A DNA stretch of 63,568 nt, taken from IMG/VR virus record IMGVR_UViG_3300036832_001810, positions 1-63,568 of that record. One strand, given 5' to 3'. The translations under genes and the position numbers were made by a program. The DNA is from a virus. The notes below the pieces were generated by a model. It made no database searches. It was not told where the DNA came from and was given only the letters and a program-made list of their open reading frames with translations. Positions within the stretch are counted from its first letter, which is position 1; each line of letters opens with the position of its first letter. Positions 1-63,568 of the stretch are shown here, one piece after another.

Positions 1-448
1 CCCGCGTCTGTTGGCGCCGCCGCAGCCGTGCCTCGGCCCGGCGCCGCGTGAACGCGTCCTCGCGCCCCGCCGTCACACGCAGGCGCAGCGCGCACGCGGG
101 CAGGCGTCCGAAGGAGCCGCCCGCCTGGGGGCCGCCCTTGCGCGGCCCGCGTATTGCGTTGACCAGATCGCGCACCGTGCTACCCGGTCCCGCCGCCTTC
201 AGTGCCGCCTTCACCTTCGCCGCCTCGACTGCCGCCCTGGGCGGCCGCCCGGCCGCGCCCCTGGCCACCTCCTCCGGGCTCTTGCCCTGGTTGAGTTCGC
301 GCTTCCAGCGTTTCATGGCGCCTACCCCCAAACCGGCCCAGCAGGCGCAGGCCTGGAAGAGGGCCGGGGTGGGGTTCGGGGTTGCGGCCAGCTTCCGGGC
401 TGACTCCAGGCGCCTGGCGTAAGTTTCGCTGTCGTGGCGATTCGGCAT
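1..448 (-). CDS. Hypothetical protein, C-terminus outside window
   Basis: An open frame of at least 149 codons starts at the ATG at 446-448 and runs off the left edge without a stop. The product is rich in Ala, Arg and Lys with a Pro/Arg-rich middle (GAAGRPPRAAVEAAK) and a very basic end, with no membrane segment. I do not recognise it; nucleic-acid binding is only a guess from charge. The Shine-Dalgarno is weak (CAGG, about 7 nt before ATG). It is divergent from the gene at 693. Confidence 0.6.
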   Translation of the reverse strand, partial: MPNRHDSETYARRLESARKLAATPNPTPALFQACACWAGLGVGAMKRWKRELNQGKSPEEVARGAAGRPPRAAVEAAKVKAALKAAGPGSTVRDLVNAIRGPRKGGPQAGGSFGRLPACALRLRVTAGREDAFTRRRAEARLRRRQQTR

Positions 449-692
449 ATCAACCTGACTCTGTGCATGAATTGCAAGTTACGGGAGTATTGCAAAATCT
501 TTTGTAGGTAAATTACGCAAAATACGAGTTTTATTCGTCATTTTCCCGAGAAGTCGCTGCGCTATCCTTCCGTTGGACCTTGTCCCTCAATCACTTGGGC
601 GCCTCGGAAATGGCTTAGCTCGTTCGAGTCAGGCGGTTTTCTTAGGGCGATTCCCGCGTGCGGAAAGGCCCAGAAAGAGAAGGAAATCGCGC
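449..692. promoter_or_regulatory. Divergent intergenic region with AT-rich repeats
   Basis: This 244-bp gap separates two divergent genes and is much more AT-rich than its surroundings. It carries GAATTGCAAG at 469-478, a motif that recurs in the control regions at 10.1, 38.9 and 55.2 kb. I see no convincing -35/-10 pair. A site AGAAGGA at about 677-683 is the ribosome binding site of the plus-strand gene starting at 693. Confidence 0.45.
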
Positions 693-1235
693 ATGCCACT
701 TGCCATGATCAAGTTTCTCAGCCGCCCCGGAGAGCCCGGCTCGCCCGACAACACCCTGCCCGGCGTGGAATTGCCGGTGGACCCCGGCTACGGGGTGCCG
801 GAAGGCGGAATCCCGATGCCTCCGATCCACATCCCGCCGTTGCCCGGAATCTGGCCGCCGGCCGGTATCGTGAGTCCCCCGATTCACTATCCGCCGGTAG
901 CCGTCTCGCCGCCGATCTTTATTCCCGATCCGCCCCCGGAAGTCGGCGGCGGCCCGGTCCAGCCTCCTCCCACCGTCGGCGGTGGTCCTGCCCAGCCTCC
1001 CGGTTTGCATCCTGGCGGCGGTCCCATGCCGGGACGCCCTCCGCATGTCGGCGGCGGGCCACTGCCGCCGGTCGGCGTCTATCCGCCGCTCCCGCCTTCG
1101 GCCGGCATCGAGGGCAAGGTGGCGATCCTGGTCTGGGTGATTGGCGTCGGCTATCGCTGGTTTGTGGTGGACACCGGCCTGTCGGCGGGGACGCCGCTGC
1201 CGCCCGTGCCGCCCACCGCGCAGCCTAAGAAGTAG
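693..1235 (+). CDS. Proline/glycine-rich hypothetical protein
   Basis: The protein has 180 residues from the ATG at 693, chosen over the upstream in-frame start at 573 because AGAAGGA lies about 9 nt before it. The middle is low-complexity with recurring GGGP, PPP and PP(H/T)VGGGP units. The C-terminal 50 residues hold a short hydrophobic stretch (VAILVWVIGVGYRWFVV), possibly a membrane anchor or buried beta-strand. No family recognised. It converges on the minus-strand early operon, with only 9 nt between the stop codons of this gene and the next. Confidence 0.6.
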   Translation: MPLAMIKFLSRPGEPGSPDNTLPGVELPVDPGYGVPEGGIPMPPIHIPPLPGIWPPAGIVSPPIHYPPVAVSPPIFIPDPPPEVGGGPVQPPPTVGGGPAQPPGLHPGGGPMPGRPPHVGGGPLPPVGVYPPLPPSAGIEGKVAILVWVIGVGYRWFVVDTGLSAGTPLPPVPPTAQPKK

Positions 1236-1244
1236 TCGTCTCAG

Positions 1245-1433
1245 TTAGAGGTTGCTTTGCACCGGCCGCACGCTCTCCCCATAAGGCGACGGGCACTGGG
1301 CGTGCTGCCGGTCGATGCGCGTGAAGAAATATTCGCCCGCCAGGGTCACCACGCGCAATAAGCCGCACTTCTCGCAGGTCTCGACCACTGCAATCGGGCT
1401 ATTGGCGGTGGGGGTCCAGTCGTGATTGGTCAT
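1245..1433 (-). CDS. Small CxxC protein
   Basis: A 62-residue protein at the 3' end of the left minus-strand operon. It has one CEKCG knuckle near residues 20-24 and a further Cys at about 47, suggesting a small metal-binding or dimerising fold. Its ATG overlaps the stop of the HNH gene upstream as ATGA, which supports translation by coupling. No family recognised. Confidence 0.6.
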   Translation of the reverse strand: MTNHDWTPTANSPIAVVETCEKCGLLRVVTLAGEYFFTRIDRQHAQCPSPYGESVRPVQSNL

Positions 1434-2167
1434 AGGTAGTTTCTCTCGTCGTCTTCCTCTTCCTCGGGGTCCTCGGTGTAGTCTTCTTCTTCTTCTTCTT
1501 CTTCTTCCGGGTCCTCGTCGTCTTCCTCGGGTTCGTCCTCGTCGTCATCCGGTCCCTCGCCGATGCCATAGCCGCCCGCCCCGTATGCGTCGTAATTGGT
1601 GGCGTCGCCGCCGTAGGCGTCCATGATGAGGGCGGGCCTCCGCTGGCGCGCGGGCCGGTACGCCGGCAATAGTTCGTCGTCTTCGATGGGGTCGAAGGGC
1701 TTGTTGTGGAAGCGCGCATGGCAGCGGCGGCAGACTGCCTTCAGTTCCCAGAGAAATTCGTTGCCGAGGTGCTCGTAGGTGAGGTGGTGGGCCTGGCTCG
1801 CTTTGCGCCGGGCGCAGCCTTCGCATTTGTAGCGCGCGCGCTGCAGTACCAGCCGGCGCTTGGCCGCCCACTCGGGGCTTTGCATGTAGGCGTCATAGCG
1901 TGCGCGCCAGGCGGCGTCTTCGCGCGCGCGGATCATTTGGCGTCCGGCCGCCGCTTCGTTCCAGCGCGCCATATCGGCGGCATGCCTCTGGCGGCTGTCG
2001 GCCACCTGCCGGCACATGACGCAGGTGACGCTCGCGCCCGCGCGCGCCGGCTGGCCGGGAGTGAACTCGATGCGCTTGCCGCAGAGCAGCTTGGCCGGGT
2101 CGTCGGGATCGATGGCGTGAACTTTGCCCTTGCCGTACTGGTGATCGTGGGCCTGCCAGAGCATCAT
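1430..2167 (-). CDS. HNH endonuclease with acidic tail
   Basis: A 245-residue protein. Residues 115-150 form a Cys-flanked HNH motif: CEGC at 115-118, then QAHHLTYEHLG with the catalytic-type His pair at 127-128, then CRRCH at 146-150. A further Cys set (C29, C49, C52) may bind zinc. HNH enzymes cut DNA, and phage copies often act in packaging or as free-standing nucleases. The last 45 or so residues are almost entirely Asp/Glu, unlike ordinary HNH proteins and reminiscent of a DNA-mimic or autoinhibitory tail. The gene overlaps both neighbours by ATGA. Distance from terminase genes argues against a packaging role. Confidence 0.85.
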   Translation of the reverse strand: MMLWQAHDHQYGKGKVHAIDPDDPAKLLCGKRIEFTPGQPARAGASVTCVMCRQVADSRQRHAADMARWNEAAAGRQMIRAREDAAWRARYDAYMQSPEWAAKRRLVLQRARYKCEGCARRKASQAHHLTYEHLGNEFLWELKAVCRRCHARFHNKPFDPIEDDELLPAYRPARQRRPALIMDAYGGDATNYDAYGAGGYGIGEGPDDDEDEPEEDDEDPEEEEEEEEDYTEDPEEEEDDERNYL

Positions 2168-2850
2168 GCTGCCCGCCTTTTGTACCTGCGCCGGTTGGGG
2201 CTCTGTCCCCAGTGGCCGAAGCGCAGGCCCTCTTCCGGGTACTCGCCTAGCTCGCTGAAGGGGACCTCGGGCGCGATCCGCCGGACCAGGTGCTCGGCAT
2301 AGTCCTGGGCGGCCAGCGCCAGGCGGCCCTGGCGTTCGGTCTCCCGGTTGGCGAGCAGCATGCGCGTTTCGCGCGCGCTCAGCATCAGGTCGGGGTTGCC
2401 GGCGCGCGCCAGGGCGCGTTCCTTGGCCAGGCGCTGCTCATGGGTGGCGCGCGTCACCAGCCCCAGCTCGTAGGCTTCGCGTGCCCGCTGGGCGCGCCAT
2501 TCGGCCCGGCGCCGCTGATATTCCTCTTCTTCACGGGCGAGGCGCGCGCGCTCTTCTTCCCGGCGGGCCTCGCGGGCCAGGCGCTCGCGCTCGCGCTGCG
2601 CCTGCTTGGAGTTTTCGACTCGCTTCCGGTATTCCTCATACTCGCGCCGCTCGCGCTCGCGCCGCGCCTGCTTGGAGCTTTCGACCCGCTTCCGGTATTC
2701 CTCATACTCGCGCCGGGCGCGCTCGCGCGCCGGCTGCACGCGCTCCAGGTAGCCGGCCCAGGCGTCGGCTTCGAGGCGCTGGCCTTCCTCGGTGAGCCGC
2801 CGCGCCTCTGCCAGGCGCTCTTCGACCCGGTCGCTTTCTTCGCGGGTCAC
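2164..2850 (-). CDS. Charged coiled-coil protein with tandem repeat
   Basis: A 228-residue protein made almost wholly of Arg, Glu, Ala and Leu in heptad-like patterns over residues 1-165, so a long coiled coil is expected. A 24-residue unit (REYEEYRKRVE, then SKQA/NSKQA and RERER) occurs twice in tandem, at about residues 46-95. The last 40 residues are less repetitive and aromatic (GLRFGHWGQ). No enzyme motif is present. ATGA overlaps link it to the HNH gene and to the gene upstream, so a role with the HNH protein is possible but unproven. Confidence 0.6.
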   Translation of the reverse strand: MTREESDRVEERLAEARRLTEEGQRLEADAWAGYLERVQPARERARREYEEYRKRVESSKQARRERERREYEEYRKRVENSKQAQRERERLAREARREEERARLAREEEEYQRRRAEWRAQRAREAYELGLVTRATHEQRLAKERALARAGNPDLMLSARETRMLLANRETERQGRLALAAQDYAEHLVRRIAPEVPFSELGEYPEEGLRFGHWGQSPNRRRYKRRAA

Positions 2851-3242
2851 GCCGGCTTTTTGTTGACTTCCCTCTCGTCAACAACCTCCTGGCGCCCGTC
2901 GTGCAGGCCCTGGTAGTAGAGCACCACGCTGAAGATCTCGCTCATCACGATCTGCACCTGGAGGGTGTGGTTGTCGTGAATCGCGCGCGCCACGGCGTCC
3001 TCTTTGGCCTCGGGGTGCGCCTTCAGGTACTCCTGGTAGCGCCGTTCGGCGTTGACCAGGGCGCTCTCGGTGTAGACGTTCAGTTCCTCGGTCAAGGCGT
3101 CCAGCTCGGCCGGGCTCCAGTTGCAGAGCAGCGGGAACAGGTCTTCGACCGAGCCTGCCTCGAAGCATTGCGCCAGGCGCGGGCCGACCGGGGCCTTCTC
3201 GTAATTGCTCGCGGGCGGCGGCGGTAGAAAAGTCTCTTCCAT
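2847..3242 (-). CDS. Hypothetical early protein
   Basis: A 131-residue protein that is probably helical: acidic N-terminus with PPPP, then amphipathic helices containing SPAELDALTEELN and a hydrophobic segment MSEIFSVVLYYQGL. No recognised domain. It lies in the overlapping gene chain of the left operon. Its 3' end contains an inverted GTTGAC/GTCAAC pair within coding sequence. Confidence 0.55.
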   Translation of the reverse strand: MEETFLPPPPASNYEKAPVGPRLAQCFEAGSVEDLFPLLCNWSPAELDALTEELNVYTESALVNAERRYQEYLKAHPEAKEDAVARAIHDNHTLQVQIVMSEIFSVVLYYQGLHDGRQEVVDEREVNKKPA

Positions 3243-3243
3243 C

Positions 3244-3513
3244 TCAATCCTCCTCCTCGGGGATGCGCCACATGAAAACGGGTGTACCCTCGCCCACCCA
3301 GGCGCCCTCGGTGTTGAATTCGAAATATTCGCGGGCGGTGTCCTCGTCCATGCCCTGCGCCATCAGAATCTCAATGCACTTCTCGGCGTCGTAGACCACG
3401 TAGTCGCCGCGCCCCGGTGTGTAGGCGTGGCCGATGATCGCGTCGTCGAAGCCGTCGGCGACGAGTACCTCGCCCTCGAAGTGCTCGTCGAGCCAGTCTC
3501 TGGCTTTACTCAT
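3244..3513 (-). CDS. Conserved small phage protein
   Basis: An 89-residue acidic protein. The arrangement (EGEVLVADGFDDAIIGH, then VVYDAEKCIEIL, then AREYFEFNTEGAWVGEGTP) is a pattern I recognise from small proteins widespread in unrelated phages, whose function is unknown to me. It sits between two overlapping genes of the early operon, and its length fits the family. Confidence 0.7.
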   Translation of the reverse strand: MSKARDWLDEHFEGEVLVADGFDDAIIGHAYTPGRGDYVVYDAEKCIEILMAQGMDEDTAREYFEFNTEGAWVGEGTPVFMWRIPEEED

Positions 3514-3791
3514 GCGGCCTCGCTGTTGTGCAGGATCAACTGGTATTCGAACAGGCCGCGCTCGGGAGCCCCCACGCGGCGGCGGTTGACGGTGTGGCTG
3601 CCGAAGCGCGCTTTGCGGAAGTCGCGCAGCCGCGCCGAGATGCTTTGCGGCGGGTCGCCGGTCAGGCTGGCGATCTCGAACAGGGTGCGCCAGGCCCCGT
3701 CTTTCATCACCTTCCGTACCCGGTCCAGTTGCGCACGCAGCCGGTCGTGATCGAGGTCGGCTTCGTAGGTAGCTCCGCTGAAGTGCGTCAT
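3510..3791 (-). CDS. Winged-helix DNA-binding protein
   Basis: A 93-residue protein from the ATG at 3789-3791, which overlaps the TGA of the gene upstream as ATGA. A longer in-frame extension to 4028 crosses that gene and is unlikely. Residues 20-75 read as a winged helix: DGAWRTLFEIASLTGDPPQ followed by SISARLRDFRKARFG as recognition helix, and a basic hairpin TVNRRRVGAP as wing. Proteins of this type are common single-domain phage regulators. Its target is unknown; the AT-rich repeats at 10.05-10.15 kb are one candidate. Confidence 0.65.
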   Translation of the reverse strand: MTHFSGATYEADLDHDRLRAQLDRVRKVMKDGAWRTLFEIASLTGDPPQSISARLRDFRKARFGSHTVNRRRVGAPERGLFEYQLILHNSEAA

Positions 3792-4003
3792 GGCCGGAAG
3801 TCCTGTTGGTTGCCGTCGCGGTAGTAGTCGGGCGGCGGCCCCACGGCCGCGCACTGGCGCAGGGTCTGATCGACCACCTGTTTGACTCTGCGCTCGGGCT
3901 CGGGCGCGTGCCAGTCGAGCAGTTGGGCGATCTTGTCGAAGCCCTCGGCCTTGAGCTTCTGCCGGCGCGCGTGTTCGAAGAGGGTGAGCGAGGAGGCTTT
4001 CAT
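3788..4003 (-). CDS. Small hypothetical protein
   Basis: A 71-residue basic protein with a predicted helix (FEHARRQKLKAEGFDKIAQLL) followed by a second helix with Pro/Gly at the end. Both termini overlap neighbours by ATGA, typical of real genes in this operon. No family recognised. Confidence 0.55.
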   Translation of the reverse strand: MKASSLTLFEHARRQKLKAEGFDKIAQLLDWHAPEPERRVKQVVDQTLRQCAAVGPPPDYYRDGNQQDFRP

Positions 4004-4323
4004 ATGGTTTCCTCTCCGGCGGCCTCAAACATCTGGATCAGCGGCGCCGCCCAGATCAGGTATCCGTGAAGGTCGATCAAGCTCTCGCACCAGACGTACT
4101 CGATGGCGCTATTCAGCGTCAGCACGCAGATGAAACGGTATCCGTCTTCGCGCTCGTTCGGCCCGTAAATTTCGATGCCGTTTATGTCGGTGTCCCCAAA
4201 GGACAGGCACATTCCGCGAACAAACCCGTAGTCGTGCAGGTCGTCGGCATCTTTGTCGTCATTGGGAGCGACCGGGCTCTTGATCGATATGAGTTTCCCG
4301 TGAGAGAAGGCCAGGTCGTTCAT
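4000..4323 (-). CDS. Hypothetical early protein
   Basis: A 107-residue acidic protein of mixed alpha/beta character (FICVLTLNSAIEYVWC; DINGIEIYGPNE), no membrane segment and no catalytic motif that I can see. It overlaps the gene upstream by ATGA and the gene downstream likewise. Function unknown. Confidence 0.55.
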   Translation of the reverse strand: MNDLAFSHGKLISIKSPVAPNDDKDADDLHDYGFVRGMCLSFGDTDINGIEIYGPNEREDGYRFICVLTLNSAIEYVWCESLIDLHGYLIWAAPLIQMFEAAGEETI

Positions 4324-4613
4324 GGCGCCACCTCCTCGGCCACCGGCAGCCGGAAGATCTCGACCGTCCAGGCGGTGAGCGGCCGGTTGGGTTCGCCGTC
4401 GTGGCGCCGGCCGAACTCCTGGCGGTAGCAGGCGAAGGCGGCTTCGACGGTAGGGAAGCGCAGCGCGCGCGCCTCGTCGGGGGTGGTGACCAACAGGCCC
4501 CCGTCGTAGCCTTCGGGGTGGATGTAGGTCGGGTCGTAGAGTTCCACATACTGGCCGTCGAATTCGGTCGGCTCGCCAGTGCGGGTTTCGATCAGGCGGA
4601 TTACATAACTCAT
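4320..4613 (-). CDS. Hypothetical early protein
   Basis: A 97-residue protein with a beta-rich N-terminus (MSYVIRLIETRTGEP) and a segment FPTVEAAFACYRQEFG. The latter resembles the F-x-T-x-x-A-x-x-F motif of small proteins in the right-hand operon at 57978 and 58228. It lies one nucleotide after the primase-helicase stop codon. Function unknown. Confidence 0.55.
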   Translation of the reverse strand: MSYVIRLIETRTGEPTEFDGQYVELYDPTYIHPEGYDGGLLVTTPDEARALRFPTVEAAFACYRQEFGRRHDGEPNRPLTAWTVEIFRLPVAEEVAP

Positions 4614-4614
4614 G

Positions 4615-7125
4615 TCAGTCCTCGTCGTCTTTGTACTGTTGGGGTGGGGAGATGCGCAGGTCGTTGGGCGTGATCCCGTAGACCCGTGGGGGTTTGCCGG
4701 CGTGGTGATTGCGCGGCCTTTCGATACGGAACAGGTGGGGTCGGAGGCTCAGGCGCTTCGACATCCAATTGGGCGGCATGGGCCGCTGCTCCTGTTTCTT
4801 GCACCAGGCCCCGTAAGCCGTCATCAGCTCGGGGAGAGCGCAACTGAAAGCCTGGAATGGGCCAAGCGTGCAGCAGTCGTGAAAGAAATCGTCGAGGCCG
4901 TCGGCGGCGATATCTTCTTGGCGCAGCGTTTGTACGTTGCGCTCTACGTCGAGCGGTCGCATCAATCCCTCCTTTTCGCGGCGCAGCGCGCCCTCGATGA
5001 ACCAGGTCGTAATCTGGTCGCCTTCAGCGGCGCACAGCTCCTCGGCCAGGCGCTTGTTCATGCGCTCGGTGGAGATTTGCACCGCAAAGTGGATGGGGTG
5101 CAGGCGCCGCAGGAAGGCGTCGTCCTCGGTGTCGATGCGCGGTACTTCGTTGGTTTCGAGAAAGATCTTGGCGGTGGGCGTGAAGGTGATCGAGTCGCGG
5201 AATTTCAGATTGGCCGAGACCGTGCCCACGCCCTGGGTGAGGATCTTGAGTAGGGCCTCGTCGAACTTCTGGCCGGCCGGCGGCTCGCTCGAAATTACCA
5301 GGCGCGCGCCGCGCGTGGTGGCCAGCTCCATGCGCCGGTTGCTGTCGCCGACCGTGCGGGCGTTGGTCAATACGTTGGCGCTGATGCGCTGGGCGCAGGT
5401 GCCGAGGATGGTTTCGAGGATGGCGAGCACGGTGGATTTGCCGTTGTTGCCGGTCTTGCCGTAGAGGCAGAAGAAGACTTTCTCCGACACGTCGCCGGTC
5501 ATGGCATAGCCAAAGACCTTCTGCAGGTAGTCGATCATGCGCTCAGCCTTTTCGATGGCCTCTTGCCCGGCGTCGGGGCCGCCGCCCATCAGCTCGTCGA
5601 GCGTTTCCAGAAAGCGCCGGGGCGGGCCGAGCGCGGGGTCGTAGCGGTGCGGGACGATGCGCGTGAAGTAGTCTTCGCGCTTGGACGGGCGCAGTTGTCC
5701 GGTGTTGAGGTCGAACGTGCCGTTCAACAGCGGGATCAGGCGCGGATGGTTGTCGAGCGCCTCGACCGGGATCGCCGCCATGCGCCGCGCGGCTTTGATC
5801 ATATTCTCCAGGCCGGCCATGTTGCGGGTCTTGTGCCCGTGTTTCCAGAGGCCCTCGTCGTTTTTGGCGGTCGCCTGGTTCTGGGTCAGTTGCATGGCGT
5901 CGCGCGCGTAGCGGTAGACCGTGCAGTCGTCGGTGTCGGGCACCCAGTACGCGTCGTTCCAGGCGAGCCAGCCGAGCGCGGCGCAATAGCGCAGGTTCCC
6001 CTTGGCGAACGCGAGCAGGCGCTGGCCGTTGCCGGTGTCGTTGCGCTCGAAGCGCGTCAGGTCGGACTCGTCGGTGTCGCTCGTGGCGGGCGGCGCCGCT
6101 GGCGGCCGGCCGTTGATCTCTCTCCCGTTGACGGGCGCTTTGCTGCGCGCGGTGGCGTCATGCGGATCGCCGAGCGGGCTGTCTTTGGCGATGGCCAGGA
6201 ACTCCTCGAAGCTGTGACCCAGCTCATCCCAGTCCCAGAGGTCGCCTGACTCGGGCAGGCCGGGGAGCGTGACCACGCGCGCGGGCACGCCGGCCGCCAC
6301 CAGGGCGCCCGCGTTCTTCTTCCCGCAGCCCGCGCCCACGGCGTCGTTGTCGCAAGCCACGTAGACCACTTCCGCGCCCTGGAAGCGCTCTGCGTATTGG
6401 TTATTCCAGCTCTTCTCGCCGTTCGGCAGGCAGGTGACCGCCACCGGCCAGCCGCTTTGTTTGACGCGGTCGCGCGCCTTCTCGCCGTTGGCCAGGATGA
6501 TCACGCCGTGCGCCTGGGCGGCGGCGACAACCTCGGGCTCGTGGTAGAGCGCGGTCAGCTTGTCCTTGCTGAGGTGGCGCGCCCAGCCTTTATTGGGGCC
6601 GGGTTCAAACCAGAGCATCTGTTTGTCGCCTGGTTTGTCGAGGTTATCGAAGCGCACCTTGATACGCTCGCCATAGACGTAGAGCGCGCGCGGCTGCCAG
6701 TTGCCGCCGCCGGTCTTCTTGGCCAGCCAGGCGTGGCCCTCTTCGATGTTTTTGGCGAGCAGGCGCAGCCGCCAGGCTTCGTTCGTGATTTCGGTGGGCG
6801 GCTTAAAGGGCAGCTTCCAGGGCGAATCGACGGCGCGGCCGATCACGTCGTAGATGTACTGCCAGGCCTCCTCGCCCTGCAGGTTGTAGCGCTGTTCCAC
6901 CCACTGGTACATGCCCCAGCCCTTGCCGCCGCAGCGGGTGTGGCAGCAGGCTACACCCTCGCGGTTGTTGATCGAAAGCGCGCGCGGGTTTTTGCCGTCG
7001 TGCATCACGCAGCGCGATTCCATCTGGTCGCCGCCGATAGCGCGCGCGTCGGGGCACTCGTGCTTGAAGAAGCGCTCGCTTTCGGCGATGGTCGGCTGGA
7101 AATTGCCCGGCGAGAAGGCGCTCAT
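4615..7125 (-). CDS. DNA primase-helicase (TOPRIM + SF3)
   Basis: An 836-residue replication protein of the phage/plasmid D5-P4 type. Residues 39-65 carry a CHC2-like zinc finger (C39, H42, C60/61, C65). Residues 205-300 are a TOPRIM domain with E215 in NGEK and the D-x-D pair D259/D261 in ACDNDAVG. Residues 380-520 resemble the D5 N-terminal helicase region. Residues 550-680 are the superfamily 3 helicase, with Walker A YGKTGNNGKST at 555-565, LVISSEP at 609-615, sensor LETNEVP at 656-662 and arginine-finger candidates R673/R674. It should prime and unwind DNA at the phage origin. No DNA polymerase gene is visible in the window, so the host enzyme is the likely partner. Confidence 0.93.
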   Translation of the reverse strand: MSAFSPGNFQPTIAESERFFKHECPDARAIGGDQMESRCVMHDGKNPRALSINNREGVACCHTRCGGKGWGMYQWVEQRYNLQGEEAWQYIYDVIGRAVDSPWKLPFKPPTEITNEAWRLRLLAKNIEEGHAWLAKKTGGGNWQPRALYVYGERIKVRFDNLDKPGDKQMLWFEPGPNKGWARHLSKDKLTALYHEPEVVAAAQAHGVIILANGEKARDRVKQSGWPVAVTCLPNGEKSWNNQYAERFQGAEVVYVACDNDAVGAGCGKKNAGALVAAGVPARVVTLPGLPESGDLWDWDELGHSFEEFLAIAKDSPLGDPHDATARSKAPVNGREINGRPPAAPPATSDTDESDLTRFERNDTGNGQRLLAFAKGNLRYCAALGWLAWNDAYWVPDTDDCTVYRYARDAMQLTQNQATAKNDEGLWKHGHKTRNMAGLENMIKAARRMAAIPVEALDNHPRLIPLLNGTFDLNTGQLRPSKREDYFTRIVPHRYDPALGPPRRFLETLDELMGGGPDAGQEAIEKAERMIDYLQKVFGYAMTGDVSEKVFFCLYGKTGNNGKSTVLAILETILGTCAQRISANVLTNARTVGDSNRRMELATTRGARLVISSEPPAGQKFDEALLKILTQGVGTVSANLKFRDSITFTPTAKIFLETNEVPRIDTEDDAFLRRLHPIHFAVQISTERMNKRLAEELCAAEGDQITTWFIEGALRREKEGLMRPLDVERNVQTLRQEDIAADGLDDFFHDCCTLGPFQAFSCALPELMTAYGAWCKKQEQRPMPPNWMSKRLSLRPHLFRIERPRNHHAGKPPRVYGITPNDLRISPPQQYKDDED

Positions 7126-7135
7126 GGCCGGCCCC

Positions 7136-7888
7136 TCAGACGTTCATGTCCTGCTGGTTTTCGCTGCCGGGCATGTAGTCGTCGGTTTCGATGTCGAGCG
7201 GCTTGAGCAGGTTGGCCATATGCTGGGCGAAGGGCTCCATCAGCTTCTTCTCCTCGTCCTTGAGGCGCGGGCCGCTACTGAAGACGATGCGCGCGTAATT
7301 GATGCCCTCGTTGTTCTGCGCGCGCTCCAGGCTCAGGTTGGTGACGATGCCCCAGTGCGGCGTGCGCTGACTGAGCAGGCGCATGAAATACTGGCGCGCG
7401 TTTTTGAGCGAGGTGGGCGGGACGTTGACCAGGTTGGGCACGATCTCGCCCTCGCGCAGAAACAGGATCTGGCGAATTTGTTTACAGGCCTGGCCGCGCC
7501 CGCCCTTGGGGTCCGAGCCGAATTGCGAGAGCGGGCACTGCTCGCAATCGCCGCCGGGATCGCCGTGTCCCCAAAAGCCGTCCACGCTCCTGCAGTCGGG
7601 CACCTTGTTGCCGCCGCCCTCGCCGAAGGCGGCCTTATGGTAGAGGCGCGCGTCGCGCCAGGCCACCATGAAGCCGGTGACGGATTTGACGCTGGTCGAG
7701 CCATCGAGCGTGGCCAGCTCGAAGGAAAGGGCGCCGCCAGTCGGCACCTGCAGGCGGTCGAGCTGGGTGACCTCGATGCCGCGCGGTCCCATGTTGGTGG
7801 CGCTCAGCTTCAAAATTTCGTCGTGCATGGCGGCGCTGATGATGGGGAAGCGCTCGGTCAGCGTCATGACTTCGGTGTTCTTTTCCAT
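7136..7888 (-). CDS. Possible ssDNA-binding/replication protein
   Basis: A 250-residue protein. The middle (about residues 98-140) contains a spaced Cys set (PDCRSVDG, then DCEQCPLSQFG, then GQACKQIRQ) that probably holds zinc. It is surrounded by beta-rich sequence and followed by an acidic C-terminus ending DDYMPGSENQQDMNV. An acidic tail and a position just before the primase-helicase are typical of phage single-strand binding proteins, but I infer this from context rather than from a diagnostic motif. Confidence 0.55.
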   Translation of the reverse strand: MEKNTEVMTLTERFPIISAAMHDEILKLSATNMGPRGIEVTQLDRLQVPTGGALSFELATLDGSTSVKSVTGFMVAWRDARLYHKAAFGEGGGNKVPDCRSVDGFWGHGDPGGDCEQCPLSQFGSDPKGGRGQACKQIRQILFLREGEIVPNLVNVPPTSLKNARQYFMRLLSQRTPHWGIVTNLSLERAQNNEGINYARIVFSSGPRLKDEEKKLMEPFAQHMANLLKPLDIETDDYMPGSENQQDMNV

Positions 7889-7951
7889 TGGGGACGTGCT
7901 CCTTTACGCCGTGCTCTTATGGCGCGGCGGTGGTTTGGGGTGGTTGCGGTT

Positions 7952-8449
7952 TTACGAGGCCGTTTTGCGGCCTTGCAGTTTCCAGTCGGGCTCTACGTTG
8001 AGGACCTGGGCGACGTTGGGAGGCAGGAAATCGGCGACCGTTTTGCCTTCGTTGATGATCTCCTCGGCGTGCTCGTCCTCGATATTTCGGACCCAGGCTG
8101 AGAGGGTGTGGGCGTTGTAGTTGGGCTCGACGAAGTGGCCGAGGCCGGCGGCTTGGAGGGCTTGGCAGACGCGCGCCCGGTCGCCCGCGATTTTGGGGCG
8201 CGCCCATAATTCGCGGCGCAGAAAGATGCTCACCCCCTCAATCGAGATGGAGCGGATGTTGTGGCTTTCGAAGTACTGCATCAGGCGCGGGGTGAGGCGC
8301 TCGACTTCGACCTCCATGGCCTTGAGGCGCTGGTTGAGCTGGCGGCGCTCGTCGATCAGCTCGGCGAAGCGCGCGAAGTCGCGGAAGGCGCTGGTATTGG
8401 GGTCGCTCAGGACCAGGTCGGGTTCGGGGATGGCGGTGGTATCGGACAT
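7952..8449 (-). CDS. Hypothetical early protein
   Basis: A 165-residue protein with a heptad-containing helix (ERRQLNQRLKAMEVEVERL) at residues 34-52, followed by a mixed domain SISIEGVSIFLRRELWARPK and a helical C-terminus. The gene overlaps the 3' end of the helicase gene by 43 nt, in another frame. The helix suggests an oligomer; no function can be assigned. Its place between helicase and ssDNA-binding candidate suggests a replication or recombination accessory. Confidence 0.55.
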   Translation of the reverse strand: MSDTTAIPEPDLVLSDPNTSAFRDFARFAELIDERRQLNQRLKAMEVEVERLTPRLMQYFESHNIRSISIEGVSIFLRRELWARPKIAGDRARVCQALQAAGLGHFVEPNYNAHTLSAWVRNIEDEHAEEIINEGKTVADFLPPNVAQVLNVEPDWKLQGRKTAS

Positions 8450-9864
8450 CGTTTTAGTTGCCTCATCACGGTCTCGACCAGATCCCAGCGCCGCTCGATG
8501 GCGCGCAGCACGATCTCGTCGATAGTGTGTTTCACGAGCAGGTGATAGTAGACGACCGGGCGCGACTGGCCCGGCCGGTGGATGCGCTTGCGGGATTGCA
8601 GATAATTGCCCAGGCGGAAGCCGGTCGAGTAGTAGCAGGCGTAGCGCGCTTGGGTGAAGTCCTGGCCCTCGCCGGCCGCCTGGATCTGGGCGATCAGGAC
8701 GGCGCCTTTACTGGCCTTCCATTCGGCCACCTGGTGGATGCGTCCGCTGCATTCGAAGTAGGGGCGCTCCAGTTTTTCGCAGACGCGGGCGATCACGTCG
8801 AGGTCGGCGTGAAAGAGCGCGAAGACGACCACCGATTCGGCGGGGTTCACGTCTTCGAGCCAGTCGGCGAGCAGCTCCTCTTTGGCCGTGTCGATCTGAT
8901 GCTCGTTGCCCTGGTCGTCTTTGAGCGTGCCGCCGGTCAATTGCTGCAGGCGCAGCAAAAGCACCATGGCGTTGGCCACGGTGATCTGATCCTCGGGGCC
9001 GTCGAGCCAGGTAATGAAGTCTTTTTCGAGGTCCTCGTAGATGCGCCGCGCCTTGGGCGAGAGTGTGCAGAAGAGCGGCTGGTCCATCTCCTCGGGCAGG
9101 TCGAGCACGTCCTTGGCTTCGACGCGGAAGGCGATGGAGTAGAACTTCTGCTTGAGGTCGTCGAGGTCGCGCCACTCTTTCACCACGCGGTTCTCGAAGC
9201 CGCCGAAGATGGCATAGCGGGTCTTGAAGCCGGTGTAGGTGGGGTCGTAGATCGAGCGGTCGAGGAAGCGGTACTGCGCCCAGATGTCGTGCGGCGAGTG
9301 CGGAAAGGGCGTGCCGCTCAGGCCCAGGCGCTTCTGCGCGCGCAGCGCGAGCTTGCCGAGGAAGCGCGAGGCCTTGCCGGAGGCCGATTTAATTCTGTGA
9401 ATTTCATCAGCGATGATCAGCCCCCACACGTTGGTGAGCGCGAACGAGGCGAAGGGCTCCAGCCAAACGGATTCAAAATTTATCGCGATCACCGCCGTGC
9501 GCCGCGCCTGGCGGGCCTGGGCCAGGGTGTCGCGCGCGATCAGGGCCTTTCTGTCGGTGCCGCGCACGCGGTCATCGAGACCGCAGAAGACGTAGTCGAA
9601 GCTCGCGTGCAGCTTGAGCTGCGCCTCCCAGACCTCGACCACGCGCAGCGGGCACAGGATCAGGATCGCCGTTGGCGAGAGCGCGCCGGCCAGGTCGAGC
9701 GCCACCTTGCTCTTGCCGGTGCCCATGTCCATGGCCAGCATGGCGCCTTGCAGGCCCGCGAGCCAGAGCTTCCAGACAAACCAGTAAGCCGCGAGCTGAT
9801 GGCTCCACGCCGGGCGTTTTTCGCGGGGGATGGCGGGATAGACTTCACCTATCAGCGTAGACAT
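8407..9864 (-). CDS. SNF2/SF2-type DNA helicase-like ATPase
   Basis: A 485-residue superfamily 2 ATPase. Walker A is MDMGTGKS (45-52) after a Q-type motif (WSHQLAAYW), motif II is DEIH (153-156), motif III is SGTPF (183-187), and motif VI is in KRIHRPGQSR near residue 445. Gene length and motif spacing match the single-polypeptide SNF2-like helicases found in many phage replication modules, which translocate on duplex DNA or remodel forks. It is the first gene of the left minus-strand operon; its promoter should lie in 9865-10250. Confidence 0.93.
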   Translation of the reverse strand: MSTLIGEVYPAIPREKRPAWSHQLAAYWFVWKLWLAGLQGAMLAMDMGTGKSKVALDLAGALSPTAILILCPLRVVEVWEAQLKLHASFDYVFCGLDDRVRGTDRKALIARDTLAQARQARRTAVIAINFESVWLEPFASFALTNVWGLIIADEIHRIKSASGKASRFLGKLALRAQKRLGLSGTPFPHSPHDIWAQYRFLDRSIYDPTYTGFKTRYAIFGGFENRVVKEWRDLDDLKQKFYSIAFRVEAKDVLDLPEEMDQPLFCTLSPKARRIYEDLEKDFITWLDGPEDQITVANAMVLLLRLQQLTGGTLKDDQGNEHQIDTAKEELLADWLEDVNPAESVVVFALFHADLDVIARVCEKLERPYFECSGRIHQVAEWKASKGAVLIAQIQAAGEGQDFTQARYACYYSTGFRLGNYLQSRKRIHRPGQSRPVVYYHLLVKHTIDEIVLRAIERRWDLVETVMRQLKRCPIPPPSPNPTWS

Positions 9865-10251
9865 AACTCGCTTGCAGTCCGCGTCCGGCTTGCTTTCGCG
9901 ACCGCCGTACCGGGCCGATGATCATCGCATTTACAGCTACCAGAGAAGTTTCGATTTTCTGCCCGCTCGGGAAGGAAGTCAATAGTCAAGTTACAGGTCC
10001 GGCATATATAGCACAAACCCTTTATTTTCAATCCGTTGAATAACTCTTGCATTACTCATTTTTCGCTCATTTTGAGTAATTCGAGTAATATCAACTTTTT
10101 GAGTAATACTCTCAATTCTTGCAATTCGCTCACTCTTTGCAATTCTTGCAAATCTCGCATAACTAGTAATTCGAGCATTTACCAAACGGGGTAACTTGCG
10201 CGCGGCGGGTTTGTATAATCGGACTACCGAATCGAGCCGGAGAAAGGTGCC
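9865..10251. promoter_or_regulatory. Main divergent control region, possible operator array/origin
   Basis: No gene is seen in these 387 bp, which separate the left early operon from the plus-strand structural operon. From 10040 to 10180 the DNA is AT-rich and repetitive. GAGTAA occurs at 10074, 10083 and 10101, TTACTC at 10052, and an 11-bp palindrome GAGTAATACTC at 10101-10111. On the minus strand GAATTGCAAAGAG lies at 10133-10145 and GAATTGCAAG at 10118-10127. The same words recur at other control regions. A minus-strand -10-like TATATA lies near 10008. The iteration fits a repressor/activator array or initiator binding sites. Confidence 0.6.
10214..10219 (+). promoter_or_regulatory. Probable -10 box (TATAAT) of structural operon
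   Basis: A perfect TATAAT on the plus strand lies 33 nt before the first structural-operon ATG at 10252. No good -35 hexamer is found 16-18 bp upstream, so the promoter may depend on an activator binding the repeats just upstream. A ribosome binding site GGAGAAAGG follows at 10239-10247. Confidence 0.5.
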
Positions 10252-10404
10252 ATGAATAAGCAGCGGCGCAAGGCCAAGGTCGCCAAGGTGATGGGCGAAT
10301 TCCAGCGCGGAACCCTGCATAGCGGGAGCAAGAAGGGTCCCAAGGTGTCCAATCCGAAGCAGGCCATTGCGATTGCGCTCGATTCTGCCCGCCGGGAGGA
10401 GTAG
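10252..10404 (+). CDS. DUF6496-like small basic protein
   Basis: A 50-residue protein. The order KVMGEF, then GTLHSGSKKGPKV, then NPKQAIAIALDSAR matches the small DUF6496-type family found in bacteria and phages, of unknown biochemical role. It is strongly basic. Start ATG at 10252 follows GGAGAAAGG by 4 nt, and the stop directly abuts the next ATG at 10405. It is the first gene of the structural operon. Confidence 0.8.
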   Translation: MNKQRRKAKVAKVMGEFQRGTLHSGSKKGPKVSNPKQAIAIALDSARREE

Positions 10405-11085
10405 ATGTTTCCGACCTTCGATATTGCGGAGATCGCCGAAGAGGCCGCCGAACGCGCGGGAATCGATTTCCGCGCGGGCTACGCGCTGCGCACGGCGCGC
10501 CGCTCTATCGAACTGCTCAGTATCGAGTGGGGCAACCGGGGGCTGAATCTGTGGACGGTGGAGGCCGACGAGGTGCCGCTCGTGCCGGGGGTGGATGAAT
10601 ACTTCCTCGATACCGACACGATTGATCTTTTGGAGCACAACCTGCGCACCTACGATCAGGACCTGCGGCCGACCGATTTTCCCTTGGCGCGCCTGTCGAT
10701 GAGCGAGTTTGCGGTGATCCCGTCGAAAACCAACCAGGGCCGGCCCACCTCGATCCACATCAAGCGCAAGATCACGCCCAGCTTTTTACTTTGGCCGGTG
10801 CCGCCCAATCCGCCAAACGCCACTTATTCTGTGGTCTATCTGCGCATGCGGCGCATGGCGAGCGTAGGGCAGGGAGGCACCGGAGAACCCGAGCTGCCCT
10901 TCCGGTTCGTTCCGGCCATGGTGGCCGGCGTGGCCTACTATCTGGCCGCCAAGAGCAAGGACCCCGACGCGCAGCAGCGCGTGCCCATGCTCAAGGCCGC
11001 CTACGAGGAGCAGTTTACTCTGGCGAGCGACGAGGATCGCGACCGCGCGCCGGTGCGCTGGGTGCCCTGGAGTTATTTGTACTGA
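10405..11085 (+). CDS. Head-tail adaptor-like virion protein
   Basis: A 226-residue protein. The N-terminus (EIAEEAAERAGIDFR, then LRTARRSIELLSIEWGNRG) and the later beta-rich part with aromatic LWPVPPNPP are typical of podophage connector/adaptor subunits that bind below the portal. It starts the virion gene cluster. The stop codon overlaps the next ATG (TGATG). A second adaptor-like gene lies at 13315, so the two may form successive rings. Assignment is by sequence character and position. Confidence 0.6.
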   Translation: MFPTFDIAEIAEEAAERAGIDFRAGYALRTARRSIELLSIEWGNRGLNLWTVEADEVPLVPGVDEYFLDTDTIDLLEHNLRTYDQDLRPTDFPLARLSMSEFAVIPSKTNQGRPTSIHIKRKITPSFLLWPVPPNPPNATYSVVYLRMRRMASVGQGGTGEPELPFRFVPAMVAGVAYYLAAKSKDPDAQQRVPMLKAAYEEQFTLASDEDRDRAPVRWVPWSYLY

Positions 11086-11396
11086 TGCCTGCCTCGGCCA
11101 AATTCGCGACCGGCAAGTATGCGCTCGGCATCTGCGATGTCTGCGGCGTGCGCTTCATGCTTGCCGAGCTGCGCGGCACCACCGTGCGCGGGCGGCGCAC
11201 CGGCATCCTCTCCTGTCCAACCTGCTGGGACCTGGACCATCCGCAGAATTTCCTGCCCGAGGCGGTCACGGTGGATGGCGAGGCCTTGCGCGTGGCGCGG
11301 CCCGAGACTTACGACACGAGCCGTTGGATGTGGGTCATGGCTCAGACCGGCAGCGCGGTCGGGCAGTTCTCCGTGGGAGACGTGGAGGTGGCATGA
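11085..11396 (+). CDS. Zinc-ribbon protein
   Basis: A 103-residue protein from the ATG at 11085, overlapping the preceding stop. Two CxxC knuckles, CDVC near residues 16-19 and CPTC near 43-46, form a four-cysteine zinc ribbon. The C-terminal half is beta-rich. Small zinc-ribbon proteins of this kind occur beside adaptor genes in podophages, but their role is not known to me. It overlaps the next gene by ATGA. Confidence 0.65.
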   Translation: MPASAKFATGKYALGICDVCGVRFMLAELRGTTVRGRRTGILSCPTCWDLDHPQNFLPEAVTVDGEALRVARPETYDTSRWMWVMAQTGSAVGQFSVGDVEVA

Positions 11397-13315
11397 GCGA
11401 CAACAATTTCATTACGGTGGCGTCGCACCGGCGCGCCTTTCCGAAACGCAAGTTCGCCGAGGAGGGTCCGGCGCGCATGGCCGACGGCGGGCTCAACGAT
11501 CTGCCCACGCGCGACCAGTCGCCGGACCAGCAGCGCGCCGCGCGGATCGCGGCCTATGGCTTCGACCCGCTGGAGAGCATGACCGTACCTACGCGCGCGG
11601 CGCAAATGGCCGCGCCCCCGCCGGTGCCGACTTTGCCGTCGGCCGCTCCCGCGCCGGTGAGCGGCGCGCCCATGGTGGCTCCCGCGCCCGCCGCGTCCGC
11701 TCCGGCGGTAACACCGGCGCCGCCCGCGCCTGCCGCCTCGGCTCCGGCGCCGGCCCGAGGCGGCGTCATGGCGGGCGCTTCGCCGGCCACGGCGGCCAAC
11801 GCTCCCGCGCAACAGCAGGCCTCGAACTCGCCGGCCGCCGCGCCGGGGATCGACTGGAAGCAGGTCGCGCTCGCGGCCGGGTCGGGCGCTACCGGCGGCG
11901 CGCCCACCTCGGCCCTGGGCGCCGCCATGGGCAGCCTGGCCAAGCAGTATATGAAGAGCCGCCAGGGCGACAGTGCCGTCACTTCGCCCGGCAAAGTGGC
12001 CGACCGCCGGGGGACGAATTTTAATTTCGGCGACGACGATCAGACCGTCGATCCGAATGAACCGAATCTGATGCGCCCCGCCGGGGGCTATCGGGAAGGG
12101 GGCACCGTGATCGAGGACACCGAGGGCGACAGCCCGCGAGCCAAATTCGAGGACCGCGAGCGCCAATGGGGCGACGTGGGTGAGCCGATCCGAAAAGCCG
12201 ATGGAGGGAGCATGACACCGACAACGAATAATCAACGCGGTTTTCGCGGACGCGGGATGCGGCCGGCGGCGGGTGGGCCGCCCCCGGCAGCTCCGGCGGC
12301 GCCAGTAGGCGGTTCCGGGGCCAGTTTTGGCGCGCCGCCGAATCCGCAGGCGACCTTGCAGGGGATCGCCCCTGGCGGCCCGCCTCCCAGTTTTGGCGCG
12401 CCGCCTCCCGGCGGCATGCCTTCGCAGCAGGCCGCCATGCAGGCCATGCAGGCCCGCTTGGGCGCGCTGTCTCCGGGTGGACCGCCTCCGGGTGGACCGG
12501 GGCTGGGCGCGATGTCGTCCGGCCCGCCTCCGGGTGGACCGCCCGCGCAGAGCTTTGGTGCTCCTCCTCCCGGTGGACCGCCTCCCGGCCCGCCGCCTGG
12601 TATGGGCGGAATGATGGCTGGTATGGGAGGGCCGCCTCCTGGCCCTCCTCCGGGCGGGCCGCCGATGGGCTCTAGCCTCGGTGCTCTGGCGCCAGGCGCC
12701 GCGCCTCCCGGCGGGCCTCCTCCCGCCGCCAGCCTCGGCGCCATGACGCCGGGTGCCGTGCCTCCGGGCGGTGGTCAGCTCCCTCCGGCGGTCTTGCAGC
12801 AGCTCGCCATGCAGCAGGCCGCGCAACAGGGCCGGCCGCCGGGCATGAAGCGCGGCGGCAAGGTCGCGGCCGAGGAAGCGGCCGAGGGCGAGCCGCCCAA
12901 GAAGAGCCGCAAGTTCGGCGCCAAAGAAGAGGCTGCCGAGGAGCTGCCGCCGCCGCTCGCCAAAGCCAAAGGCGGCAGTATCAAGCGCCGCCGTCCGGCG
13001 GGCAGCAAGAAAGCGGCCAAGGCCAAGCCGCCGGTGCCGATGGTGACCGACGAGGATATGGATACGCCACCGCCGCCGTCGGCGCCCGCGATGGCCGGGC
13101 CGCCGCCTGTTCCCGCACCCATGGGCGCGCCACCGCCCGGTATGAAGGAGGGCGGGGAAGTCGCAGCCTGCGACAAGATGGCGGCCGGCGGGGTGGCCAA
13201 GCTGCGGCGCGGCTTCCCCAAGACCATCGGCAAAGCCAAGAAATTCGCCACCGGCGGCAGCGTGCGCGGCTGCGGCGCGGCCACTAAGGGCAAGGGCTTC
13301 TCGGGAATCTACTGA
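11393..13315 (+). CDS. Low-complexity Gly-Pro-rich probable virion protein
   Basis: A 640-residue protein from the ATG at 11393 (ATGA overlap). Residues 1-60 and the C-terminus are basic. Residues 70-175 are Ala/Pro-rich and residues 285-480 are built from irregular GGPPPG, FGAPPPG and PPGGPP units. Short KRGGKV, MKEGGEV, MAAGGVAK and FATGGSV motifs punctuate the C-terminal part; I recognise these as recurrent in phage virion-associated proteins of unknown role. Composition suggests an extended, disordered protein, perhaps packaged with DNA or decorating the neck. The repeats at DNA level make this gene prone to length change. Confidence 0.6.
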   Translation: MSDNNFITVASHRRAFPKRKFAEEGPARMADGGLNDLPTRDQSPDQQRAARIAAYGFDPLESMTVPTRAAQMAAPPPVPTLPSAAPAPVSGAPMVAPAPAASAPAVTPAPPAPAASAPAPARGGVMAGASPATAANAPAQQQASNSPAAAPGIDWKQVALAAGSGATGGAPTSALGAAMGSLAKQYMKSRQGDSAVTSPGKVADRRGTNFNFGDDDQTVDPNEPNLMRPAGGYREGGTVIEDTEGDSPRAKFEDRERQWGDVGEPIRKADGGSMTPTTNNQRGFRGRGMRPAAGGPPPAAPAAPVGGSGASFGAPPNPQATLQGIAPGGPPPSFGAPPPGGMPSQQAAMQAMQARLGALSPGGPPPGGPGLGAMSSGPPPGGPPAQSFGAPPPGGPPPGPPPGMGGMMAGMGGPPPGPPPGGPPMGSSLGALAPGAAPPGGPPPAASLGAMTPGAVPPGGGQLPPAVLQQLAMQQAAQQGRPPGMKRGGKVAAEEAAEGEPPKKSRKFGAKEEAAEELPPPLAKAKGGSIKRRRPAGSKKAAKAKPPVPMVTDEDMDTPPPPSAPAMAGPPPVPAPMGAPPPGMKEGGEVAACDKMAAGGVAKLRRGFPKTIGKAKKFATGGSVRGCGAATKGKGFSGIY

Positions 13316-13950
13316 TGAATTACGTGGAGCTGCGCGCGGCCATTCAGGAGTATTCGGAAAACTTCGAGGCCAGTTTTGTGGATAACGTGGATACGTTCAT
13401 TCAACTGGCCGAGAGCCGCCTGATGCTGCGCGTACGCCTTCCTAATTTCCGCAAGGAGGCGAGCGGCTCGCTCGCTTCCGGCGTCAACCAGTTGGCCATG
13501 CCGAGCGATTTCCTGTCGCCAGATTCGGTGCTCGCCACGGGCGTGAGTAGCGCCTGGCAGGGCCTTCTACTCAATAAAGATCCCGAGTTCATCCGCGAAT
13601 GTTACCCGGCGGGCAGCCCGGCTGGGCAACTGCGCTTTTACGCCATGACCAACGAAGCCGATATGCTCTTCGGCCCGGCGCCCGATGAGGACTACACGCT
13701 CGACCTGGCCTACTACTACCAGCCGCCTTCGATCATCGTCACCGGCACGAGCTGGCTGGGCGACCACTTCGCGCACGCCCTGGTGAGCGGCTCTTTGGTC
13801 GAGGCCTGCACCTACATGAAGACCGAGGACAACCTCTATCAGCGTTACGACCAGGCCTTCGAAAAGGACCTGGCCATGGATCAGCAGTACGCCAAGGGCC
13901 GGACTAAGAAGGACACCTATCAGGAGCCGGATGTGAGGGTCCGAGTATGA
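13315..13950 (+). CDS. Head-tail adaptor protein (SU10-like)
   Basis: A 211-residue protein. The N-terminus (ELRAAIQEYSE, then DTFIQLAESRLMLRVRLPNFRKEASG), the LPSDFL-like AMPSDFLSPDSV, and FYAMTNEADMLFGPAP followed by LDLAYYYQPP are the order seen in SU10-type phage adaptor proteins. These form a ring joining portal and tail. Helical C-terminus with EACTYMKTEDN. Length is normal for the family. Overlaps the previous stop and the next start. Confidence 0.75.
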   Translation: MNYVELRAAIQEYSENFEASFVDNVDTFIQLAESRLMLRVRLPNFRKEASGSLASGVNQLAMPSDFLSPDSVLATGVSSAWQGLLLNKDPEFIRECYPAGSPAGQLRFYAMTNEADMLFGPAPDEDYTLDLAYYYQPPSIIVTGTSWLGDHFAHALVSGSLVEACTYMKTEDNLYQRYDQAFEKDLAMDQQYAKGRTKKDTYQEPDVRVRV

Positions 13951-14372
13951 TCGCGGGCTCAGTTCTGTGCTCCAGCTTCAAGCAGGAAACCCTGCTCGCG
14001 ATCCACGATTTCATGAACGATCAGTTCAAGCTCGCGCTCTATACGTCGGCAGCTACGATTGGCCCGGATACCACGATTTATGTGCCGGACGGCGAAGCGG
14101 TGGCCAATGGCTACACGGCGGGCGGCCAGGTATTGACGGCGCCCCAGGTCCTGCTCGATCCGGGCTCGCGCACGGCCTTTGCGACCTTCGCCGATCCGGT
14201 GTGGAGCGGCTCGCAGATCACCGCCCGAGGCGCCCTGCTCTACAACCACACCAAGCAGCAGCGCGCCGTCGCGGTGCTCGATTTCGGTTCCGACCAGACC
14301 AGCAACCTGGGGGTATTTCACGTTCTATTTCCGCCGCCGGGAGTCAGCACGGCGTTGATCCGGTTTCTATGA
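13947..14372 (+). CDS. Conserved virion protein
   Basis: A 141-residue beta-rich protein with the recognisable sequence SVLCSSFKQETLLAIHDF, then FKLALYTS, ITARGALLYN and AVAVLDFGSDQ. The LALY/RGALIYN pattern is common in podophage structural gene clusters, next to tail fibre genes. The exact virion position is unknown to me. ATGA overlaps join it to both neighbours. Confidence 0.7.
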   Translation: MIAGSVLCSSFKQETLLAIHDFMNDQFKLALYTSAATIGPDTTIYVPDGEAVANGYTAGGQVLTAPQVLLDPGSRTAFATFADPVWSGSQITARGALLYNHTKQQRAVAVLDFGSDQTSNLGVFHVLFPPPGVSTALIRFL

Positions 14373-14575
14373 ACGACCCGAACGCCATCATTTCCGTGGT
14401 CGCCCCGGTCTACACGCCGAGCCTGATGGGCATGACCGGCCAGGTGACGGTGGCCAGCCTGTGGCAGGAAGTGCGGCCGCCTTCCCGCCGTTGGCGCACG
14501 CGGCCGGTGGCGCGCGCTGCCTGGCGGCTGGTCCCGCCGCCCGCGCGCATCGAGGTTACGAAGAGTAACAGGTAG
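14369..14575 (+). CDS. Small hypothetical protein, basic C-terminus
   Basis: A 68-residue protein from the ATG at 14369, overlapping the stop of the preceding gene. N-terminal half is hydrophobic/neutral (IISVVAPVYTPSLMGMTGQVTVASL). The C-terminal half is Arg- and Trp-rich (RPPSRRWRTRPVARAAWRL). No family recognised. Probably co-translated with its neighbours. Confidence 0.55.
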   Translation: MNDPNAIISVVAPVYTPSLMGMTGQVTVASLWQEVRPPSRRWRTRPVARAAWRLVPPPARIEVTKSNR

Positions 14576-14579
14576 GATT

Positions 14580-16019
14580 ATGCCGTCCACTTACACCACC
14601 AACCTGGGCCTGGAGAAACCGGCGACCGGCGAGCAGGCCGGCACCTGGGGCGTCACCGCCAACAGCAGCTACGACTTTCTGGATAAGGCAACCGACGGCA
14701 ACATCCCGATTGCGCTCTCGGCTTCCGGCTACACGCTCTTGACCAGCCAGGGCGTGGACAGCATCGGGCGCAACAAGGTCATCGTTTTTACCGGCGCGCT
14801 CACGCAGGACGCGAGCATCACGGTTTCTCCCAATACGGCGCAAAAGCTCTACTTCATTGTTAACCAGACCACTGGCGGCTTTGGCTTAGTGGTCTCGCAG
14901 GGCACGGGAGCGAACTATCGCATTGCGCCCGGCAAAAGCGCCATCGTGTACGCCAACGGCGCCGGCAACGCGGCCGGCGTTTTCGGTGTGTTGGCGAATT
15001 TCCAGTGCGATACGCTGCTCGCGGCCACATCGGCGACTATCAATGGTCTGACCGCCACCGGATCGACCTCGTTTACCGGGGCGGCCGTCTTTTCGGGCGG
15101 GGTGACGATCTCCCCGAGCCTGGCGCTCAATCTGGGCTCTGACGCCAGCTACGACATGTACTACCGCAACGCGAGCGGCCAGATGGCGCGCCTGCCGCTG
15201 GGCGCGTCGGGCCAGATTCTGGAGGCCACCGCGAGCGGGCCACAGTGGGCCACGGTCAGCCTGGGGCTCAGTACGGGCATGCCGGTGGGGGGTGCGCAGA
15301 ACAACAAAGTGCTCTGGTCGGACGCCTCATCGAATTTGCAGACCAACGTCAATTTCGGTTTTGTGCTGGGCGTTGGCCTGTCCATTGGGCCTACGACGCC
15401 GCAGCATCCGATCCATGTCGGCGGCAGCGGCTTTCCTGCGGAGATCTGGGTGGACGATGTCAGCGGCAACACCAAGCGCTTGGTGTGTGCGACCGGCAAT
15501 AGGATGCGCGCCTATTTCGGCGTGAATGGGTCGCCAGAGTCGGGCGGCGATGCGGGCAGCAACCCGATCATCGGGAGCCTGAACGATGCGGGCAGTTCAG
15601 GCTGGACGCACTTTATCGCCTCTCGCATTAACGGCCATGTAGTGCTCGGCGGTTCCGTCGATGTGGGCGGCATCGTCAATATCGTCAACGGTGGACAGGC
15701 GCTCAACGCGCCGATGCTGGTTACGCGCGCTCCATCGGGACAGACCGGCGATTTGCAGCAGTGGCAGAATTCCACCGCGACCACCCTGGCGCATCTCGAT
15801 TCTCAGGGCAACCTGTACGTGCAAGGCATGACGGTGGCGGGCAGTCTTTCCGTGGCTGGGGCGTTCAATCCCGGCAGCGTGGATACGCCAGGCGCAATTG
15901 TGGGTTTCTCTTATTCCGTGTACAACCCGGCGGGGACGAAGCATGACGGCTACACCGGGCCGGTTTCGACGCCGAGCGGTACGGTCAACTGCATCAAGGG
16001 CATCATTGTCCTGAATTGA
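14580..16019 (+). CDS. Tail fibre/head fibre-like protein
   Basis: A 479-residue protein. The N-terminus (YTTNLGLEKPATGEQAGTWG, then NSSYDFLDKATDG) is the conserved start of phage fibre proteins that attach to the virion. Residues 60-140 are a small beta-domain and the rest is beta-repeat shaft (SATINGLTATGSTSFTGAAV; GNLYVQGMTVAGSLSVAGA). The C-terminus ends TVNCIKGIIVLN. No enzyme or S74 autoprotease motif is visible. Paired with the larger fibre gene that follows 7 nt later. Confidence 0.75.
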   Translation: MPSTYTTNLGLEKPATGEQAGTWGVTANSSYDFLDKATDGNIPIALSASGYTLLTSQGVDSIGRNKVIVFTGALTQDASITVSPNTAQKLYFIVNQTTGGFGLVVSQGTGANYRIAPGKSAIVYANGAGNAAGVFGVLANFQCDTLLAATSATINGLTATGSTSFTGAAVFSGGVTISPSLALNLGSDASYDMYYRNASGQMARLPLGASGQILEATASGPQWATVSLGLSTGMPVGGAQNNKVLWSDASSNLQTNVNFGFVLGVGLSIGPTTPQHPIHVGGSGFPAEIWVDDVSGNTKRLVCATGNRMRAYFGVNGSPESGGDAGSNPIIGSLNDAGSSGWTHFIASRINGHVVLGGSVDVGGIVNIVNGGQALNAPMLVTRAPSGQTGDLQQWQNSTATTLAHLDSQGNLYVQGMTVAGSLSVAGAFNPGSVDTPGAIVGFSYSVYNPAGTKHDGYTGPVSTPSGTVNCIKGIIVLN

Positions 16020-16026
16020 TACCCCT

Positions 16027-19000
16027 ATGACGACGATTCAAGACTTCCTTCCCTATGCCGATGGATCACCCGCCAGCGGGCGGCTGGTGATCTATTGGAA
16101 GTCCTTCGTCGTCTCCAGCGTGACCGTGGCGGGCGGCGAGCTGGAATTTGAGATCGTCAACGGCAACGTCACGCTCTCGCTCTATTCAAACGCCAATGCG
16201 CTGCCGACCGGCAGCTACTATAACGCCAAGTACGAACTGGAGAATGGCGCCGTCTACGTGGAGCAATGGATCGTTCCGAATACGCCCACGGCCACTCTGG
16301 GCCAGGTGCGCGTCTCCTTCCCGCCGTCGCCTTCGGTGATTATCTCCCCGCTGCAGCTTTCCTCGCTCGGCGGCCAGCCCGGCATGTTCCTCATGTGGGA
16401 TGGCAATAAGTGGGTGCCCGGCTACCCGAGCACCTTCAACATGAACCCGAATTACATCAGCGTGGCGGCCGGGGGCTCGGGCACGGATGTCAATATCGTG
16501 GGCTCGCCGGTAGCTTTGGGCAACCTGGTCACGATCAACGTGCCCGATGCCAGCGCGACCGCGCGCGGCGTGGTCACCACGGCGGCGCAGACCTTCGCCG
16601 GCGCCAAGACCTTTACCGGCAATGTAAGTATGGGCAACCTGACGGTCACGGGCACCGTGACCCTGCCGCCCAACTCCTATGTGCCGGTGGCCCGCCGGGT
16701 GATCGCCGGCACGGGGATGACGGGCGGCGGCGCGCTCACCGCCGATGTGACCTTGAATGCGCCCGTGATGATCGCATCGGGAAGCGGGCACGCGGCGGGC
16801 ATCGCGCCTGATCCCGGTGCGACTGCAGGCGCGACGCGCTTCTTGCGTGAGGACGCGACCTGGGCGGTCATCAATGCGAGTTCCATCGGCGTTGTGCCGA
16901 CTACGCGCCAGGTGCTGGCTGGTCCCGGTCTTTCTGGCGGCGGCTCGCTCGCGACCGACGTGACGCTCTCCGCGCCGGTGATGGTGGCATCGGGAGCTTC
17001 GCATGCGGCCGGCCTCGCGCCTGATCCTGGCGTAACCGCAGGCGTAACCCGCTATCTGCGCGAGGACGGCACCTGGGCGGTGCCGCCGGGTGGCACCAAC
17101 AGCCCGCTGACCACCAAGGGCGACCTCTACGTCTACACCACCATCAACGCGCGCCTGCCCGTTGGCTCTGACGGCTATGTGTTGACGGCCGATTCCACGC
17201 AGGCCTCCGGCATGAAGTGGGCGGTTGCGGCTGGCGGTTTCGTTGACCCGACGACTACCAAGGGCGACTTGATTGCACGCGGCGCGGCCGCACCGGCCAC
17301 CCGGTTGCCGGTCGGCACCGATGGCCTGGTGTTGACGGCCGACAGCACGCAGCCGCTCGGCGTGAGGTGGGTCGCGGTGGGTGGCGGCGCAGGCAATGTA
17401 ACGACCGTTTTCGGGCGCACTGGCGCGGTGGTTCAGGTCACCGGCGACTACACGGCGGCGCAGGTCACCAACGCGGTGGACACGACGCAGGCTTATGCCA
17501 ATCCCGCGTGGCTCATCTCTCTCGCCTGGAGCAAGATCACCGGCGCACCGGCGACGGGGGTCAGTACTGTATTCGGGCGCAGCGGCGCGGTGGTGGCTGC
17601 GGTGGGCGATTATACGGCGGCGCAGGTAACCAACGCCGTCGATACCACACAGACCTATCCCAACCCAGCCTGGATTCCGAGCTATGCGTGGAGCAAGATC
17701 ACCGGCGCACCCGCGACCGTGCCGCCCACCCGTCAGATACTCGCGGGCGCGGGCCTCAGTGGCGGCGGTGCCCTGAGCGCGGATGTAACTCTTGCGGCAG
17801 TTCCGATGGGCGCGAGCGGCGCGTCGCACGCGGCGGGCATGGTGCCCGATCCCGGTGCCACAGCGGGCACAACCCGCTTCCTGCGCGAGGACGCGAGCTG
17901 GGCGGTGCCTGCGGGTGGGGCCGGGTCGCAGACGCCCTGGTTGAGCAACATCGATGGCGGCTTATTTAATCTCTCTCGCGTTTCTTACGTAGCGATTACG
18001 ACAGGTACGGCCACTACACCTGGAGGAGCGCCTGCGCTTTATATGGGCCGTTATGACAATTCCAAGCTGGAAGGGATGCTAGCTGTTTCTGCTGCGGCAA
18101 ATGCTATAGCGACAGGATCAATCGCGGGAGATTTTGTCATTCGCGCAAATCAGCCTGGCAACAACTTGTGGTTTGCCACTCCTGATGGAACGGGCCGGAT
18201 GGTGTTGACGAATTCTGGGAACATCGGCATCGGCACGGCGTCTCCCCAGAATCTTCTGTCCGTTTATTCTTCTTCTTCCAGCGTTCCCGCCAACGCAAGC
18301 GTGACCTCAGATGGAGTCTATGGTCAATTGATTGTGGCTGGTTACGGCACTTCAACTCTTGGAGGGATTCTCACCGGAGTCTCAGCGAGGGGCACGAGTG
18401 CTGCACCCACAGCAACTCAAGCGGGTGACATCATACTGCTCGTTCAGGGTAACGGATATTCGAATGCGGTTGCGACTGCGGGAAGCATACGTATTTCTGC
18501 TGAATCTGCCTGGGCCACCAACAACACTCCCGGTTTTATCAGCTTTTGGACCAATCCTGCTAATGGTGGGGTAGAGCGCATGCGGATCACATCGGCGGGG
18601 CTGGTGGGAATCGGAACGGCTTCGCCGGCACTTCCTTTACACATAGTAAGCTCCGGTTATGATCAAGCTATCTTTGAAGGATCAACAAGTACTGGGGCTG
18701 GACTTACAATTAAATCTGCAGTACATCAATTTGATATTCTGACTGATGTTAATAGTTCATTATTTATTTATGACCGTACATCGAACGCATATCGTCTTTA
18801 TATAGATTCTACTGGTAGGGTTGGCATAGGAACATCCGGTCCAGTAACCAAACTGTCCGTAGTATCAAGTTCCAGCATCGATGGTGTGACCGTCTCCAGC
18901 GTGGATCGAGCCAGCGTCTGGTTCACGACGACGGGCGCAAATAACCGGAGCTGGCTGCTGCAAAACGCGGTTGCGGCGGGCGATGATTTCCAGTTCCTGG

Positions 19001-19743
19001 CGTCCACCGCACCAGGGGGCACACCATCGACTATGGTGATGACGCTGAAGGCTGGCGGCAATGTCGGCATCGGGACTACAGTTGTCCCAGTTCGTTTTGC
19101 TTTAAGTGCTAATGGTAATAACGTAGTATATACTTCCATACCAACAAATTCAGTAGCCTTCTTTGGTGGCTTATATTCATCCGCCAGTGATACTATACCC
19201 GCTGCTCTAATCAATATTGGTATTGATCACAATATGGACTATGGAGCTTTCATCGGTTCCATGTATTTTTCTAATAGTCAGGCTGGTTGCGTAATTGGAT
19301 CACGCCATGCGGCAGGCCACCAACCAACAGTCTATGTTCGTAATTTCCAGGTTGGTATTAATAAAGCTATAGCAGCCTATGCGCTTGATGTATCAGGTGA
19401 CTGCAATATCACCGGCACATACCGCCAGAACGGTGTGCCGATCTCGACGGGCGGTGGGGCCATCACCACGCAGAACACCAATCCGGGAACAACATTGGGG
19501 GGCACCTATCAGAACACCACCGGCAAGCCGGTCTTCCACACGGTGACCGTCGCTATGCTAAGTACCTCTGGCGCTCTGACCGCAGTCACGGATTCATCGA
19601 GCGCCCCCTCGACAACCGTCGCGAACGCAACCACCTCTTCTGGAAGCGCCATCAACGTACCCATCTCATTTTGGGTTTTGCCTAACAACTATTACAGAGT
19701 TACGTCAGGCGGAACCCTCCAGTATTGGACGCAGTGGTCTTAA
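16027..19743 (+). CDS. Long tail fibre/spike protein
   Basis: A 1238-residue beta-structural protein. Residues 1-130 form a distinct N-terminal attachment domain. Residues 160-640 contain repeats: AQTFAGAKTFTGNVSMGNL, several RQ(V/I)LAG(P/A)GLSGGG(S/A)L blocks, GASHAAG(L/M)(A/V)PDPG units, and two copies of VFGRTGAVV/VFGRSGAVV followed by GDYTAAQVTNAVDTTQ. From about residue 700 onward come NIGIGTASP, VGIGTASP and VGIGTT shaft repeats. There is no visible C-terminal chaperone. The DNA for residues 870-1130 is markedly AT-richer than the rest, suggesting domain replacement. Receptor binding is the expected role. Confidence 0.8.
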   Translation: MTTIQDFLPYADGSPASGRLVIYWKSFVVSSVTVAGGELEFEIVNGNVTLSLYSNANALPTGSYYNAKYELENGAVYVEQWIVPNTPTATLGQVRVSFPPSPSVIISPLQLSSLGGQPGMFLMWDGNKWVPGYPSTFNMNPNYISVAAGGSGTDVNIVGSPVALGNLVTINVPDASATARGVVTTAAQTFAGAKTFTGNVSMGNLTVTGTVTLPPNSYVPVARRVIAGTGMTGGGALTADVTLNAPVMIASGSGHAAGIAPDPGATAGATRFLREDATWAVINASSIGVVPTTRQVLAGPGLSGGGSLATDVTLSAPVMVASGASHAAGLAPDPGVTAGVTRYLREDGTWAVPPGGTNSPLTTKGDLYVYTTINARLPVGSDGYVLTADSTQASGMKWAVAAGGFVDPTTTKGDLIARGAAAPATRLPVGTDGLVLTADSTQPLGVRWVAVGGGAGNVTTVFGRTGAVVQVTGDYTAAQVTNAVDTTQAYANPAWLISLAWSKITGAPATGVSTVFGRSGAVVAAVGDYTAAQVTNAVDTTQTYPNPAWIPSYAWSKITGAPATVPPTRQILAGAGLSGGGALSADVTLAAVPMGASGASHAAGMVPDPGATAGTTRFLREDASWAVPAGGAGSQTPWLSNIDGGLFNLSRVSYVAITTGTATTPGGAPALYMGRYDNSKLEGMLAVSAAANAIATGSIAGDFVIRANQPGNNLWFATPDGTGRMVLTNSGNIGIGTASPQNLLSVYSSSSSVPANASVTSDGVYGQLIVAGYGTSTLGGILTGVSARGTSAAPTATQAGDIILLVQGNGYSNAVATAGSIRISAESAWATNNTPGFISFWTNPANGGVERMRITSAGLVGIGTASPALPLHIVSSGYDQAIFEGSTSTGAGLTIKSAVHQFDILTDVNSSLFIYDRTSNAYRLYIDSTGRVGIGTSGPVTKLSVVSSSSIDGVTVSSVDRASVWFTTTGANNRSWLLQNAVAAGDDFQFLASTAPGGTPSTMVMTLKAGGNVGIGTTVVPVRFALSANGNNVVYTSIPTNSVAFFGGLYSSASDTIPAALINIGIDHNMDYGAFIGSMYFSNSQAGCVIGSRHAAGHQPTVYVRNFQVGINKAIAAYALDVSGDCNITGTYRQNGVPISTGGGAITTQNTNPGTTLGGTYQNTTGKPVFHTVTVAMLSTSGALTAVTDSSSAPSTTVANATTSSGSAINVPISFWVLPNNYYRVTSGGTLQYWTQWS

Positions 19744-19752
19744 AGGAGACTT

Positions 19753-20040
19753 ATGACTTACGAAGAATCGGCAGCATTGATGGTCGATCCTGAATTCCGT
19801 GGGCGTGTTAAGGTGGCGTGCCTGAAGTACGCGGACTCCATCATCGGTGAGCCCACGGGCACCCCGGCTCACAACACGCGCCTCAAATGGGCCCAGTTCT
19901 GCGTCCAACAACCGGACCAAACGGCAATGCAGGTACAGCCTCCCACCGTGATGGACGCGGAGGTCCAGGCCGATGGAGCCGATATCACCGATGTGGCCCT
20001 ACAGGCCTCTGTCGAAGTGACCGTCAACAAAATGATGTAA
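19753..20040 (+). CDS. Small virion-cluster protein
   Basis: A 95-residue protein. The N-terminal part (SAALMVDPEFRGRVKVACLKYAD) resembles short proteins encoded beside podophage fibre genes; the C-terminal part is a beta-like stretch ending VEVTVNKMM. A ribosome site GGAGAC precedes the ATG. Possibly a fibre chaperone or accessory; not recognised. Confidence 0.55.
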   Translation: MTYEESAALMVDPEFRGRVKVACLKYADSIIGEPTGTPAHNTRLKWAQFCVQQPDQTAMQVQPPTVMDAEVQADGADITDVALQASVEVTVNKMM

Positions 20041-20053
20041 GGAGAGGAGAGCG

Positions 20054-20443
20054 ATGACCCTGAACTTGAATATTCAGCAACGAATCAACCTGGTCCTGCT
20101 TACCGGAGCGCAGCGCGGTAACGTCGCCGAGATGCGCCTGTTCTGGGGCCTGCAGGACCGGCTGCAGTTGAGCGACGAGGAGAAGGCGAGCATCGACTAC
20201 CAGACCGTGCTCGATCAGGGCAGCGGCATGGAGGTCCCGCGCTGGAACCATTTCAAAGCGCGCGATTGCGCACCGCTGGCGTTTGAGCTGACGGAGAGCG
20301 AGGGGCAGCGCCTGCGCCGCATGCTCGACGAGTGGCCACACTTTCTGGCCGCCGTGGACCGGGTGTGGATCGAGCCTCTGATGGACCAACTGCCGGTGCC
20401 GGCGGCGATGCCGGCGGCTGCGGCCGGCGGCCTGCGCATGTAG
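20054..20443 (+). CDS. Hypothetical protein in tail cluster
   Basis: A 129-residue mostly helical protein (NIQQRINLVLL, AEMRLFWGLQDRLQLSDEEKASIDY, ESEGQRLRRMLDEW) with an Ala/Pro-rich end. A strong GGAGAGGAG lies before the ATG at 20054. I recognise no domain. Its place between fibre and tail genes suggests a virion or assembly role. Confidence 0.55.
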   Translation: MTLNLNIQQRINLVLLTGAQRGNVAEMRLFWGLQDRLQLSDEEKASIDYQTVLDQGSGMEVPRWNHFKARDCAPLAFELTESEGQRLRRMLDEWPHFLAAVDRVWIEPLMDQLPVPAAMPAAAAGGLRM

Positions 20444-20445
20444 TT

Positions 20446-20631
20446 ATGGTGACCGAACGCAAGATCGAAATAGCGGCGCGCGATTGCCCGTGCCGCTGCG
20501 GCTGGCCGAGACGGTATCTCGCGCGCCTGGTCGTGCAGGCTCGCGGTAAGACGCAGCAGCGCCTGCTCTCGCTTTGCGAATTTCACGGGGCGGTCTTTGC
20601 GGCGCGCCATGGGATGGAGCTGCCCGCATGA
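20446..20631 (+). CDS. Small Cys-rich protein
   Basis: A 61-residue protein from the ATG at 20446, two nucleotides after the previous stop. CPCRCGW at residues 14-20 and CEFHG near 43-47 provide Cys/His ligands for one metal. Overlaps the next gene by ATGA. Unknown function. Confidence 0.55.
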   Translation: MVTERKIEIAARDCPCRCGWPRRYLARLVVQARGKTQQRLLSLCEFHGAVFAARHGMELPA

Positions 20632-22514
20632 TTCAGAAGCTCAATTTTCGGCCGGGGGTGGTGCGCGAGCTGACCGACTACGCCAATAGTGGTGGCTGGT
20701 ACGACGCGGACAAGATCCGTTTCCGCGCCGGTTTCCCCGAGAAGATCGGCGGCTGGGAAGCGGTCTCTCGCCAGACCTACCAGGGAAGCTGCCGCTGCCT
20801 GCACCAGTGGTCGAGCGTCGAGTTCGACCGCTATATCGCGCTCGGCACCAATGAGAAGCTGTATATCTACTGGGGCAACAATTATTACGACATCACGCCG
20901 GTGCGCGCGGTAATTACGCTGGGCGCCGATCCCTTCCAGACCGACGGCACCGATACCCTGCTGGTCGCCTGTCCCAATCACGGGATGAAAACCGCTGGTG
21001 ATTTTGTGACTTTCTCGGGCGCGACCACGAGTGTGGGCGCGATTACCCCCGCCCAGTTGAACCAGCAATACCAGGTGGTTTCCATCGTGGACGCGAACAG
21101 CTTCACGATCACCGCGCCGGGCGTGGTGGGCTCTGGCGTCCATGGCGGCGGCCCTAGTGTGACGGCGACCTTTCAGGTCCCGGTAGGCCTGGACAACGCG
21201 GTGGTCGGCACCGGCTGGGGGATTCCGCCGTGGGGCGGCAAGAACAGTACGCTGGCTCCCGCCAACTACTCGGGCTGGGGCTCCAGCTTCAACCCGCTCC
21301 TGCTCTACCCGGTGGGTTTCGACGTGTCCCAATTGAGGCTCTGGGACATGGATAATTTTGGCGAAGATTTGGTCGCGAATATTCGCCAAGGCCCCATCTA
21401 TTACTGGCACCAGGCGACCACCGTGGGCCAGCCCGCCGTGCCGCTCAACCAGGCGATCACGGTGGGCGGCGTCACCTTCACTCCCAACCAGGTGCCGAAT
21501 TTCGCGGCCCAGGTCCTGGTCTCGCCCAACGACCGCCACCTGATCGCGTTCGGCTGCGACGACGTGGGCGCGACCGAGCCCGACCCTTTGCTGGTGCGCT
21601 GGTCGAACGAAGAAGACGCCTACGACTGGGAGCCGCGCCGCGACAACTCGGCGGGCGGCCAGCGCCTCTCGCTCGGTTCGTACATCATCTGCGCCCTGCG
21701 CACCCGCCAGGAGATCCTGGTCTGGACCGATCTCGGGCTATGGAGCATGCGCTACATCGGCACGCCCTACATCTTCGGCTTCGACGTGGTGGCCGAGGGC
21801 CTCTCCATCATCGGCCCCAACACGGCGGTCAACGCGGGCAACCTCCTGTTCTGGATGGATCGCGGGATCTTCTACGCCTACACGGGCCAGGTGCAGGAGC
21901 TGCCCTGCACGGTCAAGGACTATATCTTCAGCGATCTCAATTACACCCAGCAATACAAGATCTGTAGCGGCCACAACCACTCTTTCAGTGAAGTGATCTG
22001 GTTCTATTGCTCGTCCGCGAGCGACGAGATCGACCGCTACGTGATCTATAACTACGTGGACCAGAACTGGTCGATAGGTCAGCTAGAGCGCACCGCCTGG
22101 CTCGACATGGGCCGCTCGGCCTACCCGGTGGCGGCCAGCAAGACTTCGCACCTGCTCTACTACCATGAGCTGGGAGACGACAACGACGGCGCCGCCCTGC
22201 CGGCTTATGTGGAGTCGAGCGACCTCGATCAGGAGGGCGGCGACCACTTCCTGTTCCTGGGCCGCATGATCCCCGATGTGCAGTTCCGGGGCAGCTCGTC
22301 GAGCCAGACTGTGGGCGTCAGCGTCCTCAAGCGTAACGCGGCCTTGGGCAATAAGGAAGTGGCGGCGCGCTTTACGGTGACGCCCGCAAGCGAGCAGGCC
22401 TTCATCCGCGTGCGCGCGCGGCAGCTTTCGCTGCGCATCGAGAGCAATGATGTGGGGGTCGGCTGGCGCCTGGGCGCGCTGCGCGCCGACCTGCAACCGG
22501 ACGGGAAGAGGTAA
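20628..22514 (+). CDS. Tail/packaged-DNA stabilisation-like virion protein
   Basis: A 628-residue protein from the ATG at 20628, which overlaps the previous stop; the longer in-frame start at 20574 lies inside that gene. The N-terminus IQKLNFRPGVVRELTDYA, then YDADKIRFRAGFPEKIGGW, and repeated beta-blade-like units containing RWSNEEDAYDWEP, LVWTDLGLWSMRYIG and GLSIIGPNTA are typical of large podophage tail/nozzle or DNA-stabilising proteins found after adaptor genes. The repeats suggest a propeller. The product probably forms the tail end piece or closes the head; the exact role is inferred. Confidence 0.7.
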   Translation: MIQKLNFRPGVVRELTDYANSGGWYDADKIRFRAGFPEKIGGWEAVSRQTYQGSCRCLHQWSSVEFDRYIALGTNEKLYIYWGNNYYDITPVRAVITLGADPFQTDGTDTLLVACPNHGMKTAGDFVTFSGATTSVGAITPAQLNQQYQVVSIVDANSFTITAPGVVGSGVHGGGPSVTATFQVPVGLDNAVVGTGWGIPPWGGKNSTLAPANYSGWGSSFNPLLLYPVGFDVSQLRLWDMDNFGEDLVANIRQGPIYYWHQATTVGQPAVPLNQAITVGGVTFTPNQVPNFAAQVLVSPNDRHLIAFGCDDVGATEPDPLLVRWSNEEDAYDWEPRRDNSAGGQRLSLGSYIICALRTRQEILVWTDLGLWSMRYIGTPYIFGFDVVAEGLSIIGPNTAVNAGNLLFWMDRGIFYAYTGQVQELPCTVKDYIFSDLNYTQQYKICSGHNHSFSEVIWFYCSSASDEIDRYVIYNYVDQNWSIGQLERTAWLDMGRSAYPVAASKTSHLLYYHELGDDNDGAALPAYVESSDLDQEGGDHFLFLGRMIPDVQFRGSSSSQTVGVSVLKRNAALGNKEVAARFTVTPASEQAFIRVRARQLSLRIESNDVGVGWRLGALRADLQPDGKR

Positions 22515-22515
22515 C

Positions 22516-22764
22516 ATGGCAAGACAAGTTAGACAGAGACTGCCCGATCCGCCGCCGACTTACGATCAGGCTTACATCGCGGCTTTGGCGCGCAGCGTGG
22601 ACAGTTACATGAACCAGGCGCAGGCTCTGGCGGAAGTGATCGCGGCGCGCTTTATCATGACCGACCCGCCGACCACCACGGTGGGCATGCCGGTGGGCAC
22701 GCTGTATCTGACCACGGTCAGCGGCGTGCCGGTATTGAGCATCGTACAGGAGACCGATCCATAG
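22516..22764 (+). CDS. Small virion-associated protein
   Basis: An 82-residue protein from the ATG at 22516, immediately after the tail gene. An N-terminal helix (QAYIAALARSVDSYMNQAQALAEVIAARF) is followed by a short beta hairpin GMPVGTLYLTTVSGVPVLSIVQ. Comparable small proteins follow tail genes in other podophages. Function not known to me. Confidence 0.6.
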   Translation: MARQVRQRLPDPPPTYDQAYIAALARSVDSYMNQAQALAEVIAARFIMTDPPTTTVGMPVGTLYLTTVSGVPVLSIVQETDP

Positions 22765-22775
22765 GAGGCTGACTC

Positions 22776-23615
22776 ATGATGAACCCGATTCGTAACATCG
22801 AGCGCATGGTGGGGCCAGGCGGCCCCGAGCGCGCCTTGAATCTGCCCACGCAGGGCGGCAGCCACAGCTTTAGCGCCGGGCGCCACGAGCCGCACAACTA
22901 CCCGGTGCATCGCATGACCGTAGTCCACGTCGGTATGCCCAAGGAGGCCGCGCTGCCCAAGACCAAGACCTTGGCCAAGACCGGCCTCTTCGGCATGCAG
23001 GAGGGCGGCGAGGTGGATAGTGAGACGGACACGCCCGACGCGGGCGATCTCAAGGACTCGCCCGACAACCTGTCGCCGCGCGACGCCCAGATGCAGCAGG
23101 TGGTGATCGAGGCCATGGCGGCTTTGCGCGGGGAAAATCCCGATGCCAAGCGCGCCATCCAGCGCTTCATCGACCTGTTCGGCGAGGACCAGTTCCGCGA
23201 GCTGCGTCAGATGGTGCTGGCCCAGCCCAAGGGCGACGAGGAAGAGGGCGACCCCAACGAGAGCGAGCCCGACCAGGACGAGGACGATGCGCCCCCGCCC
23301 CAACCGCAGCCGACGCCGCCGCCGGCCGCTGGCGGCATGCAGGTGGGCGGCCTGCTGCGCGGGCCGGGCTCGGGGCAGAGCGACGAGATCGAGGCGGCTA
23401 CGCCGGGCGGGCGCAGGGTGCTGTTGAGCGATGGCGAGTACGTGATCGACGCGCCCACCGTGGCCGTGCTCGGCGACGGCTCGACCGACGCCGGGGCGCG
23501 GCGCCTGGATGCCTTCCGCAAGGAAGTGCGGCGCCAGGCCTACGGCCATGACAAGCAGGCCAAGGCGATGAAGAAAGGCGGCAAGCTGGCGCTGCTGCAG
23601 GCGTTGAACCAGTGA
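22776..23615 (+). CDS. Conserved virion-cluster protein
   Basis: A 279-residue protein. The N-terminus is neutral, the middle (about 150-185) is an acidic and proline linker, and the C-terminal third (LLRGPGSGQSDEI, then GRRVLLSDGEYVI, then VLGDGSTDAGARRLD) is a conserved pattern I know from phage structural gene clusters. There the LSDGEYV segment recurs with GxGSxxxGA. A GLFGMQEGGEV motif resembles the GG-V motifs of the 11393 gene. Its biochemical role is not established to my knowledge. Overlaps the next gene by ATGA. Confidence 0.65.
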   Translation: MMNPIRNIERMVGPGGPERALNLPTQGGSHSFSAGRHEPHNYPVHRMTVVHVGMPKEAALPKTKTLAKTGLFGMQEGGEVDSETDTPDAGDLKDSPDNLSPRDAQMQQVVIEAMAALRGENPDAKRAIQRFIDLFGEDQFRELRQMVLAQPKGDEEEGDPNESEPDQDEDDAPPPQPQPTPPPAAGGMQVGGLLRGPGSGQSDEIEAATPGGRRVLLSDGEYVIDAPTVAVLGDGSTDAGARRLDAFRKEVRRQAYGHDKQAKAMKKGGKLALLQALNQ

Positions 23616-23809
23616 ACCTGGATTACCTGTTGAGCCGGGCTCTGGAGGAGCATTTGATGGTGCTGATGGACGGAATCCACCGGGGCGTGCCCGAGGATTA
23701 TGCCGCCTACCGCGAGCTGGTGGGCGAAATTCGTGGTATACGTTTTGCAATAGCTCGCCTGACCGACCTGCGCCAGCAGGCCGGCCAAGATGGGGATGAA
23801 ATCGCATGA
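23612..23809 (+). CDS. Small helical protein
   Basis: A 65-residue protein, all helical by appearance (LDYLLSRALEEHLMVLMDGI; YRELVGEIRGIRFAIARLTDLRQQ). It is coupled to both neighbours by ATGA overlaps. Position just before the GroES-like gene suggests an assembly role, but I recognise no family. Confidence 0.6.
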   Translation: MNLDYLLSRALEEHLMVLMDGIHRGVPEDYAAYRELVGEIRGIRFAIARLTDLRQQAGQDGDEIA

Positions 23810-24159
23810 CAGCGACGCGCGACGAAGTGTTATCGGTGATTCAGCCGGTCGGGTATCACCTGTTGATCCGGCTGCTCTCCCTGGACGAAAAGACCAAGGG
23901 CGGGATTTACCGGCCGGCTGGAACGCAGCAGGCCGAACAGATGGCGACGCAGTTGGGCGAAGTGATTGAGATGGGCGCGAGCGCCTACGCGGACGCGGAG
24001 AAATTCCCCGATGGGCCGTGGTGTGGGCCGGGCGACCACATCATGATGCGCTCTTACTCCGGCACCTCGTTCAAAATCGACGAGCAGGAATATCGGTTGA
24101 TCAACGATGATACGGTAGAGGCGGTCGTCAGGCAGCCCGAGCGTATCTCGCGGGTATAG
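23806..24159 (+). CDS. GroES-like co-chaperonin
   Basis: A 117-residue protein of the Cpn10 fold. Residues 10-38 (VIQPVGYHLLIRLLSLDEK then TKGGIYRPAG) match the GroES first strands and the TKGGI start of the mobile loop. Residues 75-108 (GPGDHIMMRSYSGTSFKID then EYRLINDDTVEAVV) match the GroES GD(R/H)V, YSGTEVKxDGEEY and ILAVV strands. Known phage co-chaperonins such as T4 gp31 replace host GroES so that GroEL can fold the major capsid protein. The gene stands directly before the scaffold and capsid genes, which fits that role. Confidence 0.85.
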   Translation: MTATRDEVLSVIQPVGYHLLIRLLSLDEKTKGGIYRPAGTQQAEQMATQLGEVIEMGASAYADAEKFPDGPWCGPGDHIMMRSYSGTSFKIDEQEYRLINDDTVEAVVRQPERISRV

Positions 24160-24162
24160 GTT

Positions 24163-25137
24163 ATGGCAGAAGACAAAGACACCATGGCACCGGAAGCCGA
24201 CCGGATCGAAATTGAGATCGAGCCCGAGAACGAGGAGCAGAAGCCGCGCCTGCGCACCGGCGACACCAGCAACCTGGACGTGCGCGACGAGGAGATCTCG
24301 GGCTACGGCAAGGGCGTACAGGACCGCATCAAGAAGCTGCGCTTCGCCTTCCACGAGGAGCGCCGCCAGCGCGAGCAGAAGGAGCGCGACCTGGCCGCCG
24401 CCAACGACTACGCGCAGCGCGTCTTTCGCGAGAACGCAGCGCTCAAAAAGAACGTGCGCGCGAGCGAGCAGGCGGTGGTCCATCAGGCGCTCTCGCGCGC
24501 CGACGCCGAGATCGCGCAGGCCAAGGCCAAGACGCGCGCCGCGCACGAGAGCGGGGTCGCCGACGACATCGTGACCTCGACCGAGGAGCTGGCGCGCGCC
24601 GTGGCCGAGAAGGACCGCTTGAGCATGCTCAAGGAGCCGCCGGCCGAGGAGGCGCAGGCCGCCGAGCCGCCCCGGCCGGCGCCCGAGCCCGACGCCCACA
24701 CCAAGCAATGGTTCGCCAAAAACACCTGGTACGGCAAGCCGGGGGAAGAGGAGCGCTCCGCGTTCGCCATGGGCGTGCATAATAAGCTAGTGGCCCAGGG
24801 CATCAGCGCGGCGAGCAACCCGGAAGTTTACTGGCGCACGATTGACGAGCGCCTGGCCGCGATCTTTCCCGACAAGCATTCGAACGGCAACGGCGACGGC
24901 GCCGAGGAGGGCGAAGGCCCGCGCGAAGCGCCGCGCCGCGAGGAAAGGGAATTCACCAGCTCCCGTCCGCTGGCAGTGGCGGGCGGTACGCGTAGCAATA
25001 CCGGAGCTACGCCCGCTGGCCGCACCCGCGTGATCCGGTTATCAGAGTCGCAGGTGCGGCTGGCGCGCCGCCTGGGCTTGACGCCCGAGCAATACGCGCA
25101 GCAGGTCGCGCTCGAAAGTGAGGCTGCCAGTGCCTGA
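24163..25137 (+). CDS. Capsid scaffolding protein
   Basis: A 324-residue, highly charged protein. Residues 40-170 are helical and probably coiled coil (RIKKLRFAFHEERRQREQ; DYAQRVFRENAALKKNV), followed by an acidic/proline linker and a basic C-terminus (RLSESQVRLARRLGLTPEQYA). This composition and the position before the capsid genes are standard for podophage scaffolds that drive procapsid assembly. Segment WFAKNTWYGKPGEEE with AMGVHNKLVAQGIS is typical of the family. Confidence 0.85.
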   Translation: MAEDKDTMAPEADRIEIEIEPENEEQKPRLRTGDTSNLDVRDEEISGYGKGVQDRIKKLRFAFHEERRQREQKERDLAAANDYAQRVFRENAALKKNVRASEQAVVHQALSRADAEIAQAKAKTRAAHESGVADDIVTSTEELARAVAEKDRLSMLKEPPAEEAQAAEPPRPAPEPDAHTKQWFAKNTWYGKPGEEERSAFAMGVHNKLVAQGISAASNPEVYWRTIDERLAAIFPDKHSNGNGDGAEEGEGPREAPRREEREFTSSRPLAVAGGTRSNTGATPAGRTRVIRLSESQVRLARRLGLTPEQYAQQVALESEAASA

Positions 25138-25630
25138 AATCAGAACACCGCGTGAGGACCAGACCCGCGCTTCGGAGGCGCGGCCGGCGGCGTGGATGCC
25201 GTCGAATTCACTGCCCGATCCGCATCAACGGCCAGGGAAGAAATTCCGCTGGATTCGCACGTCGGCTGCCGGGCAGTCCGACGCCACCAATGTGTCGCGC
25301 CGGCTCAGGGAAGGATGGGTCCCGGTCAAGGCCGTGGACTATCCCGAGCTGCACATCATGACGGATCGCGACAGCCGCTTCCCCGACTCCATCGAGGTCG
25401 GCGGCCTTTTGCTGTGTACCACGCCCGAGGAAAACGTGCGGGCGCGCAACGAGTACTACCGCACGCAGACGATCAACCAGATGCAGGCGGTGGACTCGCA
25501 ACTCATGGCCGAGGAAGATCCCCGGCTACGCACCATGTATCGGAAGGTGAACTCGAAGACCCGCTTTGGACCGGATGCCCGCAGGGACCCGACCCAGGGC
25601 GCGCAATTGCCCTCGCTCGCGAAGCCGTAA
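25130..25630 (+). CDS. Conserved capsid-cluster protein
   Basis: A 166-residue protein. I choose the GTG at 25130 because GAGG lies 6 nt before it; another in-frame GTG at 25118 is possible. The sequence KKFRWIRTSAAGQSDATNVSRRLREGWVPVKA, read in two parts, and TIEVGGLLLC-like SIEVGGLLLCTTPEE resemble small proteins encoded between scaffold and capsid in podophages. They may bind capsid or portal. The stop of the scaffold gene lies within its first codons. Confidence 0.65.
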   Translation: MPEIRTPREDQTRASEARPAAWMPSNSLPDPHQRPGKKFRWIRTSAAGQSDATNVSRRLREGWVPVKAVDYPELHIMTDRDSRFPDSIEVGGLLLCTTPEENVRARNEYYRTQTINQMQAVDSQLMAEEDPRLRTMYRKVNSKTRFGPDARRDPTQGAQLPSLAKP

Positions 25631-25746
25631 CTGCACCTTCGCGCTCACAGGCAAGCCAAACACCGACGAGTTCGCCGCGCGGACTGCACAGGATGCGAGA
25701 CCCGCGTGCCCTTCAACCATGTCTTCAAAGACGAGGGAGGAATTTC

Positions 25747-26343
25747 ATGGCGCAAACCGCCAGTCCCTACGGCTTGAGGCCGGTGCAGTTGCTCGGAGGT
25801 CTCCCCTTTGCCGGGGCGATTCGTTCCTTCCCGATGACTCTGAACTCGGCCAAGGCCTTTTTCTTCGGTGATCCGGTGGCCCTGGTCGGTGGGCAGCCCA
25901 CGGTGCTGACCGGGAGCCCGATCACCACCGTGAACGCGAACTCGCCCGTTGGCGTGTTCATGGGCTGCGAATGGCAGGACCCGGTTCGCGGCTTTCTCAA
26001 CGCGCAGTCCTTTCCGGCCAATGGCATCAGTAGCGGTGCCACCAAGGTCAAATTCAAAATCCTCGACTGCCCGACCTGTGTCTTCATGGTCCAGGCCAAC
26101 GGGTCAGTCCCGGCCGCCTCGCTCGGCTTGAACACCGATATCCTCGGTTTCGGCACGGGCAACGCGGCCACCGGCAACAGCCTGGTCGTCGCCGATGCGG
26201 CGGCGGCGGTGACCGCGACCCTGGCGCTCAAGATCATCGGCTTTGTGGACCAGCCCGGCAGTCAGGTCGGCGATCCCTTCACCGATCTATTGGTCATCTG
26301 GAACCAGAACGTCCACCGCTGGGTGGCGCAGGCGGGCTTCTAA
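25747..26343 (+). CDS. Probable capsid decoration/minor capsid protein
   Basis: A 198-residue beta-rich protein from the ATG at 25747, preceded by GAGGGAGGA. The order TASPYGLRPVQLLGG, FFGDPVALVGG, PVGVFMGCEWQDP, FMVQANGSVPAASLG and KIIGFVDQPGSQVGD matches a family encoded just before the major capsid gene in many podophages. It is probably a decoration or cement protein. A 116-nt gap precedes it and holds no gene; a separate strong ribosome site suggests high expression with the capsid gene. Confidence 0.7.
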   Translation: MAQTASPYGLRPVQLLGGLPFAGAIRSFPMTLNSAKAFFFGDPVALVGGQPTVLTGSPITTVNANSPVGVFMGCEWQDPVRGFLNAQSFPANGISSGATKVKFKILDCPTCVFMVQANGSVPAASLGLNTDILGFGTGNAATGNSLVVADAAAAVTATLALKIIGFVDQPGSQVGDPFTDLLVIWNQNVHRWVAQAGF

Positions 26344-26355
26344 GGAGATTCAATC

Positions 26356-27267
26356 ATGGCGATTTCAAGAGCACAACTACTCAAAGAATTGATGCCCGGA
26401 TTGAACGCTCTGTTCGGGCTCGAATACAAGCGCTATGCCGAAGAGCACAAGGAAATCTTCGCGATTGAAAATTCCGAGCGCTCCTTCGAAGAGGAAGTGA
26501 AAATCACCGGCTTCGGCCCGGCTCCGGTCAAGCCCGAGGGCGAGGCGATTCACTACGACGATGCGCAAGAGTCCTACGTGGCTCGCTATACGCACCAGAC
26601 CATCGCGGTCGGCTTCTCGATCACCGAGGAGGCCGTGGAGGACAACCTCTACGACTCGCTCTCGGCGCGCTACACCAAGGCCCTCGCCCGTTCGATGGCC
26701 CACACCAAGCAGACCAAGGGCGCGGCGATTCTCAACCAGTCCTTCGATCCGCTCTACCCGATGGGCGACGGCGTCAGCCTCTGCTCCACCGCGCACCCCT
26801 TGGTTATGGGCGGCGTGCAGAACGCCAACACGCCGGCCACCCCCGCCGATTTGAACGAGACCTCGCTCGAAGCGGCGGCCACCACCATCGCGCTCTGGGT
26901 GGATGATCGCGGCCTGCTGGTCGCGGCCAAGCCGCGCAAATTGATCATCCCGGCTGGCCTGGTCTTTACGGCGACGCGCGTCCTGCGCTCGCAGTACCGC
27001 CCCGGCACCGCCGATAACGATGTCAATGCGCTGTACACCAACGGGACCATTCCCGACGGGTACTTCGTCAATCACTACCTGACCGATCCCGATGCCTGGT
27101 GGATCATCACCGACATCCCCAACGGCCTGAAACATTTTGTGCGCGTGCCGCTCAAGACCGACAACGACGGGGATTTCGACACGGGTAACGTCAGGTACAA
27201 AGCGCGCGAGAGATACTCCTTCGGAGCCAGCGACCCCCTTGGCGTCTACGGCTCGCCGGGAGCATAA
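26356..27267 (+). CDS. Major capsid protein
   Basis: A 303-residue HK97-fold capsid protein of the Mu gpT-like/phage capsid type. The order LMPGLNALFGLEYKRY, SFEEEVKITGFG, HPLVMGG, VDDRGLLVAAKPRKLIIP, RPGTADNDVNALY and FDTGNVRYKARERYSFG is characteristic, and length is normal. No separate protease was found, and the N-terminus lacks an obvious delta domain, so the scaffold is probably the separate protein encoded upstream. Ribosome site AAGGAG is 7-12 nt before ATG. Confidence 0.92.
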   Translation: MAISRAQLLKELMPGLNALFGLEYKRYAEEHKEIFAIENSERSFEEEVKITGFGPAPVKPEGEAIHYDDAQESYVARYTHQTIAVGFSITEEAVEDNLYDSLSARYTKALARSMAHTKQTKGAAILNQSFDPLYPMGDGVSLCSTAHPLVMGGVQNANTPATPADLNETSLEAAATTIALWVDDRGLLVAAKPRKLIIPAGLVFTATRVLRSQYRPGTADNDVNALYTNGTIPDGYFVNHYLTDPDAWWIITDIPNGLKHFVRVPLKTDNDGDFDTGNVRYKARERYSFGASDPLGVYGSPGA

Positions 27268-27390
27268 TAAACCGTCAGCTCATCGATTTGTCTTATCCAT
27301 TGGGTTCGGCGCCGGGTGGCCGTGGCTGCTTTCTAAAATTCCGGGGGAGGAAGTTTGGAGGGCAGTCGCGGCGGCCCGGCCCGTTTTTTT
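27268..27390. terminator. Convergent region between capsid and portal units
   Basis: The plus-strand structural operon and the minus-strand portal operon end face to face here. A run of nine T on the plus strand (27384-27392) follows GC-rich sequence (GGCGGCCCGGCCCG), which suggests a plus-strand intrinsic terminator. I could not draw a long perfect stem directly before the T run, so the call is tentative. No gene is seen. Confidence 0.4.
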
Positions 27391-27735
27391 TTAGCGCGCG
27401 CGTTTGGACGGCGGCGCGGCGGGTTTGTGGTGTCCGGGGTTGTGCGCGGGCTTCTGGTGCGTAGCCGGCTTGTCGTCGGCCTTATCGTGGGCCTTATTGT
27501 GGGCCTTATCGTGGGCCGGCTTATCCTGCGCGGCCGGCTTGTCGGGCGGCTTGAAGAGTTTCGGCTCTGGCCTGGGCTCCTCCTCTTCGGGGCTCGCGGC
27601 GGGCTCCTCCGGGGGAGCGTCCGCGTAGCCCTGGCGCACCAGCGCGTCGATCTCGCCGGGCGCGCCCTCGAACTCCTCGCCGATCTGGTAGGCCCTGCCG
27701 TCGTGGACGAAGGCCTTCTTGAGCGTGACCGTCAT
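27391..27735 (-). CDS. Small virion protein with His/Lys-rich tail (paralogue)
   Basis: A 114-residue protein. Residues 1-45 (VTLKKAFVHDGRAYQIGEEFEG, then EIDALVRQGYADAP) are closely similar to the whole of the preceding 52-residue protein. After that comes a Pro/Glu linker and a tail of imperfect HDKAHNKAHDKADDKP repeats ending basic. The short N-terminal domain resembles small phage proteins encoded beside portal genes. The pair is a tandem duplication in which only this copy gained the tail. Confidence 0.65.
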   Translation of the reverse strand: MTVTLKKAFVHDGRAYQIGEEFEGAPGEIDALVRQGYADAPPEEPAASPEEEEPRPEPKLFKPPDKPAAQDKPAHDKAHNKAHDKADDKPATHQKPAHNPGHHKPAAPPSKRAR

Positions 27736-27890
27736 TGCGTTTCCTCTGCCGCCGCCTCCGGGGCGGGAGCGTCGGCGTAGCCCTGGCGCACCAGGTCGTC
27801 GATCTCGTCGGGCATGCCCTCGAATTCCTCGCCGGCCTGATAGGCCCGGCCGTCGTGGATGAAACCTTTTTTGAGCGTGACTTTTTTCAT
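27732..27890 (-). CDS. Small portal-linked protein (paralogue)
   Basis: A 52-residue protein (begins MKKVTLKKGFIHDGRAYQ, contains EIDDLVRQGYADAPA) from the ATG at 27888-27890. It overlaps the portal stop and the next start by ATGA at both ends. It is about 80% identical by eye to the first 45 residues of the next gene. Probably a small head or head-completion protein; function not recognised. Confidence 0.7.
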   Translation of the reverse strand: MKKVTLKKGFIHDGRAYQAGEEFEGMPDEIDDLVRQGYADAPAPEAAAEETQ

Positions 27891-30442
27891 TGCGGGAACT
27901 CCTCTGCCGGCGCCTCGGGGGCGGCCGGCAATTGTGCGTTGCGGTCGGACTCCTTCTCCTGCATCTGGACCAGGTGGCCGAGCGCGGTCTGGCGTTCGGC
28001 CGATTGGAGCTTGGCGTGGCCGAGCTGGTGGGTGAGGCCGGCGGTGCGCTCGCGGCTACTGGCCTCGGCCTGGTCGGCGCCGGTCGTGATCAAGGCGCGC
28101 GTCTGGTCGCCCTGGATCTTGGCGGCGGTGCGGCGCTCCTCGCTCTGCAGTTTGGCCTGGTCGCCCTGCGCCTTCTGCGCCAGCTTCTGCTGCTCCAGTT
28201 GCAGCTTCTGCGCGTCGTTCTGCGCCTTCTGCTGGTTCGACTGCTGCTTCAACTGCAGCTCCTGCTGCTGCAACTGCACCATCGGGTCCTGCTGCTGCTG
28301 CTGTTGCTGCTGGGCCTGGGCCTGCGCCTGGTTCTGCTGGAGGAGCTTCTGGCCGGCCTGCGCCTGGATGCCGCTCAACTGCTCCTCGATCTCGGGCGGC
28401 AGTTTGGTGCCGCTCGCCGGCAGGGGCACGCCGATCTGCTGCTCGATGCTCTTGCGGTACTGGTAGGCCAGGTGCTCGGCGATGTGCGCCTGACTCGCGC
28501 TCATTACGCTCGCCGCGAGCGGCGTTTGCGCCAGGCCCTGCTGGATCTTGGGGTCCTGCATGAAGCTCTGGTGGCACTGCAGGTGGGCGTCGTGGTCCTG
28601 CCACTCGAAGGCCTTCACCGGCTTCGAGGTCAGGATGTTCATGTTCTCGGTCACCGGGTCGGCGGGGTCGATGTCGCCCTTGTCGGGCACGATCTGCTCA
28701 CAGTTGTCGATACCCAGGACTTCGAGCATGGAGCGGTGCAACAGCGGCAGGTTATAGAGCTGGGGCGCGGTGGCGCTCAATTGCAAAGCCGCCTGGTATT
28801 CCATGACGCGCTGCGCCATGGTGGCGCTCGCCGGGTCACTGATCGGCACTATCGAGACCTGCTGGCCGTAGTCCTCTTCCTTGGCCGAGCGCGGCGCGTT
28901 GACCGGGTCGTAGTCGTATTCGGGCGGCGTGCAGTCCCTGACGATCTCGGCCAGGATGCTCAGCTCCCGGCCGAGCGCGGTGTGCAGGCGCGCCTGGACG
29001 GCGGTAATCACCTCAGTCGCGCGCTCGATCAGGGCGAGCATGGTGCCGACCGGCGCGTTCTGAGAGGAACTATTGATATCGAGGTCAGCAATCGAGGCGA
29101 AGGATTTCCCCTCGCTGACCAGGAGCTGGAGTAACTGGAAGAGGACCGCCGAGGGCTCTTTGTAGGGCAAAGGAAAGACGCTGTCGGCGATCTTACTGGT
29201 GCTGATATCCACGTCGCGCCACTCACCCGGCATGATCGGATCGCTGTCGCCTTTGATCCGCATGCCGCGTGTTTTGAGGCCGCCCGGCAGGTTGGCGAGC
29301 GTGCCCGCGTCCACGAGCTGGCGCAGGATCGAGGTGGTTCCCTTACCGATGCCGCCGATCAGGTGGATCAGCCCCAGGCCATAGGCGCCCTTCCAGGGCA
29401 CATACCGATAGTGGGTGAAGTAGGGGATCTTGGTCTTGCCGGGGTCGTCCTTGCGCCAGTTGCGGCGGATCGCGAGCACCTCGTTACTCGCCTGCTCGAT
29501 GGTGACGATATAGGGATAGCTCTCGTCCCCGTCGTCCAGTTCGTCGAAGTGCAGGTCGGCGTGGATCTCGCGCAGGGTCAATAGCTCGTTGCGCGAGTAA
29601 CTGGGCTGCACGCCGCTCACGCGCGCCACCTTCTCGTCCACGCGGTTCAATTCGACCGGGGTCTCGTGCAGGTAGACATCCTGGCGGTAGAAGCCGCGCC
29701 CCTGCAGTTTGATGACATCGCTATACGCCTGCTTGAGGATGTGGCAGTAGCGCGGGCAGGTTTCGAGCGAGGGAAACCCGTAGGGCATGACGAAGTCGCT
29801 CGCCGGCACAAACTGCGCCACGGGGCGCCCGAGGAGCGGGTCGAAGTAAGTCTTGCGGAAGGCACTGCCATCCACCGGGAGGGCGAAGAGTAACTGCTCG
29901 GTCTCATCCCGGTACTCCGGCATCTTCTCGCCCAGCCAGTGGTTGAGGTCGTCTTTGACGCGCCCGGCCTGCTGCAATTTGAGGTGCGTGGCCTCGCCGA
30001 TCACCTTGACGTTGGCCGGACCCTCGGGCGGGAAGAGCTTGGTGATCGACTTCGATTGAAAGCGGACAGCGGCCTCCAGAATCATCGGATGCACCACGCC
30101 GCAGGCGCCGGGCCACGGGATAGTCCGGTCCTCGATCTTGATGCCCAGTAAATCCAGACCACTAGCCAATGCGCTTTCCCAGTCCTTGCGGCTGTTGAGA
30201 TCGTCCTCGACCGCGAAGCGCAGGTCGTTCGCCAGCGTTTGCAGGGTCTGCCGGGGCAGATAGTCGGCCAGGTTGGCGTCGTGGGGCGCGTCGATGGCGC
30301 CCGCGTCTTCACTGCCGTAGTGGATCTCCACGCCGCCGTCGTCCATCTCGATAACCTGGCCCTCGGCGGGGTCGGGCCGGTAATCGAGCAGGGATAATCC
30401 GCCCGGAAAGCCTGCGTCATTGGGCAGCGCGCGGTCGATCAT
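27887..30442 (-). CDS. Portal protein
   Basis: An 851-residue protein from the ATG at 30440-30442, with GGAGAGG 8 nt upstream; the GTG at 30457 is less likely. The body contains ANDLRFAVEDDLNSRKDWE, DRTIPWPGACGVVHPMILEA, SITKLFPPEGPANV, FVPASDFVMPYG and TTSILRQLVDAGTLANLPGG, the order found in long podophage portal proteins. These form the dodecameric DNA gate. The last 150 residues are a Gln-rich coiled coil (AQAQQQQQQQQDP; QQQELQLKQQSNQQ), probably the barrel/crown. It lies on the strand opposite to capsid and terminase genes. Confidence 0.88.
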   Translation of the reverse strand: MIDRALPNDAGFPGGLSLLDYRPDPAEGQVIEMDDGGVEIHYGSEDAGAIDAPHDANLADYLPRQTLQTLANDLRFAVEDDLNSRKDWESALASGLDLLGIKIEDRTIPWPGACGVVHPMILEAAVRFQSKSITKLFPPEGPANVKVIGEATHLKLQQAGRVKDDLNHWLGEKMPEYRDETEQLLFALPVDGSAFRKTYFDPLLGRPVAQFVPASDFVMPYGFPSLETCPRYCHILKQAYSDVIKLQGRGFYRQDVYLHETPVELNRVDEKVARVSGVQPSYSRNELLTLREIHADLHFDELDDGDESYPYIVTIEQASNEVLAIRRNWRKDDPGKTKIPYFTHYRYVPWKGAYGLGLIHLIGGIGKGTTSILRQLVDAGTLANLPGGLKTRGMRIKGDSDPIMPGEWRDVDISTSKIADSVFPLPYKEPSAVLFQLLQLLVSEGKSFASIADLDINSSSQNAPVGTMLALIERATEVITAVQARLHTALGRELSILAEIVRDCTPPEYDYDPVNAPRSAKEEDYGQQVSIVPISDPASATMAQRVMEYQAALQLSATAPQLYNLPLLHRSMLEVLGIDNCEQIVPDKGDIDPADPVTENMNILTSKPVKAFEWQDHDAHLQCHQSFMQDPKIQQGLAQTPLAASVMSASQAHIAEHLAYQYRKSIEQQIGVPLPASGTKLPPEIEEQLSGIQAQAGQKLLQQNQAQAQAQQQQQQQQDPMVQLQQQELQLKQQSNQQKAQNDAQKLQLEQQKLAQKAQGDQAKLQSEERRTAAKIQGDQTRALITTGADQAEASSRERTAGLTHQLGHAKLQSAERQTALGHLVQMQEKESDRNAQLPAAPEAPAEEFPQ

Positions 30443-30804
30443 CGATAGCCTCTCCACTGAGCCGCGCCACGGAATCTGCTGCCTCGGGTAAGTGCCGGGG
30501 CATGTGCTTCGGGTGCGTGTTCAAATTCTCTCACGCGCTTCCGCGCTTTGGGAATTGTCGGCCGCGTCACGATTGCGCGGCGGAAATAAATTACGGCGCG
30601 GGTTCTGTCATAGAGCGACCAGAGCGTCGTTTTTGCGATACTCTTTTTTCCAATTTTCGCTTGTAATTGAGTAACAGCCTGCGTTACTCTCCTGAAAGTA
30701 ACCCACCACGACCCCGAGCACATCCCCAGGCCGCAAAAAGCCGGGTAGCGAATCGAGGCGCGATGGTAACTACCAAAGCTACACAAAAGGGGGAGTTACT
30801 ATCC
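30443..30804. promoter_or_regulatory. Divergent control region with GAGTAAC inverted repeat
   Basis: These 362 bp separate the portal operon (minus) from the plus-strand cluster and hold no convincing gene. An exact inverted repeat GAGTAAC (30669-30675) and GTTACTC (30683-30689) separated by 7 bp looks like an operator. GAGTAA words also occur in the 10.05-10.11 kb control region and TTACTC near 48.93 kb. The ribosome site GGGGGAG for the gene at 30805 is at 30788-30794. No clear promoter hexamers. Confidence 0.5.
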
Positions 30805-31113
30805 ATGCCGACCCGTAGGCCGACAAACTCATCCACGCGCAGGAAGCGCAAGCCAGTCAAAAGTGAGCCCCGCTGGAAAGTGCCCACCGACGAGAAGCTC
30901 CGCGTGCCGTTTTTCTGGAAGGTCCAGGAGGTGGCGAAGGCGTTGCGCAAACACCCGACCACGGTAGTACGCCACTTCCGGGGGCGCGCCGGCGTCTTAG
31001 AGCCGCCGCGCGGCGAGTCGCAGAAGAGCATGCTGATCAGTCAGCAGGCGCTCTTCGAATATCTGGTCGAGAGCGGGATCGATCCGGCGGTGGTCGGTGT
31101 CAGCGCCGCTTAG
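30805..31113 (+). CDS. Helix-turn-helix DNA-binding protein
   Basis: A 102-residue basic protein from the ATG at 30805, which follows AAGGGGGAG; upstream in-frame starts at 30667 and 30763 lack such a site. Residues 35-60 (FFWKVQEVAKALRKHPTTVV then RHFRG) form a helix-turn-helix like that of excisionases and small regulators, with a basic N-terminal arm (STRRKRKPVK). First gene of the 30.8-35.3 kb cluster next to an inverted repeat, so it may regulate that region. Confidence 0.7.
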   Translation: MPTRRPTNSSTRRKRKPVKSEPRWKVPTDEKLRVPFFWKVQEVAKALRKHPTTVVRHFRGRAGVLEPPRGESQKSMLISQQALFEYLVESGIDPAVVGVSAA

Positions 31114-31372
31114 GCCGGTATTGATCGGGCGTTGCACGCATTGCGGCAGCGACCTGGCGGCCATCATGGATGCGCGCCTGAGCGTGCATACGGCGGTCGA
31201 ATTCCTGCGCGGCAATTCGCACCAGGAGCGCACCATCATGCCCAACCTCACCTACGAGGCGGGCGTGCTCGACGCGCTCGACTGGGTCCTGGGCCTGGAC
31301 GCCGAGGGCCTCTTCCAAAAACATCTCGACAGCCTGGCCAGCGTGCGCGAGCGGATACTGGCGCTGCGCTAA
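31097..31372 (+). CDS. Small hypothetical protein with CxxC
   Basis: A 91-residue protein from the GTG at 31097, overlapping the previous gene by 17 nt. CTHCG at residues 13-17 is a single knuckle. The remainder is helical (GVLDALDWVLGLDAEGLFQKHL). A later ATG start at 31238 would remove the Cys region. Function not recognised. Confidence 0.5.
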   Translation: MSAPLRPVLIGRCTHCGSDLAAIMDARLSVHTAVEFLRGNSHQERTIMPNLTYEAGVLDALDWVLGLDAEGLFQKHLDSLASVRERILALR

Positions 31373-31387
31373 GGAGCGGAGGGAACC

Positions 31388-31636
31388 ATGCAGCCACAAA
31401 ACGCGGGCGAGGTTCGCCCCACGCAGAATGAGATCGAGCGCGCGCATGACGTGTTGGCCCAACTGCTCATTCTGCAGATTTTGCCGGACGACGACCAGAG
31501 CGACCTGACGATGGCGGCCCGCGTCTTGTGCTGGGTGCTCGGCCACGGCGTCGAGTTCGCGGAACTCCTCACCCACTCCGAGGCCATCTTGAATGGCGAG
31601 GGTGTCAGAATCGGGAGCCGCATCAATGCCAACTGA
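31388..31636 (+). CDS. Small hypothetical helical protein
   Basis: An 82-residue protein with helices NEIERAHDVLAQLLILQIL and MAARVLCWVLGHGVEFAELL. GGAGCGGAGGG precedes the ATG. It overlaps the next gene by 11 nt. The wording resembles short accessory phage proteins of unknown role. Confidence 0.55.
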   Translation: MQPQNAGEVRPTQNEIERAHDVLAQLLILQILPDDDQSDLTMAARVLCWVLGHGVEFAELLTHSEAILNGEGVRIGSRINAN

Positions 31637-32027
31637 TACCTACCTGCGCTGCCCGCGCTGCGGCGACGTGCTGCCGCCGGTCGCGCCTGGCGGCCGCTCG
31701 AAGCATCCCCTGGCGCCCTTGGTCACGAAATGCGCGAAGTGCCTCAACGCGGCCTACATGGCGGCCATGCTGGCGCGCGAGAGCGAGCTGTTCGAAGACC
31801 TGCGTATGGTCAAGGTCGAGCTGGCCCCGGACCTGAGGCGCCGCCAGCACATCGTGCTCCTGGGCGACCGCGAGATCGCCTACTGCGGCATCCGCCCGAT
31901 CCAGGTCCTGCGCAGGCGGCAGCGCATCCTGTTGTCGGCCCTGCCGCCCGATACCTGCGATGCCTGTCAGGACGGCTGGAAGAAAACCGTCGAAGCATTT
32001 CTGAAACGCAAGGAGGGACCCGTATGA
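31626..32027 (+). CDS. Zinc-ribbon protein
   Basis: A 133-residue protein from the ATG at 31626. CPRCG at residues 9-13 and CAKC near 38-41 form one zinc ribbon; a second pair CDACQ lies near residue 115. Between them is a charged helical stretch. Ends with ATGA overlap to a small membrane-protein gene. Unknown function. Confidence 0.6.
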   Translation: MPTDTYLRCPRCGDVLPPVAPGGRSKHPLAPLVTKCAKCLNAAYMAAMLARESELFEDLRMVKVELAPDLRRRQHIVLLGDREIAYCGIRPIQVLRRRQRILLSALPPDTCDACQDGWKKTVEAFLKRKEGPV

Positions 32028-32161
32028 TCACCCTGAAATTGATCCTGATGATTTTGGCTCTGGTCTGTCTGTTTCTGGCCGCTGTCAGCGCGGTGGTGCC
32101 GCGCATCAATCTGCTTGCTCTCGGCCTGGCCCTGTGGCTGTTGGCCGTCATGATCTCGTAG
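32024..32161 (+). CDS. Small two-helix membrane protein
   Basis: A 45-residue, almost wholly hydrophobic protein with two predicted membrane segments (LILMILALVCLFLAAVSAVV and INLLALGLALWLLAVMI) separated by PR. Start overlaps the previous stop by ATGA. It could be a holin-like or superinfection-exclusion peptide; context gives no decision. Confidence 0.55.
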   Translation: MITLKLILMILALVCLFLAAVSAVVPRINLLALGLALWLLAVMIS

Positions 32162-32170
32162 GGGAGGAGC

Positions 32171-32635
32171 ATGGCGCGCAACACGCTGTACATGGGTGCG
32201 ACCGAGATTACTCCTGTCCGCACCCAGGGGGAGATTATCGCGCTCTTGGTGCGCCACGGCGCGCGCCAGGTGGCCCTCGATTACGATGCGGCCGGCAAGG
32301 CTATTGGCCTGCATTTCATGATGCAGGTACAGAGTATACCCATGGTCTACCGCCTGCCGGTCAGGATGGAGGGCGTCTACAAAAAGATCCACGGGGCGCG
32401 CAAGCAGTGGGTCAGTGGCGGCGAGGCGCGCGACCGGGAGCAGGCCGAGCGCGTCGCCTGGCGGCAGCTTTTGCGCTGGCTCGAAGCCCAGTTCGCCATG
32501 GCCGACCTGGGCATGGTCAAACCTGACGAGGTGCTCTTGCCCTATCTGACCGAGCCCGGTGGCCGGACGATTTACGAGTACTTTGTGGAACAAGGTTATA
32601 AGGCGCTGCCCGCGCCCGGAGGTAACGGACAATGA
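32171..32635 (+). CDS. Hypothetical protein
   Basis: A 154-residue protein with mixed fold: IIALLVRHGARQVALDYDAAG, then a helical middle (KIHGARKQWVSGGEAR; AERVAWRQLLRWLEAQFAM) and TIYEYFVEQGYKALPAP at the end. GGGGAGG precedes the ATG. Similar proteins are encoded in other phages as unknowns; I see no catalytic motif. Confidence 0.6.
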   Translation: MARNTLYMGATEITPVRTQGEIIALLVRHGARQVALDYDAAGKAIGLHFMMQVQSIPMVYRLPVRMEGVYKKIHGARKQWVSGGEARDREQAERVAWRQLLRWLEAQFAMADLGMVKPDEVLLPYLTEPGGRTIYEYFVEQGYKALPAPGGNGQ

Positions 32636-32865
32636 CGTACCGCGCGGTGTTGGTCGATCCCTGGGTGAAGGCCGGGAGGCCGGTGCAGATCTTCGGCAAC
32701 CACTACGTGGAGATCATGCGCTGGTCGCGCGAGGTGCTCAAGACGGCGGGCGAGGGCGCGGTGGTGAATGTCTACCAGACCATGGAGCAGCACATCGCCA
32801 TCCTTCCTAAGCCCAAGGCCGAGCCCGGTCCCCAACCGGAAGAGATCAAGGAGACGACGATATGA
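32632..32865 (+). CDS. Small hypothetical protein
   Basis: A 77-residue protein coupled by ATGA at both ends. Hydrophobic/aromatic first half (YRAVLVDPWVKAGRPVQIFG) and a Lys/Pro/Glu-rich C-terminus. No recognised family. Confidence 0.55.
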   Translation: MTYRAVLVDPWVKAGRPVQIFGNHYVEIMRWSREVLKTAGEGAVVNVYQTMEQHIAILPKPKAEPGPQPEEIKETTI

Positions 32866-33545
32866 CGACGACCGAAATGAGAACCGATGGATCGCCCTTG
32901 CGGGTGGAGCTTGGCCCCTTGCCGCCGCGCATGCGCGACCTGGTGATCTTCAGGGGGTTCCCCACCCCGTGGTTCGTCCAGTGGATCAATGGCGAGCCCG
33001 AGTTCCGCCTGGTGGATTCAAGGAAGTGGGTGCGCGCCGTCAAAGAGAAACTGTGCTGGGTCTGTGGCCAGCGCCTGGGCACGTACCTGGCCTTCACGGT
33101 GGGACCAATGTGCTTGGTCACCGGCACCTCTAGCGAACCGCCCGCGCATTTTGTGTGCGCCACCTGGAGCGCCAAGAACTGTCCCTTCCTGAACCGGCCG
33201 CAGATGGTGCGCCGCGAGAACGACCTGCCCCAGGAGGCTATCGACCCGCCCGGCTTCGGCATCCCGCGCAACCCTGGCGCCACGGCGGTCTACACCGTGC
33301 GCGGCTATCAGATCTTCCATGACGACCACGGCCGGCCGCTAATTCACATGAGCGAGGAGTGGGAGAGCTGCGACTGGTATCGCGAGGGCCGCAAGGCGAC
33401 CATGGCGGAAGTCATGGAGAGCACGCGCACGGGCCTGCCGTTTCTGTTCGAGATGGCCGAGAAGCAAGGGCCGGAAGCGGTCGCCGAATTGGAGAAGCAG
33501 GTCCGGGCCTTCGAGCGGCTGGTGGAGAAAAGTTTTGAGAGGTAA
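32862..33545 (+). CDS. Conserved hypothetical protein
   Basis: A 227-residue protein. CWVCGQRLG near residues 66-74, a later Cys pair (FVCATWSAKNCPF) and conserved-looking blocks RGFPTPWFVQWINGEPEFR and RGYQIFHDDHGRPLI match a family I know only as hypothetical in phages and islands. Probably zinc-binding. Overlaps the preceding stop. Confidence 0.6.
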   Translation: MTTTEMRTDGSPLRVELGPLPPRMRDLVIFRGFPTPWFVQWINGEPEFRLVDSRKWVRAVKEKLCWVCGQRLGTYLAFTVGPMCLVTGTSSEPPAHFVCATWSAKNCPFLNRPQMVRRENDLPQEAIDPPGFGIPRNPGATAVYTVRGYQIFHDDHGRPLIHMSEEWESCDWYREGRKATMAEVMESTRTGLPFLFEMAEKQGPEAVAELEKQVRAFERLVEKSFER

Positions 33546-33553
33546 GGCCGCCT

Positions 33554-34318
33554 ATGCCTGTGGAATCGGGAATCGGTTATTGCGAATCATCCGGCCGCAA
33601 GGAGGACGCCTACCAGGCGCTGTTGACCTATCATGTCCCGATCACGGCGAATGTCATGCGGCGCTGGCCGTACAGCGGTTTTTGCTACTACCTGATCGAC
33701 TGCAATGCCGGGACTGGGATTATTCCCGACAGCACCAAGCCGGGCTCGCCGTTGGTAGCGCTCGAAGTGTTCCGGCGGCTGGGATTGATGACGGCCAACC
33801 GCCGCCTGATGCCGCCCTTCATCTTGCATTTGATCGAACGTAGCCGCCATAACGCCGGGCTGCTCAAAGAACGGGTGGACGCCTTCCGTCCGCAGATGCC
33901 TCCCGATTGTTTTTGCGCCCTGCATGTGGCCGACAACGCGCACACCGTGCCCATGGTCTGCGCGCAGATGGGTAGCGCCGCTCATGGGTTGCTCTATCAG
34001 GACGCCACTTGCGTGCCCAACTGGATGATGTTGCGCGCCGCCAACCAGGCCTGCCCCCGGCTTGACCACCTGGTGTGGATTAACCCGGTAGGCATCCGCC
34101 GCAGCCGTTGCCATGGTAAGCCGTCGCTGTTGGAGGGTATGCGGCTGAGCGGCAAGCAGCGCTGGCTGGCGCTGGAGCCGGACCTGGAGAGCCGCTTGCG
34201 CAGTAGCTTCCTGTTGGGCACCAATGCCCCGGATAGCACCTTGAAGGAGTGGCGGAAGTATCGATGGTGGGACGTGCGCGGCAGAGAGGGCCGCGCCATC
34301 TTGGAACAACTTAAATAA
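33554..34318 (+). CDS. TcmP-like (three-Cys-motif partner) protein
   Basis: A 254-residue protein. The region CYYLIDCNAGTGIIPD followed by KPGSPLVALEVF matches the start of three-Cys-motif partner proteins (pattern YIDGFAGPG then GSPLIALE), a Rossmann, methyltransferase-like group of unproven function. Here the G-x-G motif is NAGTG. The rest, including LDHLVWINPVG and a Trp-rich end, fits a family member. It sits directly before a DGQHR gene and near the integrase, the usual position for lysogeny cargo. Confidence 0.45.
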   Translation: MPVESGIGYCESSGRKEDAYQALLTYHVPITANVMRRWPYSGFCYYLIDCNAGTGIIPDSTKPGSPLVALEVFRRLGLMTANRRLMPPFILHLIERSRHNAGLLKERVDAFRPQMPPDCFCALHVADNAHTVPMVCAQMGSAAHGLLYQDATCVPNWMMLRAANQACPRLDHLVWINPVGIRRSRCHGKPSLLEGMRLSGKQRWLALEPDLESRLRSSFLLGTNAPDSTLKEWRKYRWWDVRGREGRAILEQLK

Positions 34319-34335
34319 GCGAAAGGAGCAAGCCT

Positions 34336-35313
34336 ATGGTAGCAAATTTGTATCGCATCCCGAAGCCGCAAACCGTGAACGAAAAGAAAACCAAAACCGC
34401 CCTGGAGGTCATGCTGGTCACGCCCGAGTTGCTAGGGAAGTGGAGGTCACCGCCGTTCCAGCGTCCGGTGCGGCAGAACGAAAAGGTGAGGGCGCTGGCG
34501 GAACAGATGAAGCTGGAGGACGGGATCTGGCCGGGTATCATCACGCTCGGCGTGTTGAATGGCGAGACCTATATCATCGACGGCCAGCATCGCAAGGAAT
34601 CCTTCCTGCTTTCCGGCTTGAAGGAAGGCCTGATCAACGCCTGTATCCACTACTTCCAAAGTATGGCCGAGATGGGCGAGGAATTCGTCAAGCTCAACAG
34701 CCAGCTCGCCCGCATGCGGCCCGATGACATTCTGCGCGGCCTGGAAGACTCAATCCCCGGCCTGAAGCGAATCCGCATGACCTGCCCCTTCGTCGGCTAT
34801 GATTTCATTCGCCGCAACACGGCGACGGCCCCCATGGTCGGCATGTCGGTCACCATCCGCGCCTGGTGCGGCAGCACGACCGAGGTTCCGAGCCCGAACC
34901 ACGGCGGCATGTCGGCGGCGGGCATGGCAGAGACCATGGACGACAGTGAGTACGACAGCCTGATCCAGTTCCTGACCATGGCGAACACCGCCTTCGGGCG
35001 CGATCCGCAATACGGGCGTTTGTGGAGCGGCTTGAACCTGATCATTTGCATGTGGATGTACCGCCGCCTGGTGCTCAATCCGCCCTCGTCGCCCAACTCG
35101 CGCTCGCAGCAGCTCACCAAGGACATGTTTAAGAAGTGTCTGATGAGCGTGAGCGCCAGTTCCGATTACGTAGACTGGCTCCTGGGCCGGAACATCGGCG
35201 AGCGCGATAGGGCTCCGGCCTATGCCCGCCTTAAATCTATCTTCGCCAAACGGCTGGCGCAGGAGGTGGGGCATAAAGTCAGTTTGCCGCAGCCTGCCTG
35301 GAGCAGCCGGTAA
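34336..35313 (+). CDS. DGQHR/ParB-like protein
   Basis: A 325-residue protein. Residues 25-95 resemble the ParB N-terminal fold: FQRPVRQNEKVRALAEQM, then GIITLGVLNGETYIIDGQHRKE with the diagnostic DGQHR. This motif also occurs in DndB-type regulators of DNA phosphorothioation. The middle has CPFVGYDFIRRNTATAPMVG and the C-terminus is basic. Ribosome site AAAGGAG. Together with the preceding TcmP-like gene it forms a two-gene unit 18 nt apart; a DNA-modification, defence or partition role is possible, none proven. Confidence 0.65.
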   Translation: MVANLYRIPKPQTVNEKKTKTALEVMLVTPELLGKWRSPPFQRPVRQNEKVRALAEQMKLEDGIWPGIITLGVLNGETYIIDGQHRKESFLLSGLKEGLINACIHYFQSMAEMGEEFVKLNSQLARMRPDDILRGLEDSIPGLKRIRMTCPFVGYDFIRRNTATAPMVGMSVTIRAWCGSTTEVPSPNHGGMSAAGMAETMDDSEYDSLIQFLTMANTAFGRDPQYGRLWSGLNLIICMWMYRRLVLNPPSSPNSRSQQLTKDMFKKCLMSVSASSDYVDWLLGRNIGERDRAPAYARLKSIFAKRLAQEVGHKVSLPQPAWSSR

Positions 35314-35404
35314 AGAAATCCGCCGGCCCAGCGTGGGGATATAAGGGGATGTCGCGTCTACGCCGCGCTAGGATGGGCGCTCCCGCCGGCAAAAAAGGGG
35401 CGAG

Positions 35405-35686
35405 ATGAGAATGAAAAATGGTGTGTCCGATGATCTGTTGATCACCGATCTAGTTAAGCGTGCGGTCACCATGGCCGTGCCGGAAGTGATCGCCGCGCTT
35501 GCGCACCAGCAGAAGCCGGCAGCCCGCCTTTTATCAATCGATGAAGCCGCCGCCTACATTGGTGCTTCCAGGCGACAAATGCAAGAAATGCTGCACACCG
35601 GAGAAATTCCGAAAGTTGGTCGTGGTCGCCTGGTGCGCGTAGACCGTCGCGACCTGGAATTCTGGATCGAGCAAAATAAACGTTGA
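35405..35686 (+). CDS. xis: Excisionase-like DNA-binding protein
   Basis: A 93-residue protein. Residues 40-90 (RLLSIDEAAAYIGASRRQMQ, then GEIPKVGRGRLVRVDRRDLEFWI) form the MerR-like helix-turn-helix and wing of excisionase-family proteins. It directly precedes the integrase gene, 36 bp away, and ribosome site AAGGGGCGAG precedes the ATG. It should bend attachment DNA and direct excision; a purely regulatory role cannot be excluded. Confidence 0.8.
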   Translation: MRMKNGVSDDLLITDLVKRAVTMAVPEVIAALAHQQKPAARLLSIDEAAAYIGASRRQMQEMLHTGEIPKVGRGRLVRVDRRDLEFWIEQNKR

Positions 35687-35722
35687 CGCGCACTGGATTT
35701 TTCAGTTACACTCAACTCCTCC

Positions 35723-36823
35723 ATGACGAAAAAAGAAAAGTATCTGTATCGACGCGGCGAGATGTGGTGGGTGAAGATCCCAAGAGGGCCAGGGCTGCGG
35801 CCCTTGTTTGAGTCCACCGGCATCCGGGCGGATGAGAAGAACCCGGACAAGGTGCCCGAAGCGGCGAAGGAATTTCGCGACAGCAAGCTGGTGCAGAAGC
35901 ATCGCAACGAAATGCGAACGACCGGCAATCAGACGGCGACTTGCGGCGAGCTGCTCGATGACCTCATCGCCAGATGGGAAGCGAACGGCAAAGAGTCCTC
36001 GTGCTACTCGCTGAAGAAAGTGGTTGAAGCGCACCTGCGCCCCTCGTTCGGCTCCATTCGCGTGGCACGTCTGACGACTGCGATGCTGGAGGCGTACCGG
36101 ACGAAGCGAGGGAAGATGGGACGCAGCGGCGGGACCATCAACCGCGAGCTGGCCTACTTCCGTATCGCGCTCAAGGACGGCCAGAAAACCACGCCGCCGA
36201 AGGTCCTGGCAATCCCGCACTTCCCGATGGTCAGCGAGGTGGACAACGTCCGCACGGGGTTTCTGAAGCGCGAGGACTACGAGACGCTGTTGTTTGAGCT
36301 GCCAGCCGAAGTGCAGCCCGCGCTAGTGATCGGCTATCACGTTGGCATGCGCTTCACCGAAATCACCAAGCTGACCTGGAAGCACATTCGGCCAGACCGC
36401 AAATTCATCCAGCTTGGCAACCCGGATGTAAAGAACCGTCAGGGCAGACTGATCCCAATCTATGGCGACATGAAGATTGTGATTGAGGAGCTGTGGCGGC
36501 AACACCAAGAGCAATACCGGGACTGCCCCTGGGTCCTGCATCGCAACGGCGTTCGCATCGCGAGCTTCAAGGGCGCCTGGGAGCAGGCGACGATCCGCGC
36601 GGAAGTCGCCAGCCTTCTCTTCCATGACCTGCGCCGCAGCGCCGCGCGCAACATGCAGCAAGCCGGCATCCCGCGCTCCACCATCATGAAGATCATGGGC
36701 CACAAAACGGAATCGATGTTTATCCGCTATCAGATCGTGGACGAGGAAGACATCGCCGCCGCAGGCGAGAAGATGGAAGCGGCAACGCCGACTGTGGTGT
36801 CCATCAACAGCAAGCGAGCCTGA
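35723..36823 (+). CDS. int: Tyrosine-family site-specific integrase
   Basis: A 366-residue tyrosine recombinase. Catalytic residues are R210 (GMRFTEI), likely K237, H301 and R304 (FHDLRRSAARN), H327 (GHKTES) and nucleophile Y336 (FIRYQ). Residues 70-160 are the SAM-like core-binding domain, and the N-terminus is a basic arm-binding region (KYLYRRGEMWWVKIPRG). It catalyses integration and excision between attP and attB. The gene ends 21 bp before an intrinsic terminator and is followed by a tRNA-Leu and arm-type repeats. Confidence 0.95.
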   Translation: MTKKEKYLYRRGEMWWVKIPRGPGLRPLFESTGIRADEKNPDKVPEAAKEFRDSKLVQKHRNEMRTTGNQTATCGELLDDLIARWEANGKESSCYSLKKVVEAHLRPSFGSIRVARLTTAMLEAYRTKRGKMGRSGGTINRELAYFRIALKDGQKTTPPKVLAIPHFPMVSEVDNVRTGFLKREDYETLLFELPAEVQPALVIGYHVGMRFTEITKLTWKHIRPDRKFIQLGNPDVKNRQGRLIPIYGDMKIVIEELWRQHQEQYRDCPWVLHRNGVRIASFKGAWEQATIRAEVASLLFHDLRRSAARNMQQAGIPRSTIMKIMGHKTESMFIRYQIVDEEDIAAAGEKMEAATPTVVSINSKRA

Positions 36824-36843
36824 ATTATTTTCATCCGTTCAAA

Positions 36844-36881
36844 GGGAGCCAGCGCCGCGAAGGCACTGGCTCTTTTTCTTT
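36844..36881 (+). terminator. Intrinsic terminator of integrase gene
   Basis: Plus-strand hairpin with GAGCCAG at 36846-36852 pairing to CTGGCTC at 36866-36872. An inner GCC/GGC helix caps GCGAA. It is followed by TTTTTCTTTT. Position just after the integrase stop fits termination; the U-tract reaches the 3' end of the opposing tRNA gene. Confidence 0.88.
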
Positions 36882-36968
36882 TGGTGCGGGCGAGAGGGCT
36901 TGAACCTCCACGGCCTTTCGGCCACCAGATCCTAAGTCTGGCGCGTCTGCCAATTTCGCCACGCCCGC
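36882..36968 (-). tRNA. tRNA-Leu (anticodon UAG)
   Basis: An 87-nt cloverleaf on the minus strand. The acceptor stem GCGGGCG (36968-36962) pairs with CGCCCGC (36892-36886), followed by A73 and an encoded CCA at 36884-36882. The anticodon loop is CUUAGGA with UAG at 36934-36932, in a CCAGA/UCUGG stem. A long variable arm GGCC-GAAA-GGCC is typical of Leu. T-loop is UUCAAGC. It reads codon CUA. The complete gene with CCA next to the integrase could be a phage tRNA that also carries the attachment core. Confidence 0.93.
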
Positions 36969-36969
36969 A

Positions 36970-37180
36970 TTGTAACCGCCCACTTTGGTTACAAAATTGG
37001 TTACAATCACCGTGTAACTTGTTGATTCTAAAGGTAATTCAACTGGAACCTAAATCCGAAATACCGCAACGCAGCATAGCGCAACACAGCGCAAAATAAG
37101 GGTGTTAGGCGTTTCCGTGAAGACGTAAAAACGCACCTCAGCGCATCATTTGGTTACAAAATTGGTTACAAGGTTACAGG
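36970..37180. repeat. Candidate attP with integrase arm-type repeats
   Basis: A 20-bp unit, GGTTACAAAATTGGTTACAA, occurs exactly twice, at 36987-37006 and 37152-37171, each a tandem pair of GGTTACAA 12 bp apart. A further inverted TTGTAACC is at 36970-36977 and a partial GGTTACAG at 37173-37180. Clustered short direct and inverted repeats beside a tRNA and integrase gene are the hallmark of integrase arm sites in attP. The region is AT-rich and contains no gene. Confidence 0.72.
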
Positions 37181-37199
37181 CCGATTTTGGCCTGTTTTT
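37176..37199 (+). terminator. Small intrinsic terminator
   Basis: ACAGGCC (37176-37182) pairs with GGCCTGT (37189-37195) around GATTTT, followed by TTTT. It faces the convergent minus-strand genes at 37233-37745 and may stop leftover plus-strand transcription past attP. Confidence 0.6.
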
Positions 37200-37232
37200 G
37201 GATAAAAAGTCCACCGCGTCTGCCGGTTCTTT

Positions 37233-37499
37233 CTAGCCCCTCGGCGCGAAGTAAACCGACACGGGTCCGGCGGTGTCGCTACTGATCCAGACGTTCTGCG
37301 AGAGCGGCATGCCGGGCAGGTACATGCCCGCCGGCACGACGAAGCTCGTGGCGTTCGCGCCCGCGTTCGACTGGTCGCTGATGTAGAGTTTGCCGGCGCC
37401 GTTCAGGACGTAGACGATGTAGTGCCCGGCGCTGGGCGGCGTGAGCTGCACGGGCGTGTTGACCGCGAGCGTGACCGTGTTGAACATGCCAAGAGCCAT
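37233..37499 (-). CDS. Small beta-rich virion-like protein
   Basis: An 88-residue beta-rich protein (FNTVTLAVNTPVQLTPPSAG, then YIVYVLNGAGKLYISD, and FVVPAGMYLPGMPL). The pattern resembles small phage decoration or structural proteins. It lies 12 bp downstream of the Acb2-like gene on the same strand. No enzyme motif. Confidence 0.55.
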   Translation of the reverse strand: MALGMFNTVTLAVNTPVQLTPPSAGHYIVYVLNGAGKLYISDQSNAGANATSFVVPAGMYLPGMPLSQNVWISSDTAGPVSVYFAPRG

Positions 37500-37511
37500 G
37501 CGAGCAGCATA

Positions 37512-37745
37512 TCACCCGTGGCGCGCGACCGCCGCATTGGTGAAGAAGACGACCGCATCCAGATGCGTGAGCGCGGTCGAGCGCTCACTGCAGGAGGGGC
37601 AGTTGGCGACGATCAGCTTGGCGAGATCGAGCGCGCCGGTGCGGATTTTCTGGTAGCGTTCGACCTGGTCGCCTTGGGGCGCGTGGTAGGTAAAGCGCTC
37701 CTCCAGGCCTTCCATTGTGGTCTTGTCCTGAGCGTCCAGTGGCAT
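37512..37745 (-). CDS. acb2: Acb2/Tad1-hairpin family, anti-CBASS sponge
   Basis: A 77-residue helical protein. RFTYHAPQGDQVERYQKIR, then LAKLIVANCP and ALTHLDAVVFFTNAAVARHG, fit my memory of the Acb2 family, where the usual pattern is FTYHxPKGDQxxRY, LCPxSxEKxxALTxLE and ANAAIAR. Acb2 proteins form hexamers that sequester cyclic di- and trinucleotides and so block CBASS (and some related) defence signalling. Length fits. One unusual point is CPSCSERS where CPDSREKS is common. It stands near the attachment region, a normal place for anti-defence genes. Family assignment is by recognised sequence pattern. Confidence 0.8.
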   Translation of the reverse strand: MPLDAQDKTTMEGLEERFTYHAPQGDQVERYQKIRTGALDLAKLIVANCPSCSERSTALTHLDAVVFFTNAAVARHG

Positions 37746-37799
37746 GCCTCCATCCTACTCCCGAACGCGGTATGATCGCGCATGAGGGGAGGGCCTCTA

Positions 37800-38321
37800 A
37801 TGGCAGCTAACAGCACTACCGCGAACGAGGAAATGGCTCTAGCCGCACCGTCCAACGGTCCCGCGCAGCGGGCGATCACGGATTCGAGCGCGCTGGTCGA
37901 TAATGACGGCGTCCTGGGCACGCGCTTCAGTGGCCCGATTCTGAGCGGCGCACCGAACAAGCCGGGTCTCGCCGGCATCGCCATGCTGCACAAGCGCGTC
38001 AAGATCACGGCCTCGCTGGGCGCGTTCAGCGGCATCCCGCTGGTCTTCCCGGCGTCGAGCGTCCTCACTACCCTGGTCGTGCAGTTGCAGCAGACCTTCA
38101 ACGGGACCCTGCCGAAATTCAACCTGGGGACCACCCCCGGCGGCCTCGATGTGGCAACCATCGATCTGAGCGTGGCGCCCACCCAGGTCTTCAATAACCT
38201 GACCACCATCCTGGGGAGTAACTGGACGATCTACGCGAGCCTGGTCAATGGCGCCTCGACTTTGGGCAAGGCCACGATCTTGATCTCCTATTCGGTGCCG
38301 GCGATCACCGTCACTACCTAA
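37800..38321 (+). CDS. Beta-rich structural-like protein
   Basis: A 173-residue protein from the ATG at 37800, which follows GGGGAGGG by 6 nt; the in-frame start at 37782 is less likely. Middle and C-terminus are beta-rich (LHKRVKITASLGAFSGIPLVFPA; NLTTILGSNWTIYASLVNGAS; ATILISYSVPAITVTT). No family recognised. Next to the small terminase gene, so a minor virion protein is plausible. Divergent from the Acb2-like gene with a possible TATGAT at 37771. Confidence 0.55.
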   Translation: MAANSTTANEEMALAAPSNGPAQRAITDSSALVDNDGVLGTRFSGPILSGAPNKPGLAGIAMLHKRVKITASLGAFSGIPLVFPASSVLTTLVVQLQQTFNGTLPKFNLGTTPGGLDVATIDLSVAPTQVFNNLTTILGSNWTIYASLVNGASTLGKATILISYSVPAITVTT

Positions 38322-38326
38322 GCTCT

Positions 38327-38929
38327 ATGCCCGAGACCGAAGCGAACGACGCGCCCAAACAGAAGGGGCCGCAATACAACACCCCCTTCCGCTCGCGCAG
38401 AGAGGTGCGTACTTCGAAGCTCACCGTAGATCAGCCGCTGACCTCCCACCAGCGGGGCTTCGCCGCGAGCGTGGCCAGCGGCAAGAGCCAGACGAAGGCT
38501 ATGGACGAGAATTACAAAGTCCACCCCACGCGCTTTCGCGACCGCACCACGCTGCAAGGCTCGGAGACGGCGCGCAAGCCGCACGTCGCGCGCGAGATCC
38601 GCGAGCTGACCTGGCTCTCCTGCCCCAACATGGACGACGTGCGCGGCATGCGCGGCCATGCCCTGCGCGTACTCTTCGATCTCAGCCAGTACGCCATCAG
38701 CGAGGACATCCGCATGCGCTGCGCGCTCTCGCTTCTGCAGATCTCTGAGACCACGCACCTCGCCGCCAACCCCAAGCTCGAAGCCAAGGACCAGGACGCG
38801 GTGCTCGGCCTCCTGCGCGGCTTCTATAACAAGATCCAGGTCGAAGCCAAGGAGCTGCCCGCCGCCAACGAGCTGCTGCTCGAAGAAGAGCCGGCCATCG
38901 ACATCAAGACCGTCGGCGACGAGGAGTAG
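38327..38929 (+). CDS. terS: Terminase small subunit
   Basis: A 200-residue protein. Residues 36-85 (VDQPLTSHQRGFAASVASGK, then SQTKAMDENYK, then RKPHVAREIREL) match the Terminase_2-type N-terminal helix-turn-helix (LTxxQ-x-F-x-x-x-x-xG, then A, then kPxVxxxI). The helical middle would oligomerise, and the acidic C-terminus (ELLLEEEPAIDIKTV) would contact the large subunit. The large subunit is 10 kb away at 48984, separated by a minus-strand block, an unusual split. Confidence 0.75.
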   Translation: MPETEANDAPKQKGPQYNTPFRSRREVRTSKLTVDQPLTSHQRGFAASVASGKSQTKAMDENYKVHPTRFRDRTTLQGSETARKPHVAREIRELTWLSCPNMDDVRGMRGHALRVLFDLSQYAISEDIRMRCALSLLQISETTHLAANPKLEAKDQDAVLGLLRGFYNKIQVEAKELPAANELLLEEEPAIDIKTVGDEE

Positions 38930-38977
38930 CCTGCGCAAAATGCGCGAATTGCAAAGAGTCGGCTAAAATAGGGGTGG
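38930..38977 (+). promoter_or_regulatory. Upstream region with GAATTGCAAAGAG motif
   Basis: Between the small terminase gene and the next gene lies GAATTGCAAAGAG (38946-38958) followed by TAAAAT at 38963-38968 and GGGGTGG before the ATG at 38978. The 13-bp word also occurs at 10133-10145 and 55208-55220, both times near the start of a transcription unit. It may be an activator/repressor site of this phage. Confidence 0.45.
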
Positions 38978-39172
38978 ATGACCGACTTCGAAAAAGAAGA
39001 ATTCTGGAAAAGCCTTGGGCGCTTATATGATGCCGCCGAGAAGACCCGCGCCGCCGCCGAGCAACTACGCCTGATCTCGGAGTCCCACGAGAAGCGGCTC
39101 GACCGGATCGAAGTCGTACAGCAGTGGCTGGCCGAGAAGGAACGCAACCGCGAGAAGGAAGGCGGCCGATGA
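38978..39172 (+). CDS. Small coiled-coil protein
   Basis: A 64-residue highly charged helical protein (EEFWKSLGRLYDAAEKTRAAA; SHEKRLDRIEVVQQWLAEK), likely a short coiled coil. Ends with ATGA overlap to a small membrane-protein gene. It is the first of four linked small genes that may form a lysis or membrane module. Confidence 0.6.
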   Translation: MTDFEKEEFWKSLGRLYDAAEKTRAAAEQLRLISESHEKRLDRIEVVQQWLAEKERNREKEGGR

Positions 39173-39324
39173 CTGACCTTCAGCTCTACCTCGCCGTTGG
39201 CCTGCCCTCTGCTATGGCGCTGGTCGGCATCCTGGTCAACGTCGGCTATTTCGTCGTGCTCAATGGCCGCCTGACGCGGGTCGAGGATAAGCTCGACAGA
39301 TTTCTGGCTGGAGCAAGAAGATGA
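39169..39324 (+). CDS. Small membrane protein, holin/spanin-like
   Basis: A 51-residue protein from the ATG at 39169. LYLAVGLPSAMALVGILVNVGYFVVL is one membrane segment, followed by a charged amphipathic tail RLTRVEDKLDRFLAG. The next gene encodes a clear relative (shared QL-x-x-AVGLP start). Proteins of this layout are common in phages and bacterial islands; holin-like function is possible only. Confidence 0.6.
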   Translation: MTDLQLYLAVGLPSAMALVGILVNVGYFVVLNGRLTRVEDKLDRFLAGARR

Positions 39325-39494
39325 GCAACATCCAACTCTGGATCGCCGTCGGGCTGCCGATCATCGCCGTGCTGACCGCACTGGTGATCAGCCTGTTTCA
39401 GATCTCAGGCATTCGCGAAGATATCCGCGAGATTCGCGGCGACATCAAACTTCTGACCGGCAAGGTCTACGAGATGATGGGGCAGAAGCCGTGA
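39321..39494 (+). CDS. Small membrane protein, paralogue
   Basis: A 57-residue protein (begins MSNIQLWIAVGLPIIAVLTA), one membrane segment then a charged tail IREDIREIRGDIKLLTGKVYE. It shares the QL-x-x-AVGLP start and overall layout with the preceding protein, so the pair arose by duplication. Coupled to both neighbours by overlapping stop/start (ATGA before, GTGA after). Confidence 0.6.
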   Translation: MSNIQLWIAVGLPIIAVLTALVISLFQISGIREDIREIRGDIKLLTGKVYEMMGQKP

Positions 39495-39739
39495 ATATGT
39501 TTATCGTCATTCCCGCTGGCGCGGCTCTCTGGGTCCTGGTAAGCGGTATCGGTGACCTACCAGCCAACGAGCCGTTCTTTTCAAGCGTCGGCAAATTCCT
39601 TTTGCATGAGTTTCCTGGACTGACCGCCCGGCTTACGGGCTTCCTCGCCCTGGTCTGGTTCGGGACTTATGGTCTGTACCTCGTCCTCCACGGACTCGAA
39701 ATTCTCTTCCCTATCCTGGCTGCGCACCACCCGCTTTAG
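39491..39739 (+). CDS. Membrane protein, possible holin
   Basis: An 82-residue protein from the GTG at 39491 (ATG at 39497 also possible). Two or three membrane segments: FIVIPAGAALWVLVSGIG, then LTGFLALVWFGTYGLYLVL and LEILFPILAA. Size and topology fit a holin, and it is grouped with two other small membrane proteins, but no endolysin gene adjoins. Its stop codon overlaps the stop of the convergent ejection-protein gene (shared TTAG). Confidence 0.5.
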   Translation: MNMFIVIPAGAALWVLVSGIGDLPANEPFFSSVGKFLLHEFPGLTARLTGFLALVWFGTYGLYLVLHGLEILFPILAAHHPL

Positions 39740-42700
39740 CGCGGCGGGTTGGGCCGGTTGTAGTAAGCCTGGCTGAACGGGTCCCAGGTGGGCTCGGGCT
39801 TGGGCACTGCGGGCACCAGGCTGTCCTTGTCCGGCGACAGCTTCATGCCCTCGGGCGCGATGTGCTTGGCGGCCTGCCCGGCGACTATGGTCTGGATGAT
39901 CTCCTTCCACTGACGCTCGTTCGCGGGCGACATATCTAACCCCGCCGCCTCGGCCATGCGCTCCATGCCGAGCAGCTCGACGGTCTTGCGCAGAGTGGGC
40001 ACCACGATGGTCTGGCCGACGAAGGGTACAGGCGTCAGCTCCTTCGCCGCCACTCCGATACCACGCAGAGTCTTGGCGGTGGGGCTTAGGTTCTTGTTGA
40101 TCAGCTCCCGCCCGGTGTAGTCCTGGTTGCTCGCCATGCGCGGCGCGGCGCGAAACCCAAAAGCCATCTTGTTGGCCATAAAACGCAAAGTGCCGACGGG
40201 GGCGCCATAGTCGTGGATATCCGTGCCCAGGGTCACGGCGTCGCCGGGCGCGCCTTTGAAGAACACGTTTTGGTAGATCTTGCGCCCCATCGAGTCTTCG
40301 CCCATGTAGACCTCAAACGGCCGGTCGGAGAACTGGTGGGTGTACATCAAGCTGGCCGCCTGCGTCGAGGCCAGGCCGTAGGCCGTCGCCTTGAGCCAGA
40401 AGGCGCGCTGCGCTCGCGCGGCCGGCGAACCGGCGAAGCGCTCGCGCATGGCTTGGGCGCCCGTGTAGCCGGCCTGGCGCGGGTCCCACATATTTTTGAC
40501 GCTCTGCACGTTGCTGTAGAGCCAGTCGGGGGCGAGAAACAGAAGGCGCGCGGTCTCCACGCTAGAGCGGTTCCAACCCAGGTTTTCCCAGTGCAGGCCG
40601 CCGTAGGTGGAGTTGACCTGGTGAGCGATGGAGCGCAGCGCCTGGGTGCGCTCGAAGGGCGTGGCGTTGGGGTTTTTGGCGAGCCAGGCGTCGCGCTTCA
40701 TGGCGTAATCGGCGACCTTGTACTGGCGCTGCACGCGGTCGAAGGTGAGCTTGGTGATGCCCTCGGCGAGCTGGTTGACCTGGCGCGGGCCGGGCACCTT
40801 GTTGATGATGTCGGTCCAGCTCGGCGTGGCGCTGGGGCGCAGGTTCTTGAAGGCCTCGTAAGTCTCGCCCTGCACCGAGGTGGTGCCGCCGTGCTTGATG
40901 AACTCCCGCTCGTCGGCCAGCGCCGTCGGGCTCCAATCGTTCCTGATGGCTTTGAGGAGCACCTGGGGAGCGCGGAAACCTGTGTTGGCGATGGCCATGT
41001 GGGTCTCCGCACCCAGGTGGAAGAGAGAGACCGACAGCTCGATGGCCTTGCTCTTGCGTTGCAGGTCGCGGATCTTCTGGGTAAGCTTGCTCGGGTAGTA
41101 GGGATCGGTTACCGGCTTCATAGCCTCGCCGATGAACTGGGGCACGTAGTAGCCGTAGTCGAGGGAATGCGCCACACCCGCCTGGTCGGTGTACGCGCCC
41201 GTCTTGTGGAAGAGCCGGGTATGCGGGGCGAGCACGTCCCAACCGCGCCCTATGCTGTCGCGGTTCGCCGCCCACTTGCCGATGCCGAGTTTGCCGAGCT
41301 GGTCGGCGAGCAGGCGCGTGGCGCGCGCGGTGGCGAATTTCTTGGCGTGGATGTTGAAGGCGTCGAACGCGTTCATGGTGCGCAGCTCGTTGCCGGCCGC
41401 GACCGCATCGAGCATGGTCGGGTAGTAGCGCTCCTGGCCGAACGCGAAGTTCTTGCCGATGTCGCCACTGGCGCGCGACTTGTCGGATAGCGGCAGGTCG
41501 CCTTCCTTGAAGAACATGTGCGGCACGTACTCGTGCGGGTCGATGGAGCTATCGAGGAAGCCGCGCGCCCGGCCCTCGGCGAGCGACTGGCTGGCGATGG
41601 CGGTGAGCGCCGTGTCGGCGCGCTGCATGGCGGGCGTGGGGTTGAGCGCGCGGTCGATCACCGGCTTGAGGTTGTTCAAAAACTTCTGCGTCTTGGCGAG
41701 CTGCGCCGGGTCGGTGGGCATGTTGGCGTGCGTGCCGTTGCGCCAGTCGAGCAGCTCCTGCGGCTTGTTGCGGAAGTCGCGCATCAAAGAGAGCGCTTCC
41801 TGGTCGAGCTTGTTGGGCAGGGTTTTGCGCAGCTCGTGGATCTGCTGGTTGACCGACGCCACCCAACTGTCGCGCTCGCTCGTGAAATACTGCAGGAACT
41901 GCTTGCCCGCCTCCTTCAATAGGGGCGGCGTGGTCGCCCGTTTGAGCGCGGCGAGCGCCTGCTGGCGCTGATCCCATACCTGTCTCGCCTCCTGCATCTG
42001 CGCGGTCACCTTGTCGAAGACCGGCTGCAGGGCGCCGAACAGGCTGCCCATGTAGGTGCTGCCTTGGGCAGTTGCCTCGGGCTCGGCTCCGGCTGGCGGC
42101 AGGTCCTCCACGTTCACGCCAGAGGTCGCCTCGGGGAGGGGCGGCGTGGGCGCCTCGGGGGTCGCTGGTGCCTCGGGGGTCGCTGGCGCCTCGGGGGCAG
42201 GAGCTTCGGCGGTGGCTTCCGGCTTAGGTGCCTCCGGCGCGGCAGCTTCCGGCGTCGCCGGCTCTTCGCCCAGGCTGGCATCCGAGAACTGGCGCAAGTC
42301 CGGTACCTGCACGATCCCCTTCTCGTCGAAGGCCCCCTGCTCGATCTGGTGTTTGATCGCCGCCTTGACCAGGTTGCCGTGCTCGCGCACGGATTTCTCG
42401 TCCAGGCCGGTGGCGTCCATCACAAATTTGAGATAACCCGCGTCGTTCTTACTGGGCGTTTTCTGCGCCGTGATGTACGCTGCCTTATCGATGTCGCTGT
42501 CGAACTGGGGAGTATAGCGGTCGGGGCCATAGCCGAAGCTGGGCTTGGCCCCACGCAAGTTCTTGGGCAGTTTGGGCAGCTCTTCCGGCTCGGGCGGCGC
42601 CATGGCCTCGCGCCCGGCCTTGAGGCGCTCGTTCTCGGCGCGCAGGGCTTCGAGCTGGGCGGCCGTGTCACTCGTTGCAGCAGGCGCTTCATTTGTTGCA

Positions 42701-44127
42701 GTCGCGGGCTCATTTGTTACAACAGCAGGTTCATTTGTTGCAGCGGGTGCTTCCGTCGTTGCAGCCGCTTCCGTGACAGGTGCAACCGTGCTCTTAGGCA
42801 CGACGACAATCTTGCTGTTGTCGCCTTCGCCGGTGAGGACCGTGGTCTGGTCCGGCCCCACCGGCTCGCCCGCGAACTGCGCCAGGTGGGGCGCATGCTC
42901 GCCCTCGACCACGGCGCCGTCGGCGGTCGTGGCGCGCACCTTGCCTTCGACCGGCGGCTCGGGCGCGGCTGGCTGAGCCGGTGTCGTCTGCTGGCCCGCC
43001 GCCGCCTGGGCGCGGGCTTCGAGCACCGGCGCGATCTTGGCCTTGAGCGCGGCCAGACCCTCGACTGAATAGTGCCCCGCGATCAGCCCGGTCAGGTCGC
43101 CAGCCAGGCTCGCGTACTCCTTGGGCAGGCCGAGCCGCGCGAGGCCCGCCTCGACCGCCTGTTGCGAGCCGACGCCGGTGGCCAGCGCCGTCGTGGTCAC
43201 GAGCGGCGCAGCCCCGAACGCGCCCAACATGAGTGGCGTGGCCACTCCCATGGCTCCCGCCGCCACGTCGTGAACGGCCCCGGCCGCCTGGCGCACGGCG
43301 GGCTCCTGCTGGGCCAGGTCGGCATAGCCGGTCTGATCGCCACCAGCGAGCTTAGCGAGCGCGCCCACCAGCTTCTTCTTGTCGGGGATGGTGGCCAGGC
43401 TTTCCACGCCCTGCGCCCCCTGGCCCACGCCTGCGCCCATGGTATGGATCAGCTTGTCGCCCAATTGGCTCATCAGACCGCCGCTCTCGGGCTGGGGCTG
43501 TTGCACCGACTGTTCCCAGGGCACAGGCAATGGCTTGATCGGCGCGGCCCCCGCCGGCAGCGGGCCGAGCTGCTCCATGCCGGGCACCACGCCGGGGATC
43601 GAGCCCACGCGCGGCGCCGGGGCGGCCGATTGCTGCGGCGGGGCCATCTCTTCCAGGTCCGAATCCTTGACCGAGGTGTCGTACTGCGGCCCCGAGGCGA
43701 CCTCTTCCAAGTCGTCGTCTTTGGGGCCGAGCGCGTTCAGGCGCTTCATGCCGCGCGCCACGTAGTTGCGCGTCTCCTTGTAAGGCACGCGCCCGTGCCA
43801 GGTGTCGAAGCGGGTCTCCCCCGCGTTATAGGCGGCCAGCACCTTCTGCGGATCGCCCCCGTATTTCTGGTTGAGGTACTGCAGGTAGCGCGTGCCGGCG
43901 TCGATGTTCTGCGCCGGGTCGCGCGGGTTGGTGGCGCCGTAGCTTTTGGCGGTGGCGGGCATGAGCTGCATCACGCCCATGGCGCCCTTGGGCGAGCGTG
44001 CACTGGGGTCGTAGTTGCTCTCGATCCCGGCCACGGTGTGGACCAGGGCCGGGTCTACGCCGTACTTGCTCGCGGCCTGGTCGAGCAGGGCCGGGATGTC
44101 GGGCTCGGGATCATCATTGAACGGCAT
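39736..44127 (-). CDS. Ejection protein with lytic transglycosylase domain
   Basis: A 1463-residue internal virion protein. The N-terminus is a soluble lytic transglycosylase domain: ALVHTVAGIESNYDPSARS with catalytic Glu at residue 36, then GAMGVMQLMPATAKSYGA and VLAAYNAGETRF. The middle (200-650) is Ala/Pro/Glu-rich with tandem EAPATPEAPATPEAP-type and ATTEAP/TNEP repeats; the C-terminal 800 residues are helical. This matches the T7 gp16 class, which is injected and opens peptidoglycan for DNA entry. I prefer the ATG at 44127; an ATG at 44160 has its GGAAGG too close. It overlaps the upstream gene. Confidence 0.88.
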   Translation of the reverse strand: MPFNDDPEPDIPALLDQAASKYGVDPALVHTVAGIESNYDPSARSPKGAMGVMQLMPATAKSYGATNPRDPAQNIDAGTRYLQYLNQKYGGDPQKVLAAYNAGETRFDTWHGRVPYKETRNYVARGMKRLNALGPKDDDLEEVASGPQYDTSVKDSDLEEMAPPQQSAAPAPRVGSIPGVVPGMEQLGPLPAGAAPIKPLPVPWEQSVQQPQPESGGLMSQLGDKLIHTMGAGVGQGAQGVESLATIPDKKKLVGALAKLAGGDQTGYADLAQQEPAVRQAAGAVHDVAAGAMGVATPLMLGAFGAAPLVTTTALATGVGSQQAVEAGLARLGLPKEYASLAGDLTGLIAGHYSVEGLAALKAKIAPVLEARAQAAAGQQTTPAQPAAPEPPVEGKVRATTADGAVVEGEHAPHLAQFAGEPVGPDQTTVLTGEGDNSKIVVVPKSTVAPVTEAAATTEAPAATNEPAVVTNEPATATNEAPAATSDTAAQLEALRAENERLKAGREAMAPPEPEELPKLPKNLRGAKPSFGYGPDRYTPQFDSDIDKAAYITAQKTPSKNDAGYLKFVMDATGLDEKSVREHGNLVKAAIKHQIEQGAFDEKGIVQVPDLRQFSDASLGEEPATPEAAAPEAPKPEATAEAPAPEAPATPEAPATPEAPTPPLPEATSGVNVEDLPPAGAEPEATAQGSTYMGSLFGALQPVFDKVTAQMQEARQVWDQRQQALAALKRATTPPLLKEAGKQFLQYFTSERDSWVASVNQQIHELRKTLPNKLDQEALSLMRDFRNKPQELLDWRNGTHANMPTDPAQLAKTQKFLNNLKPVIDRALNPTPAMQRADTALTAIASQSLAEGRARGFLDSSIDPHEYVPHMFFKEGDLPLSDKSRASGDIGKNFAFGQERYYPTMLDAVAAGNELRTMNAFDAFNIHAKKFATARATRLLADQLGKLGIGKWAANRDSIGRGWDVLAPHTRLFHKTGAYTDQAGVAHSLDYGYYVPQFIGEAMKPVTDPYYPSKLTQKIRDLQRKSKAIELSVSLFHLGAETHMAIANTGFRAPQVLLKAIRNDWSPTALADEREFIKHGGTTSVQGETYEAFKNLRPSATPSWTDIINKVPGPRQVNQLAEGITKLTFDRVQRQYKVADYAMKRDAWLAKNPNATPFERTQALRSIAHQVNSTYGGLHWENLGWNRSSVETARLLFLAPDWLYSNVQSVKNMWDPRQAGYTGAQAMRERFAGSPAARAQRAFWLKATAYGLASTQAASLMYTHQFSDRPFEVYMGEDSMGRKIYQNVFFKGAPGDAVTLGTDIHDYGAPVGTLRFMANKMAFGFRAAPRMASNQDYTGRELINKNLSPTAKTLRGIGVAAKELTPVPFVGQTIVVPTLRKTVELLGMERMAEAAGLDMSPANERQWKEIIQTIVAGQAAKHIAPEGMKLSPDKDSLVPAVPKPEPTWDPFSQAYYNRPNPPR

Positions 44128-46309
44128 TTTCTTTGCGGTGCCAGACGTTGCCGTTGGCATCCTTCCACCAGATGTCGCCGGTCACCTTGTTGCGGAGGGG
44201 CTGAGAGCCGGCCGGCCGCGTGGCCATCTGCGCCGGGACCAGCGGCACGCCCGGCGTGCCGGGCGCGGCCCACCCGGCGGGAGCTTTTGCCGGGGCTCCC
44301 GACCGCTGCGGAGGAGTTCCACCCGGCTGCGTAGGCTGTGGCTGCTGCGGTGCGGGCTGCTGTTGCGGCTGCGGCTGCGTGGCCTGCGGCTGCTTCGGCG
44401 CCGAAGTGGGCGCGGGCTTGAGCGCCGGGTTCTTGGCCATACCCTCGGCGGTGGGCTGGAAGTGCCGCCCGATCAGGGCGTTACTTACGTCCTTGGGCAC
44501 GATGGCGGCGCGGATACGGTTATGCACGCGCTCACGCTCGGCATCGCCGTTCGGGTTGGCGACGCCAAAGTGCGGATGATCTTTGTAGAGATCCGGGTCC
44601 ATGACGTGCTCGGCGGCGCGCTCCTTGGCGACCTGATAGAGCTGGGAAGGGGTCTTGATGTCGTTGCCGGCCGCATCCTTCACCGGCCATCCGTTGGCAT
44701 CGTAGTAAGTGTTGCCTACTTTGGCGACCTTGCCCAGCTCGTCGGTGATCATGGACAGGCCTGCCGTGCGCCGGTCGGCGTCGGTCCATTTGCGCTCGCC
44801 GCCGGGAGCAGCCGCCTTGTCGTCCACGCGCCGCTGGTGGGCGAGGGTCGCCGCCGCCACGCGCTGCTGGTTCTCGACGTTGTTTTTGTAGTCGAACAGG
44901 GCGCGCGCCACCTGGTCGCGATGGTCCTCTTTGACGGCCGCGAGGTCGGTGTCGAAGCTAGTCTTGTTGTCGAGGAAGTTCTGGCTGGCATTCACCACCT
45001 TCGGATCGTCGTCACTGAGCCCGGCGAGCGCGGCTTCGAGGTTCATGTGCTTCTGCCCGGCGGCGATGCTCTGCTTGGTGACCTGGTCTTGGACCTGGGT
45101 CTGGGCCTTCTGATAGCCATCGGCTTTCTTCTGGATGGTGTCGGTCACTTTATAGAGGTGCTGCAGGTTGGCGTTGCGCTCGGCCTGCTTCTGGCGCTCG
45201 GCGGTATTCATGATCGAGGCCGTCTCCGCGCCCACGCGCTGCTTGTAGGTCGCGAGCTTCTCGGCCAGCGAGGCCTGGGTGCGCAGCCGGGCTAGCTCCA
45301 ACTGGCGCATCTGCTCCTTCTGCTGGTCGGCCCAGGAGAGCGTGCCCACGGCGGCCTGGCCGGCGGCCTGGCCGAAGTAGTGCGACGGGCTCGCCGCCAG
45401 ACGCGCGCCCCACTCGATCAGGGCGCGCTGCCAGGTTGGCTTCGCCTTCAGCGCCTGGTCGTGCAGGTATTGGGACTGCTGGTCGTAGGCGCTGGTATCG
45501 GGGGCGCCGCCTGAAAGCCGCTCAGCCAGGTCGGTGTATTTGGCGACGTTCTCGGGCGAGGTCACATCCTCGGGCTTTTGAGCAACCAGGCCCTCGTAGC
45601 GGTCCTTTTCCTCCAGCTCGCTCGATACGTCGGGCGCCTGCGGCACGGCCGGCAGGGGCAGGTTGCGGCCGTAGACATCCTGGCCGCCCGCGCCAGGGGC
45701 GAAGGGCTGCATGGGCTGGAAGCGCGGATCGCTGTAGCGCACGGCGGGCACATTCTTGACCGAGTAGAGCTGGGCGAGCGCCTGGTCACGCGTGGGATTG
45801 CGCCGCATCGGCAGGTTGGCCAGATCCACATTGGCTAGATCCGCGTTGGCGCTGTCGCCGTCGTTACCGTCATTGCCGTCACTGCCGTCGCTGCCGTCGT
45901 CCGCATAGTCCTCGTCATCGTCGCCGACCGGGCCGCCGCGCGCCATCCGCCCCGGCATCCGTAGCTGGGCCGGAGGAGTGCCGGGCGCGGGGGAGCCCAG
46001 GCCGCCCGAGCCGCCGCCGGTGAGATTGACCGGCGGCATGCCGGGAGGCGTCGCCTGCGTGGGCACGGACCCCGGAGGAAGGCCGTGTGCTGGCGGCATG
46101 CGCGCTTGCAGGGAGCGGATCAGGTCCTGCGAGACCGAGGACTGCGGAGCCTGGGCCTGCGCGGCCCCCGAGCGCAGTTTCTGGCGGCGCGCAATCTCGG
46201 CAACCACGAGATAGGGCGGCACGACTCCGCTCGGGTTCTGCGCCTGCATGCCCAGCCACTGGTCGGGCATCTCTTTGAGATCGTTGGCGACCTGAATCAA
46301 GTCGGGCAT
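44114..46309 (-). CDS. Internal virion (ejection) protein
   Basis: A 731-residue protein. Residues 60-175 are Pro/Gly-rich with GRMARGGPV and an Asp/Ser/Gly tract (DDGSDGSDGNDGNDGDS). Residues 290-520 are long helices (QQKEQMRQLELARLRTQASL; TIQKKADGYQKAQTQVQDQV). The C-terminal 120 residues are Gln/Pro-rich. Such helical, low-complexity proteins are packed in the head and ejected ahead of DNA in podophages. Function inferred from composition and from its place between the transglycosylase gene and another ejection candidate. Confidence 0.65.
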   Translation of the reverse strand: MPDLIQVANDLKEMPDQWLGMQAQNPSGVVPPYLVVAEIARRQKLRSGAAQAQAPQSSVSQDLIRSLQARMPPAHGLPPGSVPTQATPPGMPPVNLTGGGSGGLGSPAPGTPPAQLRMPGRMARGGPVGDDDEDYADDGSDGSDGNDGNDGDSANADLANVDLANLPMRRNPTRDQALAQLYSVKNVPAVRYSDPRFQPMQPFAPGAGGQDVYGRNLPLPAVPQAPDVSSELEEKDRYEGLVAQKPEDVTSPENVAKYTDLAERLSGGAPDTSAYDQQSQYLHDQALKAKPTWQRALIEWGARLAASPSHYFGQAAGQAAVGTLSWADQQKEQMRQLELARLRTQASLAEKLATYKQRVGAETASIMNTAERQKQAERNANLQHLYKVTDTIQKKADGYQKAQTQVQDQVTKQSIAAGQKHMNLEAALAGLSDDDPKVVNASQNFLDNKTSFDTDLAAVKEDHRDQVARALFDYKNNVENQQRVAAATLAHQRRVDDKAAAPGGERKWTDADRRTAGLSMITDELGKVAKVGNTYYDANGWPVKDAAGNDIKTPSQLYQVAKERAAEHVMDPDLYKDHPHFGVANPNGDAERERVHNRIRAAIVPKDVSNALIGRHFQPTAEGMAKNPALKPAPTSAPKQPQATQPQPQQQPAPQQPQPTQPGGTPPQRSGAPAKAPAGWAAPGTPGVPLVPAQMATRPAGSQPLRNKVTGDIWWKDANGNVWHRKENAVQ

Positions 46310-46318
46310 CGGGCTTCC

Positions 46319-48364
46319 TTACGCGGCCTTTTGAAACGCGGTCAGGCCGCTGGTGTAATTGGGGCGCTTGGGGCGCGGGGTCTTGAGGCCGCCGTCGATG
46401 GCCATCAGGCCGCCCTTCTTCGCGCCCCCGGCGAAGGCGCCCAAGCCGGCCGCCGCGCCGCCCACGATCATGTTGAAGACGTTGGGGCCGGGGGTGTTCT
46501 GGTACTGCACGCCCTGCTGGCTCGACTGCGTGCCGCCCTGCGCGGGCAGCTTGGTCGCGAGGTTGGCCAGCCAGTCGATGGACTGGTAGGGGAAGTTCTG
46601 CTGATACTGCCAGTATTGGTAGGCGCGGTTGGCGGCATCCTGGTCGTAGCCCTGCTGCATGCCCGCCGCCTGGCCCATCGCACCCGTGGCCGCCAGGTCG
46701 TTGCCGAAGCCCTGCTGCTGCCAGTTGCCGTAGAGCTGGTTCTGGTTACCCATGAAGTTCAGGTAGTTCAGGTTCATGCCCTGCTGCGCCTGCTGCGCCT
46801 GGTTCTGGGCGACCTGCGACTGCAGGTTGAGCCCGGCGCCGTACTGGTTGGCCTGCGACTGCATATTCTGCGCGTTCAGGCCCAGGTTCTGGGTCTGCAT
46901 GCCGCTCTGCAGGTTGCCCTGGTACTGCGTGCCGAGCGCGCCGTACATGCGCTGGAGCTGCGCCTGCTGCGCCTGCTGGTTGGCGAGCTGGGCCTGCATC
47001 TGTTGCCCCGCGTTAAAAGTCGAGCCCTGGAAGCCCAGGTTAGTGGCGTTCAAACCGGCCTGCAGGTTGGCCTGCTGGTTGAGTTGCTGCGCCTGCAGGT
47101 TCTGCGTGTTGTTGAACTCGCCGGTGTTGATACCCGCCTGCTGGTTGGCGAGCTGCTGGTTGTAGGCCATCTGCTGGTTCGAAATCTGCGCCTGCTGGCC
47201 GAGCGTGGCGCCGAGCTGCTGCGTGCCCAAAAGCGCCTGCAGGTTCTGGCCGCCCACGGTGAGCCCGGCCTGCTGGTTGGCGAGCGCCGCCTGCAGGTAG
47301 CTACTGGTGCCCAGGCCCTGGGTCGCGAGCGCGGCCTGCTGGTTGGCGAGCGCGGTCTGCATCTGCGCCTGCTGGTTGGCGAGGCCCGCCTGCATCCCGG
47401 TCTGCACGTTGAACTGCTGGCCCTGCAGGCCCAAGCCCTGCTCGGTATTGAACTGCTGCGTACCCTGCTGGTAGGCGCCCTGCAGGCCCTGCGCCTCGAT
47501 GTTCTGCAGTTGCAGGTTCTTGTTGCGTTCGGCTTCCGCATCCTGCACCGCCTGGCGCGTGCCGCCGAACGCGCCCGCCTGCGCCGCCTGGGCGTGCTGC
47601 TGGGTCTGCTGCGCCGCATAGTCGGCGTTGACGTTGGCCTTCTGCGCGTCGAGCACCTGCTGCGTGTAGGGCGACATGTACTGCTGCGCGGTGCCGGGCG
47701 CGGTCCACGATTGCGTGCCCACGGTGCCGGTCTGTACCGCCAGGGGCGCCGCCGCGATCTGGTAGCTCGACAGGCCGCCCGGCGCCTGTACCTGCTGCGG
47801 CCCGGCCATCTGGTAGTTCTGCAGGTTGGGGCCGGTGATCTGCGGCAGCCCCGAGATGCGGTCGTAGCTCACGCCCTGCGGGGCCTGCACCTGCTGCACC
47901 TGGGTCTGGTAGTCGCTGGCACTGCCGCCCACGCCCGTGCCCGGCTGCACCTGCATGCCGGGGCCGCCGCCGTTATAGCCGGCGAAGGGATCGGTCATCT
48001 GAAAACCGGGGACCTGGAACTGCTGCGGGGTGTAGTTGGGATTGAAGTTGATGGTGTTGGGGTTCGTGATCCCGGCCGAGGCCTGCTGCGCGAAGGCGTT
48101 GGCGTTGCCCATCACGCCCGAGAAGTTGGGCTGGCCGCTCGCCAGGCCGCCCGCCTGCGAGAGGTAGGCCAGCATGGCCGGCGACATGGGCGCGGTCAAC
48201 CCGGCGCCGCCGCCCGGATACTGCGGCGTGTCGAGGAAGTTGCCGCCCGGCCAGATCAGGCCGGTGCCCGCCCCCATGATCCCGCCCCAGTATTGCTGCT
48301 GCTGCGTGCTCGGGATATTCTGCGAAGTCGAATTACTGTTGCTGGTAGTGGTGGTGGTCGGCAC
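46319..48364 (-). CDS. Gln-rich internal virion protein
   Basis: A 681-residue protein from the GTG at 48362-48364, with AGGAGAC 7 nt upstream; the longer frame to 48451 overlaps the upstream gene more and lacks a good site. Residues 250-560 are repeats of about 11 residues around LANQQA (NQQAQMQTALANQQAALATQ; LANQQAGLTVGGQN), giving a long Gln/Asn/Ala-rich helical rod. No tryptic or enzymatic motif. It is probably an ejection protein forming part of the DNA-translocation channel, as in other podophages with Q-rich repeats. Confidence 0.65.
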   Translation of the reverse strand: MPTTTTTSNSNSTSQNIPSTQQQQYWGGIMGAGTGLIWPGGNFLDTPQYPGGGAGLTAPMSPAMLAYLSQAGGLASGQPNFSGVMGNANAFAQQASAGITNPNTINFNPNYTPQQFQVPGFQMTDPFAGYNGGGPGMQVQPGTGVGGSASDYQTQVQQVQAPQGVSYDRISGLPQITGPNLQNYQMAGPQQVQAPGGLSSYQIAAAPLAVQTGTVGTQSWTAPGTAQQYMSPYTQQVLDAQKANVNADYAAQQTQQHAQAAQAGAFGGTRQAVQDAEAERNKNLQLQNIEAQGLQGAYQQGTQQFNTEQGLGLQGQQFNVQTGMQAGLANQQAQMQTALANQQAALATQGLGTSSYLQAALANQQAGLTVGGQNLQALLGTQQLGATLGQQAQISNQQMAYNQQLANQQAGINTGEFNNTQNLQAQQLNQQANLQAGLNATNLGFQGSTFNAGQQMQAQLANQQAQQAQLQRMYGALGTQYQGNLQSGMQTQNLGLNAQNMQSQANQYGAGLNLQSQVAQNQAQQAQQGMNLNYLNFMGNQNQLYGNWQQQGFGNDLAATGAMGQAAGMQQGYDQDAANRAYQYWQYQQNFPYQSIDWLANLATKLPAQGGTQSSQQGVQYQNTPGPNVFNMIVGGAAAGLGAFAGGAKKGGLMAIDGGLKTPRPKRPNYTSGLTAFQKAA

Positions 48365-48809
48365 TGCCGGTCTCCTCGTTAGCCCACGTAACAGGCAGAC
48401 CGTAGTGGTGGCGGCGATACGTCCGCAGCCAGCCCATACGGCCAGTGACATTCATACGCGTGCAGCCGCTCGCTTGCGCGAACTGGCCGAGGTTGTGCGC
48501 GGCGGATTCCGCCCACGTTTCCACATGGCGGCCGACCAGGAGATCCACCTTGAGGAGTTTCCCCGTCGGCGTGGCCACAATTGTTGTCACGATAACACTG
48601 GAGAGGCGCGAGGGGAATAGGGGGTCGGGAGAGACCCATACGTCCTTGGTCCCGGCGAGCAGGGCGCAACGCAGGTTGGCAAGCGCCACGCCCTGGCGCG
48701 GATGGTTTTTCTTGAGCTGGAAGGCGGCCTCGACCTCGGGCCAGTGGAAATGAACCGCCCAGCGGTCGAGCCGGGACACGGTCGTCGAAGGAAGGGTGCG
48801 CGCTGCCAT
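48333..48809 (-). CDS. Small podophage virion-cluster protein
   Basis: A 158-residue protein from the ATG at 48807-48809 with GAAGGA upstream. Aromatic/basic sequence RLDRWAVHFHWPEVEAAFQL, and near the C-terminus GCTRMNVTGRMGWLRTYRRHHYG, a pattern (GR-x-GW-x-R-x-L) seen in short proteins encoded upstream of ejection proteins. The first gene of the minus-strand ejection block; a promoter must lie in 48810-48983. Confidence 0.65.
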   Translation of the reverse strand: MAARTLPSTTVSRLDRWAVHFHWPEVEAAFQLKKNHPRQGVALANLRCALLAGTKDVWVSPDPLFPSRLSSVIVTTIVATPTGKLLKVDLLVGRHVETWAESAAHNLGQFAQASGCTRMNVTGRMGWLRTYRRHHYGLPVTWANEETGSADHHHYQQQ

Positions 48810-48983
48810 CCGTCCTTCAGAGTACCGCCAGGAGCCAGCCGCCGCTAACACCCCATGACGAGAGAAAACGGCGGCCGGCGTAGGTTCGACCCTACGGCTT
48901 CAGTGTAACATGCGCGAATTACAAGAATTACTCGAAATACTTAGCTAACTCCTTACTCCCGGCTATGTTACCCCTGGGATACG
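48810..48983. promoter_or_regulatory. Divergent region between ejection and terminase genes
   Basis: The 174-bp gap between divergent genes contains an AT-rich tract at 48910-48960 with GCGAATTACAAG (48914-48925), AATTACTCGAAATACTT and CCTTACTCCC. These are close relatives of the GAATTGCAAG and GAGTAA words at 10.05-10.15 kb. No standard promoter hexamers are clear. Candidate regulator sites for both strands. Confidence 0.5.
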
Positions 48984-50534
48984 GTGCCCAAATCGAAGCC
49001 CAGCCCGCAGGAGGAGATCGAGTTTTTCGAGAAGTATTTCCGTCACCTGGCGCCGCGCGAGCAGGCGGCCACGCGCCGCGCCATGGCGCAGCTTTTAGGC
49101 GACCCGGAGGGCATCGACAACGTGGAGGAGGCGCGCGAGCGCTTCCTGCCTTTTGTGCGCCACGTCTGGCCCGAGTTCATCGCCGGGCGGCACCACCAGG
49201 TGATGGCCGAGACCTTCGAGCGGATCGCGCGCGGCATGCTCAAGCGCGTGATCATCAACATGGCGCCGCGCCATACGAAAAGCGAGTTCACGAGCTACCT
49301 GCTGCCCGCCTGGTTCTTGGGCAAGCACCCCCGGACCAAGATCCTCGAAGGCTCGCACAAGGTGGAACTGAGCGCGGGCTTCGGCCGCAAGATGCGCAAC
49401 CTGATTGCGTCAGAGCGCTACCAGGAGGTCTTTCCCGGCGTCACGCTTTCGAAGGACAGTAAGGCGACCCATCGCTGGGCGACCCAGCAGGGCGGCGAGT
49501 TCTTCGCCATCGGCACCACCGGCGGCGCGGCCGGGCGCGGCGGCGACCTGGTGATCATCGACGACCCGCACAGTGAGCAGGACGTGCTCAAGAACGCCAA
49601 CGCCAATTTCGACAAGGTGTGGAACTGGTATCTGGCCGGGCCGCGCCAGCGCCTGCAGCCCAGTGCCGCCATCCTCATTGTCATGACCCGGTGGGGTGAA
49701 CGCGATTTGACCGGGATGCTCCTGCAGCAGGCGATTGAGGAGGAGGATGGCGAGCAGTGGGAGGTGATCGAGCTACCCGCTATTCTACCCTCGGGGGAAA
49801 GCCTGTGGCCGGAGTACTGGCCGATTGAGGAGCTGGAACGCACGCGCGCCACGCTCCCGATCTCGCGCTGGGAGGCGCAGTACCAGCAGCACCCGACGAG
49901 CGAGGAGGGCGCCCTCATCAAGCGCGAGTGGTGGCAGGACTGGCGCGAGAGCAACCCGCCCGCCTGCGAGTTCATCGTGCAGAGCTGGGACACGGCCTTT
50001 AGCGAAAAGGCGGTAAGCAATCGCAGCGCCTGCATCACCTGGGGCCTCTTTCGCTACCGCAACGCGGGCGACCCGCCGCGCATCGTGACCGGCATCATGC
50101 TGCTCGACGCCTGGGCCGGCCGCCTCAACTTTCCCGAGCTGAAGCAACAGGCGCGCCGCCTCTACGAGCAGTGGACGCCCGACTGCCTGCTGGTCGAGGG
50201 GCGCGCCACCGGCAAACCCCTGCAGCAGGAGCTGTGGAAGATGGGTATCCCGGTCAGTGACACGGTGCCGGTGCGCGGCTCGGACAAAATCGTCCGCACC
50301 AACGCGGTCGCCGACCTGTTCAGTACGGGCACCGTGTGGGCGCCGCTCGGCCGGCGCTGGGTCGAAGAGGTGCGCGAGGAGATGGCCTGCTTCCCGAACG
50401 GCAACGCCGACGACCTGCACGATGCCGCCGTCCACGGCCTCCTGCGCCTGCGCCAGGGCGGCCTGATCCGCATTGCGTCGGACGAAAGCGAGGAGCAGGA
50501 CCACGAGCCGCGCGCGGCCAGAGCCTACTACTAA
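48984..50534 (+). CDS. terL: Terminase large subunit
   Basis: A 516-residue packaging motor from the GTG at 48984. The ATPase has the Walker A-like APRHTKS at 94-100 and Walker B LVIIDD at 189-194 followed by PHSEQD, with coupling motif VMTRWGERDLTG at 233-244. The nuclease has D336 in QSWDTAFSEK, the LVEGRATGKPLQQEL segment near 400, and the DDLHDAAVHG metal-binding end near 475. Length is typical. With the small subunit it cuts and pumps DNA into the head through the portal. Its stop overlaps the stop of the convergent gene (CTAA). Confidence 0.95.
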   Translation: MPKSKPSPQEEIEFFEKYFRHLAPREQAATRRAMAQLLGDPEGIDNVEEARERFLPFVRHVWPEFIAGRHHQVMAETFERIARGMLKRVIINMAPRHTKSEFTSYLLPAWFLGKHPRTKILEGSHKVELSAGFGRKMRNLIASERYQEVFPGVTLSKDSKATHRWATQQGGEFFAIGTTGGAAGRGGDLVIIDDPHSEQDVLKNANANFDKVWNWYLAGPRQRLQPSAAILIVMTRWGERDLTGMLLQQAIEEEDGEQWEVIELPAILPSGESLWPEYWPIEELERTRATLPISRWEAQYQQHPTSEEGALIKREWWQDWRESNPPACEFIVQSWDTAFSEKAVSNRSACITWGLFRYRNAGDPPRIVTGIMLLDAWAGRLNFPELKQQARRLYEQWTPDCLLVEGRATGKPLQQELWKMGIPVSDTVPVRGSDKIVRTNAVADLFSTGTVWAPLGRRWVEEVREEMACFPNGNADDLHDAAVHGLLRLRQGGLIRIASDESEEQDHEPRAARAYY

Positions 50535-50860
50535 CCCCGGTTCACCCGGCCCAAGCGCTGCTCGACGTAGATCTTGCGGCCCTCCTCATCACGCAGGCTG
50601 CCGTCGGGGTCGATAGCGAGCGCCATGCGCAGGTCACGGTTATCCATCCTGCCGAACAGGAAGCCGGCAAAGCGCCCGCTCTGTTCGAGGAAATCCGCCG
50701 TGCCGGTGCCGGCGATCAGGATGGTCGCGCCGTTCATGGCGTCCGCGAGCGAGCTGTAGATGCCTTCGAATTGCGCCTGGCGCTTGGCCGTCACGCGCGA
50801 CTTGGGGCAGTTGAGCACCACACGGTCGCCGGGCTGCAAGTCGGTCACGGGGATCGGCAT
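50531..50860 (-). CDS. Hypothetical protein
   Basis: A 109-residue protein. DLQPGDRVVLNCPKSRVTAK is a beta-barrel-like start, followed by a helical part and GATILIAGTGTADFLEQSG. Last gene of the long right-hand minus-strand operon; its ATG directly abuts the stop of the gene upstream. Not recognised. Confidence 0.55.
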   Translation of the reverse strand: MPIPVTDLQPGDRVVLNCPKSRVTAKRQAQFEGIYSSLADAMNGATILIAGTGTADFLEQSGRFAGFLFGRMDNRDLRMALAIDPDGSLRDEEGRKIYVEQRLGRVNRG

Positions 50861-51073
50861 TCAGGTTCTGCCTTCGTCGCGCACGGTTCTCACGTACGCG
50901 CACTCCCGCCAGTCCACCGGCAGGCCCTCGATCTCCATGTAGCAGGGCGCGTGGCGATTGATCAGGAGCGCGCACTGATTGCCAGTGGTCGCAATCAGGA
51001 GGAAGGGCAATGCCGCGTCCGGCAGGCGCGAGCGGTGCATGTGATAGCCGTAGAAAGGGCAATTATTGCTCAT
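50861..51073 (-). CDS. Small Cys-containing protein
   Basis: A 70-residue protein with four Cys (NNCPFYGYHMHRS, GNQCALLINRHAPCYME, WRECAY). The order CP-x-YGYHMHRS, then TTGNQCAL, then PC-x-ME resembles a small family of unknown role found in phages and bacteria. Probably a zinc-binding mini-domain. Overlaps the next upstream stop by ATGA. Confidence 0.6.
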   Translation of the reverse strand: MSNNCPFYGYHMHRSRLPDAALPFLLIATTGNQCALLINRHAPCYMEIEGLPVDWRECAYVRTVRDEGRT

Positions 51074-51405
51074 ACCTTGGGCGGCCCCTGCATCGCCTTG
51101 ACCATCTCGGCTTTGGCGCGCGCCATCTGCTCGGGGTCGCGCGGATCGTCAAGCATGATGATGGCGGTGGCGTAGCGCCGCAGGCGATCCGGCACCCAGT
51201 AATTGGACGGGACGATCATGATCAGGGGTTTATCCATCAACATGGCCGCGCCCACCTGCAAGGCAAGGATCGCATTGACGCCGGTCTTGTCCATGATAGC
51301 CACGCACCACCGGCTTTGGCTGAGCCGTTCCAGGTTGTCGGCTTGGCCTTCGAAGAATTGCTGGAGTTCGGCTTCGTCGGCGTCCGAAAACATCTGCATT
51401 CTCAT
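51070..51405 (-). CDS. Nucleoside deoxyribosyltransferase-like domain protein
   Basis: A 111-residue protein from the ATG at 51403-51405 (ATGA overlap). Middle part reads SRWCVAIMDKTGVNAILAL, then QVGAAMLMDKPLIMIVPSN, then PDRLRRYATAIIMLDDP. This is the alternating strand-helix order of small nucleoside 2-deoxyribosyltransferase/TIR-like proteins (strand, GxxxExG-like helix, strand with KP). The catalytic Glu usually in the second helix is replaced (QVGAAM), so enzymatic activity is doubtful. Confidence 0.45.
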   Translation of the reverse strand: MRMQMFSDADEAELQQFFEGQADNLERLSQSRWCVAIMDKTGVNAILALQVGAAMLMDKPLIMIVPSNYWVPDRLRRYATAIIMLDDPRDPEQMARAKAEMVKAMQGPPKV

Positions 51406-51680
51406 GCGGGTTCGCCTTTCTCGATCTCGTAGTGGCCGCCGTTCATGACCTCGATCCACGGGCCGACCGGCTGGTTCTCGACGGCCTCGCGGCGCAGCAG
51501 CATGACGATCCTGCCATCGCGCTTATCGATCTGCAGCGGATAGCGCGCAAAGTGCGGTTTGTCGTCGAAGGCGACCGCAATCGAGCGCTGATTCGCGGAA
51601 CAGATCAGGACCTCGGCGAGCGCGAAGCGATCCTCGCCGTGGACCGAGACCTTGACCTGGTCGCCTGCGGCTATCGGCAT
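51402..51680 (-). CDS. Small beta-rich protein
   Basis: A 92-residue protein from the ATG at 51678-51680. Strand-rich sequence GDQVKVSVHGEDRFALAEVLIC, then RSIAVAFDDKPHFARYPLQID suggests a small barrel. Its start overlaps the end of the gene upstream by 10 nt. No recognised family. Confidence 0.55.
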   Translation of the reverse strand: MPIAAGDQVKVSVHGEDRFALAEVLICSANQRSIAVAFDDKPHFARYPLQIDKRDGRIVMLLRREAVENQPVGPWIEVMNGGHYEIEKGEPA

Positions 51681-51964
51681 TTGGACTCCTGAAAGCGGAC
51701 CAGGCCCTTCAATTCGGCGACCCATAGCGGCAAGGTTTGCTCCCGGTCCCGGTTGTAGAATCCCCGGCAAACGGCGCTGGTTTTGGTGCCGATAGTGTCG
51801 TGGCAAACGATGCACGTCTGTTCTTCGATGGCTCCGCGCCGCATCTCTTCGAGCCTTGCCAGCGGGATGACTTCCTGATCCGGCCGGAAGATGCACGTCT
51901 TGCACTGGCGCGCCATCACGTAGATGTGGCCGTCGCGGAACACGTTGAAGCGGCGGCGGCTCAC
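51671..51964 (-). CDS. Zinc-binding phage protein (CKTCIFRP type)
   Basis: A 97-residue protein from the GTG at 51962-51964, which overlaps the previous stop as GTGA. CKTCIFRPDQ near residues 21-30, CIVCH near 51-55 and CRGFY near 66-70 match a recurrent small phage/actinobacterial family with a four-Cys metal site. Role unknown. Confidence 0.65.
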   Translation of the reverse strand: MSRRRFNVFRDGHIYVMARQCKTCIFRPDQEVIPLARLEEMRRGAIEEQTCIVCHDTIGTKTSAVCRGFYNRDREQTLPLWVAELKGLVRFQESKCR

Positions 51965-52170
51965 CGCAGCTCCACAAAGGGCACCAGGTAGAGCCGGTGC
52001 CCATAGTGTTTGGCCGTGAACATCGCGCAGCCCGGCTGGTGAATCCAATAGAACTCGTCGCACGACCGGCAATAGTCCATGGCGGTGTGGTGACCGCAAC
52101 AGCCGCACGCACCGTGCAGGTGGGCAAGCTGGATCAGTTCTTGAACGGCGGCGTTATCGAGCAGAGGCAT
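51961..52170 (-). CDS. Cys/His-rich mini-protein
   Basis: A 69-residue protein with CGCCGHH, CRSCDEFYWIH and PGCAMF segments, enough ligands for two zinc ions. Starts next to the stop of the gene upstream and ends in a GTGA overlap. No family recognised. Confidence 0.6.
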   Translation of the reverse strand: MPLLDNAAVQELIQLAHLHGACGCCGHHTAMDYCRSCDEFYWIHQPGCAMFTAKHYGHRLYLVPFVELR

Positions 52171-52413
52171 TTATTCTCCCGCCTTGGTCTCGGCGGCTAC
52201 TCCGGCCGCGATGAATTTGTACAGCCGGATCTTCTTGCCGGAGCGCGCGGCTTGCTCTTCCATCTGGGGGAGCAGCTTGGCCAGGCGGTCGAGATGGTAG
52301 TCCATGGCGGCGAGCGGGACCAGCCCCGCCGGCACCAGGCCCTGCTTGAGTCCGATACGGCCCGAGCCGGCCTCATCCTCGCCGATCCAGGCGTAGAGCG
52401 CAAGCGGCATCAT
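52171..52413 (-). CDS. Small hypothetical protein
   Basis: An 80-residue protein, with a possible beta segment at the start and a helix DYHLDRLAKLLPQMEEQAARS then IRLYKFIAAGVAAE. No motifs. ATGA overlap with the zinc-finger gene upstream. Confidence 0.5.
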   Translation of the reverse strand: MMPLALYAWIGEDEAGSGRIGLKQGLVPAGLVPLAAMDYHLDRLAKLLPQMEEQAARSGKKIRLYKFIAAGVAAETKAGE

Positions 52414-52634
52414 CTCTCCCTCCCGTGTTTGCGCCGGTGCTGCGCCATATTGCCCGCGCCCCGGCAGGTGAACGCGCAGGCGGTGCCATCAGCGAGCAGA
52501 AGGCCGCACGGCCCCTGCCAGGAGCGGTTCATGCGCTTGATAGTCTTCTGGCCGTTCTTGCGCGCCGCCTCCTGCGCCGCCGCCGTCACAAAAAGCGGAG
52601 GCTTACCTGGAATCGTGTAGTGACCGTGGATCAC
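52410..52634 (-). CDS. C2H2-like zinc-finger protein
   Basis: A 74-residue protein from the GTG at 52632-52634 (GTGA overlap). CAFTCRGAGNMAQHRRKH near the C-terminus has the C-x3-C-x8-H-x3-H spacing of a C2H2-type finger, with a further upstream Cys (PCGLLLADGTAC). The preceding part is basic (KTIKRMNRSW). This suggests nucleic-acid binding. Such fingers are uncommon in phage proteins. Confidence 0.55.
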   Translation of the reverse strand: MIHGHYTIPGKPPLFVTAAAQEAARKNGQKTIKRMNRSWQGPCGLLLADGTACAFTCRGAGNMAQHRRKHGRER

Positions 52635-52957
52635 GACTTGGCCTCCTGCGGGCTGCACACCGGGCAAAAGCGAATCTCGGCGTCGTCGCTCAGCTTGATC
52701 AGTTTCCCGCCGTCACACCACGGGCAGACCTCATCGGCCTTGAGCAGCGGAACCACGTAGCTCGGCGTCTCGGCGGCCTCGAAATAGAACGGCACGTTGT
52801 GGCCAAGGCGCGGCCCCAGGATCTGCACGCCCTCGCGCGTGCCGTAGATGGTCGCCACCGGCTCGCCGTTGCGCCATACCTCGACGATGGTCTCCCCGGC
52901 GCGGTCGGGGCGGTGATGCGGCCGGGCGCGCAGGCGCAGCTCGCTGCGTTCGCTCAT
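52631..52957 (-). CDS. Zinc-ribbon protein
   Basis: A 108-residue protein from the ATG at 52955-52957. An Arg-rich start is followed by a beta segment VEVWRNGEPVATIYGTREG and a C-terminal ribbon with CPWC near 79-82 and CPVC near 98-101. ATGA overlap with the gene upstream. Unknown function. Confidence 0.6.
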   Translation of the reverse strand: MSERSELRLRARPHHRPDRAGETIVEVWRNGEPVATIYGTREGVQILGPRLGHNVPFYFEAAETPSYVVPLLKADEVCPWCDGGKLIKLSDDAEIRFCPVCSPQEAKS

Positions 52958-53349
52958 GACAACTCCCTCCACGCCGTCTTCCAATCCTGAATAGCGCTGC
53001 GCCAGGCTTCGCCCAGCGCGCGCAGGGCAAAGCGCAGCACGTTCGCGGGCTGCGCCACCTCGCGGATCATGCGCGCGTGCTGGCGCTCGGCTTCGGTCCA
53101 GGTTGAGCAGCGGTCGCACTCCCAGCCGCGCTCGCCGCTCCAGAAGACCATGGTCTCAAACAGGATCGGCGGCCCCTCGCGGTCGAAGTTGTAATCGATG
53201 CCGAGAAAGATCGTGCTCACCTCGCAGAGATCAAGCACACTGGTGAGCGCCACGCGCCGGTCGCTGTGCTCGAAAGTCCGCGCCCAGGTGAGCAGATCCG
53301 GCTCGGGCACGGGCGTCTGGCCGATCAGGACGTAGTTCAGCAGGCTCAT
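52954..53349 (-). CDS. Conserved phage hypothetical protein
   Basis: A 131-residue protein. STIFLGIDYNFDREGPPILF, then ETMVFWSG, then CSTWTEAERQHARMI match a family widespread in phages (pattern GPPxLFETMVF then YSTWEEAExxH) whose role is unknown to me. Overlaps both neighbours by ATGA. Confidence 0.7.
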   Translation of the reverse strand: MSLLNYVLIGQTPVPEPDLLTWARTFEHSDRRVALTSVLDLCEVSTIFLGIDYNFDREGPPILFETMVFWSGERGWECDRCSTWTEAERQHARMIREVAQPANVLRFALRALGEAWRSAIQDWKTAWRELS

Positions 53350-54278
53350 GCGATCCGCACCTCGGCCTCGCGCGGCGGGGCCTGCTTGCCCTTGGTGCCG
53401 CGCACCACGGCCGGCGTCCAGACGAGCTGCTTGTATTTGCCGAACAGGCCGCGCCCCTCGCGGTAGTCGCGGAAGTGGCCCCGGCAGATGTGCAGGGCTT
53501 TGGCCACGCCCACCTGGTCGCTTTTGCCCTCGTGGCGCAGGATCTGTTTCAGCGGCTCGATGATCAGGGTCTTATAGCGCGTCGGCCAGCGCCCGGTCTT
53601 GGCGTGCTGCTTCTTGGCCAGGGCCTTGGGCACCTGGTTCTCCTCGATGACCACATTCTTGCAATGGAGGAACGAGACCGCGAGTAACGTGGGATGGAAG
53701 AAAGTCATCAGGCCTTTCATCACCTCGGCGTCCTCATTGCGGGCGAAGCCCTGCATCCAGGGCCGGTCCAAACAACGGCCGTCGGCGTCCACGCAGAAGA
53801 ACACGCTGCCATGCGGGCCGGTCGGGTGGTCGCCCTTGCTCATCCCATACTCGATGAACAGCTCGCACCACAAGACCCACTTAGTGCCCGGCGGCAGCTC
53901 GCCCTCACCCGTGACGAGCGCCGGATCAAGCGCGTGGATCAAGGTGCCCAGCTTGCCGTTACAGCCGATCAGCCGGGCGATGTCGGTGTCGCCTTTTTCC
54001 TTGGAATGAATGCGCGTGGCCAGGCGGTGCTCGGCCCAGAAGGCGGGCCAGGGCGGCGCCAGGTTGGGGAAGTCGTGCTTGAGGTCCCAGCGTTCCTGGT
54101 CACTGCCGAAATAGTAATAGTCGCTGACGTTGTCAATCAGTAAGACCGGCAGCTCCGGGTTCTCGATCAGGGGCATCAGGTTCTGCACCTGCTTGGCCCA
54201 GGCGCTCTCATACTCGGGCGCGATCCAGACCGGCATCTGGAAGGCGCGGTCCTTGCGGAGAGTGTCGATCAACCTCAT
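53346..54278 (-). CDS. Conserved hypothetical protein
   Basis: A 310-residue protein from the ATG at 54276-54278 (ATGA overlap; the longer frame to 54341 lies within the gene upstream). Blocks LPVLLIDNVSDYYY, FWAEHRLATRI, VFFCVDADGRC and HICRGHFRDYREGRGLFGK are conserved in a family known only as hypothetical phage or island proteins. The end, HICRGHFxxY then GLFG, is its signature. Largest gene of this stretch. Function unknown. Confidence 0.6.
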   Translation of the reverse strand: MRLIDTLRKDRAFQMPVWIAPEYESAWAKQVQNLMPLIENPELPVLLIDNVSDYYYFGSDQERWDLKHDFPNLAPPWPAFWAEHRLATRIHSKEKGDTDIARLIGCNGKLGTLIHALDPALVTGEGELPPGTKWVLWCELFIEYGMSKGDHPTGPHGSVFFCVDADGRCLDRPWMQGFARNEDAEVMKGLMTFFHPTLLAVSFLHCKNVVIEENQVPKALAKKQHAKTGRWPTRYKTLIIEPLKQILRHEGKSDQVGVAKALHICRGHFRDYREGRGLFGKYKQLVWTPAVVRGTKGKQAPPREAEVRIA

Positions 54279-54592
54279 GCCGCGCTGGCTCCCTTGGCCG
54301 CCTTGACCAAGGTCAAACCGTAGGCCGTGGGATCGAACCAATGCGTCAGAGGCGCGCTGAAGTTTTTGCGCGAGATCTCGGCGGTCAGAAAGTCGTCGTG
54401 CGCGCGGCGGCCCTTGGTCGTGATGTGAAAGCCCCGGCCCGGACGGTAGACGACATACTCGCGCTTCAGCATCGAACCGAAGGGGCGCTGGTCGAACTTC
54501 TGGGCCTCTTCGATAGTCATGTGGAAGGTGTTGGGCTGGTCGGCAAAGGTCGCGAGCATGTTGTATTGCAGGGAGGATAACTGGATCGTCAT
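54275..54592 (-). CDS. Winged-helix-like protein
   Basis: A 105-residue protein. QYNMLATFADQPNTFHMTIE, then RPFGSMLKREYVVYRPGRGF, then ITTKGRRAHDDFL has the order of a small winged-helix domain, with the TxxGR-x-x-x-x-x-F end typical of MarR/PadR-like regulators. Probably binds DNA; target unknown. ATGA overlaps at both ends. Confidence 0.55.
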   Translation of the reverse strand: MTIQLSSLQYNMLATFADQPNTFHMTIEEAQKFDQRPFGSMLKREYVVYRPGRGFHITTKGRRAHDDFLTAEISRKNFSAPLTHWFDPTAYGLTLVKAAKGASAA

Positions 54593-55194
54593 AGGGTAGC
54601 TACTCCATTTACCTTAGCCTGATGCGGGACACGCATCGCGGCTTGCCGGGCGCTTTTCTGAGCCTTCGTCATGTTGCCCCAACGCTTGAGCTGCGCCTGG
54701 CGCATCGTCTCCAGCCATTCGGCATGCTTCGGACTGCGCTTGTCGCGCGGGTGGAGCTTCAGGCGCTCGGAAAGCGTGAGCTTGTTGTCGAGCGCCATCT
54801 TGACGGTCGGCTGTCGCTTGGTCTTGGCCCAGCGCGCTTTCTGCGCGGCGCTGATGACTTCGCGGCCCTCGGGACTGGCGTGGCGTTTCTTCTTACGGCT
54901 TGTGCGCATGCTTAAGCGCCGCTTGACCTCAATCGAGCGCTCCTCGGGCGACATCTTGTCCCAGTAATTATTTTTGGCATAGCCCTTGCGCTGCTTCTTG
55001 ACGGGCGCCGGTTCTAGCGCCGCCATCGGTCGCTCGATGCGCAGGGGCAGGGAAGCCCCACCGGCGCGCCGCTCTAGCGCGGCGAGCTTGAGGCGCTGCT
55101 CAGCCAGTTCGGTCTGGACCCAGGCTTCGGTGCTTTCGAGCCCCTGGATCGACTGGCGCAGACCCAATAAGTAAATCTGTTCGTCTTTGGTCAC
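54589..55194 (-). CDS. Basic NUMOD/HNH-linker-like protein
   Basis: A 201-residue strongly basic protein from the GTG at 55194 with AGAGGAG upstream. N-terminal 50 residues are a coiled coil (AWVQTELAEQRLKLAALE). The rest repeats short motifs such as SPEERSIEVKRRL, SPEGREVISAAQKARWA and KHAEWLETMRQAQLKRWG. These resemble NUMOD3-type DNA-binding helices usually attached to homing nucleases. No nuclease domain is present, so a DNA-binding or transcription-related role is more likely. Confidence 0.6.
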   Translation of the reverse strand: MTKDEQIYLLGLRQSIQGLESTEAWVQTELAEQRLKLAALERRAGGASLPLRIERPMAALEPAPVKKQRKGYAKNNYWDKMSPEERSIEVKRRLSMRTSRKKKRHASPEGREVISAAQKARWAKTKRQPTVKMALDNKLTLSERLKLHPRDKRSPKHAEWLETMRQAQLKRWGNMTKAQKSARQAAMRVPHQAKVNGVATL

Positions 55195-55315
55195 GCGAGA
55201 ATATCTCCTCTTTGCAATTCTTGAATTTAAAATAAACCGAACTATATGCCTATTGCTTGCATCTTAGCAATCTGTTTGAGGACAATGCCCTTTAAAATGC
55301 GTTGCGATTCGCACG
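55195..55315 (-). promoter_or_regulatory. Upstream region with GAATTGCAAAGAG motif
   Basis: This AT-rich gap precedes the gene starting at 55194. On the minus strand it contains TTGCTA followed 18 bp later by TATAGT (weak promoter candidate) and GAATTGCAAAGAG at 55220-55208. A 16-bp match CAAGAATTGCAAAGAG is shared with the main control region near 10.14 kb. Confidence 0.45.
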
Positions 55316-55621
55316 CTATTTGGCATTTAATTCTTTCGAGCCAGTGCGGCGCAGAACGGTGCGTCCGCGCGGCTCGGGTTTGTGGAAGGGGCAGCCGGGG
55401 CGATGACCGAAGCTGGTCCCGTTCTTGCCGGCGCGCGCCTCGGCCCGCTTCAAGGTCATCTTGCCGCAGGGACAACGCTCTTTGTCCTTGTGCCGGCGCG
55501 TACTGAGCTTCTGGACCTTCATCATGAAGGCGCGGCGCTCGGCGGGCGTCTTGTCCTTCCAGCGCAGCTTGCCCAGGGCCACGGCGGCGGCGTTCTTCTC
55601 TTCGGGCTTGTTTTCACTCAC
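55316..55621 (-). CDS. Basic Cys-containing protein
   Basis: A 101-residue protein from the GTG at 55619-55621, with AAAGGA 8 nt upstream; a TTG at 55642 is the alternative. Sequence GKLRWKDKTPAERRAFMMK, CPCGKMTLKRAEARAGKNG and PGCPFH suggests a helical N-terminus and a small zinc site. Similar in style to the NUMOD-like gene downstream. Unknown function. Confidence 0.55.
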   Translation of the reverse strand: MSENKPEEKNAAAVALGKLRWKDKTPAERRAFMMKVQKLSTRRHKDKERCPCGKMTLKRAEARAGKNGTSFGHRPGCPFHKPEPRGRTVLRRTGSKELNAK

Positions 55622-55642
55622 TGGCGTTTCCTTTCTCGGCAA

Positions 55643-55978
55643 TTACTTCGCCTCCACCTTGACCAGGGCCTTGAGAACGTCCTCGGTGTATTCGATGTCG
55701 CCCTCCCAGAACTGAATCAGCACATCCCGGTTCTGATCGACCCACTTGGTCAGCCTGGCTAGATCCGTCGCGGACAAGTCTCCGTGGAGGACCCTGATTT
55801 CCGGCCGGATGGCTACGACCACCCATTCTTCCGGCAAGGTCTTGGGGCTGGGTGAAACCTTTACCCGCACGTCGTGCCTGGCGTTGCCACGGGGCGAAAT
55901 CCACACCACAAAAGGCAGCCCGGTCAGTCGCGGTGACAGGTTCGACATAAGAAACAGATCCTCTTCCGTCTTGAGCAT
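55643..55978 (-). CDS. Conserved small protein (GNARHDVRV type)
   Basis: A 111-residue protein. LPFVVWISPRGNARHDVRVK, then a beta-rich middle, then LTKWVDQNRDVLIQFWEGDI match a small family found in phages and bacteria whose role is unknown to me. First gene after promoter P1; AAAGGAG stands 11 nt before the ATG at 55978. Confidence 0.65.
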   Translation of the reverse strand: MLKTEEDLFLMSNLSPRLTGLPFVVWISPRGNARHDVRVKVSPSPKTLPEEWVVVAIRPEIRVLHGDLSATDLARLTKWVDQNRDVLIQFWEGDIEYTEDVLKALVKVEAK

Positions 55979-56008
55979 TCGGTGTTGACTCCTTTTGCTT
56001 CTGTCTCC

Positions 56009-56037
56009 AATTTAACAAATCCGCTTGTTGTTGTCAA
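56009..56037 (-). promoter_or_regulatory. Promoter P1 (sigma70-like)
   Basis: Minus strand: -35 TTGACA at 56037-56032, 17-bp spacer, -10 TAAATT at 56014-56009, predicted start near 56002, 24 nt before the ATG at 55978. The -35 contains the stop codon of the preceding gene. The spacer ACAACAAGCGGATTTG is nearly the same as in P2 and P3. Confidence 0.75.
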
Positions 56038-56387
56038 GGACGGTCGCCTTTCTGTTCCTTCACCCACTCCATCAGCGACTCGGCGTCGCAGGTGTCGATG
56101 ATGTCGTCCAGGCCGTCCAGATCGCCCTTGCCGATATACAACTCAATCACGCGCAGAGCGTTATCCAGCGTGCAGCGCGCGGTGATGGCCTTGTCGATCA
56201 GCCCTTGCAGGCCCAGCAGGTCGCCGCCTTCCAGGCAGAGTTGGCACTCGTACCGCTGCCTTTTCTCTGAGAAAGCGATCACCGTGGTGACATGCGGCGG
56301 GTCCTGGTGCGGCTTGTCGTGCTCCGCGCCGCAGCACTGGCAGTAGGTCCCGGCAATCAGCCTGGTTTTCGGTTTGGTTCTGGTCAT
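56034..56387 (-). CDS. Cys-rich hypothetical protein
   Basis: A 117-residue protein. CQCCGAEHD near residues 16-24 and CQLCLEGGD near 48-56 form a treble-clef-like zinc site. The C-terminal half is acidic and helical (IELYIGKGDLDGLDDIIDTC). Hammerhead copy 1 lies directly upstream; cleavage would leave a 25-nt leader with AAGGAA. Unknown function. Confidence 0.6.
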   Translation of the reverse strand: MTRTKPKTRLIAGTYCQCCGAEHDKPHQDPPHVTTVIAFSEKRQRYECQLCLEGGDLLGLQGLIDKAITARCTLDNALRVIELYIGKGDLDGLDDIIDTCDAESLMEWVKEQKGDRP

Positions 56388-56409
56388 GGGGTACTGGGAT
56401 TCCTTGGGT

Positions 56410-56458
56410 CCCGACGCCTCACGGCGTTTCGCTAGACTTTCACTAGCTCGTCAGGGGG
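56410..56458 (-). ncRNA. Hammerhead self-cleaving ribozyme, copy 1
   Basis: Read on the minus strand: stem I 5' strand CCC, core CUGACGA (56454-56448), stem II GCUAG/CUAGC with loop UGAAAGU, GAA, then stem III ACGCC/GGCGU with GNRA loop GUGA, C17 at 56413, and GGG closing stem I. Predicted cut is between 56413 and 56412. The stem II pairs differ from those of copy 3 at two positions on each side with pairing kept. The following leader GGGA...UCCC can fold back around AAGGAA. Confidence 0.9.
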
Positions 56459-56464
56459 TTAGGG

Positions 56465-57049
56465 TTATTCCTCCTCCTCGCTGGCAATCTGGAGAGTTGA
56501 GTGCAGGACGCTGCACTCGTTGCAGAACAGGGAAAGCGCCCCATGGACCGCGCAGTAAAAGGCGCGCAGACCGGCCTCCGGGTGGCATTCGCTCATCATC
56601 TCCACGGGATGAGGATCGTCGGGATGGTCCGGGCATTGCAGCTCCTCGTCGAGCACCTCGCGCACTACGGGCAGGGCGGTCTCCAGCGGGTTGGCGCACA
56701 AGGGGCAGTTGGCATCGTTGAGTTTGCCCTGGGCGTCGATCCTGGCCTCGACCTTCATCTCATCCGCCGAGAATGCGCTGACGATCTCGATCACCGTAAC
56801 CGGATTGATCTGGTAACTGCGGGCGACCTCGACAATGCCCTGGGCGATCTGCGGGCTATTCGCAATCGCCTGCGCGATTGCCTCGCGGTCGGTCGCGTCG
56901 CGCCCGGCCTCGCTCAACTCGCGTGAGATCCGCTTCACATTGGCGGCCATCTTCAACGCTATCGCGCGTGCGATGGCCGCAATTCTTTCTTCCGGCTCGC
57001 CGTACTTCTCCGCGAGCGCTTTGACTTTGGCTTCATCTAACACAGTCAT
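56465..57049 (-). CDS. Hypothetical protein with zinc-finger C-terminus
   Basis: A 194-residue protein. Residues 1-100 are helical (VKALAEKYGEPEERIAAIAR; AIANSPQIAQGIVEVARSY). Residues 115-185 contain CPLC, CPDH, CHPEAG, FYCAVHG and FCNEC, a row of metal ligands for two zinc fingers. Hammerhead copy 2 precedes it and copy 1 follows it, so this gene would become a free monocistronic RNA after cleavage at both sites. Confidence 0.6.
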   Translation of the reverse strand: MTVLDEAKVKALAEKYGEPEERIAAIARAIALKMAANVKRISRELSEAGRDATDREAIAQAIANSPQIAQGIVEVARSYQINPVTVIEIVSAFSADEMKVEARIDAQGKLNDANCPLCANPLETALPVVREVLDEELQCPDHPDDPHPVEMMSECHPEAGLRAFYCAVHGALSLFCNECSVLHSTLQIASEEEE

Positions 57050-57072
57050 GGGGTACTGGGATTCCTTTCTCT

Positions 57073-57132
57073 CCCGACGCCGTCGCTTCCCAGCGGGGCG
57101 TTTCGCCGGACTCTCACCGGCTCGTCAGGGGG
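57073..57132 (-). ncRNA. Hammerhead self-cleaving ribozyme, copy 2
   Basis: Core CUGACGA (57128-57122), stem II GCCGG/CCGGC with loop UGAGAGU, GAAA, and a long stem III: ACGCC/GGCGU, small internal loop, CGCU/AGCG, tetraloop GGGA. C17 is at 57076 and GGG closes stem I; the cut leaves a 26-nt leader with AAAGGAA. It is unusual in that the upstream gene reads through the core and stops inside loop II (TGA), so translation covers the ribozyme's 5' half. Confidence 0.88.
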
Positions 57133-57344
57133 ATATGGCCTTTCTCCTTGGCGCGACGCTCGATCAGATGCTCGATGCCGTCGGCCAACTGCGCCACGCG
57201 GTTGGCCTCGCGCACGATCTCGGCTGGATCGACCGCGCCGGGGCGCGCGTCCTGGTAGGCGAAGTCGGTCCAGATCTTCAGGCGGCCCACGGCCTCGTCC
57301 AGGCGCCGCACCTGGGAGCGGATCAGCTTCTCGGTGGTGGTCAT
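57114..57344 (-). CDS. Small helical protein
   Basis: A 76-residue protein from the ATG at 57342-57344 (ATGA overlap), all helical (EKLIRSQVRRLDEAVGRLKI; AEIVREANRVAQLADGIEHL). Its last codons, for PLTSR, are the core of hammerhead copy 2. Not recognised. Confidence 0.6.
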   Translation of the reverse strand: MTTTEKLIRSQVRRLDEAVGRLKIWTDFAYQDARPGAVDPAEIVREANRVAQLADGIEHLIERRAKEKGHIPLTSR

Positions 57345-57589
57345 GAGGCAACTCCCTTGCGTTTCTCGAAGTCCGGGGCGGTAGAGTTCTCCGGCGGGCA
57401 ACCCTCGTTCCACTCCTGCTCGACTTCGCCCATGCCCAGGTTGTAGACGATGGCCCCGCTGGCCAGGAGCGCATAGAACGTGCGCTCCACGCTCCACAGG
57501 GCAGTGAGCGCGTTCTTCAGGCTCCGGCCCTCGTAAATGGGGTACTGCGGATGACGGTCGTCCGTCACCCGCACGTAGTATTTCTTCAT
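57341..57589 (-). CDS. Small hypothetical protein
   Basis: An 82-residue protein from the ATG at 57587-57589. A beta start (MKKYYVRVTDDRHPQYPIYE) and a helix LKNALTALWSVERTFYALLA. ATGA overlaps at both ends. No family recognised. Confidence 0.55.
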   Translation of the reverse strand: MKKYYVRVTDDRHPQYPIYEGRSLKNALTALWSVERTFYALLASGAIVYNLGMGEVEQEWNEGCPPENSTAPDFEKRKGVAS

Positions 57590-57981
57590 GCGGCCTCCTT
57601 GCGGCGTTTCAGGTTGGGGTTCTTGAGCGCGATCTCGGTGCCGAACTCGCAGCCGATGCCCCGGCGATACCACTCGGGCTTGGTCACGTCCTTAGCGGCT
57701 TTCTTGTTCTGCTGGCGCAGCCACGCGGGCGGCTTGGTGGCGAACGTCATCACGCCCAGGTAGCCCTCGCTCTCGAAGTAGCCCTGGACGAAAGCCCAGC
57801 CGATGCCGTTCATGGTGATGTAGATGCGGTCGCCTACCTTGGGCAACGGGAAGTCGCCGCTCCACTTGAGCAGATTGCCGTCGTCCTCGCGGTAGGTGGG
57901 GAAGACCGCGTCGTCGAGCTTGCGCGGCTTACTCATCTCGCCGGTCGCTACCGGCTCGGGAATAAAGAAGCGCTCCTTCAT
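57586..57981 (-). CDS. Conserved small phage protein
   Basis: A 131-residue protein. The order FPLPKVGDRIYITMNGIGWA, then VQGYFESEGYLGVMTFATKP, then PEWYRRGIGCEFGTEIAL is a beta-barrel-like pattern known to me from small phage hypothetical proteins. C-terminus basic. Unknown function. Confidence 0.6.
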   Translation of the reverse strand: MKERFFIPEPVATGEMSKPRKLDDAVFPTYREDDGNLLKWSGDFPLPKVGDRIYITMNGIGWAFVQGYFESEGYLGVMTFATKPPAWLRQQNKKAAKDVTKPEWYRRGIGCEFGTEIALKNPNLKRRKEAA

Positions 57982-58157
57982 GCGTGGACGACCTCCCAGG
58001 CACTGAAGCCCGTCACAAAGCGGCTGGTCACTTCGAGCACGTAGGCGGCCTGGCCATCGGCGGCCGTCTGCCGCGCGAAGGTGATGGCCTCGGCTTCGGT
58101 GTCGAAGGCCGAACGCTTCACGTTCTGGTCAACGACGACGTAGGTAATGGTTGTCAT
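57978..58157 (-). CDS. Small FDTEAEA-motif protein
   Basis: A 59-residue protein from the ATG at 58155-58157, immediately after the leader of hammerhead copy 3; a longer frame to 58370 crosses the ribozyme and the next gene. TITYVVVDQNVKRSAFDTEA, then ITFARQTAADGQAAYVLEV. It shares the FDTEAEA-x-x-FA motif with the gene at 58228. Coupled to the next gene by ATGA. Confidence 0.65.
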   Translation of the reverse strand: MTTITYVVVDQNVKRSAFDTEAEAITFARQTAADGQAAYVLEVTSRFVTGFSAWEVVHA

Positions 58158-58178
58158 GGGGTTGGGATTCCTTTGGGT

Positions 58179-58227
58179 CCCGACGCCTCGCGGCGTTTCG
58201 CCCGACTTGCACGGGCTCGTCAGGGGG
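58179..58227 (-). ncRNA. Hammerhead self-cleaving ribozyme, copy 3
   Basis: The clearest compact copy. Directly after the TAA stop of the upstream gene come CCCC, core CUGACGA (58223-58217), stem II GCCCG/CGGGC with loop UGCAAGU, GAA, stem III ACGCC/GGCGU with tetraloop GCGA, C17 at 58182, and GGG of stem I. The predicted cut at 58182/58181 leaves a 24-nt leader with AAAGGAA ending AACCCC before the ATG. Confidence 0.92.
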
Positions 58228-58515
58228 TTATCGGTCCCGGTGCTGTTCCTCCCCGTCGCGGGTCGCGCAATCGTTCCAGGGCCGACCGCACTCGCAGATC
58301 TCGGGATTCTCGGGCTCGACCTCAATGACCTCGGCGGTGTAGCAGCCCTCGCCGCCACGGTCCTCCACATCCTCAGAGGTCAGCCCAAGGTCTTCCAGAT
58401 TGCGCTCCTCGGCCCAGTGATCCGCGAAGGCCTGCGCCTCGGCCTCGGTATCGAATGCCTGTGGGAAAGTGCCGCAAGCCTCGCTTCCGTTGTCCCAGTT
58501 CACGTAGTACGGCAT
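58228..58515 (-). CDS. Small acidic FDTEAEA-motif protein
   Basis: A 95-residue acidic protein. AFDTEAEAQAFADHWAEERN, then CECGRPWNDCATRDGEE with three Cys. The FDTEAEA helix start is shared with the 59-residue protein at 57978, its neighbour across hammerhead copy 3. TGATG overlap with the gene upstream. Confidence 0.6.
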   Translation of the reverse strand: MPYYVNWDNGSEACGTFPQAFDTEAEAQAFADHWAEERNLEDLGLTSEDVEDRGGEGCYTAEVIEVEPENPEICECGRPWNDCATRDGEEQHRDR

Positions 58516-58826
58516 CAGAGTAATCCCTTCCGGCCTTCCGGCGAATTCGCATAGGCGTCGTCGCCCGACTCCAGGCGCTGCGCCTCGGTGTCGAGGTTCT
58601 TCAGCATCTGGCTCATGGCCTCGCGCAGCCGCTCGATGGCCTCCACCGTAGTGGCGCTATTGGCGGCGATGGTCAGGGGCGCGAACCAGCGCTGTACCTC
58701 GCGCATCAGCTCGGCGCGGTCACTGCGCCCGTCGAACATGCGTAGCGCGGCGCCCTGGATGCCGGCCTCGCGCAGCATCGTCTTGAACATGTGCTCGTAG
58801 TTGGGGGTGATGGTGATGTGTTCCAT
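58515..58826 (-). CDS. Small helical protein
   Basis: A 103-residue helical protein (EHMFKTMLREAGIQGAALRM; VEAIERLREAMSQMLKNLDT). No metal ligands or membrane segments. It lies between two genes without a ribozyme at either junction, so it would stay linked to its neighbours after cleavage. Not recognised. Confidence 0.6.
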   Translation of the reverse strand: MEHITITPNYEHMFKTMLREAGIQGAALRMFDGRSDRAELMREVQRWFAPLTIAANSATTVEAIERLREAMSQMLKNLDTEAQRLESGDDAYANSPEGRKGLL

Positions 58827-58828
58827 GG

Positions 58829-59059
58829 CTAGTTCACCGCCTTCTTCTGGCCCAGGCCCTTGCGGATGATCTCTTTGGGCGCGGCGTGGCGCGGGTAGTT
58901 GAGGCTGCCCATGCCGTCCACCGTGGTCATGTTGTGCGCGATGTAGGCCAGATACTCCTTGGGGCGGTAGCTCAGCTTCAGGGCCTCGGCCAGCGTGTCG
59001 CCCTTGGCCCAGCAGCCGTTCGAGCCAATGACCAGGATCTTCAGGTCTGTGATCTTCAT
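58829..59059 (-). CDS. Small hypothetical protein
   Basis: A 76-residue protein (KILVIGSNGCWAKGDTLAEA, then NYPRHAAPKEIIRKGLGQKK). The strand-then-GSNGCWAKG opening resembles small phage proteins of unknown role. It starts directly after the leader of hammerhead copy 4 with ribosome site AAGGAG. Confidence 0.6.
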   Translation of the reverse strand: MKITDLKILVIGSNGCWAKGDTLAEALKLSYRPKEYLAYIAHNMTTVDGMGSLNYPRHAAPKEIIRKGLGQKKAVN

Positions 59060-59083
59060 GGGGTGTTACTCCTTGGGATGATT

Positions 59084-59142
59084 CCCGACGCGCCGTCTCT
59101 CGACGGGGCGTTTCGCCCGACTCTCACGGGCTCGTCAGGGGG
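59084..59142 (-). ncRNA. Hammerhead self-cleaving ribozyme, copy 4
   Basis: Starts at the TAA of the upstream gene. Core CUGACGA (59138-59132), stem II GCCCG/CGGGC with loop UGAGAGU, GAA, then a 10-bp stem III with a single C-C mismatch and loop GAGA, C17 at 59087 and GGG. The cut leaves a 27-nt leader in which GGGA pairs UCCC around AUCA, with AAGGAG outside the hairpin. Same leader subtype as copy 7. Confidence 0.9.
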
Positions 59143-59382
59143 TTAGTCGCCCAGGTACACGGGCTGGTAGTTTTCGAGCGAGTCCACCCAGACGTGCTTG
59201 ACGCCTTCCTCGGCAGCCATGGCGTAGGCTGCGCTCGACGGCGTCCAGTGGACCGTGCCGTCGGTCGAGTAGTAGTCGCCCCAACCAAAGCCGGAGTAAT
59301 AGAACAGGCCGGGGAAGGGGTTGAGCGTGCGCGCCGGGGTGCGCAGCGTGTCGGTGGCGGAATAGATTTTGTTTTGCGCCAT
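59143..59382 (-). CDS. Small aromatic-rich protein
   Basis: A 79-residue protein rich in Tyr, Trp and Gly (FPGLFYYSGFGWGDYYSTDG). No membrane segment. Followed by hammerhead copy 4, so its mRNA would end in the ribozyme's 5' product. Not recognised. Confidence 0.55.
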   Translation of the reverse strand: MAQNKIYSATDTLRTPARTLNPFPGLFYYSGFGWGDYYSTDGTVHWTPSSAAYAMAAEEGVKHVWVDSLENYQPVYLGD

Positions 59383-59383
59383 C

Positions 59384-59584
59384 CTAGTCGCCCTCCTCTA
59401 ATTGGTGATGGCCCTCGATCACGCCGATCACCTCGTAGGCGACGCCTTCCTTGTAGCGCGGCGGTTTCGCGCTCTGCTCGTCGATGGCTTTCAGCTTGGC
59501 GTCGTAGGCCGTGGGCGCTTCCAGGCGGTTCACGTAGGCGAAGTGATCGTCCAGGTACAGACTGATTACGGTGTAGGGTTTCAC
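59384..59584 (-). CDS. Small hypothetical protein
   Basis: A 66-residue protein (YTVISLYLDDHFAYVNRLEA, then KAIDEQSAKPPRYKEGVAYE). Alternating strands and one helix. ATGA overlap with the gene upstream. No family recognised. Confidence 0.55.
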   Translation of the reverse strand: MKPYTVISLYLDDHFAYVNRLEAPTAYDAKLKAIDEQSAKPPRYKEGVAYEVIGVIEGHHQLEEGD

Positions 59585-59874
59585 TTACCTGCCTCCTCTC
59601 CCAGCACGCGGCCCGTGACCCGCACGGCGTAGGGGTCGATAGCGCGAATCATGGTGCAGGCATGAAGCGATTCGGACGGCACGCCCAAGGCGCGCACCTT
59701 CTCTCCGTCCAGCTTGAGATGGTCGGAGCCCGTGCGGACGGCGTAGCCGCACTCGGTCAGGTGGCCGTAGGCGGTGGCAAAAGCCTCCTCGCGTGTGGCC
59801 GCTTCAATCACGAGGACACGCGGATAGGTGTGGGCGTAAGGCGTGTCCTGGTACGTCACTTTCCATTTCGTCAT
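59581..59874 (-). CDS. Small hypothetical protein
   Basis: A 97-residue protein from the ATG at 59872-59874. KWKVTYQDTPYAHTYPRVLV, then EAATREEAFATAYGHLTECG; the A-T-R-E-E-A-F-A segment recalls the FDTEAEA proteins nearby. Only CCCC separates it from the upstream TAA, the same flank that elsewhere holds a ribozyme. Its ribosome site lies in the upstream gene. Confidence 0.6.
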   Translation of the reverse strand: MTKWKVTYQDTPYAHTYPRVLVIEAATREEAFATAYGHLTECGYAVRTGSDHLKLDGEKVRALGVPSESLHACTMIRAIDPYAVRVTGRVLGEEAGK

Positions 59875-59878
59875 GGGG

Positions 59879-60043
59879 TTACTCTTTCTCCTGTTCTTTG
59901 GCGCAGGCCTCGCAGCCAATGCGCTTGTCGATGTAAAGCTGCTGGGTCTTGACTTCATCCGCCGTGCGCGTCAGCTTGTGGCCGCAGTCGAGCAGAATGC
60001 GGTACTCGCGCCCGAAGCGGGTCATGCGAACGATTGTGCTCAT
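59879..60043 (-). CDS. Small Cys-pair protein
   Basis: A 54-residue protein (MSTIVRMTRFGREYRILLDC, then GHKLTRTADE and GCEACAKEQEKE). CGH and CEAC could bind one zinc. ATG at 60041-60043 lies only about 3-4 nt after the predicted start of promoter P2, so the mRNA may be leaderless. The stop TAA is followed by CCCC and the next ATG. Confidence 0.65.
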   Translation of the reverse strand: MSTIVRMTRFGREYRILLDCGHKLTRTADEVKTQQLYIDKRIGCEACAKEQEKE

Positions 60044-60052
60044 CGAAATTCC

Positions 60053-60081
60053 ATTCTAGCAAATGCGCTTTTTGTTGTCAA
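60053..60081 (-). promoter_or_regulatory. Promoter P2 (sigma70-like)
   Basis: Minus strand: -35 TTGACA at 60081-60076, 17-bp spacer, -10 TAGAAT at 60058-60053. The spacer (ACAAAAAGCGCATTTG) closely matches P1 and P3. Predicted start near 60046, almost at the ATG of the next gene (60043). Confidence 0.78.
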
Positions 60082-60112
60082 GCAGGAGGGGTGAAATCCC
60101 CTCCGCTCGCGC

Positions 60113-60412
60113 TTAGTAGCGCGCCGCCAGTCGCGGCACAAAGTGGCCTTCGAGCTTGCCCGTGTCGCGGTTGAGGTGGCGGCGGATACCAAACACGTCG
60201 TGCGCGAGGTTGCTGTCATCCGTCGCCAGCAACCGTTCCAGGTCCAGGGCGCAGCCGTTGGCATGGCACGCGGTCAGGTCCATCAGGATGGTTGATTGCG
60301 GGTAGTCAACGTGCAGCCGCCGCGCCAGCGCCGCCGCGCGTGCGGTAATCTCGCCGATCAGCGCGTAGTCGCTCGCGCTCACGGTCCAGTTGATCTGAGA
60401 CTTGTCTGTCAT
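60113..60412 (-). CDS. Conserved small protein (HDVFGI type)
   Basis: A 99-residue protein from the ATG at 60410-60412, right after hammerhead copy 5; a longer frame to 60487 would cross the ribozyme. ILMDLTACHANGCALDLERL, then DDSNLAHDVFGIRRHLNRDT match a small family of phage and bacterial proteins with conserved AHDV(F/L)GI. Role unknown to me. Ends before promoter P2. Confidence 0.7.
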   Translation of the reverse strand: MTDKSQINWTVSASDYALIGEITARAAALARRLHVDYPQSTILMDLTACHANGCALDLERLLATDDSNLAHDVFGIRRHLNRDTGKLEGHFVPRLAARY

Positions 60413-60433
60413 TGGGTTGGGATTCCTTTCAGT

Positions 60434-60494
60434 CCCGACGCCAACGCCTCCCGGCGTGAGCGTTTCGGCCGACTTGCACGGCCTCATCAGGGGG
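60434..60494 (-). ncRNA. Hammerhead self-cleaving ribozyme, copy 5
   Basis: Core CUGAUGA (60490-60484, with the U7 of classical hammerheads), stem II GGCCG/CGGCC with loop UGCAAGU, GAA, stem III ACGC/GCGU then an internal loop then CGCC/GGCG with tetraloop GGGA, C17 at 60437, GGG. Stem II differs from copy 3 by a compensated base pair. Cut leaves a 24-nt leader with AAAGGAA and a GGGA/UCCC hairpin. Confidence 0.9.
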
Positions 60495-60496
60495 TT

Positions 60497-60862
60497 CTAC
60501 TTGCCGGTGATCGCGGCGCAGGCGTCCTTCACGGCGCTGCCCAAGGCGCGGGTCGAAGACGACGTAATCATGTCGCCTTCTTTGTTGAAGACGGCCATCT
60601 TGTTGTCGCGGCGCAGATAGCCCTTGCCGCCCTCGTGATCGAGCGTGACGACGTAATCCGCGCGGTCGCGGTTGTTGGTCACAATCACGGCGGGGCAGCT
60701 TGCGCCGAATGTCTTGTAGATCTCGGCGGTCTGCGGTCGCGCTCCACCGGCGCGGCCTACCATCTGCCAGGACGTAGAGTCGGTGATGAAGACGCGTGGC
60801 TTATCCTGGGCGGAAAGGCCGGCGACGGCAATCAATGCGGTAAGCGTCAGTTGCTTTGTCAT
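60497..60862 (-). CDS. Secreted-type protein, Acidobacteriota-like
   Basis: A 121-residue protein. Residues 1-18 (MTKQLTLTALIAVAGLSAQ) are a signal peptide. The rest (RVFITDSTSWQMVGRAGGAR, then PQTAEIYKTFGASCP, ADYVVTLDHEGGKG, then STRALGSAVKDACAAI) resembles a family I associate with secreted Acidobacteriota proteins of unknown function. Length is short for that family. Presence in a phage operon suggests capture from the host. Preceded by hammerhead copy 6 and followed by copy 5. Confidence 0.7.
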   Translation of the reverse strand: MTKQLTLTALIAVAGLSAQDKPRVFITDSTSWQMVGRAGGARPQTAEIYKTFGASCPAVIVTNNRDRADYVVTLDHEGGKGYLRRDNKMAVFNKEGDMITSSSTRALGSAVKDACAAITGK

Positions 60863-60884
60863 GGGGTTGTTGGGATTCCTTGGT

Positions 60885-60933
60885 CCCGACGCCTCGCGGC
60901 GTTTCGCCCAACTTTCATGGGCTCGTCAGGGGG
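60885..60933 (-). ncRNA. Hammerhead self-cleaving ribozyme, copy 6
   Basis: Directly after a TAA. Core CUGACGA (60929-60923), stem II GCCCA/UGGGC with loop UGAAAGU (A-U in place of the G-C of copy 3), GAA, stem III ACGCC/GGCGU with loop GCGA, C17 at 60888, GGG. Cut leaves a 25-nt leader with AAGGAA and GGGA/UCCC. Confidence 0.92.
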
Positions 60934-61050
60934 TTACCAGCTCCAGGCCCACTTCACCAGCAGGGTTGCGCCGACAATTACGGCGGCTAAGAACGCGAGA
61001 TAGCCTACGGTGACAATGAGGCATCCGCAGCCGTCGTCGGACTGACTCAT
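60934..61050 (-). CDS. Small membrane protein
   Basis: A 38-residue protein from the ATG at 61048-61050, overlapping the stop of the gene upstream by ATGA. SQSDDGCGCLIVTVGYLAFL then AAVIVGATLLVKWAW is a single membrane segment after a Cys-containing soluble start. Not recognised. Hammerhead copy 6 begins right after its TAA. Confidence 0.6.
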   Translation of the reverse strand: MSQSDDGCGCLIVTVGYLAFLAAVIVGATLLVKWAWSW

Positions 61051-61763
61051 GCCGCGTCCTTGCCTTTCTCCTCGCGCTCCTGTTCCAGGTTGCGGAGGAA
61101 GCCCTTGACGCCGCGCTCGGAACTGTCGATCAGGTCGTAGGCCAGGATCAGGTCGCGGCACACCTCGAAGGCGCGGTCGAGGATGTAGCTGTCGTCGCCC
61201 AACTCCCACTTGAGCAGGCCGGACGTGCGGGCGTGGCAAGTATTGTCCCGATCCTCGACGTACTTGCGAACGGTGTGCATCAGGGCGAACGACTCCATGC
61301 CCCGGTAGTGATCCTTGGCGAGCACGCGGAAAGCGCCGTCGATAGAGCCGTCGTGATAGCTCGTAATCTCCTCGTAGCGCTTGTCGTGGCGCTTCTCGGG
61401 GTTGCTGGTCACCTTGCGCTCACTGCGCGAGTACCAGCGGGTCTTGCCCTCCTTGAATTTCACGCTGAAGGCGAAGTCCAGGTCGGCCTTCGACGGGATG
61501 CCGCCCGTGATGGCGTAGCGTGCGTCATTGCGCAGGTCCTGGTCGGTCAGCATGGCCTGGGCAAGCGAGAACAGGTAATCAGCCATGCGCTGAATGGAGA
61601 TCGGCATGGCGGGAGAATGCGCGGTCATGCCGTCGCCGTAGGTGTCGTAGACGCGCATGTGCTCGTTGACGGCGCAGAAACCGACGCCGTGGAAATTGTT
61701 GTCGTAGGTGTAAGCCACCTTGTCCGGCGAAGCGATGCTCGCGAAACGGTGCGTTCGACTCAT
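61047..61763 (-). CDS. Hypothetical protein
   Basis: A 238-residue protein of mixed fold (AYTYDNNFHGVGFCAVNEHM, RYEEITSYHDGSIDGAFRVL, KYVEDRDNTCHARTSGLLKW). No catalytic pattern that I can name. It begins right after the leader of hammerhead copy 7, with ribosome site CUGGAG, and ends in ATGA overlap with a small membrane-protein gene; those two would share one cleaved RNA. Confidence 0.55.
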   Translation of the reverse strand: MSRTHRFASIASPDKVAYTYDNNFHGVGFCAVNEHMRVYDTYGDGMTAHSPAMPISIQRMADYLFSLAQAMLTDQDLRNDARYAITGGIPSKADLDFAFSVKFKEGKTRWYSRSERKVTSNPEKRHDKRYEEITSYHDGSIDGAFRVLAKDHYRGMESFALMHTVRKYVEDRDNTCHARTSGLLKWELGDDSYILDRAFEVCRDLILAYDLIDSSERGVKGFLRNLEQEREEKGKDAA

Positions 61764-61788
61764 GGGGTGTTACTCCAGTGGGAAATAT

Positions 61789-61847
61789 CCCGACGCGCCA
61801 TCTCTCGACGGTGCGTTTCGCCCGACTTGCACGGGCTCATCAGGGGG
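61789..61847 (-). ncRNA. Hammerhead self-cleaving ribozyme, copy 7
   Basis: After a TAA. Core CUGAUGA (61843-61837), stem II GCCCG/CGGGC with loop UGCAAGU, GAA, long stem III (10 positions, one A-C mismatch and one G-U) capped by GAGA, C17 at 61792, GGG. Relative to copy 4 one stem III pair is G-U in place of G-C, so pairing is kept. Cut leaves a 28-nt leader: GGGA pairs UCCC around UAUU, then GGAG outside the hairpin. Confidence 0.9.
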
Positions 61848-62081
61848 TTAGGCGCTCGGCACGATCTCGAATTGCTGGCCAGCGGAATTCTCCAGCCGCC
61901 CGTTGGGCATCTTCGAGAGCGTGAATCTCGCCCGGAAGCGGGAGTCCGGCGCGCAGTTGTCCAGGTGGATCGCGGCGTCGCTTTCGGCGGTCACGTAGTA
62001 GCGCAGGCCCTGGCCGGTGTTGGGCACCGGCGCGTTGGGCGTCACGGTGCGGATGCGGATGATTTTGGTCGGCGTCTTCAT
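61848..62081 (-). CDS. Small hypothetical protein
   Basis: A 77-residue beta-rich protein (KIIRIRTVTPNAPVPNTGQG, then LRYYVTAESDAAIHLDNCAP). No family recognised. GGAGA precedes the ATG. Upstream lies a plain GNRA-capped hairpin, not a ribozyme; downstream lies hammerhead copy 7. Confidence 0.55.
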   Translation of the reverse strand: MKTPTKIIRIRTVTPNAPVPNTGQGLRYYVTAESDAAIHLDNCAPDSRFRARFTLSKMPNGRLENSAGQQFEIVPSA

Positions 62082-62100
62082 GGTTTCTCCGTTGGGTTGT

Positions 62101-62118
62101 GGGGGCCTTGCGGCCCCC
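62101..62118 (-). other. Intergenic GNRA-capped hairpin
   Basis: Between the DUF932-like gene and the next gene, the minus strand has GGGGGCC GCAA GGCCCCC, a 7-bp perfect stem with a GCAA loop and no U-tract. The upstream TAA is followed by CCCC, as before the ribozymes, but no CUGANGA/GAAA core is present. It may be an RNA stabiliser or a different boundary element. Confidence 0.6.
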
Positions 62119-62126
62119 GGTTGGGG

Positions 62127-62963
62127 TTAGCTCAGGAGCTTGCGCATCTCCTCGGCCAGGGTCCAGAGGGCCTTGTTGAGCTTGGTGTTCTCGCTGATGC
62201 CTTCGACCGGGCGGGTGCGCAGTCTACGCCGCGTCTCCGCGTTGCGGCCCCGGATGCCGCCATTGAGCAGCGCTTCCTGGGTGCGGTTGAAGGTGTTCCA
62301 GAGCGTGGGCGTATTGTCCTCGACGCGGCGCGGCGTCAGGACCTGTTGGGGCGTGATGGGCGCCTCGCCCTCGTCGTAGCGAAGCTGGAGCGCGGCGGTG
62401 GCGAAGACCTCGGCCTGGGGCGCTTCGAGGCGCAGCGCCTGGAAGCTCTGCACGCTGTCGATCACCTTGGGCATCTGGTCGATCACCTCGAACGAAGCCT
62501 CGATCACGCCATCCGCGTCGCCCCGGTGCGGGACGCTGATGTGGTTGACCACGCCGTCGCCGACCACCATGCCGTTGGTGCAGACGAGGCGAAACAGGCC
62601 GCTATCGAGCTTGTAGCTACTCATGCCGTCGTGCGAGTTGGTCAGGACCAGCTCGGGGTAGACCACGCCCAACTGGCGGGTCAGAGGCTGATCGCCCTGG
62701 CGCATGTCGCGGAAGCGGATCAGGTGTTTGGTGAAGTCGCCCTTCCCGGCGATCCGGGTGCGGGACTGCATGGCTTGGACGGGCTGGAAGCCTTCCTCGC
62801 GCATGCGCTCGACCACGGCGATGGTGGGGATGAACGCGTACTTCTCGCTCATCTTGTGCCATGGCTCCATGGCGAACACGCTCGGGGCATAAGCCCGGAG
62901 CTGATCGTTGGTCAGCGCCGTCATGGAACGGACACTGTGACGCATTTGGGTAGCGATGTTCAT
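62127..62963 (-). CDS. DUF932/DUF945-type phage protein
   Basis: A 278-residue protein of the DUF932 group common in phages and plasmids. FIPTIAVVERMREEGFQPVQ, then RTRIAGKGDFTKHLIRFRD, then PELVLTNSHDGMSSYKLDSG, LFRLVCTNGMVVGD and a helical end with TLWNTFNRTQEALLNGG give the classical order. Biochemical role unknown; often near replication or modification genes. First gene after promoter P3; leader of about 54 nt contains a GAGAGAGAGA ribosome site. Confidence 0.88.
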   Translation of the reverse strand: MNIATQMRHSVRSMTALTNDQLRAYAPSVFAMEPWHKMSEKYAFIPTIAVVERMREEGFQPVQAMQSRTRIAGKGDFTKHLIRFRDMRQGDQPLTRQLGVVYPELVLTNSHDGMSSYKLDSGLFRLVCTNGMVVGDGVVNHISVPHRGDADGVIEASFEVIDQMPKVIDSVQSFQALRLEAPQAEVFATAALQLRYDEGEAPITPQQVLTPRRVEDNTPTLWNTFNRTQEALLNGGIRGRNAETRRRLRTRPVEGISENTKLNKALWTLAEEMRKLLS

Positions 62964-63023
62964 GGGATGTTTTTCTCTCTCTCTCTCGTTTCGTTTGGCG
63001 GCGTTTCTTGCGCCGTTGAACCT

Positions 63024-63052
63024 AGACTAGCAAATCCGGTTTTTGTTGTCAA
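63024..63052 (-). promoter_or_regulatory. Promoter P3 (sigma70-like)
   Basis: Minus strand: -35 TTGACA at 63052-63047, 17-bp spacer, -10 TAGTCT at 63029-63024, predicted start near 63017. Spacer ACAAAAACCGGATTTG matches those of P1 and P2. It would drive the DUF932 gene and the ribozyme-punctuated genes behind it. Confidence 0.78.
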
Positions 63053-63082
63053 TAGGACTTGGGGTGAAACGGTTCTTTTTCT

Positions 63083-63150
63083 CCCAAATTGCGGCGCAAT
63101 TCGCGCAATCGCCGCAATTTTCGCCCAACTTTCATGGGCTCGTCAGGGGG
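63083..63150 (-). ncRNA. Hammerhead self-cleaving ribozyme, copy 8 (divergent)
   Basis: After a TAA. Core CUGACGA (63146-63140), stem II GCCCA/UGGGC with loop UGAAAGU, GAA, then a perfect 10-bp stem III (AAUUGCGGCG/CGCCGCAAUU) with a 13-nt loop. Position 17 is U (63086), giving an UUU triplet, followed by GGG. Core and stem I are intact but the triplet is weaker than GUC. It lies between a small gene and promoter P3 rather than directly before a start codon. Confidence 0.78.
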
Positions 63151-63309
63151 TTAGCGGCTCGACATGGCGACAATGTAGCCCACGAAGCCAGCGAACGCGC
63201 TGTACGCAGCGCAGTCGAATGCCCAATAGTCGCGCGGCAGGAAAACCGCAACTATCAGGGAGGTGATCCATAGCCATATGCAAGCGGAGGCGATAGAGTC
63301 GCGGATCAT
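63151..63309 (-). CDS. Small two-helix membrane protein
   Basis: A 52-residue protein from the ATG at 63307-63309 (ATGA overlap). Two hydrophobic segments (SACIWLWITSLIVAVFL and YSAFAGFVGYIVAM) around RDYWAFDC. Unknown role. The TAA is directly followed by hammerhead copy 8. Confidence 0.6.
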   Translation of the reverse strand: MIRDSIASACIWLWITSLIVAVFLPRDYWAFDCAAYSAFAGFVGYIVAMSSR

Positions 63310-63461
63310 GAGCGTTCCTCCTCCCGCTCCGGCGCCAGCTCGCCAGCGTGAACGCGGCCGTAGCAGCCGCAGTCCATGGCCTCCGGGTGACCGCAGGCGA
63401 CATAGCGCCCGTCGGTCACCCAGGCCTGATGGGTGTAGTCGAACCACGCGCCCTGGCTCAT
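63306..63461 (-). CDS. Small Cys/His-containing protein
   Basis: A 51-residue protein (MSQGAWFDYTHQAWVTDGRY, then VACGHPEAMDCGCYGRVHAG). CGH, CGC and His residues could form a zinc site. Coupled to both neighbours by ATGA. Not recognised. Confidence 0.6.
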   Translation of the reverse strand: MSQGAWFDYTHQAWVTDGRYVACGHPEAMDCGCYGRVHAGELAPEREEERS

Positions 63462-63568
63462 AGCGAGGCCAGCCTTTCCAGGTTGCGCGGCAGTTGGCCC
63501 GTACGCTTGGCGGCGTTGATGCGGTTCTGAAAGGCCTGGACAGCAGCCTTCAGGCGAACCTGCTCGGT
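63458..63568 (-). CDS. Hypothetical protein, N-terminus outside window
   Basis: An open frame entering from the right edge and ending with TGA at 63458-63460. The 36 visible residues are a basic helix (QVRLKAAVQAFQNRINAAKR, then QLPRNLERLASL). Overlaps the next start by ATGA. Unknown. Confidence 0.5.
   Translation of the reverse strand, partial: TEQVRLKAAVQAFQNRINAAKRTGQLPRNLERLASL

Follow-up and report, generated by a model that had tools for sequence, protein, structure and literature searches.

The window, that is, the whole 63,568-nt stretch of DNA analysed (IMG/VR virus record IMGVR_UViG_3300036832_001810), belongs to a tailed, integrase-bearing phage, and genes for a portal, a head protein, an integrase and a primase lie elsewhere in it. 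Its minus strand carries eight elements with a full hammerhead core within 6.7 kb, numbered here from high to low coordinates. Hammerhead 1 (63083..63149; predicted cut 63086/63085) follows a stop codon at 63153-63151 and precedes by about 30 nt the TTGACA at 63052 of a promoter-like site recognised by pattern only (63024..63052, TTGACA-17-TAGTCT, minus strand), in keeping with an earlier, sequence-only reading that had put one copy upstream of a promoter. The first gene past it encodes a DUF932 protein (PF06067; 62127..62963, minus strand) and is 90% identical in a relative, contig G001.

The other seven predicted cuts lie 24-28 nt before an ATG, the spacing first reported by the sequence-only reading. 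Hammerhead 2 (61789..61846, cut 61792/61791) is followed 28 nt on by the ATG of the ORF at 61047-61763, hammerhead 3 (60885..60932, cut 60888/60887) 25 nt on by that of the ORF at 60497-60862, and hammerhead 4 (60434..60493, cut 60437/60436) 24 nt on by that of a DUF6874 gene (60113-60412). The corresponding distances are 27 nt for hammerhead 5 (59084..59141, cut 59087/59086; ORF 58829-59059), 24 nt for hammerhead 6 (58179..58226, cut 58182/58181; ORF 57978-58157), 26 nt for hammerhead 7 (57073..57131, cut 57076/57075; ORF 56465-57049) and 25 nt for hammerhead 8 (56410..56457, cut 56413/56412; ORF 56034-56387). Upstream stop codons are found a few nucleotides ahead of the core or within the ribozyme. 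Hammerhead 7 is not strictly intergenic: the ORF from 57342 reads CTG ACG AGC CGG TGA through it, so that the 5′ part of this ribozyme is coding and the stop codon (57116-57114) falls within the stem II loop. The description of seven copies as sitting between a stop and an ATG thus has to be amended for this copy. Two further promoter-like sites occur on the minus strand, TTGACA-17-TAGAAT inside the array (60053..60081) and TTGACA-17-TAAATT downstream of it (56009..56037). With three such sites in the stretch (63052, 60081 and 56037), a single transcript is not proven; the placement at gene joints is supported.

The CCCTGAYGAGNNNNTGNRAGTNNNNCGAAA pattern gave eight exact matches in the window, all on the minus strand, and none in 100 shuffles, while an independent whole-fold scan of both strands, which required CUGANGA, stem II, GAA, an A-U-closed stem III, H17 and stem I, returned the identical eight elements and no extra ones, confirming the eight complete cores that had been described. 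All positions of the core (CUGANGA ... GAA ... H17) are intact in 8/8. H17 is C in all but the promoter-proximal copy (cut 63085), which has a U there. Stem II has, as previously read, 5 bp and a 7-nt loop (UGNRAGU) in every copy and is always paired; stem III has 4-10 bp, with 10 bp in hammerhead 1, and is closed by an A-U pair (A15.1-U16.1) throughout. Both stems are loop-closed and stem I is open in all eight, which is the type I topology assigned before and is supported by the whole-fold scan, the covariance model R1 and covariation. The pairing of GGG to CCC in stem I was likewise found in 8/8; its shortness had been missed, however, since it extends over 3 bp only and then meets a C.A mismatch, compared with 5 bp in most phage copies. 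On sequence grounds the eight elements are type I hammerhead ribozymes, with cleavage predicted. When the pre-cleavage RNA was folded to minimum energy without constraints, the complete hammerhead appeared in 0/8.

A check against the Rfam covariance models, as the sequence-only reading had proposed, gave no hammerhead match in the window at the gathering scores of Hammerhead_1 (RF00163) and Hammerhead_3 (RF00008), which are 34 and 48.5 bits; the best match, to RF00008, reached 26.8 bits. Taken formally, this is the outcome that the sequence-only reading had named as refuting its proposal. At the same thresholds there was also no hammerhead match in eight tested loci with phage hammerheads. 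Because Rfam misses these other phage arrays equally, the gathering-score test lacks sensitivity and was dropped as the sole test, and it follows that phage hammerheads are probably much under-annotated by standard thresholds. R1, which was trained on other phages only, recovered all eight window elements with E from 4e-16 to 9e-9 (8.6e-9, 5.6e-16, 1.4e-15, 3.7e-13, 3.3e-15, 2e-15, 6.8e-16 and 4.2e-16 for hammerheads 1 to 8), the next-best match having an E of 0.51. Across 16 elements from the window and its nearest relative, double-sided base-pair changes numbered 8 versus 3.1 in shuffles, and stem II was 100% paired with 4/5 pairs compensated; the three pairs of stem I are nearly invariant and lend no covariation support. 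Among 136 distinct pattern matches collected without a pairing requirement, stem II was fully paired in 128, in 27 stem types, against 25 after partner shuffling. Furthermore, across lineages, an A.C at stem I pair 4 tends to co-occur with G at loop II position 6 (5/11 versus 5/66; Fisher p 0.004), an association that may point to retention of a putative tertiary contact between stems I and II.

These data bear on the possibility that most copies are relics or simple hairpins that have lost cleavage at cellular Mg2+ concentrations and serve, if anything, as 3′ stabilising stem-loops or spacers. Such decay would be consistent with the very short stem I, the Rfam scores below threshold and the variants seen in G001, where stem II has a 1-nt bulge in three ribozymes and a U is inserted after A9 in two. 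It is nevertheless very unlikely in view of the intact cores and covariation, the tracking of the stem I mismatch by a matching loop II change, and the fact that several unrelated phages each carry 7-8 intact copies in their genome.

The arrangement at gene joints recurs in other phages. An upstream stop codon was found at 95 of 110 phage hammerheads (control 21%), and the full order of stop, ribozyme, ribosome site and start at 65 of them (control 8%). Unrelated phages carry same-strand arrays of 7-8 hammerheads, all copies lie on one strand within each array-bearing record, and comparable arrays occur in several phage lineages sharing no detected proteins. Taking together the fold, its covariation, its location where one gene stops and the next starts and the recurrence of this layout in the relative and in unrelated phages, we consider it likely that the eight type I hammerheads cut nascent operon mRNA at gene joints; the role suggested for them before, that of dividing the mRNA into units, is plausible.

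A comparison of the window with G001 showed both flanking genes conserved at hammerhead 1 only; at the other hammerheads, either a different gene had taken the place of one neighbour while the opposite flank was conserved, or no ribozyme accompanied the homologous gene. This pattern, as well as the 20-30 nt of near-identical DNA that the window copies have in common, would also be consistent with the ribozyme DNA repeats being recombination linkers, kept as short homology at gene-cassette borders to aid gene swaps, with self-cleavage incidental. However, stems II and III vary by compensated changes and are not identical as homology arms would be, and linkers would need neither invariant core bases nor one-strand arrays, which makes this explanation distinctly unlikely. 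A tie between the hammerheads and the DUF932 gene was rejected, since model matches occurred in only 2 of 40 other DUF932 loci (L028, clear, and L032, marginal). GenBank held no near-identical phage, and R1 found no hammerheads in BcepIL02, Simon, DSL-LC04, Caulobacter RW, Pag-Yong1, 023Pt_psg01, vB_MseS-P1 or PPF1, cultured phages chosen as nearest by portal or short DNA matches, so that these searches yielded no cultured stand-in.

Immediately past the predicted cut, 7/8 copies have a GGGA..UCCC hairpin on the minus strand, compared with 1.1 expected and 0/500 shuffles; this competing product hairpin had been overlooked by the sequence-only reading. The ribosome site lies outside the loop in two of them, those of hammerhead 2 (61780..61791, GGGA-UAUU-UCCC, beginning at the cut) and hammerhead 5 (59075..59086, GGGA-AUCA-UCCC). 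It lies within the loop in the other five, at hammerheads 3 (60872..60887, GGGA-N8-UCCC), 4 (60419..60436, GGGA-N10-UCCC), 6 (58164..58181, GGGA-N10-UCCC), 7 (57058..57075, GGGA-N10-UCCC) and 8 (56396..56412, GGGA-N9-UCCC). The hairpin and stem I both use the GGG and are mutually exclusive folds, the hairpin being favoured by 2.5-5 kcal/mol in 5/7. The leader hairpins proved no more stable thermodynamically than those of shuffled sequences (z near 0), and exceptional stability was rejected; only their position is non-random. The hairpin was also rejected as a general feature of phage hammerheads: it was at or near chance in array G002, where it was scored as absent, and in most single copies, and was found 17 times versus 13 expected in 89 others. 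A different phage (L152/L083) has product hairpins of other sequence in 4/5 copies.

According to the mechanism that we favour, each ribozyme would fold on leaving the polymerase, forming stem I (CCC/GGG) and stems II and III, and would cut 24-28 nt ahead of the next ATG. The upstream message would keep its stop codon and end in two hairpins and a 2′,3′-cyclic phosphate, and the downstream message would start with a 5′-OH. In this lineage, the GGG freed from the 3-bp stem I would then re-pair with UCCC 8-14 nt downstream to give a hairpin at the extreme 5′ end, which would hinder reversal of the cut and should protect that end; E. coli mRNA is known to be stabilised by a 5′-terminal stem-loop (references 93-95 cited in PMC3997798). 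In sum, 0.45-1.35 kb units of one transcript would be uncoupled in their decay and translation. It is possible, but on balance doubtful, that the sharing of the stem I 3′ strand with the hairpin acts as a ratchet, whereby a co-transcriptional cut yields a hairpin-capped, ribosome-site-bearing mRNA that is hard to re-ligate. If true, this would offer a simple rule for designing ribozyme processing that is irreversible in bacteria, and the L152/L083 hairpins would mean that ribozyme-punctuated operons have arrived at such a solution repeatedly.

It is also conceivable that the competing hairpin prevents cleavage itself. The two folds might accordingly form a conditional switch in which transcription speed, upstream-ORF translation or a factor sets cleavage, and the ribosome site would be hidden or exposed as long as the mRNA is uncut. 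Both the mutual exclusion of the folds and the preference for the hairpin agree with a switch, and because the upstream stop lies so close to the core or within the ribozyme, terminating ribosomes would cover stem I. On the other hand, the 3′ arm of the hairpin is complete only 12-18 nt past the cut, so cleavage may already be over before competition begins; sequestration is not conserved, given the two ribosome sites outside the loop; and no ligand-like domain was seen. We therefore regard a switch as unlikely. Chemically, the ribozyme or a host ligase could further join the cut ends again into shuffled or circular mRNAs. Perreault et al. (PMC3088659) considered this and searched for such products, but detected none; neither RNA ligase (PF09414) nor RtcB was present in the ten phage records tested, and the product hairpin would hinder re-ligation, so RNA recombination appears extremely improbable.

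Phage hammerheads had been taken by the sequence-only reading to be known solely as isolated copies, which is incorrect, since clusters of them were published in 2011 (Perreault et al., PMC3088659); PMC6155905 treats their function as an open question. In the work of Perreault et al., prophage clusters flank single genes or short blocks, cutting of long operon transcripts into gene-length mRNAs is proposed, and cleavage is shown in vitro for three clusters and in E. coli for the A. tumefaciens triple. The window array resembles those clusters, which comprise types I, II and III, in having several hammerheads on the same strand, flanking phage genes, and in its proposed processing role. It differs from what the text of that paper describes in having eight copies, a number we do not claim as a record, all of type I, on one strand and in one gene block, and in its 3-bp stem I with a C.A mismatch, UGNRAGU loop II and product hairpin in 7/8. 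What is new here, relative to the same text, is the eight-copy length and the 7-8-copy arrays in unrelated phages, together with the stop-codon placement at 95/110 and the post-cut hairpin competing with stem I; no later papers on serial phage hammerheads were found among the open-access literature searched.

The layout of stop codon, ribozyme, ribosome site and start, repeated up to eight times, is unusually regular and makes the idea of mRNA punctuation directly testable in one construct. The core and the cleavage-site logic are those of RF00163 and RF00008, which belong to the same clan, whereas stem I is much shorter here and the scores fall under gathering. In T7 or T4 operons, polycistronic phage mRNA is cut between genes at RNase III or RNase E sites, leaving hairpins at the ends. 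The intergenic cuts and hairpin-ended products predicted here are similar, but unlike these endonucleases, which leave a 5′-phosphate and a 3′-OH, the RNA itself would cut, producing a 5′-OH and a 2′,3′-cyclic phosphate.

A single RNA motif recurs in eight copies on the minus strand between positions 63149 and 56410 of the window, where the motif search gave eight exact matches; 100 shuffled versions of the window gave none. A scan for the whole fold on both strands recovered the same eight copies and no further ones, confirming the number reported by the sequence-only reading. Each copy carries the core CUGAYGA, GAA and H17 (C in seven copies, U in one), a 5-bp stem II with the 7-nt loop UGNRAGU, an A-U-closed stem III and a stem I (CCC/GGG) that is exactly 3 bp long. 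In all eight, loops close stems II and III and only stem I is open, which is the type I topology that had been claimed. The predicted cuts are 451-1350 nt apart and, as also claimed, lie 24-28 nt upstream of an ATG in 7/8 copies, while hammerhead 1 does sit before a promoter-like site (TTGACA, about 30 nt further on), downstream of a stop codon. A hammerhead directly upstream of a TTGACA promoter, and not of a gene, is found both at window 63146 and at 12476 of L013, the locus of the nearest relative contig; such promoter-adjacent hammerheads could possibly trim read-through transcripts.

Two earlier claims held only in part. Seven copies were placed between a stop codon and an ATG, but at hammerhead 7 (57128, minus strand) the ORF from 57342 extends through the ribozyme's 5′ half to a TGA at 57116-57114, within the stem II loop. 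All eight copies lie on one strand, with three promoter-like sites in or beside the array, so they may be spread over more than one transcript. The array may extend past the record's end, since the contig stops at 63568, its two ends do not overlap, and its relative G001 has two additional ribozymes upstream of the copy corresponding to hammerhead 1.

At the gathering threshold, Rfam 15 detected a tRNA but no hammerhead in the whole window; with a lax cut-off the best match was RF00008 (26.8 bits, E 0.022). The proposed check of the minus strand with Rfam covariance models was therefore negative. This does not refute the hammerhead assignment, because RF00163 and RF00008 equally missed, at gathering, the hammerheads of eight other-phage loci (L120, L070, L083, L152, L013, L001, L092 and L137); the best score in the L120 array was 35 against a gathering threshold of 48.5. 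Phage hammerheads are likely under-annotated. Our own covariance model, R1, built from 12 hammerheads with none from the window phage or its relative, found all eight copies (E 4e-16 to 9e-9; next match 0.51). In its weakest match (63108-63154) stem III was misaligned by the model, and direct scanning shows a perfect 10-bp stem III. Across 16 elements from the window and G001, 8 pairs had changes on both sides versus 3.1 in shuffles (0/500 as high), and stem II was 100% paired with 4/5 pairs compensated, in an alignment fitted to the model's structure and thus leaning towards it. A less biased test, in which the pattern left the stem II bases free, found stem II fully paired in 128/136 distinct matches versus 25 with shuffled partners.

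The nearest relative, IMG/VR contig 3300036846_001134 (G001), whose DUF932 protein is 90% identical, has eight R1 matches, all on one strand. Both flanks are conserved at the hammerhead 1 site only; elsewhere homology is limited to one adjoining gene, with a replacement on the other side, or the homologous gene has no ribozyme. These differences indicate that genes are shuffled while ribozymes remain at the gene joints. Three hammerheads of the relative (L013 10225, 11416 and 12476) carry a single bulged nucleotide on the 3′ side of stem II. Hammerhead-like elements at L013 5963-6023 and 6890-6949 and at L028 3365-3427, one of the other DUF932 loci, read CUGAYGA-U-GGC, with an additional U between A9 and stem II; in one of them the A15.1-U16.1 pair is changed to U-A. 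They are possibly a core variant.

A free-loop pattern scan of IMG/VR yielded at least 120 stretches, and most of those listed proved by fold scan to be true hammerheads. Whole-record scans revealed same-strand arrays of eight hammerheads in G002 (a 92.7-kb record), seven in G003, seven in G004 and G005, whose elements are common to both records, and four in G006. With G004/G005 taken as one, the array loci had no detectable protein in common with the window or each other. Among the matches listed, 110 hammerheads had sufficient flanking sequence after deduplication. Of these, 95 lay at a stop codon on their upstream side (control 21%), and 65 combined that stop with a ribosome site and a start after the ribozyme (control 8%), so phage hammerheads of this kind normally punctuate gene joints. 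As judged from these comparisons of sequence, the window array is real and well supported.

Seven loci (L102, L117, L124, L125, L145, L163 and L167) hold hammerheads in which stem III carries a long insert (39-55 nt). The inserts resemble one another between contigs and are often followed by a GAAAACC-like sequence; these hammerheads may be a separate subtype whose stem III holds a domain. At L003 6960-7380 (minus strand), a hammerhead with a 3-bp stem I precedes a structured stretch containing GGGTTCGAATCCC, a tRNA-like T arm. Neither ARAGORN nor Rfam named this stretch, which is perhaps an intron-interrupted tRNA or an unusual RNA.

Stem I has 5 bp in most phage copies versus 3 bp in the window, where a C.A mismatch takes the place of the fourth pair and position 6 of loop II is G. 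Across lineages the two features co-occur (mismatched fourth pair in 5/11 lineages with the G versus 5/66 without, p 0.004), which, in this small sample, suggests that they reflect a kept tertiary contact.

Directly 3′ of the predicted cut, 7/8 window copies have GGGA-N(4-10)-UCCC (1.1 expected; 0/500 shuffles), such that the freed stem I strand can pair in a hairpin at the extreme 5′ end of the downstream product. The pairing is constant across the seven, while loop length and ribosome-site position vary, the site lying inside the loop in five and outside in two. The hairpin is favoured over stem I by 2.5-5 kcal/mol in 5/7, equal in one and worse in one, and its absolute stability is ordinary. 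Because product hairpins recur in the L152/L083 array (4/5) but are not a feature of G002 or of most single copies tested, they are a lineage feature, not a rule.

Fold, covariation, placement and recurrence have direct support. We infer that each ribozyme would cut soon after synthesis, ahead of competition from the UCCC arm. The downstream mRNA would then refold into its 5′ hairpin, hindering re-ligation and covering the 5′-OH end, and the upstream mRNA would retain its stop codon, with the hairpins of stems II and III at its 3′ end. According to references cited in PMC3997798, a 5′-terminal stem-loop stabilises mRNA in E. coli.

An integrase gene (35723-36823, plus strand) adjoins a tRNA-Leu gene (36882-36968, minus strand), so the phage is probably temperate; this region is possibly the attachment site. 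Prophages in which several hammerheads flank a single gene or a short gene block were described by Perreault et al. (2011), who suggested that transcripts are thereby cut to operon or gene length (PMC3088659). Three of their clusters, of sequences other than the window's, cleaved in vitro, and one also in E. coli. A 2017 review restates the proposal and calls the role open (PMC6155905). The belief that phage hammerheads are known only as isolated copies is thus wrong. In the open-access literature we found no subsequent paper treating serial arrays, which is not proof of absence. Among cases of this arrangement, which is known but unexplained, the window array is unusual in its length and regularity.
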